A stretch of 35,077 nt of DNA from Clostridia bacterium (GTDB lineage: Bacteria; Bacillota; Clostridia; Oscillospirales; CAG-272): assembly GCA_017456145.1 (NCBI GenBank), contig JAFTJZ010000056.1, positions 1 through 35,077 on the forward strand. The letters are read 5' to 3'. The position numbers and the translations under genes are program-made. The notes under the pieces are model-generated. The model ran no database searches. It was given only the letters and a program-made list of their open reading frames with translations, and was not told the DNA's origin. Below, one piece after another: positions 1-35,077 of the stretch. The stretch's first letter is position 1; every line of letters begins with the position of its first letter.

Positions 1-416
1 ACTTTGTGGAAGAAACCTATGAAGCGGGAATCGAGCTGTTCGGCACGGAGGTCAAGAGCGTCCGTGCGGGGACGGTCAACCTGAAGGATTCTTTCTGCAC
101 GATCGATGGGGGGGAGCTGTTTGTCTACCAGATGCATATCAGCCCCTATGAGCACGGAAATATATTCAACCGTGATCCGCTGCGCCCTAAAAAGCTGCTG
201 ATGCATAAAAAAGAGATTCTCAAGCTGTTCGGATTGGTTTCTCAAAAGGGCTATACCCTGATCCCGCTTCAATTGTATTTCAAGGGCTCTCACGTTAAGG
301 TAAAATTAGGGCTGTGCCGCGGTAAAAAGCTGTATGATAAACGCGACGCTGCTGCAGAGCGTGTTGCTAACCGTGACATCGACCGACGCTTAAAGGAACA
401 AAAATACGACGATTGA
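1..416 (+). CDS. smpB: SsrA-binding protein SmpB (5' end outside window)
   Basis: SmpB binds tmRNA (SsrA) and brings it to stalled ribosomes for trans-translation in the cytoplasm. The visible part is in frame from base 3 and opens with the family hallmark [17 protein letters not shown], followed by [10 protein letters not shown]. It ends with the basic tail containing [20 protein letters not shown], which in the family reaches into the decoding centre. About 138 residues are visible against roughly 150-160 for full proteins, so only the first 15-20 residues are missing. An in-frame GTG at base 6 is an internal valine codon, not the start. A strong terminator follows directly. No ssrA RNA gene is seen between this gene and dxs, although the two are often neighbours in Firmicutes. 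Confidence 0.95.
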
Positions 417-421
417 CTTTG

Positions 422-452
422 AAAAAAGGGCTTGTCATTGGAGCCCTTTTTT
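422..452 (+). terminator. Rho-independent terminator after smpB
   Basis: A perfect 11-bp stem, AAAAAAGGGCT (422-432) with AGCCCTTTTTT (442-452), closes a 9-nt loop and ends in a T run. It lies 6 nt after the smpB stop. Confidence 0.9.
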
Positions 453-504
453 CACGTTTTTTCTCCTAATATGACGCAAAAAGCTACTTTTTCGACGACA
501 CCCC

Positions 505-533
505 TTGATTTTTCGTCGCAGGTGTGATATACT
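505..533 (+). promoter_or_regulatory. SigmaA-type promoter of the dxs operon
   Basis: TTGATT (505-510), a 17-bp spacer and TATACT (528-533), with an extended -10 TGA directly before the -10 box. It sits about 65 bp ahead of the dxs start, after the smpB terminator. Confidence 0.8.
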
Positions 534-600
534 TAATATCATTACATTTACTTATACATACTGATAGATAGAAAGACTTTAGAAAGGAACGGACATTGCC

Positions 601-2523
601 ATGTCAGAGGAAACTACGCCGATCGTTGCAGCAATACTCCCGAGCATCAAGGATTCACGGGATGTAAAAAACATTCCCGTCGAGCAATTACCGACGTTAT
701 GTCATGAAATCCGAAAGACTTTGGTGGAGAAGGTTACAAAATGCGGTGGTCATCTGGCCTCCAATCTTGGTGTTGTCGAGCTGACCGTTGCGATTCATCG
801 GGTATTTGATTCCTTACACGACCATATTATTTTTGACGTTGGCCATCAGAGCTACGTCCATAAAATGCTGACGGGAAGGTGCGATCAGTTTGACTCTTTG
901 CGTCGTCCCGGCGGTCTTTCCGGCTTTCCCAAGCGGGAGGAAAGTCCTCACGATGCATTCGGCACAGGCCACGCCTCCACCTCGCTGTCTGCCGGACTCG
1001 GGTTTGCGCAAGCGGACCTGCTGGATGGAAAAGACGATTTTACCATTGTGGTTCTTGGCGACGGCGCATTTACCGGCGGGATGATCCATGAGGCGCTCAA
1101 CAATTGCAGCAGCGATCTCAAGCTGATTTTGATCATCAATGAAAACGAAATGTCGATCTCAAAAAACATCGGACATTTTGCGCAGGAGCTTGCACAGCTG
1201 CGCTCCCGTCCCGCTTATCTTCGTACAAAGACCGCGGTGGAAAAGATCCTTGAGCATATTCCGTTGATCGGAAAACCGACAAGGCGCTTGGTCAGCGGAG
1301 TGAAAAATGCTGTCAAGGAATCTTTGTATGGTAGTAATTATTTTGAGAATATGGGACTTCGTTATCTGGGGCCTGCGGACGGAAACAATCTTTCCGAGGT
1401 AGAGACACTTTTGCGTCGTGCCAAAAATGGCAATCGGGCCTGTGTCATTCATCTGAAAACCGTCAAGGGCAAAGGATATGAACCTGCTATGCGCGCCCCT
1501 TCGCAGTATCATGCGCTGCCGCCCGCGCGTACGGGAGATACCGCAGCACAAAATGAAACCACTCTTACTTTTTCACAGACGTTTGGGCAGACACTGACCG
1601 CGCTTGCCTCCAAGGATGAGCGACTCTGTGCCATTACGGCTGCCATGCAGCATGGGACAGGCTTGATTCCTTTTGCCAAGGCATATCCGAACCGCTTGTT
1701 TGACGTAGGAATCGCCGAGGAACACGCCGTTACCTTTGCGGCGGGGCTGTGCGCCCAAGGATATCATCCGGTGGTCGCTATTTATTCGACATTTTTGCAA
1801 CGGTCGTACGATAATATTTTGCATGATGTCGCTTTGCAAAAATTGCCCGTTATGTTCTGCATCGATCGCGCAGGCTTGAATGCTGCTGACGGTCCGACAC
1901 ATCACGGCATCTTTGACGTTGCCTTTCTCATGCACGTACCCGGGATGCGCATCTATGAGCCATACAACACACAGCGACTCTCCGAGCTTTTGTGCGCATT
2001 GCAAGCGGAGGGATACTCATCTCCCGTAGCGATCCGCTATCCTTCGGGAAAAGATGATCTCACTCTGACAGCGCATTTTTCGCCCGACAAGCGATTTTCT
2101 CTTGCGACGGGCTCCTATTGCGACTTCGACCCCGAAACGCCGCCAAGCACCCTTATTTTGACTTACGGGCGCATCTGTGGTGAGGCGATCCGCGCAAAGA
2201 ATCAATACAAGTCTCCCGAACGTGTGGGGATCGTATATATAGAAAAATTATTCCCCCACGAAGAGCTCCTGGAATATCTTGATCGCATTCTTCGACAAAA
2301 TCATCCACCGAAAAAGTTGATTTTCTTGGAAGAGGGCATCCTTCGCGGTGGACTTGCCATGAATCTATCCTTTGCGCTGCAAGAGCGCCTTGCTGCCAAG
2401 ATGCTGCCTGACATTCGTACCCTTGCCATCCGTGACAGCTTTTGTGTCCAGACGGAGAACGAGCCGATCTTCGCCACGGCGCGGATCGACGCAGCGAGCA
2501 TTCTTTATGAGCTTGAGCATTGA
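601..2523 (+). CDS. dxs: 1-deoxy-D-xylulose-5-phosphate synthase
   Basis: Condenses pyruvate and glyceraldehyde 3-phosphate, with thiamine diphosphate, into DXP, the first step of the MEP pathway to isoprenoids and a feed into thiamine and pyridoxal synthesis. The 640-residue length is normal. DVGHQSY lies near residue 79, the thiamine-diphosphate and Mg-binding GDGAFTGGMIHEALNN near 153, the catalytic glutamate region GIAEEHAVTFAAG near 370, and a C-terminal transketolase domain from about 500. The start ATG follows AGAAAGGA at a usable distance. It has its own promoter and is followed after 15-18 nt by the acetyltransferase gene, so the two probably share a transcript. Cytoplasmic. Confidence 0.97.
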   Translation: MSEETTPIVAAILPSIKDSRDVKNIPVEQLPTLCHEIRKTLVEKVTKCGGHLASNLGVVELTVAIHRVFDSLHDHIIFDVGHQSYVHKMLTGRCDQFDSLRRPGGLSGFPKREESPHDAFGTGHASTSLSAGLGFAQADLLDGKDDFTIVVLGDGAFTGGMIHEALNNCSSDLKLILIINENEMSISKNIGHFAQELAQLRSRPAYLRTKTAVEKILEHIPLIGKPTRRLVSGVKNAVKESLYGSNYFENMGLRYLGPADGNNLSEVETLLRRAKNGNRACVIHLKTVKGKGYEPAMRAPSQYHALPPARTGDTAAQNETTLTFSQTFGQTLTALASKDERLCAITAAMQHGTGLIPFAKAYPNRLFDVGIAEEHAVTFAAGLCAQGYHPVVAIYSTFLQRSYDNILHDVALQKLPVMFCIDRAGLNAADGPTHHGIFDVAFLMHVPGMRIYEPYNTQRLSELLCALQAEGYSSPVAIRYPSGKDDLTLTAHFSPDKRFSLATGSYCDFDPETPPSTLILTYGRICGEAIRAKNQYKSPERVGIVYIEKLFPHEELLEYLDRILRQNHPPKKLIFLEEGILRGGLAMNLSFALQERLAAKMLPDIRTLAIRDSFCVQTENEPIFATARIDAASILYELEH

Positions 2524-2541
2524 TGCTCTCGGAGTGAAATG

Positions 2542-3327
2542 ATGTATACGAAAGATTATTTGATCCGCCAGATCAAAGCAATGGGAATTTTACCGAACGA
2601 TACCGTGCTGATCCACACCTCGATGCATGCCGTCGGACATCTTGAGAACGGAGCTGACGATGTGATCGATGCCTTTCTCGAATGCCTTGATGAAGGATTG
2701 TTTCTGGTGCCGACACATACATGGGCAAGTGTCGGTGCCAATCAGCCTGTCTACGATGTCAGAACCACCGTTCCGTGCATCGGTACACTCCCACGCGTTG
2801 CCGCCTTTCGCAAGGATGGCGTGCGCTCGCTGCATCCCACGCATTCCATCTGGGCAAGTGGAATCGGTGCTGAAGATTTTATTAAAAATGAGGAAAACGC
2901 CCCCACACCCGGTTATCCCGGGTTCGCTTGGGAAAAGCTTGGAAGGATCGGTGCAAAAATTCTTTTGATCGGTGTCGGAAATGACAAAAATACGTTTATC
3001 CACGCCGTTGAGGAGCTTGCGGATATTCCGGATCGCTTGCGAAAGGATCCGTACAAGGTCACCATCTACGATCAGAACGGTAACTGCTCAAGCCACCTGT
3101 TTTCCGGACATTATTGCAGTCGATCAAAAGATGTTTCCGCACAATTTGTCAACTTCGAAAAGCCTTTGATCGAGCTCGGCGCACAGACCTTTGGACAGCT
3201 TGGCGACGCAACCGTCCGCATTGTCGATGCAAGAGCGTGTCGTGATATCATTCTGAAAATATGTTCTCGCGCCGATCGTGATCTTTGCATCGAGCGCATG
3301 GATATCCCGCGAGAATGGTACATCTGA
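2542..3327 (+). CDS. AAC(3)/YokD-family N-acetyltransferase
   Basis: A member of the antibiotic N-acetyltransferase fold, which moves acetyl groups from acetyl-CoA to amines such as the 3-amino group of aminoglycosides. Family signatures are HTSMHAVGHLENGADDVIDAF near the N-terminus, GTLPRVAAFRKDGVRSLHPTHS near residues 80-103, and LLIGVGNDKNTFIHAVEE in the second half. About 261 residues is normal. Two adjacent ATGs exist (2539 and 2542). The second is preferred because GGAG (2531-2534) is then 7 nt away instead of 4. The gene follows dxs by about 18 nt and ends at a hairpin. Housekeeping placement and the lack of any mobile element argue against an acquired resistance gene; the real substrate is unknown. 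Confidence 0.85.
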   Translation: MYTKDYLIRQIKAMGILPNDTVLIHTSMHAVGHLENGADDVIDAFLECLDEGLFLVPTHTWASVGANQPVYDVRTTVPCIGTLPRVAAFRKDGVRSLHPTHSIWASGIGAEDFIKNEENAPTPGYPGFAWEKLGRIGAKILLIGVGNDKNTFIHAVEELADIPDRLRKDPYKVTIYDQNGNCSSHLFSGHYCSRSKDVSAQFVNFEKPLIELGAQTFGQLGDATVRIVDARACRDIILKICSRADRDLCIERMDIPREWYI

Positions 3328-3328
3328 A

Positions 3329-3367
3329 CAAAAGCAAGGTATGGGAATTACCCGCACCTTGCTTTTG
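3329..3367. terminator. Hairpin between convergent acetyltransferase and sigma genes
   Basis: A perfect 12-bp stem, CAAAAGCAAGGT (3329-3340) with ACCTTGCTTTTG (3356-3367). It lies between two convergent genes and probably serves both strands, although the T run is short on each side. Confidence 0.6.
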
Positions 3368-3372
3368 CTTAT

Positions 3373-4686
3373 TTATAGAATATAATCCGTGATACAATCG
3401 TACCAGTGAACGTAGGTCACCCCGTTGATGGTTATTCGCTCATTTTCGGGAAAGAGCTCTGACCACGGTTTGCCGTTGCGCTGCATGCCCCAGCTCTCGT
3501 CGTCGCGGTTATAGCGGCGCCACAGCACAGTCTTTCCGTTTTGGTCGATGTATTGCTCGCTTGCTACGCCTTCGTTATAGGTCTCAATGTCAACAACACA
3601 AACTGTGTCGTAGCGCTTTTGACCGATGGTAACGGTGTATCTGCCCACGACATCGAGCAAAAACGGTTTATCCTTTGCCGTGATGTTGTTGCCGTCGCGA
3701 GTAATATCACCTTTTGGAAGGAGATGGATCTCGTTTCCACAGTTGTCCTCGCCGAATCCCCAGTTATTGAGAAAGGCATCTCCGTCAAGGAAGGTGTAAC
3801 AGCGCTTGATCCCGCCTTGGGTATGACTTTCGGCGAGCAGACGGCAATGGGTATCCGTCAGCTGAGCGATCAACCGTCGCTCCACGGGATTTTGCCGATC
3901 GGCGCGGTTACATTCCATGGGATCGTATTCGGTGGCGACAATCTCCACGCCTTCAATGCCGTGAACCTCGGCCTTTCCGACGACCTGCAAATAGCAGCAC
4001 TCGGTGCGGCGCTTTTCCGGGAAATCATACATTGCCCAAGTGAGCTTTTCTCCGAGTCGCGGGACGATAAACCAACCCATGATCTCTTCCCAATGTAAGG
4101 GGAAGGGCGGCAAAGAAGATGCGGTAATTTCATATTCGGGAATCATATCGGGTAATTTTTTCATCATGGTTACTCCTAAATTTTCGTTTTGACTTGAGGG
4201 GATGGGGAAAAAGGGATATTGCGCTCGAAATTTTTCTTTGGCGTAAAATAACCGACTCTTCACCGTGCCGATGGGAATGTCCAGCCGATGCGAAATTTCC
4301 TCAAGAGACAAATCCTTATAATAGGACAGATAAAGGATCTCCCGATCCTTTCGGTCAAGGCGGGACAGTGTTTCGCTGACCGTACTGCGCTCACGTGCAC
4401 CAAGAAGGGGAGTGTCAAGAACGCCGATATCGATGCGATCGCTCGGAATATACGGCTCGCTGCCACGTTTGCGATAATAGTCCGTGCATTTTCGTCTTGC
4501 TATACTGAGGATCCAGCTTTTGAAGACCGCTTCATTTCTCAGCGTATCACATTTACGATATGCGCTCAGGCAGCACTCTTGCATGATGTCCTGCGCGTCG
4601 TGCACATTGGCGATCTTGAATTTTATAAATCGCTCCAGAGCGCCGCGGCAATCCTCAAGCAACACGGTAAAGCGTTCATTATCCAA
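3373..4686 (-). CDS. ECF sigma factor with long C-terminal domain
   Basis: Residues 1 to about 160 are a complete ECF (group 4) sigma factor. Region 2 includes ANVHDAQDIMQECCLSAYRKC and FKSWILSIARRKCTDYYRKR; region 4 includes LSRLDRKDREILYLSYYKDLS and LEEISHRLDIPIGTVKSRL. Residues 174-437 form a further domain, rich in Trp, Cys and acidic residues, that I do not recognise. The TTG start (4686) is supported by GAGGAG 8 nt upstream and by the absence of an ATG nearby. No anti-sigma gene with a membrane segment is adjacent, so the extra domain is the natural candidate for control, as in other ECF groups with C-terminal extensions. At the junction, TTAGGAGT (minus strand, 4172-4179) precedes ATGATG at M174/M175, so the C-terminal part may also be made alone or may once have been a separate gene. 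A cre-like palindrome and an ECF-like promoter lie upstream. Confidence 0.85.
   Translation of the reverse strand: MDNERFTVLLEDCRGALERFIKFKIANVHDAQDIMQECCLSAYRKCDTLRNEAVFKSWILSIARRKCTDYYRKRGSEPYIPSDRIDIGVLDTPLLGARERSTVSETLSRLDRKDREILYLSYYKDLSLEEISHRLDIPIGTVKSRLFYAKEKFRAQYPFFPIPSSQNENLGVTMMKKLPDMIPEYEITASSLPPFPLHWEEIMGWFIVPRLGEKLTWAMYDFPEKRRTECCYLQVVGKAEVHGIEGVEIVATEYDPMECNRADRQNPVERRLIAQLTDTHCRLLAESHTQGGIKRCYTFLDGDAFLNNWGFGEDNCGNEIHLLPKGDITRDGNNITAKDKPFLLDVVGRYTVTIGQKRYDTVCVVDIETYNEGVASEQYIDQNGKTVLWRRYNRDDESWGMQRNGKPWSELFPENERITINGVTYVHWYDCITDYIL
4172..4179 (-). promoter_or_regulatory. Internal ribosome-binding site inside the sigma gene
   Basis: On the minus strand TTAGGAGT lies 7 nt before the ATG of M175 (4164) and 4 nt before that of M174 (4167), exactly at the boundary between the sigma domain and the C-terminal domain. 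Initiation here would give a free domain of about 263 residues (4164 down to 3373). Confidence 0.5.
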
Positions 4687-4717
4687 AGTATCATCTCCTC
4701 AAATTTTCAGGTTTTTG

Positions 4718-4731
4718 TGAAAACGTTTTCA
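4718..4731. promoter_or_regulatory. cre-like 14-bp palindrome ahead of the sigma gene
   Basis: TGAAAACGTTTTCA is a perfect palindrome that fits the catabolite-responsive-element pattern TGWAARCGYTWNCA, bound by CcpA or other LacI-family repressors. It sits just after the predicted -10 and about 30 bp before the TTG start, a place suited to repression. Confidence 0.55.
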
Positions 4732-4737
4732 TAAATA

Positions 4738-4766
4738 TAGACGAATTAAAAATGAAAAAGGTTCAA
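4738..4766 (-). promoter_or_regulatory. Candidate ECF-type promoter of the sigma gene
   Basis: On the minus strand TTGAAC (4766-4761), 17 nt and then CGTCTA (4743-4738). GAAC in the -35 and CGTC in the -10 are typical of ECF promoters, which often drive their own sigma gene. A sigmaA reading would need TATATT with an unfavourable 21-nt spacer. Confidence 0.4.
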
Positions 4767-4772
4767 TTTTCG

Positions 4773-4815
4773 AAAAAAATTGCCGCCCACAACCGTACTA
4801 CGGAAAGGGCGGCAA
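4773..4815 (-). terminator. Terminator after the DtxR-family gene
   Basis: On the minus strand a 9-bp perfect stem, TTGCCGCCC (4815-4807) with GGGCGGCAA (4788-4780), is followed by seven T residues. It separates the DtxR-family gene from the sigma gene promoter. Confidence 0.9.
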
Positions 4816-4832
4816 AATCGATCTCATGAATG

Positions 4833-5204
4833 TCAGGCATCTTCACACTGCAAATATTCCTTAAGCTTTTGAAAGGAAACGTCACTGATGACGTGCTCAA
4901 TACGGCAAGCATCCTCCGCAGCAGTTTCATCGTCCACGCCGAGCTTCACCAGCAGGCAGGTCAGAACGCGATGACGCTCCAATATTTTTGCGGCGATCTC
5001 TTTGCCTTGTTCGGTCAAAATGATGTAGCCGTTTTGATCCACGATAATGTTGCCGTTTTTCTTCAGAAGACCCATTGCACGGCTGACACTGGGCTTGGAA
5101 TAGCCGGTATGATGCACGACATCGATTGCGCGAAGTGCACCTTGTTTCTGTGTAAGAACAAGAATACTCTCCAGATACATTTCGGCAGACTCTGTGTTAT
5201 GCAT
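4833..5204 (-). CDS. DtxR/MntR-family metal-dependent repressor
   Basis: A 123-residue metal-sensing transcriptional repressor. The N-terminal winged helix shows AEMYLESILVLTQKQGALRAIDVV and SKPSVSRAMGLLKKNG; the metal-binding and dimerization part shows LERHRVL and ACRIEHVISD. The pattern C-x-x-E-H with an upstream His matches the primary site of the iron-type DtxR/IdeR proteins (Cys102, Glu105, His106, His79) rather than MntR, which has Glu at the Cys position. No SH3-like third domain is present. The start at 5204 is chosen because GGAGGT (5215-5220) lies 10 nt upstream; a longer open frame to 5246 lacks this support. It follows the XRE gene by 42 nt, probably in the same transcript, and ends at a strong terminator. 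Confidence 0.9.
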   Translation of the reverse strand: MHNTESAEMYLESILVLTQKQGALRAIDVVHHTGYSKPSVSRAMGLLKKNGNIIVDQNGYIILTEQGKEIAAKILERHRVLTCLLVKLGVDDETAAEDACRIEHVISDVSFQKLKEYLQCEDA

Positions 5205-5246
5205 AAATGTGGAAACCTCCGATCCAAATGAAAAATGTAAAATCAA

Positions 5247-6347
5247 TCAATTTTCGCTGTTCTTGACAGAATTGATCAGATCACGCATATCCGCACGATC
5301 CATCAGGGGGGCGTAGAGACGAGCGCAGGTTTCTTCCAGATACGTCATCTGGCTCTCCACCTTTTTCTCGTATCCGGCACCGCCGCGCTCCGCACGGCTG
5401 ACGGTATACCCATGAAGCATAGGAGAGGTGTGGGTGTACACCTCGGGCAGGGCGTCATATGCCTTGGCATGTACAAAGGCAAGCTTGAGCTGCTCGATGG
5501 CAGCATCGGGATTCTCAGTCATCACATAGCGGTTTGCCAGCCAAAAACGGAAATCACTCAGATGATAGTGGAAGAAACCGTAATCATCCTCGGGGATAAG
5601 CTGCTCAATGACGGAAATTGCACGGCGCAGATATCCGAGCTGATCGACACGGTTGAAGGAGGTGTCCTCAAGGGCAATGTGGCGAACCTGAATCAAAAGA
5701 CTCTCCAGTGTCTCCGCAAGCGCGCGGCGGCTGTATTCCAAACGAACGTCACTGCCTGACTCAAAGAGCATGGCGATCATCTGGTTCTTGGTGCGAAAGG
5801 CGGAGGGGAAATTGGAGAGCATACGGATCGCGCTCTCGTCATCGTTGTCAAAATAATACAGCTGCGAGAGAATGTCCATCGCATGATAGCGAATGTCTTC
5901 ATCGGGACAATTCTGAAGAATGTGGTTGCAGGTGCGCTTGAGCTCGAGCTTGTGTGCCACATAACCGTCCTCTACCGACGGATCTGCGCAAAGATAGTCG
6001 GTGTAGAGTTTCATGATACGGAAATCATCCGGATATTCCATATACGCCTTTTGAACCAACGCATATTTTGCATCAATATCATCCTGCGCCTCAAGCTCGG
6101 CGTAGCTTTTCAAGTATTGTTGAATATCGGATTCGCGACGGGCTACGTTCACACCGAGGATCTCATCCGTAGTTACGCGAAAGAAATTCGCCAAGGGAAC
6201 GATGACGGAAATATCGGGCAGGGAATCACCGCGTTCCCATTTACTTACCGCCTGACAAGACAGCCCGAGATGAGCCGCCAGCGCCTCCTGTGTGATCTTG
6301 CGCTCCCGGCGCATTTTCTTGATATTATCACCGATTATAGTACTCAT
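5247..6347 (-). CDS. XRE-family regulator with TPR-like C-terminal region
   Basis: A 366-residue transcriptional regulator. Residues 5-60 form a classic helix-turn-helix (IGDNIKKMRRERKITQEALAAHLGLS then QAVSKWERGDSLPDISVIV). The remaining ~290 residues are helical and resemble the TPR-like repeats found in large XRE regulators of Clostridia, which often sense a peptide or protein partner. The ATG at 6347 has GGAGG about 10 nt upstream. Ahead of it lie a candidate sigmaA promoter and a 20-bp perfect palindrome, suggesting autoregulation. The DtxR-type gene follows directly. No small peptide gene or exporter partner is seen nearby, so the signal is unknown. Confidence 0.85.
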   Translation of the reverse strand: MSTIIGDNIKKMRRERKITQEALAAHLGLSCQAVSKWERGDSLPDISVIVPLANFFRVTTDEILGVNVARRESDIQQYLKSYAELEAQDDIDAKYALVQKAYMEYPDDFRIMKLYTDYLCADPSVEDGYVAHKLELKRTCNHILQNCPDEDIRYHAMDILSQLYYFDNDDESAIRMLSNFPSAFRTKNQMIAMLFESGSDVRLEYSRRALAETLESLLIQVRHIALEDTSFNRVDQLGYLRRAISVIEQLIPEDDYGFFHYHLSDFRFWLANRYVMTENPDAAIEQLKLAFVHAKAYDALPEVYTHTSPMLHGYTVSRAERGGAGYEKKVESQMTYLEETCARLYAPLMDRADMRDLINSVKNSEN

Positions 6348-6374
6348 CTTATCTCAAACCTCCATATGTCCGTC

Positions 6375-6404
6375 ATAACACGTATGCAACTAGGGACACG
6401 TCAA
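6375..6404 (-). promoter_or_regulatory. Candidate promoter of the XRE-DtxR pair
   Basis: On the minus strand TTGACG (6404-6399), 18 nt and TGTTAT (6380-6375). The -35 is good and the -10 is 4 of 6. Confidence 0.5.
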
Positions 6405-6424
6405 TATACTTATATATAAGTATA
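6405..6424. promoter_or_regulatory. 20-bp perfect palindrome, candidate XRE operator
   Basis: A perfect 20-bp inverted repeat with half site TATACTTATA abuts the -35 of the XRE promoter. Position and symmetry fit an autoregulatory operator, but the AT-only core could also be chance. Confidence 0.4.
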
Positions 6425-6524
6425 ACAGATTTTTGAAAATTTGCAAGCACTTTTGCTGATTTTTTTTGCAAAACGCTCTGTTTTTTTCAAAATTTTCGTA
6501 TTTTCGTGATAAACCAACCAAATA

Positions 6525-6553
6525 TGCGGGTAAGTCAACAAAACTTACCCGCA
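6525..6553 (-). terminator. Hairpin at the end of clpC
   Basis: An 11-bp perfect stem, TGCGGGTAAGT (6553-6543 on the minus strand) with ACTTACCCGCA (6535-6525), overlaps the clpC stop codon. The following sequence is only moderately T-rich, so this is a weak terminator or an mRNA 3' end stabiliser. Confidence 0.5.
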
Positions 6554-9024
6554 GAAATATCGTTATTTTCGATGGTACAAATATATTCTTCATCGGTAAA
6601 GCTGATATGCGCTGTACAACCCGCAAACAATTCACCATTGAGAATTTTTGTGGCAAGCAGATTTTCGACGTTATCCGTGACCGCACGGCGCAGCGGTCGT
6701 GCGCCCATTTGCGCATCGCGATCGCAACGGCATAGGGCATGAAGTGCACTTTCACCCACTTGTAAAATAATCCCCATGCGCGCAAGTCGATTTTTTGTTT
6801 TTTCGATCAGTAGAGACGCGATCTTAATCAGATGCTGCTCGTCAAGAGGTGAAAACCATACCACAGCATCCATGCGATTGAGAAATTCCGGTCGGAAGGT
6901 CGTGCGCAGCGCCTGCTCGCGTTTTTCCTGCTTGTGCTTTTGTGCTGATTCATCCACAGAAAGTGTAGAAAATCCGCTGCGGTGTGCCGACGTGCTCATA
7001 TTTTCGCCGACGTTTGATGTCAAAATCAAAATGGTGTTTTTGAAATCAACACGCCGACCCGAGGAGTCCGTCAGAACACCGTCCTCTAATATCTGAAGAA
7101 GGAGATGATACACGTCACCATGTGCTTTTTCGATCTCGTCAAACAGAACGACACTGTACGGGCGGCGGCGCACTCGCTCGGTCAATTGCCCGCCTTCCTC
7201 AAATCCTACGTAGCCCGGAGGCGAGCCAATCATACGTGAGACACTGTGTCTCTCCGTATATTCCGACATATCCAGACGGATAAGCGCGTCTTCGGTGTCA
7301 AACAGCTCTCTTGCAAGTACACGACAAAGCTCGGTTTTTCCCACGCCGCTGCTCCCGGCAAAAAGAAATGATCCGATGGGGCGGTTGGGATCACGCATTC
7401 CCGTCCGATTTCTTCGAATAGCGCGCGCAAGAACCGAGATGGCATCTTCCTGACCAATGATGGAAGAAGAGAGATGCTCCTCCAGCCTGAGCAATTTTTC
7501 TCTCTCCTCTTTTTCTCCCACACAGACAGGGACACCAGTGCGTAAGGCAAGCAGCTTGGCAATTTGCTCATCGGTGAGTGTCGGACGCGTACCCATACAC
7601 TCCTTCTCCCAGATATCTCTTGCTGCGCTCTCACTCTCGCGGAGTGCAAGACATTTATCTCGCAGCTGTGCCGCCTGCTCGAAATCCTGACGCAGGATGG
7701 CATTTTCCTTGTCGGTTTCCGCCGCCTCAAGCTGTTCGCGACAGTAAAGAAGATTTTCAGGCTCCTCCTTTGCTTGAATTTTCAGCATCGCACAGCCTTC
7801 ATCCAGAAGATCGATGGCTTTATCCGGAAGATTTCTCTCCGGAAGATACCGGATGGAGAGGTCTACCGCGGCAACGATCGCATCGTCCGCAATGCTGACA
7901 TCATGAAAATCCTCATACTTTTCACGCAAGCCGCGCAAAATATTGATACAGTCCTCTCTGTTCGGCGGCAAGACCTCTACCGGCTGGAACCTGCGTTCCA
8001 GTGCCGCATCCTTCTCGATATAGCGACGATATTCACTGTGCGTTGTAGCTCCGATCAAGCGAATCTCTCCCCGTGCCAGCGCAGGCTTTACAATATTGGC
8101 TGCATCTATGGCTCCTTCCGCCGCCCCCGCACCGACCAACGTATGAATCTCGTCTATAAATAGTATGATATCGCGTTGTCCCTTGATCTCTGCCAAAACA
8201 TTCTTGAATCGTTCTTCAAATTCACCGCGGTATTTAGCTCCTGCCAGAAGTCCGGGCATATCCAAAGAAAGTATGCGGATTCCTCGCATATGCTCCGGCA
8301 CCTCACCGCGTACGATCATATGTGCCAAGCCCTCAGCTACAGCGGTTTTTCCGACCCCGGGCTCGCCGACAAGGCAGGGATTATTCTTGTTTCTTCGGGA
8401 CAGAATCTGTATCACACGGGCGATCTCTTGCTCGCGACCGATCATCGGATCGATGCCGCCACGACGTGCAAGTGCAGTCAGATCCTGGGCAAAGCTATCC
8501 AATACTGTCTGTTTTTTCGTCATCCCACGCTCGTCACTCCCTTCGCTGGTTCGCTCACGTGCACCGTATGCCGCAGCACTTTGCGCTTTTCCGGAGATGC
8601 TGAGAAATTGAATGACGTCACGCTTTAATTCTTCAATGGAAACGCCGCTCTCCTCCAAAAGATGGAGCGCCACTCCGGCATTCTCACGAAGTAAGGCCAT
8701 GAGAAGATGCTCCGTTCCGACGCGACTCTGTCCGTATTTGATCGCCTCAAGAGCACTGCTCTCAATAATTTTTTGCACACGCGGCGTCATATCATTTGCC
8801 GTTACCCGCGTCCGCGAGCCGACTCCCGTCATCAAGACGATGGCATCCTTGATCTGCGACGCTTTGATCCCGCGAGCATCAAGCAGGTGTGAGGCGATGC
8901 TGTCCTGCGTATCGGACAAGCCGAGCAGAAGATGCTCCGAGCCGATATACGTGTGTCCCATTTCACGTGCCGATTCCATGGCGGTGCTTAAGGCGGCTTG
9001 TGCTTTTTGGGTTAAATGATTCAT
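6535..9024 (-). CDS. clpC: ATP-dependent Clp protease ATP-binding subunit ClpC
   Basis: A hexameric AAA+ unfoldase that feeds substrates to ClpP in the cytoplasm. The domain order is complete in 829 residues: two N-terminal Clp repeats (about 1-145, with [13 protein letters not shown] and [11 protein letters not shown]), first ATPase domain (GEPGVGKT near 219, Walker [14 protein letters not shown] near 284), a UVR-like coiled segment (near 430-465, [11 protein letters not shown]) marking ClpC rather than ClpA or ClpB, and second ATPase domain (GSSGVGKT near 555) with C-terminal domain ([10 protein letters not shown]). The ATG at 9024 has GAGG about 9 nt upstream. It has its own promoter. The usual Bacilli neighbours ctsR, mcsA and mcsB are absent here, and no CtsR heptad repeat is visible upstream. 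Two GGTATATACC-type palindromes flank the promoter instead. Confidence 0.96.
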
Positions 9025-9063
9025 GTAATTGATCCTCGGTTTCTCCGAGCTGCTTATTTGCTC

Positions 9064-9073
9064 GGTATATACC
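9064..9073. promoter_or_regulatory. GGTATATACC palindrome over the clpC -10
   Basis: A 10-bp perfect palindrome that contains the -10 box of the clpC promoter. A longer relative, GGTATATATACC, lies at 9111-9122 upstream of the -35, 47 bp away start to start. The pair may be an operator. Confidence 0.35.
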
Positions 9074-9094
9074 CATTTTAGCCGCCGTAATCAA
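9066..9094 (-). promoter_or_regulatory. SigmaA-type promoter of clpC
   Basis: On the minus strand TTGATT (9094-9089), 17-nt spacer and TATATA (9071-9066), about 42 bp ahead of the clpC start. Confidence 0.75.
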
Positions 9095-9110
9095 AAATTA
9101 TGCACCTTTT

Positions 9111-9122
9111 GGTATATATACC
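9111..9122. promoter_or_regulatory. GGTATATATACC palindrome upstream of clpC
   Basis: A 12-bp perfect palindrome directly after the stop codon of the double PG-binding gene, 17 bp upstream of the clpC -35. It pairs with the similar site at 9064-9073. Confidence 0.35.
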
Positions 9123-9653
9123 TTACATACTTTCTTCTTGCATACGGTTGTAGGCAAGTATCAAAGCATTCCACGTCGTACGATCCACGCGTCCTGTTTC
9201 AGGCAACAGGCTGGCACGTTGAAATAGGATTATACCGTTTTCCGTATCTTCATCATATATCCCTCCTTGCGCATTTCTGGGTATACCGTCCATCCAAACG
9301 CTCAACTCATTGAGAATATATTGGATGATCTCTACCAAAAACTGTCTGTTACCGCTTCCTACACTGTATCCGATGGGAAAACGGGGAAAGGGAGAGAATG
9401 CTTGCGGCTTATCATACCGCAGTACCGATGCCATGTAGGCATCAAACAGCTGCGTCCACGTGGTATAATCGACGACACCGGTCTGGTCAAGCCCGGACAT
9501 TTTTTGAAACGCAAGGATGGCATCTCTTGTTTCCACATCATAAATACCGTCAATTGCGACGGGTGGAATGGTTCTGTCATACAAAGAGAGCTGTCGGAGA
9601 TACCGCTGCAGATTTTCCACGGCAACGCCGCGGGTGTTCTCACTTGTCATCAT
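9123..9653 (-). CDS. Protein of two peptidoglycan-binding (PG_binding_1) domains
   Basis: A 176-residue protein made of two PG_binding_1-type three-helix modules. The first shows VAVENLQRYLRQLSLYD, then AIDGIYDVETRDAILAFQK and GVVDYTTWTQLF. The second shows IIQYILNELSV, GGIYDEDTENGIILFQR and GRVDRTTWNALIL. Such modules bind peptidoglycan or act as scaffolds. No catalytic domain, signal peptide or membrane segment is visible. The start at 9653 (ATGATG) is supported by AAGGAGGT (9662-9669), 8 nt away. It is the last gene of a three-gene set, 36 nt after the SpoIID-like gene, and shares its domain type. A role at the spore surface or cortex is inferred from its neighbours. Confidence 0.85.
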   Translation of the reverse strand: MMTSENTRGVAVENLQRYLRQLSLYDRTIPPVAIDGIYDVETRDAILAFQKMSGLDQTGVVDYTTWTQLFDAYMASVLRYDKPQAFSPFPRFPIGYSVGSGNRQFLVEIIQYILNELSVWMDGIPRNAQGGIYDEDTENGIILFQRASLLPETGRVDRTTWNALILAYNRMQEESM

Positions 9654-9689
9654 GGAATCTAACCTCCTTATTTCCACACAATATATGCA

Positions 9690-11093
9690 TTACATACCGA
9701 TTTCATACCCTGGATACTGTCCTTCCTGCAAGCGTTCTCCTTGATATAGGTCGTTATACAGGGAGGTGATGGTATTCCATGTGATGACTCCGACAAGTCC
9801 GTTCGGCTCCAGACCGTAAAGCGCTTGTACTGCCTCAACAGCCGCTTGTGTCTGCTCGCCAAAATATCCTGTTACCGAAACGGATGGGACCTCGGGGATC
9901 CTCTCTGCAATATAGTTCAGATATTGCTGCAGGACGCGAACGTCCTCCGATTCCGAGCCTTGCCGTAAAAGAACACCGGGGAAAGGGATGGTATTACCAT
10001 CGGTGTAGCGAACGGGAATGGTCTGCACGATCCCTCGGTAGGCGTTATAAAGAGTATACCACGTTTGCTCACCGACGACGCCGTCAACGGGCAGTCCCAT
10101 AAAACGCTGAAAGTTTCGCACTGCCTGCTCGGTACTCTCCCCGAAAACGCCGTCTACGTCAACGGTAATTCCCGTGTTGTAATAGGGTTCAATGTAATTC
10201 AGAAAAAATTGCAGATTTCTCACGCCCGTGCCGATCGAGCCACGCTCCAGTGTGCCGGGATATTGACGGGTAACCTCCTGCAGCGTGATCCCTTCGGAAT
10301 AAAGCTCATTGAGCCGCTTGACTCCCGCATAAATGCGCTCGATGGCATACCAGGTGGCATTGCCTACGACTCCGTCAGGTGTCAGCTGAAATACCTCTTG
10401 AAAGCGCAGCACGGCAGCCTCTGTGTCATCGCCAAAGATACCGTCGGTTGCAAGGATCTTGGGAATGGAAGGATAATTATCAGAAATGCGGTTCAGGCGG
10501 ATCTGCAGGATGCGTACATCGTCTCCGCTGCTGCCAAGCTGCAACGGATATGTCGGTACACTGGATTCTATACTGCCAACCGGCACATTGGTCACGATCT
10601 CAATATCATCTCCGTAGTAATTCTGTAAAATATTATAAGGCGTATAGCCCTGCTGTGCCAGATTTACCGAGCCCCATTGTGAAAGCCCACCCGGGCAGCT
10701 CACCTCGATGCCGTCACAGTATTGTGCGTACAGTGGCTCTACGTTCCCCGGGCGACGAAGATAAGAATTGAAGATATCTCCAACAATATTGCGAATATTA
10801 TCGAAGATTTCGCGCTCGTAGACAAAATATTGATCAAATGCGGTAGAATTGGTGATGTCGAAGGGATAGCCGCGAGAGCGGTAATATTCCGTATAAATAC
10901 GGTTGAGAGCAAAGGATATCTGGGCGTAAATATTGGCGCGCAATGCGCTCTCGGGCCATGTCGGGTAAATTTCGCTTGAGGCTACGTTCTGGATATACTC
11001 GATGAACGGGACGGTGACATTGGGAGCGCTTGCATCATTCGGTGCGCCGAGATGCACGGTAATGCTGTCGGGAATATAGGGAAGTGAGGGCAT
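9690..11093 (-). CDS. SpoIID/LytB-like domain plus three PG-binding domains
   Basis: A 467-residue protein. Residues about 45-170 resemble the SpoIID/LytB fold: WPESALRANIYAQISFALNR at its start, and LSQWGSVNLAQQGYTPYNIL followed by QNYYG at its end, which are the conserved ends of that family. Three PG_binding_1 modules follow, each with a DG-x-FG-x-x-T-x-x-AV signature (DGIFGDDTEAAV, DGVFGESTEQAV, TGYFGEQTQAAV). SpoIID is a lytic transglycosylase of spore engulfment. Here the residue before ALRAN, where SpoIID proteins normally carry a Glu, is Ser, so the enzyme may be inactive. There is no signal peptide, unlike classical SpoIID. It lies 24 nt after the beta-domain gene; GGAGAAAC precedes the ATG. 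Confidence 0.82.
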   Translation of the reverse strand: MPSLPYIPDSITVHLGAPNDASAPNVTVPFIEYIQNVASSEIYPTWPESALRANIYAQISFALNRIYTEYYRSRGYPFDITNSTAFDQYFVYEREIFDNIRNIVGDIFNSYLRRPGNVEPLYAQYCDGIEVSCPGGLSQWGSVNLAQQGYTPYNILQNYYGDDIEIVTNVPVGSIESSVPTYPLQLGSSGDDVRILQIRLNRISDNYPSIPKILATDGIFGDDTEAAVLRFQEVFQLTPDGVVGNATWYAIERIYAGVKRLNELYSEGITLQEVTRQYPGTLERGSIGTGVRNLQFFLNYIEPYYNTGITVDVDGVFGESTEQAVRNFQRFMGLPVDGVVGEQTWYTLYNAYRGIVQTIPVRYTDGNTIPFPGVLLRQGSESEDVRVLQQYLNYIAERIPEVPSVSVTGYFGEQTQAAVEAVQALYGLEPNGLVGVITWNTITSLYNDLYQGERLQEGQYPGYEIGM

Positions 11094-11117
11094 GAATGTT
11101 TCTCCTTTCCGTCGTGA

Positions 11118-11567
11118 TCATAACGCAGGATTGACGCCTTCCTCCACGACATTCCCAAGCGGCTCCCGACCATCAAGCAGAGCGCCTTCGGGAAGGGGAA
11201 TAAGGTAGGCGTTTTGAATGGATGTGATGGTATCATAGATCGGAACACGTGTGAAGTGTTGGGGATAGAATCCGTCTGCCGCCACATCGATATTGTAAAA
11301 TGCGTAAGGGACGCCTCCCGGTTGATAGGCAATGGCACGTGCGGGGGCAGGGAGTGGGAGCCTTGGAGTATTCCCATCTCTGTCTGTGGTCATGATCTGC
11401 AGCACGTCTCCCCAAGAGCTCGGTGGCTGCCCCTCGTCGCGATCGCCCCAAACCTTGACCGTCGATCCCTCTAAAGGAATCGCACCTCCTGCGGTACTTG
11501 TGCGAACGACCAGATATCCCATACCGATTTGCGGCGATTCCGGCTGCGTGGATCGGTTATTATCCAT
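11118..11567 (-). CDS. Small beta-domain protein (carboxypeptidase-regulatory-like) of the wall-binding cluster
   Basis: A 149-residue protein of unproven function. After a polar N-terminus it shows MGYLVVRTSTAGGAIPLEG and TVKVWG, then TTDRDGNT and IDVAADGFYPQHFTRVPIYD. That is the strand-turn pattern of carboxypeptidase-regulatory or transthyretin-like domains, in which 'TD-x-DG-x-T' and 'ADGY/F' are typical. No signal peptide or transmembrane segment is present. The start at 11567 is set by AAAAGGAGGT 6 nt upstream; the longer open frame to 11645 has no ribosome site. It heads a three-gene set with the SpoIID-like and double PG-binding genes, behind a sporulation-type -10 element. Confidence 0.75.
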   Translation of the reverse strand: MDNNRSTQPESPQIGMGYLVVRTSTAGGAIPLEGSTVKVWGDRDEGQPPSSWGDVLQIMTTDRDGNTPRLPLPAPARAIAYQPGGVPYAFYNIDVAADGFYPQHFTRVPIYDTITSIQNAYLIPLPEGALLDGREPLGNVVEEGVNPAL

Positions 11568-11605
11568 AAAGTTACCTCCTTTTGCGGTATTGGCGTTGCA
11601 TGAAC

Positions 11606-11633
11606 AGTGTATGCAAACAAAAAGAAGATTGAC
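11606..11633 (-). promoter_or_regulatory. Candidate sporulation (SigE/SigK-type) promoter
   Basis: On the minus strand CATACACT (11613-11606) matches the SigE -10 consensus CATACANT and also the SigK form CATANNNT. GTCAATCT (11633-11626), 12 nt upstream, is a weak SigE-like -35. No sigmaA promoter is visible ahead of the cluster. The -10 is 38 bp from the start codon. Confidence 0.4.
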
Positions 11634-11650
11634 CTTGCAGATCAATCTTC
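11616..11650 (-). terminator. Terminator after ribF
   Basis: On the minus strand a 9-bp perfect stem, GAAGATTGA (11650-11642) with TCAATCTTC (11632-11624), is followed by TTTTTGTTT. Confidence 0.88.
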
Positions 11651-11660
11651 GATTTGGTAT

Positions 11661-12695
11661 TTATATCATTTTTAGCAATTGCAATGCGGCGGGCGACTCG
11701 ACATACTGTCTTGCCTTCTGTATATCCGATAAAATGGCGGTGCGCAGGGCGTTGACATCGGAAAATTTTATCTCATCTCGCAGCTTGTGCAGAAGATACA
11801 CACAAAGCTCCTTGCCATACAGATCACCCTTGAAGTCAAGGAAGTGCGTCTCACAATTGACACGCGTATTTTCCCCGTCAACCGTTGGGCGACATCCGAT
11901 GTTGGAGACACCAAAATACCGAACTCCATCTATCACGCAAACGGAGGCGTATACACCGTATTTGGGAATCAATTTGGACGGTGGAATGGTTTGATTTGCT
12001 GTCGGAAGTCCAAGCGTTCTTCCAAGCTGCTTGCCGTATTCAACAACAGAGGTAACCATATACGGACGGCGTAGCATTTTCGCGGCAAATTCGCAAGAAC
12101 CGATTTGTAAAAGTCGGCGTATTTCGCTGGAGGAGATGATGGGCGCATTTTCACATTCATCCCAACAGAGCTCGCCGTCCTCTCTCATGCGGTAGCAGGG
12201 AAGAACCGTGCAGAGCGCACCAAATGCGCCGAAAAGCATGGCACTGTCCCCCTGACCGTCACGCCCGAAGTGATAATTAAAGCCGCAGCATACCGCCTCT
12301 ACGGCACAATATTGTCTTAAGATTATGTCGATAAAATCGCTCGGTAAAAGCGTTCGGACGCTCGGAAAGTCTACAAGAAAGACGTATGAGAGACCGCAAG
12401 CCGCAAAAAGCGAGAGCTTTTCCTCAAGGGTAGTCAGATGTCCGCGGGGAGATGCAGAAAAATAATCGCTTGAAAGGGTACGGAAACACCACGCGGCAGC
12501 TCTTGTCGGATGCCCGAGTGCTGTTCTTTGACAAGCTGTATTTATGGCGGTTGAGATCAGTTCACGGTGTGCGGCGTGGACTCCGTCAAAATTCCCAAGA
12601 GCAACCGCGTACCGATATGGATGATCCGAAGGGAGCGGGCATGGGTATTGTGTGCCCGTTTTCAAATCCAGCAGCGTGATCGAAGGGGAGCTCAT
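11661..12695 (-). CDS. ribF: Bifunctional riboflavin kinase / FAD synthetase
   Basis: Phosphorylates riboflavin to FMN and adenylylates FMN to FAD in the cytoplasm. The N-terminal nucleotidyltransferase domain carries VALGNFDGVHAAHRELI near residue 31, CCGFNYHFGRDGQGD near 137 and ISSSEIRRLL near 187. The C-terminal kinase domain carries GKQLGRTLGLPTAN (near 221), YGVYAS and FLDFKGDLYGKEL. The 344-residue length is slightly above the usual 310-320, mainly from the N-terminal end. The start codon overlaps the ireB stop as ATGA (12692-12695), so translation is coupled to ireB. A strong terminator follows. No FMN riboswitch is seen. Confidence 0.95.
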   Translation of the reverse strand: MSSPSITLLDLKTGTQYPCPLPSDHPYRYAVALGNFDGVHAAHRELISTAINTACQRTALGHPTRAAAWCFRTLSSDYFSASPRGHLTTLEEKLSLFAACGLSYVFLVDFPSVRTLLPSDFIDIILRQYCAVEAVCCGFNYHFGRDGQGDSAMLFGAFGALCTVLPCYRMREDGELCWDECENAPIISSSEIRRLLQIGSCEFAAKMLRRPYMVTSVVEYGKQLGRTLGLPTANQTIPPSKLIPKYGVYASVCVIDGVRYFGVSNIGCRPTVDGENTRVNCETHFLDFKGDLYGKELCVYLLHKLRDEIKFSDVNALRTAILSDIQKARQYVESPAALQLLKMI

Positions 12696-12946
12696 ACCGA
12701 TGCTTCCGATTCAAAATAGGAACGTACGATCTCCTCCAGAAGATCGTTTCTGTCAACGCGGCGGATCAGAGAACGTGCCCCGGCATAATTGGTAATATAG
12801 GTCGGATCCTCGGTCAGCAGATACCCGACGATCTGGGTGACGGGATTGTACCCCTTTTCCGTGAGCGCGTGATACACATCGCGTAGTGTGCGCTGCGCCT
12901 CGGTTACATCTGTATTGTGAATGTTTTTCTGTTCCGTGTTTTGCAT
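12692..12946 (-). CDS. ireB: IreB-family regulatory phosphoprotein (UPF0297)
   Basis: An 84-residue member of the UPF0297/IreB family. In Enterococcus this protein is a substrate of the Ser/Thr kinase IreK and modulates cephalosporin resistance; elsewhere it is a conserved Firmicutes protein of uncertain role. The family core is plain: YHALTEKGYNPVTQIVGYLLTEDPTYI, AGARSLIRRVDRNDLLEEIVRSYFE. The start at 12946 is set by GGAGG about 7 nt upstream; a longer frame to 13018 is unsupported. The family usually sits with alaS, ruvX and a DUF1292 gene; here it is instead translationally coupled to ribF. The promoter at 12990-13018 has a perfect TATAAT. Confidence 0.92.
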   Translation of the reverse strand: MQNTEQKNIHNTDVTEAQRTLRDVYHALTEKGYNPVTQIVGYLLTEDPTYITNYAGARSLIRRVDRNDLLEEIVRSYFESEASV

Positions 12947-12989
12947 AAAAAACCTCCGTGTATAACATGATGAGCACTCTGCCAAGGGT

Positions 12990-13018
12990 ATTATAACATA
13001 AAACCAAGCAGATTTCAA
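12990..13018 (-). promoter_or_regulatory. SigmaA promoter of ireB-ribF
   Basis: On the minus strand TTGAAA (13018-13013), 17-nt spacer and TATAAT (12995-12990). The start codon is about 44 bp downstream. Confidence 0.85.
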
Positions 13019-13070
13019 GGCATCGCCGGATATTTTTCTTACAATGTTGTTTCAAAATATCATACAACTA

Positions 13071-13099
13071 TTGAAAACGTCCCAAAAATGTGATATAAT
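13071..13099 (+). promoter_or_regulatory. SigmaA promoter of the MetH-activation operon
   Basis: TTGAAA (13071-13076), 17-nt spacer and TATAAT (13094-13099) with extended -10 TGA. It is divergent from the ireB promoter, 52 bp away. The transcript leader is only about 45 nt, too short for a cobalamin or SAM riboswitch. Confidence 0.88.
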
Positions 13100-13152
13100 A
13101 TAGCATCATGTAAAAATATATCCTTGCAATCAATCGCAAAGGAGGATATTGA

Positions 13153-13761
13153 ATGAAAATCCTTGATCATATCGACCACCGGGCACTCCCACCCATTGAC
13201 GTAAAAAAAGTATTTCGTTATATGGGATATTCCGATGTCCTGCCTGCAAGAGACAGCGAAATTTATGATCTTTTACAGGAGCTGATCGACGAGCTGCCCT
13301 CCATGCTCTATTGTCGCCTCTGCTATCGGTCGATCCCACTGCGCAGCGATGCATTTCCTTTTTTACAATCCTCAGCGCAGCTTAAGGCTATGCTTAACGA
13401 TTGTGGGTACATGGTGGTTTATGCACTGACACTGGGACCAATTGTCGATGAGAAAATATTAGTTTATAGCGATCTTTCGCCAATCAAGGCGATGATGCTT
13501 GAGGCGCTGGGAGGCGAACGAGCCGAGGCACTCTCAGCACTGTTTTTATATGGAATGACGAATGATCTGTCCAAAAAGGGGTACAACGTTACATCGCTGG
13601 CCTCACCCGGCTGTGACGATTGGCCGCTCCAAGCGCAAGCGGAGATCATCGCGTTATTACAATGCGAGACTAGCATCGGTATTACACTCAACGAGCATAA
13701 TATCATGACACCAAGCAAATCAATGACTGCCGTTTTCGGCGTAAAGGAGATCAAACAATGA
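13153..13761 (+). CDS. Methionine synthase activation-domain protein
   Basis: A 202-residue stand-alone relative of the MetH activation domain, which binds S-adenosylmethionine and supports reductive reactivation of the cobalamin cofactor. Supporting segments are PPIDVKKVFRYMGY, VVYALTLGPIVDEKI, LEALGGERAEAL and YNVTSLASPGCDDWPLQAQ, followed by GITLNEHNIMTPSKSMTAVFGV, which carries the typical motif 'L-x-x-x-x-M-x-P-x-K-S-x-x-x-x-G'. AAAGGAGG lies 6 nt before the ATG. Its stop overlaps the next start as ATGA (13758-13761), coupling it to the homocysteine methyltransferase gene, which fits a joint role in cobalamin-dependent methionine synthesis. Confidence 0.88.
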   Translation: MKILDHIDHRALPPIDVKKVFRYMGYSDVLPARDSEIYDLLQELIDELPSMLYCRLCYRSIPLRSDAFPFLQSSAQLKAMLNDCGYMVVYALTLGPIVDEKILVYSDLSPIKAMMLEALGGERAEALSALFLYGMTNDLSKKGYNVTSLASPGCDDWPLQAQAEIIALLQCETSIGITLNEHNIMTPSKSMTAVFGVKEIKQ

Positions 13762-15161
13762 ATGTCAAAGAATACATGAAGAACCACCTGTTGTATCTGG
13801 ACGGCGGTATGGGTACGCTGCTGCAAGCCGCAGGAATGGCGGCGGGAGAATTGCCCGAGCGCCGCAATTTAACGCATCCCGAAAACATTGTGGATATTCA
13901 CCGCGCGTATTATGATGCCGGCTCGAACGTAGTCAACACCAATACCTTTGGCGCCAATACGTTTAAGTATGAAGAGGATGAGCTGCAAGCTGTCATTCGA
14001 GCTGCAGTTTCTCTTGCTCGCCGCGCGGCCGCAGAGAGCTCGGGGGTGCAGGAAAAATTCGTCGCGCTGGACATCGGGCCTCTTGGACGATTGATCAAGC
14101 CGTACGGAACGCTGGATTTCGAAGATGCGGTTGAAGTCTTTGCCAAAACGGTTCGCATCGGTGTTTCCTGCGGTGTCGATATGATCACAATCGAGACCAT
14201 GAGCGACAGCCTTGAAACCAAAGCGGCTCTTCTCGCCACAAAAGAAAACAGTGATCTGCCGGTATTTGTGTCAAACGCGTACGGCGCTGACGGAAAGCTG
14301 ATGACGGGCGCCGATCCTATGGCAATGATTGCTATGCTGGAGGGGCTTGGTGCAGATGCGATCGGTATCAACTGTTCCCTTGGTCCCAAACAAATGCAAA
14401 GCGTCGTCAGATCTTATCTGGAATATGCCTCTGTTCCCGTTTTGGTCAAGCCGAATGCGGGCTTGCCTCGGGTAGAGGGAAACACCACGTATTATGACGT
14501 TACCCCTGCGGAATTTTCCGAGGTAATGCGGGATTTTGTACATAACGGTGCGCGCGTTGTCGGCGGTTGCTGCGGAACAACCCCCGCACATATCCTCGCA
14601 CTTCACGATGCAACAAAGAATGATGTACCCACACCCCTTGTCGCACCATGCGGAGCACTGATCAGCTCGTATAATCATGCTGTGGAGCTTGGAAAATCTC
14701 CTGTAAAGCTTGGTACAAGTCTGGATCCCGCAAATGCAGCAGTCAAAGCGGCACTGTCGGATGCCGATCTTGACAGCTTGGTCGATGAGGCGTTTGAGGA
14801 CGTTGCCTGCGGTGCTCGCATATTGCAGCTCAACGTCGCTCAGCCCGGGATCGATGAGACCGTGATGCTCCCGGCCGCACTGCGCGAGCTGCAATCGGTC
14901 ATCAATGTTCCTATCATGATCTGCAGCTCTGATCCCATCGCATTGGAAAAAGCACTGCGCATCTATAACGGCAAGGCAATGGTAAGGCTCGGTGATGCAG
15001 CAAAACTTTCTGCTCTTTTGGGTGTAGTAAAAAAGTACGGAGCCGTCGTTCTTTGTCCCTCGCAAGAAATGTATGATGTCTGTATTTCGGAGGCTGCCGC
15101 CTGTGGTCTCAATCCCGCAGATATCGTGCTTGCCGATAGCACGATCGAATATCTCGATTAA
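13758..15161 (+). CDS. Homocysteine S-methyltransferase with shortened pterin-binding-like domain
   Basis: Residues 1 to about 290 form a complete MetH-type homocysteine-binding barrel with YLDGGMGTLLQAAG, NTNTFGAN, the zinc cysteine of GINCSLGPKQM and the pair in VGGCCGTTPAHI. Residues about 310-467 resemble the start of the pterin-binding domain (ARILQLNVAQPGIDE, VPIMICSSDPIALEKALRIYNGK). However, the domain is short by some 90-100 residues. Its usual opening IGERIN reads KLGTSLDP, and the 'SVNG' after 'NGKP' is lost. No cobalamin-binding domain follows; the next gene is unrelated, and no frame beyond the stop continues the family. Clostridial MetH proteins are usually about 800 residues. 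A partner protein elsewhere would have to supply methyl-corrinoid. Confidence 0.88.
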   Translation: MNVKEYMKNHLLYLDGGMGTLLQAAGMAAGELPERRNLTHPENIVDIHRAYYDAGSNVVNTNTFGANTFKYEEDELQAVIRAAVSLARRAAAESSGVQEKFVALDIGPLGRLIKPYGTLDFEDAVEVFAKTVRIGVSCGVDMITIETMSDSLETKAALLATKENSDLPVFVSNAYGADGKLMTGADPMAMIAMLEGLGADAIGINCSLGPKQMQSVVRSYLEYASVPVLVKPNAGLPRVEGNTTYYDVTPAEFSEVMRDFVHNGARVVGGCCGTTPAHILALHDATKNDVPTPLVAPCGALISSYNHAVELGKSPVKLGTSLDPANAAVKAALSDADLDSLVDEAFEDVACGARILQLNVAQPGIDETVMLPAALRELQSVINVPIMICSSDPIALEKALRIYNGKAMVRLGDAAKLSALLGVVKKYGAVVLCPSQEMYDVCISEAAACGLNPADIVLADSTIEYLD

Positions 15162-15172
15162 GACAATACGAT

Positions 15173-15787
15173 ATGATGGATTCCATTTTATCCTACTTAC
15201 GGGAGCAATATTATCCGCAAGCCGTTATCGTTTACGGCTCTTATGCCGCAGGCACGCAAGAGGCGGGGAGCGATTTTGATGCTTTGGTCATCACCGATCG
15301 CGTCGATATGAAACTGCACGACACCTGCACAATTGGCGGTGTCCTGCTGGATGTTTTTGTCTACTCGCCGCGCTATCTGGATTCCTTGGATGATCTGTCT
15401 GAGATCATTCAGATAAGGGACGGCATCGTGGTAAACGATACCAACGGTTATGCATCACAGCTCCGTGCACGGGTGATGAAGTATATTCAATCTCAGCCTA
15501 AATTAACCGTCGCAGAAAAGAATGAGCTTTGCGTCTGGTGTAAAAAAATGGCACTTCGTGCAAAGAGGGAGGATGCCGAGGGGCTTTACCGCTGGCATTG
15601 GCTACTGACGGATAGCTTGAGCATCTATTGTGAATTGCGCGATGTTGAGTATCTCGGCCCCAAAAAAACATTGGCAAGGATGAGACTGCTGGATGCAGAT
15701 GGTTATACTCTATACCAATGCGCGCTGACGGATCGTCACGCTCTTGTCCTTTGGGTGGAGTATCTGTGTGCAGCGACTACAAACTAA
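15173..15787 (+). CDS. MNT-type nucleotidyltransferase domain protein
   Basis: A 204-residue protein with the polymerase-beta superfamily signature VYGSYAAGTQEAGSDFDALV at residues 19-38, where GS and the D-x-D pair bind nucleotide and metal. The downstream acidic residue probably lies in GVLLDVFVYS. The rest is helical, with a HEPN-like look, as in kanamycin nucleotidyltransferase-like and MNT antitoxin proteins. No separate HEPN toxin gene is adjacent, so an antitoxin role is not supported. The start is uncertain: ATG occurs at 15173 and 15176 with only a weak ribosome site. It follows the MetH-like gene by 11 nt and precedes the esterase gene by 15 nt, so it is probably co-transcribed. Confidence 0.78.
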   Translation: MMDSILSYLREQYYPQAVIVYGSYAAGTQEAGSDFDALVITDRVDMKLHDTCTIGGVLLDVFVYSPRYLDSLDDLSEIIQIRDGIVVNDTNGYASQLRARVMKYIQSQPKLTVAEKNELCVWCKKMALRAKREDAEGLYRWHWLLTDSLSIYCELRDVEYLGPKKTLARMRLLDADGYTLYQCALTDRHALVLWVEYLCAATTN

Positions 15788-15802
15788 AAAAGGAGTTATC
15801 TC

Positions 15803-17149
15803 ATGAATGTAACAAACAAACATATTCTTCTGCTGTTGATTTCCATGTTAGTCATCGCTGTAGTGGCGCTCGGATGCACAAATGACCCGGCCGATGCTGC
15901 GCAAAACGATGATCCTGCCGCGGAAGACGGAGAGACGAACGAGTTACCTGACCCCACGCCAACCTACAATACGGCTGAAATCTTCAAGGATGGGACAAGT
16001 GAGTACGTTTTGGTTTTTGACGGGAGTGATCCCGTATTGAGCGAATACGTCTATTCCTATATCGATGAATTGAGCAGCCGTTTCAATATTACACTGCGCG
16101 CGGAAAAGGCTGCTATGGTAGCACAGCCATACGAAAAAGAGATCATCGTCGGTGACGTTCGCGATATTTCCTCCGAGGTGCGCTCCCGCTTGCGGGATAC
16201 CGGAGATTTTGGTATCTTCCTTGTCGGAGATGACCTCATTCTTACTGCAACCGATTCTGCCAATTACGGATATCTGTTTGAGGTTCTGAAAAATCACAAG
16301 ACCTATCGGCCGAAAAACGGCTCTTTGACCTTCAGCGAGGAGAATAATCTGATCTACCACGATTCCGATCTTTCCGAGAAGAATTATGCTGAATATAAAA
16401 AGAGCTGCGTCGGACAGCTCTCTCAAGACCACGTAACCTCATTTTTTACGTATCATCAGACCGAGATGAGCAACGGTGACCGCATGGTGTACCGTCTGTA
16501 CGTTCCGTCCGATTATACCCCTGATAACGAGTATCCTCTCATGGTGTTGTTGCACGGTGCGGGTGAGCGGGGAGTTGACAATGAAAAGCAGCTGCTCTAC
16601 ATGACGCGACAGATGTTCAATCAAAAAAATTCACCTCTGACCGATGCGATTATCCTTGCACCGCAATGCCCTGCGGGGCAGCAATGGGTCGATACCCCTT
16701 GGGCCTCCGGCAACTACAGCACGGAGCAGGTCAAGGAGTCCACGGAGCTTGCTTGCGTCATGGATATTTTGGACGATCTGCGCTTTGATTACGCGATTGA
16801 TGAAAATCGCATTTATGCGGTGGGACTTTCCATGGGGGGCTTTGGCACTTGGGATCTGCTCATGCGGCACGGAGATATCTTTGCGGCGGGTGTGCCCATT
16901 TGCGGCGGCGCTGACCCCGAAATGGCTGAGGTGCTGGCGGATATCCCGATCTGGACCTTCCACGGCTCCGATGACACAACCGTACCCGTAGCGGGGACGC
17001 GGGAGATGGCACAAGCGCTTGAGGATGCGGGCAGCACCGTATTTACCTATGAAGAGCTGGAGGGAATGCAGCACGGCATCTGGAGTACCGTTGCCGATAG
17101 GACGGACGTCTTCTCCTGGCTGTTTGAGCAAAGGCTCTCCGACCGATAA
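15803..17149 (+). CDS. Esterase lipoprotein (alpha/beta hydrolase, PHB-depolymerase-like)
   Basis: A 448-residue secreted lipoprotein. Residues 1-23 form a signal with lipobox VALGC; the cysteine near residue 25 is the lipid anchor, followed by an acidic linker. Residues about 50-180 form a domain resembling the non-catalytic N-terminal domains of alpha-glucuronidases and hexosaminidases (EIIVGDV, GIFLVGDDLILTATDSANYGYLFEVL). Residues about 210-445 form an alpha/beta hydrolase of the dienelactone hydrolase or feruloyl-esterase-like type: oxyanion region VLLHGAGERG, nucleophile Ser in VGLSMGGFGT, Asp in FHGSDDTTVPV, His in GMQHGIWS. The likely role is removing acyl groups from glycans or plant polymers outside the membrane. 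AAAGGAG precedes the ATG. A strong terminator follows. Confidence 0.88.
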   Translation: MNVTNKHILLLLISMLVIAVVALGCTNDPADAAQNDDPAAEDGETNELPDPTPTYNTAEIFKDGTSEYVLVFDGSDPVLSEYVYSYIDELSSRFNITLRAEKAAMVAQPYEKEIIVGDVRDISSEVRSRLRDTGDFGIFLVGDDLILTATDSANYGYLFEVLKNHKTYRPKNGSLTFSEENNLIYHDSDLSEKNYAEYKKSCVGQLSQDHVTSFFTYHQTEMSNGDRMVYRLYVPSDYTPDNEYPLMVLLHGAGERGVDNEKQLLYMTRQMFNQKNSPLTDAIILAPQCPAGQQWVDTPWASGNYSTEQVKESTELACVMDILDDLRFDYAIDENRIYAVGLSMGGFGTWDLLMRHGDIFAAGVPICGGADPEMAEVLADIPIWTFHGSDDTTVPVAGTREMAQALEDAGSTVFTYEELEGMQHGIWSTVADRTDVFSWLFEQRLSDR

Positions 17150-17156
17150 CTATACC

Positions 17157-17193
17157 AACGGGAACGCGCCACTGCGGTGCGTTCCCGTTTTTT
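17157..17193 (+). terminator. Terminator after the esterase gene
   Basis: An 11-bp perfect stem, AACGGGAACGC (17157-17167) with GCGTTCCCGTT (17179-17189), and a run of T to 17193. Confidence 0.92.
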
Positions 17194-17203
17194 AGTATGG
17201 TGA

Positions 17204-17860
17204 TCAATCAAGCAGCTCTTCAAAGGATATAATCGCAACATCTGCGATCGTTTTGATCTCCTCCCAATCGGCAGCCGAGGTCTCGTCATATACGGCGACC
17301 GTGCGCAGGCCCGCCTCCTTTGCGGTGCGCAGTGCGACAATATTGTCGTCAAAAAAGACGCACGTGCTGATGCTTTGATTGAGCAGCGCTGCCGTTGCAT
17401 GATAGATCTCTGTCTGTGCCTTTGAGAGTCCCATTTCATCACAGCTGCGAGTAAAGGCAAAATACGCGGTCAAACCGTTTCTCGCAAGGCAAGGAGTGAT
17501 CATTTCCCGAGGGCTGGCGGTCAGCACGCACATTGGGATCCCTTTCTCTCGCAGCTGCGTAAGATAAGAGGGAACACCGCTTTTGGGAATGATGCGGTTA
17601 GAATACGCATCCAGTGCGTATGCGCGCATTCCTGCAAGGATCTGCTCCGTCGTTTTTTTGAGTCCCAGCGTTTGAAAATAAGCGGCTGCTTTGACGTCTC
17701 CCATCGGTGTAATGCGTCGAATGATGCCAGCGGGATATGGGATACTTGCCTCATCCAGCTGATACAGCATTTTTCGGCACCAATCCGGCATAGAATCCAT
17801 CAGAGTACCGTCAAAATCGAAAATCGCAGCGCTCATTCCTTGGAAAATTTCATGTTTCAT
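17204..17860 (-). CDS. HAD-superfamily phosphatase (second of a tandem pair)
   Basis: A 218-residue haloacid-dehalogenase-type hydrolase. Motif I is IFDFDGTLMDSM at residues 13-24, motif II lies in CVLTASPREM, the motif III lysine in GLSKAQTEIY, and motif IV is VFFDDN. A helical cap sits between motifs I and II, as in beta-phosphoglucomutase and phosphoglycolate phosphatase relatives. The substrate is not readable from sequence. Its start overlaps the stop of the upstream HAD gene by 4 nt (17857-17860), and the two proteins share architecture and the endings GVYDS/AVYDE plus APTW/AADW, so they are diverged duplicates. Cytoplasmic. Confidence 0.88.
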   Translation of the reverse strand: MKHEIFQGMSAAIFDFDGTLMDSMPDWCRKMLYQLDEASIPYPAGIIRRITPMGDVKAAAYFQTLGLKKTTEQILAGMRAYALDAYSNRIIPKSGVPSYLTQLREKGIPMCVLTASPREMITPCLARNGLTAYFAFTRSCDEMGLSKAQTEIYHATAALLNQSISTCVFFDDNIVALRTAKEAGLRTVAVYDETSAADWEEIKTIADVAIISFEELLD

Positions 17861-18528
17861 TGGTTATCCTCCCGCAAGATCAGTTGATCAAGACTTTCGA
17901 TGCAAAGATCGGCGCATTGCTGCATCTGCCCCCATGTCGGCGCACCTATGCTGTCATATACGCCGACGGTAGTAATCCCGGCAGCCCGAGCCCCATTGAT
18001 ATTTCCATAAAAATCATCGATAAAAACGGCATCCTCAGCGGAAATTCCAAGATTTTTCAGTGCCATTTGATACGGTTCGGATGTGCTCTTATTGACGGCG
18101 TATTCGCCGCAAGGCAGGATGATATGAAAATATCCGGTAAGTCCAAGACGAGACAGGCAGGGCAGCATACGCGCAAGCGTGGATGCCGATACAATGCCCA
18201 ACTTGACGTTGGCGCTGCGCAGCTCGTCCAAAAGCTCCTTGGCACCGCGCTTGAGAGGAATGCTTTTCTCATATTCCTCCTGTGCCATGCGATCGTGAAA
18301 TTCGCGTATCGACTTTACCGTGCCCGGACAACCAAGCTCCAGAAATACGGCGGCGGTTTCATCCTCGTTGAGTGGGATCAGCCGTTCGGATAGGCCATCG
18401 GGGATTTCGATCCCGTGCATTTGTAGTAAGCGACGATCCAAGGATTCCCACATCCCCATAGAATCGACCAGTGTACCGTCAAAATCAAGCAATACCAATT
18501 TTTTTCTTTGCAATATCGGATGCAGCAT
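17857..18528 (-). CDS. HAD-superfamily phosphatase (first of a tandem pair)
   Basis: A 223-residue haloacid-dehalogenase-type hydrolase with motif I LLDFDGTLVDSMGMW, motif II in GIVSASTLARM, the motif III lysine in VNKSTSEPYQ, and motif IV VFIDDFYGN, plus a helical cap. The start at 18528 is preferred because AAGGAG lies about 8 nt upstream; the frame is open back to a TTG at 18552 with no ribosome site. The stop overlaps the start of its paralogue as ATGA. No clear promoter is seen directly upstream, and no convincing terminator separates it from the ligase gene, so it may be read from the T-box operon. Confidence 0.88.
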   Translation of the reverse strand: MLHPILQRKKLVLLDFDGTLVDSMGMWESLDRRLLQMHGIEIPDGLSERLIPLNEDETAAVFLELGCPGTVKSIREFHDRMAQEEYEKSIPLKRGAKELLDELRSANVKLGIVSASTLARMLPCLSRLGLTGYFHIILPCGEYAVNKSTSEPYQMALKNLGISAEDAVFIDDFYGNINGARAAGITTVGVYDSIGAPTWGQMQQCADLCIESLDQLILREDNQ

Positions 18529-18548
18529 ACGTTTCACTCCTTGTACGA

Positions 18549-18713
18549 TCAATCGATGAATTCAAAATATTTCGCATTTTCGGCGATGCAGGTCTTCCGA
18601 GCACGGGCAGCCTTCATCTCCTGACGGATTGCATATCGCTTTCCCACAAAAAACATATACGGAAACAAGGGAGAGACTGTCGTATTGGCATCCTCTCCCT
18701 CGTTTTTGATCAA
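18549..18713 (-). other. 54-codon open frame continuing in frame after the ligase stop
   Basis: Directly after the TAA of the ligase gene, the same frame stays open for 54 codons to a TGA at 18549. The predicted residues look protein-like (VSPLFPYMFFVGKRYAIRQE, then KAARARKTCIAENAKYFEFI). An ATG at 18656 would give 35 residues, but no ribosome site precedes it. An inverted repeat (AGGGAGAG 18668-18675 with CTCTCCCT 18693-18700) lies inside. It could be a remnant of a lost gene, a small gene with a non-canonical start, or chance. Confidence 0.3.
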
Positions 18714-20348
18714 TTAAATTTCATTTTGCTGTGCGACCAGACTACCGCCGCAATAGATCTCACGCAGCTTTGGCTTTTCGATCTTGCCCGTGGGATTGCG
18801 GGGGACCTCGGCGAAGATGATCTTTCTCGGACGCTTGTAACGGGGCATATCCATACAGAAGGCGTTGACCTCATCCTCCGTCAGGGACATATCCTCTTTG
18901 ACCGAGATAATGGCGGCCGTTGCCTCACCGAGACGCGCATCCGGAACACCGATAACCGCAACGTCCTTAATCGCGGGATGGCGACGCAGATGATTTTCAA
19001 TCTGAACGGGATAAATATTCTCACCGCCGGAGATAATTACGTCCTTCTTACGGTCAACCAGATAGATAAAGCCGTCTTCGTCTTCGTTCGCCATATCTCC
19101 GGTGAACAGCCACCCGTCATGTAAGACCTCAGCGGTTGCTTTCTCATCCTTGTAATAGGCAAGCATGACGCCGTCACCCTTGACCGCCAGCTCTCCGACC
19201 TCACCGCGAGCAACCAATTTCCCGTCTTCATCAACGATCTTGGTCTGCCAGCCGTATCCGGCCTTGCCGATAGCACCGACCTTGTGGATATTTTCCACGC
19301 CCAAATGGACACAGCCGGGGCCAATGGATTCGCTCAGACCGTAATTGGTATCATACTCATGCTTTGGGAAGACGGACTTCCATCGTTTGATCATGCTGGG
19401 AGGAACCGGCTGGGCACCAATATGCATCAATCTCCAGCAATCGAGTCGATAATCCTCCAGCTTGATCGCGCCGCTGTCAATGGAGTCAAGAATATCCTGC
19501 GCCCACGGAACCAGTAACCATACAATGGTGCATTGCTCCTCGGAAACCGTGTGCAGAATCCATTCGGGCTTGACGCCCTTGAGAATGACCGCGCGTCCAC
19601 CGACCAAAAAGCTGCCGAACCAGTGCATCTTTGCTCCCGTGTGATAGAAGGGAGGGATGCATAAGAAAACATCGTCGTGGGTCTGGGAATGGTGGTTTTG
19701 TTCGGTGATCGCTGCCTGCATCAAGGCTTTGTGCGCATGAATAATCGCCTTGGGGAACCCGGTCGTGCCCGAGGAGAAATAAATAGCAGCCAGATCGTCA
19801 TCCGTCAGTTTGATCTCGGGGGCATGAGACGAGCAGTAAGTAACCAGCTTATCGTAGCTTTCGGAGAAAGTCGGACAGTCCTCGCCGACGTAAAAGAGCG
19901 TCTTTACATTGGGAATACGCTCGCAGATTTCTTCCACGCGGCCGACAAATTCGGGCCCGAAGACCATCATTGAGACGTCGGCAAGGTCGACACAATATTT
20001 AATCTCCTCAGCGGTATAGCGATAGTTCAGCGGAACCGCCAAGGCACCCGTTTTCAGAATACCGAAATAGATCGGCAGCCACTCCAGGCAGTTCATCAGA
20101 AGGATGGCGATCTTGTCACCCTTTTTGACACCGCGCGTCAAAAGAAGATTGGCAAAGCGATTAGCTTTTTTGTCAAATTCGCTCCACGTCATCTCATAAC
20201 GGGTCTCACTGGCCGTGCCGGGCTCGATGAGGGCGTAGTTTTTCCAAGTTACGCGAGACTTTTCCTCGCTGATTGGCGTAATTTCGACCAGCGCGACCTC
20301 GTCACGGTATTCGGCTGCGTTTCTTACCAGTATTTCTGTAATGGGCAT
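18714..20348 (-). CDS. Acyl-CoA synthetase / AMP-dependent CoA ligase
   Basis: A 544-residue class I adenylate-forming enzyme that activates a carboxylic acid with ATP and joins it to CoA. The phosphate-binding motif is YFSSGTTGFPKAI (near residues 190-202); NYGLSESIGPG, WLFTGDMANEDEDGFIYLVDR and KKDVIISGGENIYP follow. The C-terminal lysine motif is PRNPTGKIEKPKLR. The family includes long-chain and cyclic or aromatic acid ligases; the substrate cannot be fixed. It lies 5 nt after the symporter gene and so is under the T-box leader, which suggests the imported compound is its substrate. The normal family C-terminus ends about where this one does (SLVAQQNEI). Cytoplasmic. Confidence 0.93.
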   Translation of the reverse strand: MPITEILVRNAAEYRDEVALVEITPISEEKSRVTWKNYALIEPGTASETRYEMTWSEFDKKANRFANLLLTRGVKKGDKIAILLMNCLEWLPIYFGILKTGALAVPLNYRYTAEEIKYCVDLADVSMMVFGPEFVGRVEEICERIPNVKTLFYVGEDCPTFSESYDKLVTYCSSHAPEIKLTDDDLAAIYFSSGTTGFPKAIIHAHKALMQAAITEQNHHSQTHDDVFLCIPPFYHTGAKMHWFGSFLVGGRAVILKGVKPEWILHTVSEEQCTIVWLLVPWAQDILDSIDSGAIKLEDYRLDCWRLMHIGAQPVPPSMIKRWKSVFPKHEYDTNYGLSESIGPGCVHLGVENIHKVGAIGKAGYGWQTKIVDEDGKLVARGEVGELAVKGDGVMLAYYKDEKATAEVLHDGWLFTGDMANEDEDGFIYLVDRKKDVIISGGENIYPVQIENHLRRHPAIKDVAVIGVPDARLGEATAAIISVKEDMSLTEDEVNAFCMDMPRYKRPRKIIFAEVPRNPTGKIEKPKLREIYCGGSLVAQQNEI

Positions 20349-20353
20349 GGTGA

Positions 20354-21901
20354 TTAGTTCTCCTTGGTTTCAAAAATGTGATTGATGTGCTCTTGATCGA
20401 ATTTCTTGGTGAAAAGGCTGACGACGGGAACAACGATCATAGAGACTGCCATAGCGGCGACACCCATCTCGGGAGACTTTGCCGCTGCTGCGGAAAAGCC
20501 GGAATTCAGTGTAATAACAAGTGTGGTGATACCAACGGTCAAAAGACCTGCGATCATACCGGAATAAGCACCGATCTTGGTGATCTTCTTGGAGAAAAGA
20601 CCCCAGATGTACGGACCGATAAAGCAGCCGGAAACCACGCCCCAAGAGAAGGACATCAGGCTGACAATGATCGGGATATTCTGCGTTGCAAAGATAAACG
20701 AGCAAGCAACGAATACAAGGCAAAGCAAACGCGTGAGCAGCATCTGCGTTTCGGGCTTGGTCTCCTTCTTTCTGACCGTGGGAATCAGGTCTACGGCAAC
20801 AGCGGAGGCGGAGGTCAGGACGACGGCCTCAAGCGTAGACATGGATGCGGAGAGAAGAAGGATCATGATGATAGCGAGCAGAATGATACCGAGCGTACCA
20901 TTACCAAGAACCTCCATAAGTACGGTGGGGATGACGGCATCGACACCACCCTCGGGGAGCTGACCGCCGAGAATGAGTCTTGAGGTGCTACCGATCAGGT
21001 AAGCGCCGCAGCCGATGATCAGGCAGAACAACGTGGAGATGATCGTTCCGCGCTTGATGGCAGCTTTATCCTTAATGGCGTAGAACTTACCGATCATCTG
21101 CGGAAGTCCCCAAGTACCAAAGCTGGTCAGCATAATGTTGACGCAGAGGAACTTGAACGAGGAGCCGCCGAAGATGCTTGTAAGATCGATGCCCTTTTCT
21201 GCAAGCTCGACGCTGTTTGCATCCTGATAAGCACGCAGATTTTCAATAAATCCGCCAAGGCCGCCGACGTTGTCGTGACCAAGAACCGCAGCGATCAGGC
21301 ATACAACACCGACGATCATGATAATACCCTGAACCAGATCGGTATAAGCGGTTGCCACATAACCGCCTACAACAAGATATACGGCAGTCAGGCAGGCGAT
21401 GATCAGCATCCAGACCCAGGTCTCAACACCGGGGAAAACTGTGCTGAACAGGGAGCCCAGACCCTTATAAACAGCAGCAGAGTAGGGAACGAGGAATATA
21501 AAGATGATCACGGCGGCAAGGATCTTCATGCCCTTGGAATCGTATCTTTTTTGGAAATACTCGGGCATTGTTTTTGCCTGCAGCTGCTTGGTCATTTTTC
21601 TGGTGCGATTTGCAAACAAAATCCACGAGAGAAGACATCCGAGAACTGCATTTCCGATACCGATCCAAATGCTACCGATACCGATGTTCCAACCATGCTG
21701 GCCGGCGTAACCGACGAAAACGACGGCAGAGAAGTAGGTCGTACCGTAGGCAAAGGCGGTGACCCAAGCACCGATGTTACGGCCGCCGATCAGAAATCCG
21801 TCAAGCGTTTTGGACTTGCCGTAGCTGATACAGCCGATCAGTGCCATCGCAGCTGCGTAAATACAGAGAGCGATGATGGTGTAAAGTTGTGCGTCATTCA
21901 T
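20354..21901 (-). CDS. Sodium:solute symporter (SSS family)
   Basis: A 515-residue integral membrane protein with about 13 hydrophobic segments, the first at residues 6-26. SSS-family features are DGFLIGGRNIGAWVTAFAYG, TTYFSAVVFVGYAGQHG, YTDLVQGIIMIVGV, and SASMSTLEAVVLTSASAVAVDL, which matches the conserved region contributing Na+ ligands. The family imports proline, pantothenate, acetate, sugars or aromatic acids with sodium; the substrate is not readable. AAGGAGG lies 10 nt before the ATG. The gene is the first behind a T-box leader with a UAC specifier, so its expression should rise when charged tRNA-Tyr is low. The ligase gene follows 5 nt later. Confidence 0.93.
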   Translation of the reverse strand: MNDAQLYTIIALCIYAAAMALIGCISYGKSKTLDGFLIGGRNIGAWVTAFAYGTTYFSAVVFVGYAGQHGWNIGIGSIWIGIGNAVLGCLLSWILFANRTRKMTKQLQAKTMPEYFQKRYDSKGMKILAAVIIFIFLVPYSAAVYKGLGSLFSTVFPGVETWVWMLIIACLTAVYLVVGGYVATAYTDLVQGIIMIVGVVCLIAAVLGHDNVGGLGGFIENLRAYQDANSVELAEKGIDLTSIFGGSSFKFLCVNIMLTSFGTWGLPQMIGKFYAIKDKAAIKRGTIISTLFCLIIGCGAYLIGSTSRLILGGQLPEGGVDAVIPTVLMEVLGNGTLGIILLAIIMILLLSASMSTLEAVVLTSASAVAVDLIPTVRKKETKPETQMLLTRLLCLVFVACSFIFATQNIPIIVSLMSFSWGVVSGCFIGPYIWGLFSKKITKIGAYSGMIAGLLTVGITTLVITLNSGFSAAAAKSPEMGVAAMAVSMIVVPVVSLFTKKFDQEHINHIFETKEN

Positions 21902-21953
21902 GTGTTTTTTTCCTCCTTGAATCCGGTATACGGAGGAAAACCGTTTTTACGGT

Positions 21954-22281
21954 AAAAAAACACGCCCTCCGTATTCCTTTTGAAATACAGAGGACGATTT
22001 CAAATCGTGTTACCACCTCATTTTACCGTTCTCTCACGGGAACGGCCTCGTCGGGTACGGGGCGTATGCAAATGAGCACGCCGGATACCTCTGTGCTGTC
22101 ACGGGCACACCCGGCGCTACCTAATAGTTTCCGTTCGTACGCAACGGAATCGTTCAGCGCGCAGCTCTCGAAATGTATTCAAAGCAGGAATGCTGCTGCC
22201 TCACACCGCCCGACAGCTCTCTGCGCGTCACTCTCCGCTTTTACTCCTTTTCGGTCATCGCCTTTGTTACCGTATTCGGTT
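21954..22281 (-). promoter_or_regulatory. T-box riboswitch, specifier UAC (tyrosine)
   Basis: This leader fills the 442-bp gap upstream of the symporter. Stem I carries an AGTA bulge (GGAGTAAAAG), the AGAGAGCTG plus GGTGTGAGGCAGC distal elements, and GAATACA in the specifier position. TAC, tyrosine, follows the conserved GAA at 22177-22175. The T-box TGGTAACACG lies at 22015-22006. The intrinsic terminator pairs CGTCCTCTGTATT (21996-21984) with AATACGGAGGGCG, followed by seven T (21960-21954). Uncharged tRNA-Tyr should bind the specifier and the T-box bulge and favour the antiterminator, opening transcription of the symporter and ligase genes. Confidence 0.88.
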
Positions 22282-22287
22282 GCTGAT

Positions 22288-22316
22288 ATTGTATCAAATT
22301 TCGACGCATTTGTCAA
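22288..22316 (-). promoter_or_regulatory. SigmaA promoter of the T-box operon
   Basis: On the minus strand consensus TTGACA (22316-22311), 17-nt spacer and TACAAT (22293-22288) with extended -10 TGA. The predicted leader is about 380 nt. Confidence 0.9.
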
Positions 22317-22343
22317 TAGATATCGAAAAAAAAGTTAAATTTT

Positions 22344-23732
22344 TTATTCCTGCTCTGCGTGTCGCAGCTTGAGAGCACGGTTATTTTCTTCCACGCGTTT
22401 GCGTGAGAGGGGATAGATGCATCCCAAGCAAAGAGTAACAAATAAATACAAGATCGCCGGTATCAATGTGACCGTGGTATAAATGCCGTTTGCAACACGT
22501 GTTGTCTGCACTGCTGCCGTCTCATCAAAGCCGATCAGAGCCAAGGTCCATCCGCCAAGTCCACCGGCCAGTGCCTGTCCCAGCTTTCTGGCAAAGGAAT
22601 AGACGGCATAGATCGTTCCATCCTCTCTCTGACCCGTTCGGACTTCGCGGTCATCAATGATATCTGTGATAAACGCCCACATCATCAGATTAAAAATCCC
22701 GATCCCAAAATATCCGAGTGTGCTGATCATCAGATACACCCACATCGATCTTGTGTGTATAAAAAACAAGATCGCAGAGGATAATGCACTGCCGATACAT
22801 CCGATCACCCCTACCTCCCGCTTTCCGTAGCGCGTGGTGATGCGGACGGCAAAGGGGGACAGCAACAGTCCCGGCAGAATCGAAAGCACGGTCACGATCG
22901 AAATACCGGTACGATTGTGAAAATAATCGATAAAGAGATATTGGTTGATGGCTTGTGTCAAAAGCTGTGCTGCCAGAATGCCGATCGATGCAAGAACGAT
23001 ACCGATCAGAGCACGGTCATGAAGGATTGTCTTCAGGCTGTATTTCGGTTTTGGTATTGATTTTTTCTTCACTTCGGTGAGAACACGCTCTCTTGTCATT
23101 CGATAACACAGAAGATAGCATATCACGGCTGCGATTGAAAAAATTGCAGCCGTCAGGGGAAACATTTTTGGTCGCACCACGGGATTTCCGTGACGATCAT
23201 TGGCATAAAGCAGAATCGGTGCACCGACACCGATCAAAAAATTGGCGATGATCGAGCCGACGCTGCGCGCGGTGGAAAGCTGTGCACGGTGCGAGGGATC
23301 ACGGCTGATCGTAGACGCCATGGAGCCATACGGAATATTGATCGCGGTATAAAAAACGCTGCTCCAAAGAAGGTAGGTCGCGATCATGTAGGTCACCTTG
23401 ATTCCATAAGAGGCTGCTGCTATACCGCTTTGATACATTAAAAACGACGAAAATGCAACAGGGAGTGCCATGCGACGGATCCACGGACGGAATTTACCTT
23501 GCTCTGTCGTTCGGCTGTGATCAACGATCCTCCCCATGGTAATATCGGTCAGCGCATCCAACAGTCGCGCCACTAAAAAAAGTGTCCCGACCAAAGACGA
23601 GGAAATTCCGAGAACCTTGGTATAAAACACCATCAAAAAGACTCCCGCAAAGCCGAATGTGAAATCATTTCCCATATTCCCAAGAAGATATCCTATGTTC
23701 TCACGCGCGGGCAGCGTGCTCTTATTTCTCAT
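22344..23732 (-). CDS. GPH-family (MelB-like) sugar:cation symporter
   Basis: A 462-residue membrane transporter of the glycoside-pentoside-hexuronide:cation family, with 12 predicted membrane segments. Family marks are LGNMGNDFTFGFAGVFLMVFYT near the N-terminus, LVARLLDALTDITMGRIVDHSRT with the cation-site Asp, WSSVFYTAINIPYGSMAS, and FITDIIDDREVRTGQREDG in the second half. The solute is probably a glycoside or uronide; no sugar-degrading enzyme is adjacent on this strand. The ATG follows AAGGGG. Upstream the divergent flavodoxin gene leaves a 192-bp gap with a CAGTATACTG palindrome (23804-23813) but no clear minus-strand promoter. The T-box promoter starts only 28 bp beyond its stop, with no strong terminator between. 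Confidence 0.92.
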   Translation of the reverse strand: MRNKSTLPARENIGYLLGNMGNDFTFGFAGVFLMVFYTKVLGISSSLVGTLFLVARLLDALTDITMGRIVDHSRTTEQGKFRPWIRRMALPVAFSSFLMYQSGIAAASYGIKVTYMIATYLLWSSVFYTAINIPYGSMASTISRDPSHRAQLSTARSVGSIIANFLIGVGAPILLYANDRHGNPVVRPKMFPLTAAIFSIAAVICYLLCYRMTRERVLTEVKKKSIPKPKYSLKTILHDRALIGIVLASIGILAAQLLTQAINQYLFIDYFHNRTGISIVTVLSILPGLLLSPFAVRITTRYGKREVGVIGCIGSALSSAILFFIHTRSMWVYLMISTLGYFGIGIFNLMMWAFITDIIDDREVRTGQREDGTIYAVYSFARKLGQALAGGLGGWTLALIGFDETAAVQTTRVANGIYTTVTLIPAILYLFVTLCLGCIYPLSRKRVEENNRALKLRHAEQE

Positions 23733-23859
23733 ATCCGATCACCCCTTGTTTTGATGTTTTTTCGTCATTTATAAGTACCACAAGTTTTGCTTAAAATACC
23801 GATCAGTATACTGCCCAATTGTCGGAAACGCCTCGTGGGAAGATAATTTGAAAATATAC

Positions 23860-23888
23860 TTGAAATCATTTGAAAAATATGGTATAAT
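23860..23888 (+). promoter_or_regulatory. SigmaA promoter of the flavodoxin-GNAT pair
   Basis: TTGAAA (23860-23865), 17-nt spacer and TATAAT (23883-23888) with TGG extension, 36 bp before the GTG start. Confidence 0.88.
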
Positions 23889-23924
23889 AAATAATACATT
23901 TACCGACATCATGGAGGTATCATC

Positions 23925-24422
23925 GTGCCAAGCATTGTATATGTTTCCAACACGGGTCACACAAAGCGCTACGCGGAGCTGCTGTCCAGGCTGACGGGAT
24001 TCCCGGCATTCCCCGCAAAGCAAGCAAAAAGGGAATTATTAAAAAACGAGGAAATCATTTATTTCGGTTGGTTGTTCGCCGGCAGCATCAAAGGCTATTC
24101 TGCTGCTGCCAGACGCCATAATATCATCGCAGTCTGTGGTGTGGGGCTGGGAGACACGGGCTCGCAGCTGGATACCGTCCGCAAGACCGCAAAAATCCCT
24201 GCAGAGCTCCCCTTGTTTACTTTGCAGGGCGGCATGGATCACCAAAAGCTCAAGGGAATTTATAAATTTATGATATCAATGCTCACCAAGGCGATCTCAT
24301 CCAAACAGCAACGCACGGATGATGAGGAAAAAATGCTTCAGCTGCTTGTTGATGGTGGCGACTTTGTCGACCGCGCACATCTGCAAGACGTAATCGCTTG
24401 GATCGAAGAGCATCACATATAA
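23925..24422 (+). CDS. Flavodoxin-domain protein
   Basis: A 165-residue flavodoxin-fold protein. The FMN phosphate loop is SNTGHTKRYAELL at residues 8-20, a degenerate form of the T-x-T-G-x-T loop. IIYFGWLFAGSIKGY near residue 45 and VCGVGLGDTG near 72 are the later cofactor loops, and TLQGGMDHQKL resembles the HemG/flavodoxin_5 protoporphyrinogen-oxidase-like group. It probably binds FMN and transfers electrons; the partner is unknown. The GTG start is fixed by GGAGGT 6 nt upstream. The GNAT gene follows after 21 nt, likely in one transcript. Confidence 0.85.
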   Translation: MPSIVYVSNTGHTKRYAELLSRLTGFPAFPAKQAKRELLKNEEIIYFGWLFAGSIKGYSAAARRHNIIAVCGVGLGDTGSQLDTVRKTAKIPAELPLFTLQGGMDHQKLKGIYKFMISMLTKAISSKQQRTDDEEKMLQLLVDGGDFVDRAHLQDVIAWIEEHHI

Positions 24423-24443
24423 CAAATCGGACGGAGAATACGC

Positions 24444-24932
24444 ATGATCAATTATACCATCGAATCAGTCACGCAGGATATGCTGCCCATGTGCCTGAAA
24501 ACGATACATCGTGCTTTTATCGGAAATTGTGAAAAGTACGGATTTACCAAAGAAAATTATCCCTCATGTGCGGCATTTATGACACTTGCGGAGCTGATTG
24601 AGGAAAAGAACAGCGGGACGCATATTTATACCATTTCCGTCGATGGTGAGATGGTTGGCTGTGTGCAGATCAAGCGCACAGACGGGGATATATATCATTT
24701 CCGACGCTTTGCCGTATTACCTGAATATCGACACCTCGGGCTTGGCAAGGAACTGGTGGATTACTGTAAAAGCAAGGCAAAAGCATACGGAGGAAAGCGA
24801 TTACGCCTTCTGATGGTTTATGAAAACGAGTCTTTGCGCACACTTTATGAATCCTACGGCTTTACTCTGATCGAAACGGGACGTGACGATGCACATCCGT
24901 TTCTTTACGGCATTTATGAGATGCAGCTTTGA
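24444..24932 (+). CDS. GNAT-family N-acetyltransferase
   Basis: A 162-residue GNAT acetyltransferase that uses acetyl-CoA. The acetyl-CoA-binding motif A reads RFAVLPEYRHLGLGKELVDYC (near residues 89-109), followed by YENESLRTLYESYGFTLIETG, the usual N-x-x-x-x-x-x-Y-x-x-x-GF ending. The acceptor, a small molecule or a protein N-terminus, is unknown. CGGAGAA lies just before the ATG. It follows the flavodoxin gene by 21 nt and ends at a terminator that also serves glnA from the other side. Confidence 0.88.
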   Translation: MINYTIESVTQDMLPMCLKTIHRAFIGNCEKYGFTKENYPSCAAFMTLAELIEEKNSGTHIYTISVDGEMVGCVQIKRTDGDIYHFRRFAVLPEYRHLGLGKELVDYCKSKAKAYGGKRLRLLMVYENESLRTLYESYGFTLIETGRDDAHPFLYGIYEMQL

Positions 24933-24953
24933 ATCGTCGCGTCAAATATTGTA

Positions 24954-24997
24954 AAAAAGATGGGCTGTCTCTTGCTGAGATAACCCATCTTCTTTAT
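24954..24997. terminator. Bidirectional terminator between GNAT gene and glnA
   Basis: AAGATGGGCTGTCTC (24958-24972) pairs with GAGATAACCCATCTT (24978-24992) with small interruptions. The minus-strand side ends in six T residues, giving a strong glnA terminator; the plus side is followed by a T-rich stretch. Confidence 0.88.
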
Positions 24998-25007
24998 AAT
25001 TTTTGTA

Positions 25008-26432
25008 TCAAAGATTGTAGTATTTATCAAACTCGGCGGGGTGAGGAATAGCTGCCAGCTGGCGACACTCCTCGCGCTTGGTCTTAATAAAGCCTGTCAA
25101 GAGCGACTCAGGGAACACACCGCCCGCGGTCAGATAGTCGTGATCTGCCTCCAGTGCATCCAGGGCCTCGTCAAGAGAGGTAGGCAGGTGGGAGAGCTTT
25201 GCCTTTTCCTCATCACTCAGATGATAGAGGTTGACATCATATGGTCCCCAACCGTTGGCATGAGGATCGATCTTATTCTTGACACCATCAAGTCCGGCCA
25301 TCAGAATGGCTGCATAACAGAAATAGGGGTTACAGGTAGCATCGGGGTTGCGCAGCTCAAAGCGACGCTTATTCGGCGTCTTGGCATATGCGGGAATACG
25401 GATGACTGCGCTGCGATTTGAGGTTGCGTAACCAACGGTCACAGGAGCCTCAAAACCGGGAACCAATCTCTTGAAGGAGTTGGTGCTGGGGTTGGTCAGT
25501 GCGCAAAGGGATGCAATGTGCTTGAGCAGACCGCCCATAAAATAGTGTGCTGTCTCGCTTAAGTGTGCATAACCGTTATCATCCGAGAAAACGGGCTCGC
25601 CGTCCTTGAGCAGCAGCATATGCACGTGCATACCGCTACCGGCCTCACCGTAGATGGGCTTTGGCATAAAGGTTGCGGTCTTCCCGTATTTGAGAGCTGT
25701 GTTATGAATGATATACTTGATCATCATGGTTGCATCAGCCATGGTGGACATCTTGCCGAGCTGGGGCTCGATCTCAAACTGTCCGGAGGCCGCAACCTCG
25801 GGGTGATGATAATTGATCTCAATGCCCATCTCCTTCATTAAAAGGCACATCTCACTGCGGCACTCATAGGAAATATCAAAGGGCTTTGCGATGTGATAAT
25901 TTTTCTGCTTAGGAACGACGACACCCTTACCTTCGGTATCACTGTTCCAATAGGACTGCTTGGCATCCATCGTTACACCGATATGCTTGCCGGCTACCTC
26001 CCAGCCCACTTGATCAAACAGATAAAACTCAAACTCGGGCAGGATCAGCATCGTATCGGCAATACCGAGATCGTTCATATACTTTTCGGCAGCAAGAACG
26101 ATATTGCGGGGATATTGGGGGAGCGGGCGGTTCTCGGGGCTGTCGATAATCATGGCGTTGCCGGTCATCGAAAGTGTGGGAATTTCGCAGAAGGGATCGA
26201 TCACGGCCGTATCGGGGTCGGGAATAAAGACCATGTCACTTTTCTCCACCACAGCGTAACCGTAGTTGGATGCATCAAATCCAATACCGTTTTTCATGGT
26301 ATCCTCGGAAAAGTTTTCGGCAAGTATGCTGACGTGGCGGTATTGACCGTTTATGTCGACCATTTTGAAATCGACCATTTTAATACCTTTTTCACGGATC
26401 AGATCCAGAATTTCTTGTACGGTTTTTGACAT
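25008..26432 (-). CDS. glnA: Glutamine synthetase, type I
   Basis: Makes glutamine from glutamate, ammonia and ATP; it forms cytoplasmic dodecamers. The 474-residue protein has the N-terminal beta-grasp (VDFKMVDINGQYRHVSI), the metal-site segments PEFEFYLFD and SGQFEIEP, the histidine loop GSGMHVHMLLLKDG, the substrate arginine region VGYATSNRSAVIRIP and RRFELRNPDATCNPYF. The loop NLYHLSDEE holds the tyrosine that is adenylylated in GSI-beta enzymes, and the length also fits that group. Whether it is modified here cannot be told; no glnB or adenylyltransferase gene is in the window. It is monocistronic, with its own promoter and terminator. No GlnR-type repeat was recognised upstream. Confidence 0.97.
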   Translation of the reverse strand: MSKTVQEILDLIREKGIKMVDFKMVDINGQYRHVSILAENFSEDTMKNGIGFDASNYGYAVVEKSDMVFIPDPDTAVIDPFCEIPTLSMTGNAMIIDSPENRPLPQYPRNIVLAAEKYMNDLGIADTMLILPEFEFYLFDQVGWEVAGKHIGVTMDAKQSYWNSDTEGKGVVVPKQKNYHIAKPFDISYECRSEMCLLMKEMGIEINYHHPEVAASGQFEIEPQLGKMSTMADATMMIKYIIHNTALKYGKTATFMPKPIYGEAGSGMHVHMLLLKDGEPVFSDDNGYAHLSETAHYFMGGLLKHIASLCALTNPSTNSFKRLVPGFEAPVTVGYATSNRSAVIRIPAYAKTPNKRRFELRNPDATCNPYFCYAAILMAGLDGVKNKIDPHANGWGPYDVNLYHLSDEEKAKLSHLPTSLDEALDALEADHDYLTAGGVFPESLLTGFIKTKREECRQLAAIPHPAEFDKYYNL

Positions 26433-26462
26433 AAGATTTTCCTCCGATTTTTAGATGATTTC

Positions 26463-26491
26463 ATTATATCAAATTTTTTGTTTTTCGTCAA
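26463..26491 (-). promoter_or_regulatory. SigmaA promoter of glnA
   Basis: On the minus strand TTGACG (26491-26486), 17-nt spacer and TATAAT (26468-26463) with extended -10 TGA, 31 bp before the start codon. Confidence 0.9.
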
Positions 26492-26533
26492 TACCCAAAT
26501 TTACATAATATGTCTCAAAACGGAAAAATATAA

Positions 26534-26562
26534 TTGATTTCCCGAAAATTTTATGATATAAT
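26534..26562 (+). promoter_or_regulatory. SigmaA promoter of the beta-mannosidase gene, fused to the repeat
   Basis: TTGATT (26534-26539), 17-nt spacer and TATAAT (26557-26562) with extended -10 TGA. The first repeat begins 3 bp after the -10, so the predicted transcript starts within the first bases of the repeat and carries a leader of about 350 nt. Confidence 0.75.
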
Positions 26563-26564
26563 AA

Positions 26565-26823
26565 GTGTGGCTATAAAAATAGAGCGAACAGCGTGTAGCC
26601 ACACGGGATTTCGCTACGCAAAATCCCACCGAAGTCAGCATAACCTCAATCTTTTCAGTGTGGCTACATAAATAGAGCGAACAGAGCGTAGCCACACGGG
26701 ATTTCGCTGCGCAAAATCCCACCGAAGTCAGCATAACCTCAATCTTTTCAGTGTGGCTACATAAATAGAGCGAACAGAGCGTAGCCACACGGGATTTCGC
26801 TGCGCAAAATCCCACCGAAGTCA
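26565..26823 (+). repeat. Three tandem 93-bp palindromic repeats in the mannosidase leader
   Basis: Units start at 26565, 26658 and 26751; the third lacks the last ~20 bp. Each holds an outer inverted repeat, GTGTGGCTA(C) with (G)TAGCCACAC, about 40 bp across, then a hairpin GGGATTT-9-AAATCCC, then ACCGAAGTCA and a linker. GCGTAGC with GCTGCGC or GCTACGC offers an alternative pairing that would break both hairpins. Units 2 and 3 are identical over the shared part; unit 1 differs at about ten positions. A relative lies at 33654-33741. There is no transposase; the family looks like a MITE/REP-type or structured-RNA element. Confidence 0.92.
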
Positions 26824-26920
26824 ATGCAAATTTTAATGCTATATAAAACGAACCGGCTTTATCGTTCCCTTACCGTAGGGAAAGATCAAAGATCGAAAGA
26901 AAAAAGAGGAGATGTAAAAA

Positions 26921-29398
26921 ATGAAAGAGCAAACCATCAACACAATAAGCTTGTGTGGTGACGATTGGCACTTGAGCGGTTGGATGCGTCACCAATGGAA
27001 ATTCCAAAAGCTCATGGAAACGGATTCCTTCTCTCTGCCCGTCGTTATGCCCATTCCGGCGACCGTACCCGGTGCGGTACAGGCAGATCTGTTACGTGCG
27101 GGACTGATTGAGGATTGGAACGTGGATGATCATTTTCTTCACATGGAATGGGTCGAGCATCGCGAATGGGTGTATGAGAAACACTTTACGTTGACCGACA
27201 TCGATGCGCAACGTTACGAGCTCCTTTTTGAAGGCTTGGACTATTCCGGATATGTTTTTGTCAACGGTATGGAGGTTTTGTATTTTGAGGGAATGCATCT
27301 GCCACATCATGCCGATGTGACAAACGCTGTCCGCGTCGGTGATAACCATTTGCGCATTGTTTTCCTACAACCTCCTGAGGTCGAGGGTCAGGTAGGATAT
27401 ACATCCCGCGTCAAAACGCTTAAATCTCGATATAATTACGGCTGGGACTGGATGCCGCGCATGGTTAATATCGGAATTTTCGGTGACGTATCTCTCAAGA
27501 TCGAGCGTGGCGGTGTACTTGGTGACGTTTATCCACGCGCGTCGCTTGAGGATGATTGTGGCGTTGTTCGTACCGACATCGAGGTTAACCGCATAGACGA
27601 TAGGGAACTGATCTTGACCGTCTCACTGCTGGATGCTGCAGGTTCCTTGATAGATAGCAAAAGTCAACCTGTGACAGCCGAAGAGATGCGACTCACACTG
27701 CGCTGCCCGAATGCAGCCCTGTGGCAAGTCTCGGGATTCGGTGCGCAAAACCTTTATCGCGTTGTCACACAGCTCTCCGACAAAAGCGCTATTTTAGATG
27801 AAAAGAGTCAAACAATCGGTTTCCGCACCTTGAAATACGATCGCCCTGAGGGCGCAGCAGAGGATACCTTCCCATATGTACCCGTTGTCAATGGTGTTCG
27901 CATTCCCGTGCGTGGCGTCAACTGGGTTCCGCTCTCGCCTTTTTACGGAACGGTGACAGAACAGAATTATCGTGCGCAATTGACGGCGATCAAAAATATG
28001 AACGTTACAATGATCCGCGTCTGGGGCGGTGCCTTGCTTGAGAGCGATACCTTCTACGATCTTTGTGACGAGCTCGGTATTCTGGTATGGCAGGAATTTC
28101 CGCAATCCTCCAGCGGCATTGAGAACGCTGCCTGCAGCGACGCCGATTTTATTGAGGATTTGCTTGAAGTAGCGAAGGTAGATATTCTCCGCCGACGAGC
28201 CCGCGCTTGCCTTGCCATCTGGTGTGGTGGAAACGAGCTGTACTACGACGACTACCGTCCCCAAGGTCTGGAGCATCCTACACTTATGGCTCTTAGTCAT
28301 CTTGTGACAGAGCTTGACGGCGATCGTCTGTTTTTGCCCGCATCCCCCTCGGGGCCGGTTCCTGGCAGCATGGATTATATCGGAACGGGCAAGCTGCACG
28401 ACACGCACGGCCCCTGGAATTACGCTGCGGGTCCCCGCGCGTATTATCAGAGCTGCAATCGTGACGACAGTCTTTTGCACTCCGAGGTCGGTGCGCCGGC
28501 AGCCTCTCGCATGGAGCTGTTGGTCAAATATCGAGGAAATGCCAAGCTTTGGCCGCCCACAAAGCATAATCGTTATTGGTTGACTCGCGGAGCTTGGTGG
28601 CTGCATATGGAGCAGATGACCGATTGGTTCGGGGAATTTGACGGTGAAAAAATGGACGTCGACACCTACGTGCGCGCCTTTCGCTTGACGCAGGCAGAGG
28701 CGCTGCGCTACGTCAGCAGTGCAGTTCGCTACGCGGGTGATAGAAAAGCGGGCATGATCGTCTGGATGGGCAACGAACCGTTTCCCAATGCGGCAAACAC
28801 CTCGGTATTGGAGTTTGACGGCTGTCCCAAGCCCGCATATTTCGAGCTCAAGCGAATGTTTGCTCACGTGATGCTTGGCTTACGACATGACAGCGTCGTT
28901 GCAAGAGATGGAAGGGTCACTGTGATCCCGTTCTTGCGCGCCGACACTACCGCCCTCCCGATCTGTGCCGATGACGTTACGCTGACGGTGTACGGTATGA
29001 ATGGAAACATACGGATCAACTACGCTCTCCCCACCGCGACGGGGGGCTGCGATTGGCAGCCGACGGAGATTCCCGTTGATGCTACCGTCTTGGTTCGCCT
29101 CGGGTCGGCAAAGCTCGGCATTTGCGTGGAGTACGTTTTTTTGCCTGATGCCGTTCATCCCTTCGCGCCCTTGCTCGCCCTTGATAAAGCGGAGGTAGAC
29201 GTTATCTGCCGAGATGACTGTATCACTCTGACCAACAAGGGCAGTGTGGTCGCTCTCTATTGCGACGTCACTGCCAAGGATGCAGAGGGAAGGATCGTCT
29301 GTACCGACGACGGAAACCTTTGCCTTCTCCCGGGAGAGAGACGAACCATCCATGCCGGCGGCGTTGCCTGCTGTCATCTGACGATACTGAACGATTAA
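26921..29398 (+). CDS. Beta-mannosidase (glycoside hydrolase family 2)
   Basis: An 825-residue exo-enzyme that removes terminal beta-D-mannose from manno-oligosaccharides or N-glycan cores. The N-terminal sugar-binding domain contains RYNYGWDWMPRMVNIGIF, typical of GH2 mannosidases. The central barrel carries RGVNWVPLSPFYG, RVWGGALLESDTFYDLCDELG and LVWQEFPQSS. The acid/base glutamate lies in CLAIWCGGNELYYDD and the nucleophile glutamate in LLHSEVGAPAASRM. No signal peptide is visible, so it acts in the cytoplasm on imported oligosaccharides. GAGGAG lies 9-10 nt before the ATG. It stands alone between its repeat-bearing leader and a terminator, with no mannan transporter adjacent. Confidence 0.94.
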   Translation: MKEQTINTISLCGDDWHLSGWMRHQWKFQKLMETDSFSLPVVMPIPATVPGAVQADLLRAGLIEDWNVDDHFLHMEWVEHREWVYEKHFTLTDIDAQRYELLFEGLDYSGYVFVNGMEVLYFEGMHLPHHADVTNAVRVGDNHLRIVFLQPPEVEGQVGYTSRVKTLKSRYNYGWDWMPRMVNIGIFGDVSLKIERGGVLGDVYPRASLEDDCGVVRTDIEVNRIDDRELILTVSLLDAAGSLIDSKSQPVTAEEMRLTLRCPNAALWQVSGFGAQNLYRVVTQLSDKSAILDEKSQTIGFRTLKYDRPEGAAEDTFPYVPVVNGVRIPVRGVNWVPLSPFYGTVTEQNYRAQLTAIKNMNVTMIRVWGGALLESDTFYDLCDELGILVWQEFPQSSSGIENAACSDADFIEDLLEVAKVDILRRRARACLAIWCGGNELYYDDYRPQGLEHPTLMALSHLVTELDGDRLFLPASPSGPVPGSMDYIGTGKLHDTHGPWNYAAGPRAYYQSCNRDDSLLHSEVGAPAASRMELLVKYRGNAKLWPPTKHNRYWLTRGAWWLHMEQMTDWFGEFDGEKMDVDTYVRAFRLTQAEALRYVSSAVRYAGDRKAGMIVWMGNEPFPNAANTSVLEFDGCPKPAYFELKRMFAHVMLGLRHDSVVARDGRVTVIPFLRADTTALPICADDVTLTVYGMNGNIRINYALPTATGGCDWQPTEIPVDATVLVRLGSAKLGICVEYVFLPDAVHPFAPLLALDKAEVDVICRDDCITLTNKGSVVALYCDVTAKDAEGRIVCTDDGNLCLLPGERRTIHAGGVACCHLTILND

Positions 29399-29409
29399 TA
29401 TCACTTTAT

Positions 29410-29440
29410 GATCCCGTTGATCTTTTCGACGGGATCTTTT
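29410..29440 (+). terminator. Terminator after beta-mannosidase
   Basis: GATCCCGT (29410-29417) pairs perfectly with ACGGGATC (29429-29436), followed by TTTT. Confidence 0.85.
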
Positions 29441-29475
29441 GTCGAATTTTTTTATAAGATTATGATTTATAACGA

Positions 29476-29504
29476 TTGACAATCGCGGAATTATATGGTA
29501 TAAT
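29476..29504 (+). promoter_or_regulatory. Consensus sigmaA promoter of tetR and the aldehyde operon
   Basis: TTGACA (29476-29481), 17-nt spacer and TATAAT (29499-29504): both hexamers are perfect, with a TGG before the -10. Operator 1 begins 3 bp downstream, over the predicted transcription start. A promoter this strong implies tight repression. Confidence 0.93.
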
Positions 29505-29507
29505 ACT

Positions 29508-29526
29508 TCAGCACACAGTGTGCCGA
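29508..29526. promoter_or_regulatory. TetR operator 1 (over the transcription start)
   Basis: TCAGCACACAGTGTGCCGA is a 19-bp near-palindrome with one symmetry break. It is placed to block RNA polymerase at the tetR promoter. Confidence 0.85.
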
Positions 29527-29544
29527 CAAGACGGAGGTGGCATG

Positions 29545-30123
29545 ATGAGCGCTAACACGCAAGCATTGATCAGCGATGATATGTCAAGAAGAATCATTGA
29601 AACTGCCGAAGGCATCGCCATCGCCCAGGGCGCCGAGAGCGTGACCGTGCGCAAGATTCTTCAAACACTCGGAATCACCAATCGTGTATTTTACAATCGT
29701 TTTCGTAATATCAATGAGGTTTTGAATATTGTTTATGAATCCATGATCCTTAAAATCAGGGAGAGCATCACCGCAAATTTTGATCCCTCTGGAGACTTTA
29801 TCTCACAGGTGATCGACATTGTGGCGGACACATTGCTTATTTCTTATGATACAAAAATGAGGTTCAGCCACTATGTTTTCGAAAATGACTCTGTGTCATC
29901 ACAGAACTACGCTTGGTGGAAAGCAGAAATTTCAAAGCTGATCGAGTTTGGAAAGGAACACGGCATTCTGAAGGATGTCGATACCGAGATCATGAGCTAT
30001 GCGATCTGGTGCTTTATTCGTGGTTACAATGCCGATGCGCTCGGCCGCAAGCTTCCAAAGGAACAAGCGGTTGCTGCGTTCAAATATTCGTTCGGCATTT
30101 TGCTTGACGGCATGAAGGCATGA
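29545..30123 (+). CDS. TetR/AcrR-family transcriptional repressor
   Basis: A 192-residue regulator. The N-terminal helix-turn-helix spans about residues 10-58 (MSRRIIETAEGIAIAQGAES, VRKILQTLGITNRVFYNRF), with the family ending YNRFRNINEVLN. The helical C-terminal part is the ligand-binding and dimerization domain. The start at 29545 is preferred over 29542 because GGAGGT (29533-29538) is then 6 nt away. One operator overlaps its promoter and two identical ones precede the dehydrogenase gene, so it is very probably autoregulated and controls the downstream operon. From the operon content, the inferred inducer is a fatty aldehyde, fatty acyl-CoA or lysoplasmalogen. Confidence 0.92.
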   Translation: MSANTQALISDDMSRRIIETAEGIAIAQGAESVTVRKILQTLGITNRVFYNRFRNINEVLNIVYESMILKIRESITANFDPSGDFISQVIDIVADTLLISYDTKMRFSHYVFENDSVSSQNYAWWKAEISKLIEFGKEHGILKDVDTEIMSYAIWCFIRGYNADALGRKLPKEQAVAAFKYSFGILLDGMKA

Positions 30124-30175
30124 ATATTTATCGCATCAAGATAGAACGGGAGGTCAACTTCCGTTCAAATCTCAC

Positions 30176-30194
30176 TCAGCACACAGTGTGCTGA
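30176..30194. promoter_or_regulatory. TetR operator 2 (tetR-ADH intergenic)
   Basis: TCAGCACACAGTGTGCTGA, a perfect 19-bp palindrome centred on A, 53 bp after the tetR stop. Confidence 0.88.
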
Positions 30195-30240
30195 AATTTG
30201 TCGAAACCCATCGGAGCGCTCAATGCTCCGAAAAAATACA

Positions 30241-30257
30241 CAGCACACAGTGTGCTG
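30241..30257. promoter_or_regulatory. TetR operator 3 (just before ADH start)
   Basis: CAGCACACAGTGTGCTG, a perfect 17-bp palindrome 64 bp downstream of operator 2, about six helical turns, and only 12 bp before the ADH start codon. No clear promoter lies between operators 2 and 3, so readthrough from the tetR promoter is likely. Confidence 0.88.
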
Positions 30258-30269
30258 AAAGGAAGAGAT

Positions 30270-31481
30270 ATGAATCCAATTTACAAACTTTATTGTCGCA
30301 CGTTTCAGAAGGTCTTTCACCTCGCCATTCCCATTTTACCATATCGAAACCCGAAGATTCTGCGCAGTGTCTCCGAAGTTCCTTCACAGCTTAGGGAAAA
30401 GCAGGTCAAAAGCGTTCTGATCGTCACCGACAAGGTCCTGCATTCTCTCGGAATGATCGACGGCTTGAAGGAACAACTGAAAAAAAACGGAGTATCCTAC
30501 CATATCTACGACAGCACCGTACCCAACCCTACGGTTGACAATGTCGAGCAGGCCCGCGCACTTTATCTTGAAAACGGCTGTCAAGCTCTGATCGGGTTTG
30601 GTGGCGGCTCTGCCATTGATTGCGCCAAGGCTGTCGGTGCCCGTATTGCAAGGCCAAACAAGCCAATTGCAAAAATGGGTGGTATTCTCAAGGTCATGCA
30701 TAAGATTCCCTTGCTTATCGCCATCCCGACGACAGCCGGGACGGGAAGTGAAGTGACGGTCGCGACTGTGATCACTGATGCGAAGACCGGTCGCAAGTCA
30801 CCCATCAGCGACTTTCCGCTCATTCCTCGCGTTGCAGTTCTTGATGCGGAAAATACCAAAACTATGCCGCTCTCCATGACTTCTACCACAGGAATGGACG
30901 CACTGACCCACGCGGTCGAGGCCTATATCGGGCGCTCAACAACACGCTCTACCAGAAAAGATGCTACCGATGCCGTTCGTCTGATCTTTGAAAACCTCGA
31001 AAAGGCATATCAGGACGGTCAGAACACCCTTGCCAGAGCCAATATGATGCAAGCATCCTTTTTGGCAGGCAGAGCGTTTTCCAAATCTTACGTGGGGTAT
31101 GTTCATGCAGTAGCTCATTCACTGGGCGGCCAATATAATATCCCACATGGACTTGCCAACGCCGTACTATTGCCTATCGTTCTTGAGGCATATGGAAAGA
31201 GCGCCCATAAAAAGCTGCACGAGCTCGCCATTGTTGTCGGCCTCGCCACAAAGCAGGATTCAGCCGAAGACGGCGCTGCACGCTTTATCGCGGCTGTCCG
31301 AAATATGAATGCTCGCATGAATATTCCCAAAACCCTGTCGGGTATTATGAAAGAGGATATTCCAAAGATGGCAAAGCACGCCGCAAAAGAGGCAAACCCC
31401 CTCTATCCCGTTCCGATGCTGATGGATGCCAAGGCACTGGAACCATTTTATGAAAAAGTAGCAGATTGGAGTAACACATGA
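30270..31481 (+). CDS. Iron-containing alcohol dehydrogenase (group III)
   Basis: A 403-residue NAD(P)-dependent dehydrogenase of the Fe-ADH family that interconverts alcohols and aldehydes. The nucleotide-binding motif is GFGGGSAIDCAKAVGA (near residue 108), and IAIPTTAGTGSEVT near 150 is strongly conserved. Metal ligands are the Asp of TTGMDALTHAVEAY and the histidines of YVHAVAHSLGGQYNIPHGLANA. The ATG at 30270 is set by AAAGGAAG 4-5 nt upstream; a longer frame from 30198 would run through operator 3. The stop overlaps the next start as ATGA (31478-31481). In this operon the likely substrate is a long-chain aldehyde, reduced to an alcohol. Cytoplasmic. Confidence 0.93.
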   Translation: MNPIYKLYCRTFQKVFHLAIPILPYRNPKILRSVSEVPSQLREKQVKSVLIVTDKVLHSLGMIDGLKEQLKKNGVSYHIYDSTVPNPTVDNVEQARALYLENGCQALIGFGGGSAIDCAKAVGARIARPNKPIAKMGGILKVMHKIPLLIAIPTTAGTGSEVTVATVITDAKTGRKSPISDFPLIPRVAVLDAENTKTMPLSMTSTTGMDALTHAVEAYIGRSTTRSTRKDATDAVRLIFENLEKAYQDGQNTLARANMMQASFLAGRAFSKSYVGYVHAVAHSLGGQYNIPHGLANAVLLPIVLEAYGKSAHKKLHELAIVVGLATKQDSAEDGAARFIAAVRNMNARMNIPKTLSGIMKEDIPKMAKHAAKEANPLYPVPMLMDAKALEPFYEKVADWSNT

Positions 31482-32860
31482 GCACACAGAACATTGACAC
31501 CATCCTTGAATCACAGAAAAAATTCTTTGCAAGTGGCGCGACCTTACCGATATCCTTCAGAATCGAAATGCTGAAAAGGCTGTACAACAGCGTAAAGAAA
31601 CACGAAACAGAGATCGAGGCGGCACTGACAGCCGATCTTGGAAAAAGTGCCTTTGAGGGCTTTATGTGTGAGGTCGGACTGGTTCTCTCGGAGATCTCGT
31701 ATATGATCAAGCACACACGCCGTTTTGCTAAAAATCACCGTGTGAGCACCCCTTTGGCACAGTTTGCTTCTTCCAGTTATAAAAAACCCTCGCCGCATGG
31801 CAACACGTTGATCATGAGTCCTTGGAATTATCCCTTCCTTCTGACGCTCGATCCGCTCGCCGATGCCATCGCAGCAGGGAATACCGCCATTGTCAAGCCC
31901 AGCGCTTATTCTCCTGCGACGAGTGCGGCCATTGCTAAGTTGATCGCCGAATGTTTCCCGAGTGAATATGTGGCTGTGATCACGGGCGGTCGCGCAGAGA
32001 ATGCGGCTCTGTTGGAAAAGAAATTTGATTTTGTCTTTTTCACGGGCAGTCAGAATGTCGGCAAGGAGGTTCTTCGCCACACTGCAAAGACGCTCACCCC
32101 CGCGGTTCTTGAGCTTGGCGGTAAGAGCCCCTGCATCGTGGACAGCACGGCAAAGATCAAGCTCGCAGCAAAGCGCATTGTTTTCGGCAAATATCTGAAC
32201 TGCGGGCAAACCTGCGTTGCTCCGGATTATATTCTTTGTGAAAAGTCGGTCAAGGACGCGCTGGTCAAAGAGCTTAAAGTCCAGATTTGCCTTCAATACG
32301 GGGAAGAGCCTCTGAAGAATGTGGATTATGGGCGTATTGTCAACGAAAAGCATTTTGACCGTCTCCGCGGACTGATCGATGAAAATAAGGTTGTCATCGG
32401 CGGCACTTATAACAGAGATACCCTGCAGATCGCTCCGACAGTGATGGATAACGTCACGTGGGATGACGCCGTCATGGGGGAAGAGATCTTCGGTCCTGTA
32501 CTTCCCATTCTCACCTACGATCGGTTTGACGATATTTTCACACTGCTGCATGGGAAACAAAAGCCACTGGCGCTGTATTTGTTCTCTGAGAACAAGCGAC
32601 ACATCAAAGAGGTCACCGAGCGGCTCTCCTACGGAGGTGGCTGCATCAACGATGTTGTCATCCACCTTGCAACCAGTGAAATGGGCTTTGGCGGTGTCGG
32701 TGAGAGCGGAATGGGCAGTTATCACGGAAAAGAAGGCTTTGACGCTTTCTCGCATACCAAGAGCATCGTCGATAAAAAAACCTGGATGGATCTCCCCATG
32801 CGATATCAACCGTATAATAAAGGGCTGTATGGCGCGCTGCTCCACATCTTTTTGAGGTGA
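31478..32860 (+). CDS. Class 3-like aldehyde dehydrogenase
   Basis: A 460-residue NAD(P)-dependent aldehyde dehydrogenase of the class 3 type, a group known for fatty and aromatic aldehydes, oxidising them to acids. Marks are ILMSPWNYPF-like sequence (LIMSPWNYPFLLTLDPLADA), VFFTGSQNVGKEV, the general-base Glu of LELGGKSPCIVD, the catalytic Cys of NCGQTCVAPDY, EEIFGPVLPI and SGMGSYHGKEGFDAFSH. The C-terminus is amphipathic (YQPYNKGLYGALLHIFLR), which may bring the enzyme to the membrane where fatty aldehydes are released. It overlaps the ADH gene by 4 nt and is 6 nt before the lysoplasmalogenase gene. Confidence 0.94.
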   Translation: MSTQNIDTILESQKKFFASGATLPISFRIEMLKRLYNSVKKHETEIEAALTADLGKSAFEGFMCEVGLVLSEISYMIKHTRRFAKNHRVSTPLAQFASSSYKKPSPHGNTLIMSPWNYPFLLTLDPLADAIAAGNTAIVKPSAYSPATSAAIAKLIAECFPSEYVAVITGGRAENAALLEKKFDFVFFTGSQNVGKEVLRHTAKTLTPAVLELGGKSPCIVDSTAKIKLAAKRIVFGKYLNCGQTCVAPDYILCEKSVKDALVKELKVQICLQYGEEPLKNVDYGRIVNEKHFDRLRGLIDENKVVIGGTYNRDTLQIAPTVMDNVTWDDAVMGEEIFGPVLPILTYDRFDDIFTLLHGKQKPLALYLFSENKRHIKEVTERLSYGGGCINDVVIHLATSEMGFGGVGESGMGSYHGKEGFDAFSHTKSIVDKKTWMDLPMRYQPYNKGLYGALLHIFLR

Positions 32861-32866
32861 GATATT

Positions 32867-33565
32867 ATGGCAAAAAAACAAAAAATACTGTTGGGTATCA
32901 ATCTTGTCCTCGCATCCTTGGTTTTTGTTGGAAATTATTTTTACCTGACTGAAGGCGGTCTTACACTCAAAGCGGCTTGCAGCAGCGGTTTTGCGCTGAT
33001 GGGATTGATCAATCTCATATACGCCCTCGCAATCAAGGCCGAAAATCTCAAGTTCAACGTATCCATGGCAACGGGACTCGTTTTCGCTTGCCTTGGTGAT
33101 ATCGTTCTTGGCTTTGATTTTATCATCGGTGCCGCGCTATTTGCCATCGGACATATTTGCTACTTCATCTCCTACTGCATGCTGCAAAGGATCGTTCGTC
33201 GCGATTTTCTCATTGGCGGTATTCTTTTTGTCCTGGCAGGTGGGTTTGTATTGTTTTGTCCGCTTTTGGAGTTCCCCGAGCAAATCATGCAGATCGTCTG
33301 CTTGGTATATGCACTGATCATATCCATGATGCTCGGAAAAGCGATTTCTAATTTTTATGCTACAAAAACGATCCTGACAACCGTGATCCTTGTGGGGAGT
33401 GTGCTGTTTTTCTTCTCGGATCTCATGCTGGTATTTGATTGGTTCATGGGCATGGGCAAAATTGCAGGTAGACTCTGCATGGGAACCTATTATCCCGCCG
33501 AGTGTCTTCTCGGGTTATCTGCGTGTCTTCACGTCCTTTGCGGCAGCAGACGCAACAAAAAGTAA
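32867..33565 (+). CDS. YhhN-family protein, likely lysoplasmalogenase
   Basis: A 232-residue membrane protein with about eight hydrophobic segments, of the YhhN/TMEM86 family. Family members split the vinyl ether of lysoplasmalogens into a fatty aldehyde and a glycerophospho head group. Supporting segments are MATGLVFACLGDIVLGFDFIIGAALFAIGHICYF with the conserved GD and H residues, and LFFFSDLMLVFDWF near the end with the conserved S-D. It follows the aldehyde dehydrogenase by 6 nt. The released aldehyde is the logical substrate of the two dehydrogenases ahead of it. Plasmalogens are common in anaerobic Clostridia. A strong hairpin ends the operon. Confidence 0.85.
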   Translation: MAKKQKILLGINLVLASLVFVGNYFYLTEGGLTLKAACSSGFALMGLINLIYALAIKAENLKFNVSMATGLVFACLGDIVLGFDFIIGAALFAIGHICYFISYCMLQRIVRRDFLIGGILFVLAGGFVLFCPLLEFPEQIMQIVCLVYALIISMMLGKAISNFYATKTILTTVILVGSVLFFFSDLMLVFDWFMGMGKIAGRLCMGTYYPAECLLGLSACLHVLCGSRRNKK

Positions 33566-33573
33566 TTTTTTTG

Positions 33574-33609
33574 ATAAAGATGTTCTTTTGAAGGGCATCT
33601 TTATTTTTT
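33574..33609 (+). terminator. Terminator of the aldehyde operon
   Basis: ATAAAGATG (33574-33582) pairs perfectly with CATCTTTAT (33596-33604), followed by a T run to 33609. Confidence 0.85.
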
Positions 33610-33622
33610 ATCAGGAAAATTC

Positions 33623-33651
33623 TTGCACATTCGATCACTTTATGATATAAT
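33623..33651 (+). promoter_or_regulatory. SigmaA promoter of the PNPOx-kinase pair, fused to a repeat
   Basis: TTGCAC (33623-33628), 17-nt spacer and TATAAT (33646-33651) with extended -10 TGA. As at the mannosidase gene, TATGATATAATAAGTGTGGCT runs straight from the -10 into the repeat. Confidence 0.75.
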
Positions 33652-33653
33652 AA

Positions 33654-33741
33654 GTGTGGCTGTATAATAAGTGTGGCTATATAATTAGTGCGGCTATATA
33701 ATTAGTGCAAACAAAGCGTAGCCACACGGGATTTCGCTACG
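33654..33741 (+). repeat. Second, rearranged copy of the GTGTGGCT repeat
   Basis: Four 17-bp steps begin at 33654, 33671, 33688 and 33705 (GTGTGGCT, GTGTGGCT, GTGCGGCT, GTGCAAAC). The first three are followed by (T)ATATAAT-like tracts. The right arm TAGCCACAC (33719-33727) and GGGATTTCGCTACG close the element as in the 26565-26823 copies, but the second hairpin is degraded. The extra left arms allow alternative pairings with the single right arm, and each carries a -10-like TATAAT. Confidence 0.85.
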
Positions 33742-33817
33742 TTAAATTTCCAAAACATGATATATTTTGATTATTTTGCGCAAGCTCATATTAAAATCCG
33801 AGTACGGAGGCAATAAA

Positions 33818-34294
33818 ATGTTTCGAGAATTGACCCGAATAAACAAAAAGATCACACTGAATGAGGCGATCGCTGTACTTCAAAAGGAAACGCGAGGGGT
33901 TCTCTCTGTGAACGGGGATGACGGCTACCCATACGGTATGCCGATGAACCATTATTATCACAGTGAAGACGGATGCATTTATTTTCACTGCGGCAAAGGA
34001 GGACACCGCATGGATGCCATTCGATCCTCTGACAAAGTATCCTTCTGCGTATACGATGCGGGATATCGCGTTGACGACGATTGGGCGCTGAACGTAAAAA
34101 GCGTCATTGTCTTCGGGCGGATCGAGGTCATCGATGACATGGCGCAGATCATACCTATCACGACGGCATTATCTCATAAATTCACCCTGGATGATGCCTA
34201 TATTCGTCAGGAAATCGAATCGTATGCCAAGAGTACACTTTTGCTCAAGCTGACCCCCGAGCATATTTGCGGAAAGCTCGTCAAAGAGTCGTAA
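33818..34294 (+). CDS. Pyridoxamine 5'-phosphate oxidase-fold flavoprotein (NimA-like)
   Basis: A 158-residue split-barrel flavin-binding protein of the PNPOx-like/NimA group. NimA-type members reduce nitroimidazoles; most relatives have unknown substrates. The pattern is RGVLSVNGDDGYPYGMPMNHYYHSEDG, then IYFHCGKGGHRMDAIRSSDKVSFCVYD, and VIVFGRIEVIDD, all typical. The start at 33818 is set by GGAGG 7 nt upstream; the frame is open to 33767 without support. It is followed after 10 nt by the kinase gene. The transcript is predicted to begin in the repeat at 33654, giving a leader of about 160 nt. Confidence 0.88.
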   Translation: MFRELTRINKKITLNEAIAVLQKETRGVLSVNGDDGYPYGMPMNHYYHSEDGCIYFHCGKGGHRMDAIRSSDKVSFCVYDAGYRVDDDWALNVKSVIVFGRIEVIDDMAQIIPITTALSHKFTLDDAYIRQEIESYAKSTLLLKLTPEHICGKLVKES

Positions 34295-34304
34295 TGGAGG
34301 AAAA

Positions 34305-34814
34305 ATGGCAAGGGTAATCTTACTTTGCGGGAAGATCTGCAGTGGAAAGACAACGTATGCATCCTATTTATGCAAGAAATATTCTGCTGTTCTGCTGTCG
34401 GTAGATGAGGTCATGCTGTCCATCTTTGGTCAGCACTGCGCAGACAAGCACGACGAATATGCAGCGCGAACCCAAGCATATCTGTATCAAAAATCAGTAG
34501 AGTTGATCCATGCAGGAATGGATGTTATCCTGGATTGGGGCTTTTGGTCCTATTCCGGCAGGGAATACGCGCGCGCTTTTTACCAAAGTCATCATATCTG
34601 TTGCGAATTTCATTATCTGGATGTGGACGATCAAACCTTACAGCAACATATTCAAGCAAGAAATCAATCGGTGTTATCCGGGGCCATTCAGGCTTATTAT
34701 GTCGATCCACCGCTCGCGCAAAAATGCAACACACGCTTTGAGACCCCCGACTGCGATGAAATTCCGATTCGTGTATCCGCGGATCTCTTTGACGCAAAGC
34801 AGGATTTCGGGTGA
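34305..34814 (+). CDS. P-loop kinase-like ATP-binding protein (AAA/zeta-type)
   Basis: A 169-residue small nucleoside-triphosphate-binding protein. Walker A is LLCGKICSGKTTYASYL at residues 6-22, and LLSVDEVMLSIFG follows as a kinase-like substrate segment. VILDWGFWSYSGREYARAFY provides the Walker B-like strand with Asp and the following arginine. The layout resembles the chloramphenicol phosphotransferase, zeta-toxin and polynucleotide-kinase group of small-molecule kinases. The substrate is unknown, and no antitoxin partner is adjacent. GGAGG lies 4 nt before the ATG; it is 10 nt after the flavoprotein gene and ends before a long hairpin. Confidence 0.82.
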   Translation: MARVILLCGKICSGKTTYASYLCKKYSAVLLSVDEVMLSIFGQHCADKHDEYAARTQAYLYQKSVELIHAGMDVILDWGFWSYSGREYARAFYQSHHICCEFHYLDVDDQTLQQHIQARNQSVLSGAIQAYYVDPPLAQKCNTRFETPDCDEIPIRVSADLFDAKQDFG

Positions 34815-34872
34815 TCCTATGCTATAACGGAAATACGTATATGATTTCCCGGGAAATAGCTACATTGAAAAT

Positions 34873-34925
34873 CGGGGTGCGTCAAATGCAAATGATGCAT
34901 TTGAAACTCACCCCGTCGTTTTTTC
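34873..34925 (+). terminator. Long-stem terminator after the kinase gene
   Basis: CGGGGTG (34873-34879) pairs with CACCCCG (34909-34915). An inner arm, CAAATGCA with TGCATTTG, extends the stem, and TCGTTTTTTC follows. The remaining bases to the end of the window hold no gene, only AT-rich sequence and a promoter. Confidence 0.9.
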
Positions 34926-35028
34926 TTTGCGGATAACCTATCTTCCCGCAAAATACTAACAACGCCCTCAAAAAGTCAAGAAAGGCAGAAAAAATCGAGA
35001 AAAACAAGCGGAAAATGACGAAAAGGGC

Positions 35029-35057
35029 TTGAATTTTTTGCCAAAGTATAGTATAAT
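35029..35057 (+). promoter_or_regulatory. SigmaA promoter for a gene beyond the window
   Basis: TTGAAT (35029-35034), 17-nt spacer and TATAAT (35052-35057). The -10 lies in AGTATAATACT, a near-palindrome that could be an operator. Confidence 0.8.
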
Positions 35058-35077
35058 ACTAACATACATATATTAAA

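Follow-up and report, generated by a model that had tools for sequence, protein, structure and literature searches.

An operon in a Clostridia bacterium that may salvage fatty acids from lysoplasmalogens

What becomes of the aldehyde that a YhhN-family lysoplasmalogenase would release in a bacterial cell is the question raised by an operon in the window, i.e., the whole 35,077-nucleotide stretch of Clostridia bacterium DNA that was analyzed. The fate of lysoplasmalogens and of YhhN-released aldehyde in bacteria is little described. By term counts, the main text of a review of bacterial plasmalogens lacks the words degradation, turnover, catabolism, and plasmalogenase (PMC9702350), and among the matches listed from the open-licence PMC literature, no title or abstract opening described an operon joining YhhN to two dehydrogenases. 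The searchable text of the mycobacterial YhhN paper contains neither "operon" nor "aldehyde dehydrogenase" (PMC9052158), whereas the window yhhN lies in an operon with two dehydrogenases. The name Pr6Pr had no match in the open-licence PMC literature.

In the window, the genes for a TetR-family regulator, an iron-type alcohol dehydrogenase (ADH), a class 3 aldehyde dehydrogenase (ALDH), and YhhN form a single plus-strand unit. It opens with a consensus promoter, contains three palindromes of almost the same sequence, and closes with a terminator-like hairpin, as follows.

29410..29436, plus strand: terminator-like hairpin 3' of the upstream GH2 gene, setting the operon apart (consensus scan only)
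29476..29504, plus strand: promoter TTGACA-N17-TATAAT with TG preceding the -10 hexamer (12/12 matches, consensus scan)
29509..29525, plus strand: putative operator 1, located where transcription is expected to start, with 1 mismatch to the 17-mer
29542..30123, plus strand: tetR, TetR-family regulator, 193 aa (TetR_N PF00440, 25.2 bits against a cut-off of 24)
30177..30193, plus strand: putative operator 2, in the tetR-adh gap, exact palindrome
30241..30257, plus strand: putative operator 3, exact, 64 bp from operator 2 and 12 nt upstream of the adh ATG
30270..31481, plus strand: adh, iron-type alcohol dehydrogenase, 403 aa (Pfam Fe-ADH; putative metal ligands D210, H214, H279, and H293)
31478..32860, plus strand: aldh, class 3 aldehyde dehydrogenase, 460 aa (Pfam Aldedh; C246, E212, and N117 within family motifs)
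32867..33565, plus strand: yhhN, lysoplasmalogenase-family membrane protein, 232 aa (Pfam PF07947, 91.9 bits against a cut-off of 25.6)
33573..33605, plus strand: terminator-like hairpin closing the operon (consensus scan only)

The promoter ends 4 bp before operator 1, the adh stop and the aldh start share ATGA, and 6 nt separate aldh from yhhN. With the Pfam matches and the palindromes, this confirmed the tight order of the four genes and the three operators described in an earlier note on this DNA. Two other starts were rejected: the TTG at 29476 for tetR, which belongs to the -35 box, and the TTG at 30198 for adh, whose start at 30270 matches that in relatives.

The window YhhN shares its PF07947 match with human TMEM86A/B and the Legionella and mycobacterial proteins, and it has the expected residue at all eight proposed catalytic positions of lysoplasmalogenases (K35, G77, D78, H96, G177, S184, D185, and Y208). 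In TMEM86A numbering, the proposed catalytic residues of the TMEM86 study are K43, G81, D82, H104, G182, S189, D190, and Y213 (PMC11994398), and these were placed on the window protein by motif and spacing, not by alignment to TMEM86A. The C-terminal spacing of the family is also kept, with a G, an S-D 7 residues on, and a Y 23 residues past the D. In the same study, mutation of seven of the eight tested residues cut TMEM86A/B activity, and G81, which corresponds to window G77, was dispensable (PMC11994398). Across 42 aligned YhhN proteins, a chosen half of the available sequences, K35, G77, D78, H96, S184, D185, and Y208 were invariant (42/42) and G177 was conserved in <90%; six of the seven activity-cutting residues are therefore invariant in this set, and the seventh, G182 (window G177), varies in relatives. 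No solved structure was related to YhhN by sequence, the one match being a chance one (E 0.22).

The closest solved structures to the window ALDH were class 3 enzymes, including human fatty aldehyde dehydrogenase (4qgk) and ALDH3A1, and the Cys, Glu, and Asn motifs were present, with C246, E212, and N117 presumably serving the roles of the motif residues. These features assign the protein to class 3, to which fatty aldehyde dehydrogenase also belongs, as the earlier note had proposed; unlike the class 3 fatty-aldehyde enzymes, however, its nearest NCBIfam name was benzaldehyde dehydrogenase, below cut-off. The ADH is iron-type by its PF00465/PF25137 matches and four putative metal ligands, which were located by alignment to the ligand positions of Alcohol dehydrogenase 2 (3owo). 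Its metal-ligand pattern is that of the iron ADHs (lactaldehyde reductase, 1,3-propanediol dehydrogenase, and ADH2), but among the matches listed it scored far below each NCBIfam equivalog cut-off, lactaldehyde reductase being the best. Because YhhN retains most lysoplasmalogenase residues and the ALDH and ADH retain catalytic and metal residues, the chemistry proposed in the earlier note is likely.

Conservation across related loci led us to reject a chance juxtaposition of the genes. The neighborhood survey covered the best 80 of 127 confirmed YhhN loci and used tblastn, with pieces of <60 bits dropped (<100 bits for neighbors). Both dehydrogenases lay no more than 5 kb from YhhN and on its strand in 49 of these 80 loci, with the order adh-aldh-yhhN in 48 of the 49, and in 27 of the 48 collinear sets the YhhN match began no more than 60 bp after the end of the ALDH match. 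Furthermore, the protein distances of ADH, ALDH, and YhhN were correlated (Spearman 0.71 to 0.76 in 44 complete sets; largest of 500 permutations, 0.19), indicating that the three travel together. The 44 sets were 43 of the 49 two-dehydrogenase loci plus the window, sets with short or cluster-split open reading frames and L013, a duplicate of L020, being omitted. The locus counts rest on tblastn because protein cluster c0 missed YhhN in L025, L029, L040, and L076; L020, L026, and L033 share contigs with the G021, G017, and G144 loci. The earlier note had looked to a conserved tetR-ADH-ALDH-yhhN order and had counted restriction of the gene set to one genome against its reading. The adh-aldh-yhhN part was borne out, with 48 of the 80 loci collinear, and the tetR part was not, as no TetR homologue of >60 bits was found by tblastn in the best 80 of the 127 loci. 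An AcnX plus BilR/BaiCD-like cluster surrounded YhhN in six loci (five genomes; L013 is on the same contig as L020). Neither dehydrogenase was near YhhN in 20 of the best 80 of 127 loci, in 12 of which the sequence reached 3.4 kb or more upstream, and the module was present in only 2 of the 34 YhhN genomes drawn from the order, which suggests that YhhN often works without it.

On balance, and with somewhat better than even confidence, we read the locus as a regulated module for recovering lysoplasmalogen alkenyl chains as fatty acid; this is the favored reading, and aldehyde disposal is the safer core claim. YhhN would hydrolyze a lysoplasmalogen at its sn-1 vinyl ether, yielding a long-chain aldehyde and a glycerophospho-headgroup. 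The class 3 ALDH would oxidize the aldehyde to fatty acid with NAD(P)+, and the iron ADH would use NADH to reduce some of the aldehyde to fatty alcohol, such that the pair would dismute the toxic aldehyde with no net redox change; the fatty acid would then enter phospholipids via FakB/FakA. We infer all of these reactions, the origin of the substrate, and the redox direction. The same two steps make up the mammalian route from TMEM86 to fatty aldehyde dehydrogenase, which oxidizes the aldehydes of plasmalogen breakdown to acids that are reused (PMC9471318). Unlike that route, the one proposed here would be encoded by a bacterial operon that has a dedicated regulator and also includes an iron ADH. 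A widespread YhhN-dehydrogenase operon, sometimes with a DegV-family fatty-acid-binding protein, constitutes a concrete, testable pathway.

An alternative is that the module only detoxifies, clearing the aldehyde along with lysoplasmalogens of host or dietary origin, which damage membranes, and leaving the acid and alcohol as waste rather than membrane material. A protective role has been proposed for mycobacterial and Legionella YhhN (PMC9052158 and PMC9471318), a dedicated repressor fits an inducible stress response, and four loci (L053, L059, L075, and L097) had ADH and YhhN with no ALDH match despite 10 kb of upstream sequence, so that the route there would yield no fatty acid. Against this reading, DegV-family genes lay in or beside the operon at seven related loci (eight genes, all above the DegV cut-offs), and 43 of 50 module genomes, including the window genome, showed no FabF (found in the other 7); both observations point to the acid being used, and we regard detoxification alone as unlikely, though a serious contender. 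The dehydrogenases might instead act on a different aldehyde or alcohol, be it short-chain, aromatic, or a product of fermentation, with YhhN a passenger or acting on a different lipid. The below-cut-off NCBIfam names would fit this, and class 3 ALDHs are promiscuous; but the trio is kept across broad divergence with correlated distances and close ALDH-YhhN spacing, making this explanation distinctly improbable.

The substrate could also be the cell's own, with plasmalogens made by PlsA/PlsR, the sn-2 chain removed by a phospholipase A2, and the lysoplasmalogen and aldehyde cleared by the module. The window genome has a PlsA/PlsR-like pair, a 1017-aa protein with PF09989 and a 433-aa neighbor, of which NCBIfam recognized only an acyl-CoA dehydratase activase domain in the larger and gave the smaller no name; plasmalogens are known in anaerobic bacteria (PMC9702350). 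However, PF09989, which is only a proxy for the plasmalogen synthase PlsA, occurred in 19 of 34 YhhN genomes versus 147 of 211 others (Fisher p 0.12; counted by hand from the listed positives, assuming the same 245 genomes). A PF09989 frame of at least 900 aa was present in only 18 of 49 module genomes, leaving 31 without a full-length one, 22 of which had no match. These counts make foreign lysoplasmalogens appear likelier than the cell's own as substrate, and turnover of own plasmalogens seems improbable. Of the "plasmalogen-turnover and fatty-aldehyde-disposal module" proposed in the earlier note, the enzyme set is real and conserved, and own-plasmalogen turnover as a general role is unsupported, PF09989 tracking neither YhhN nor the module.

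The salvage reading resembles the FakA/FakB route for exogenous fatty acids in that a FakA-type kinase was found in 46 of 50 module genomes, the window genome included, and DegV-family genes in the seven related loci. It differs in that a vinyl-ether lipid would be the source of the acid, with an aldehyde as intermediate, and in that the operon DegV genes, among which three or more sequence types could be told apart by eye, scored 59 to 136 bits against the FakB1 model (cut-off 350), three of the eight at only ~60 bits; the window's own operon contained no DegV gene. FabF was relied on as the marker of FASII because FabH discriminated poorly and was rejected, 6 of the 7 FabF-positive module genomes also lacking FabH over the cut-off. 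The background of FabF in the order was 139 of 245 genomes. Within the family, FabF was absent in 4 of 4 module carriers versus 36 of 56 genomes counted as module-less (p 0.29, not significant), and FabF showed no link to bare YhhN (17/34 with YhhN versus 122/211 without, on the same hand-made counts). The link between FASII loss and the module is confounded by lineage, FabF loss being common in the family anyway. The earlier note mentioned neither the DegV/FakB-like partners nor the scarcity of FabF in carrier genomes, nor that regulators are exchanged. The gene set occurs in many gut bacteria and may supply fatty acids to microbes seemingly without their own synthesis, a possible nutrient link from host or dietary ether lipids to such bacteria. 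Far more tentatively, and with much doubt, fatty-acid auxotrophic gut Firmicutes might build membranes partly from the vinyl-ether chains of host, dietary, or microbial lysoplasmalogens via YhhN, ALDH, FakB/FakA, and a dedicated repressor.

The palindrome CAGCACACAGTGTGCTG occurred at 29509 (1 mismatch), 30177 (exact), and 30241 (exact), and 0.01 matches with up to 3 mismatches were expected (100 shuffles). The TetR DNA-binding domain and the palindromes at its own promoter are consistent with an autoregulated local repressor. TetR would repress its own promoter, with operator 1 covering the start site, and, in front of adh, would probably act by blocking or looping at operators 2 and 3 until an inducer, for which the earlier note proposed the lipid product, frees it from DNA; we infer both the identity of the inducer and the operator mechanism. 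In the 2.92-Mb genome (117 contigs), the 15-mer of the palindrome with up to 2 mismatches matched the three operon sites and two others. The two stray matches are background because the 15-mer read backwards gave as many (2 forward and 3 reverse), and since both also fall within long open frames, TetR looks confined to its own locus; a wider regulon was rejected on these grounds. Matches of TetR to solved structures were weak and included DarR as well as a regulator of fatty acid metabolism. In the surveyed loci, TetR is not conserved with the enzyme module and is tied to the present locus only, and regulators appear to be exchanged among relatives, a MarR gene lying within 1.5 kb upstream in 15 of the 48 collinear ones.

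The gene trio adh-aldh-yhhN, here called the module, proved to be widely conserved. One genome per species was scanned with five YhhN proteins, and the best 80 of 127 confirmed loci (L numbers) were kept; most of their record titles were those of MAGs going by the name Clostridia, Oscillospiraceae, Lachnospiraceae or Christensenella, and a colon, caecum or rectum sample was given in the titles of 31 of the 80. Among these 80 loci, 49 had ADH and ALDH genes on the strand of yhhN and no more than 5 kb from it, 7 had ALDH only, 4 had ADH only, and 20 had neither, 8 of the last group having <3.4 kb of upstream sequence. The order adh-aldh-yhhN was found in 48 of the 49 (the exception being L076), so that this part of the gene order put forward in the earlier note is kept in 48 of the best 80 of 127 loci. 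Pairwise protein distances of ADH, ALDH, and YhhN correlated at 0.71 to 0.76 in 44 complete sets, against a permutation maximum of 0.19. Bare YhhN (PF07947) does not serve as a marker of the module, since in an even draw of the order it occurred in 34 of 245 genomes and had dehydrogenases beside it in 2 of the 34 (the window's genome and G144), several of the stretches stopping at contig ends.

The copy in the window has the following layout:

29410-29436, +, terminator-like hairpin 3' of the upstream GH2 gene (consensus match only)
29476-29504, +, promoter TTGACA-N17-TATAAT (consensus match, 12 of 12)
29509-29525, +, palindrome 1, putative operator at the presumed start site
29542-30123, +, tetR (Pfam)
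30177-30193, +, palindrome 2, putative operator, exact
30241-30257, +, palindrome 3, putative operator, exact
30270-31481, +, adh (Pfam)
31478-32860, +, aldh (Pfam)
32867-33565, +, yhhN (Pfam)
33573-33605, +, terminator-like hairpin at the operon end (consensus match only)

The operon is a compact unit, bounded by the GH2-side hairpin at one end and its own hairpin at the other. Promoters and terminators were called solely by consensus matching; the scan of the stretch gave 11 promoter-like and 6 terminator-like sites, where shuffled sequence would give 5.1 and 4.8, respectively, and only one promoter-like site matched at 12 of 12. A distance of 64 bp (about six helical turns) separates operators 2 and 3, and the consensus scan listed no promoter between them, so TetR bound at these predicted sites would hinder transcription already in progress, as a roadblock or through a loop.

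Pfam assigned Fe-ADH to the adh product, Aldedh to the aldh product, YhhN at 91.9 bits (cut-off, 25.6), and TetR_N at 25.2 bits, barely over the cut-off of 24; among the matches listed, none of the four proteins reached an NCBIfam cut-off. TetR matched solved structures, including DarR and a fatty acid metabolism regulator, too weakly (E 1e-4 to 6e-4) for an inducer to be named. The closest structures to the ALDH were of class 3, namely, 6k0z, human ALDH3A1 (3sza), and human fatty aldehyde dehydrogenase (4qgk; E 1.6e-113). The ADH, aligned to Alcohol dehydrogenase 2 (3owo), retained D210, H214, H279, and H293 at what we take to be the metal-ligand positions of that enzyme. For human TMEM86A/B, a mutagenesis study reports on eight proposed residues, all important except G81/G87 (PMC11994398), and the window's YhhN carries all eight. 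K35, G77, D78, H96, S184, D185, and Y208, equated through motif and spacing with K43, G81, D82, H104, S189, D190, and Y213, were invariant across 42 aligned YhhN proteins. These include six of the seven important residues; the seventh, G182 (window G177), varied among relatives, whereas the invariant G77 corresponds to the glycine described there as dispensable in the human enzymes. Such conservation favors, without proving, the same chemistry as that of TMEM86A/B.

The module's regulator is not conserved. A MarR-cluster gene (one member checked with Pfam) lay ≤1.5 kb upstream in 15 of the 48 collinear loci (from the best 80 of 127), and a LacI-family gene preceded adh in L033. A gene read by inspection as thrS preceded the module in 14 of the 48 (L048, L064, L066, L067, L072, L077, L080, L085, L087, L088, L092, L095, L098, and L099), many with genes resembling infC and rplT, also named by inspection, behind it; here the module sits within a housekeeping translation cluster. 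L051, L057, and L069, which lack the dehydrogenases, represent another regulated setting, with yhhN followed by another TetR-family gene (Pfam check of one member) and transporter-like genes.

Several loci contained further partners. DegV-family genes adjoined the operon or lay within it in seven loci, namely, L022, L024, L032 (truncated at the contig end), L044 (two copies), L058, L079, and L091; in L020 and L059 they were farther away. All eight operon genes passed the DegV cut-offs (Pfam and NCBIfam) and scored 59 to 136 bits with the FakB1 model, under its cut-off of 350, the lowest (about 60) being L022, L024, and the first copy of L044; by eye they form at least three sequence types, which suggests repeated recruitment. 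A choloylglycine-hydrolase/C45-type amide hydrolase in L032 and L034 passed the Pfam CBAH cut-off in both, and that of NCBIfam C45 in L032 alone. Directly after yhhN, 10 of the 48 collinear loci (from the best 80 of 127; L041, L048, L066, L067, L077, L088, L091, L095, L098, and L099) had a Pr6Pr-cluster gene (one member checked), overlapping yhhN in several; its membrane protein of about 225 aa is a candidate further lipid enzyme. A BilR/BaiCD-like flavin enzyme and both aconitase X subunits adjoined YhhN or the module in varying position and orientation (L013, 6708-10534; L015, 7627-11437; L034, 2352-6149; L043, 3604-7404).

A module for recycling plasmalogens made by the cell itself would be expected to accompany plasmalogen synthase. 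PF09989, presumably a domain of PlsA-like proteins though not exclusive to them, was carried by 166 of the 245 genomes drawn from the order: by 19 of the 34 that have YhhN and by 147 of the 211 that do not (Fisher p 0.12), a difference opposite to that expectation; 27 of 49 module genomes had a match, only 18 with a frame of ≥900 aa. The proxy thus tracks neither YhhN nor the module. The window's genome does encode a PlsA/PlsR-like pair (1017 and 433 aa; L101, 3150-7501, G000:C23), a possible plasmalogen synthase. On these grounds the plasmalogen turnover advanced in the earlier note is possible in this genome and unsupported as a general role.

As to the fate of the chain, a FakA-type kinase was present in 46 of 50 module genomes, including the window's, and FabF in 7 of 50, without a match in the window's (in the search control, 13 of 14 known genomes matched, 9 of them above the cut-off); FabH exceeded its cut-off in 1 of 52 genomes. 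The order background for FabF was 139 of 245 (Fisher p 1.7e-8 against module genomes, which come partly from lineages outside the order and are in many cases about 1 Mb), so comparison inside the window's family is fairer. There, 0 of 4 carriers (G000, the window's genome; G017, with its module cut by a contig end; G021; G035) and 20 of 56 others had FabF (p 0.29), the others including a weak match in G024 and four genomes without a YhhN test (G340-G343). Bare YhhN showed no link in the order (17 of 34 with, 122 of 211 without). The module occurs in FabF-poor genomes; that it tracks FASII loss cannot be claimed, and absences in genomes as fragmented as the window's (117 contigs, completeness 95.4%, estimated contamination 7.5%) are soft.

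In the account that we lean towards as the simplest, YhhN would yield fatty aldehyde, the two dehydrogenases would turn it into acid plus alcohol at zero net redox cost, and the acid would probably be retained via FakB/FakA in many carriers. The aldehyde step by itself is likely; it is doubtful that lysoplasmalogens truly supply the membrane with fatty acid. The first two proposed steps resemble mammalian TMEM86 followed by fatty aldehyde dehydrogenase, as outlined in PMC9471318; published bacterial YhhN proposals concern protection and catabolism by a single enzyme (PMC9052158, PMC9471318). Among the titles and abstract openings listed by searches of the open-access literature, none described such an operon. 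All parts belong to known families; what is new is how they are combined, how widely the combination occurs, and the possible connection with Fak.

Elsewhere in the window, a 93-bp tandem repeat (2.8 copies, 26564-26823) and a 17-bp tandem repeat (33645-33740) flank the GH2 gene and operon, one per side. The sequence CGTAGCCACACGGGATTTCGC occurs three times in the 93-bp repeat (once with a mismatch) and once directly past the 17-bp repeat, with none expected by chance, and has the look of an intergenic repeat or of a small mobile element. Positions 33812-34294 encode a pyridoxamine-5'-phosphate-oxidase-like protein akin to Nim-type nitroimidazole reductases, far under their cut-off, and 2539-3327 encode an aminoglycoside 3-N-acetyltransferase family member (PF02522) adjoining a DXP synthase gene.
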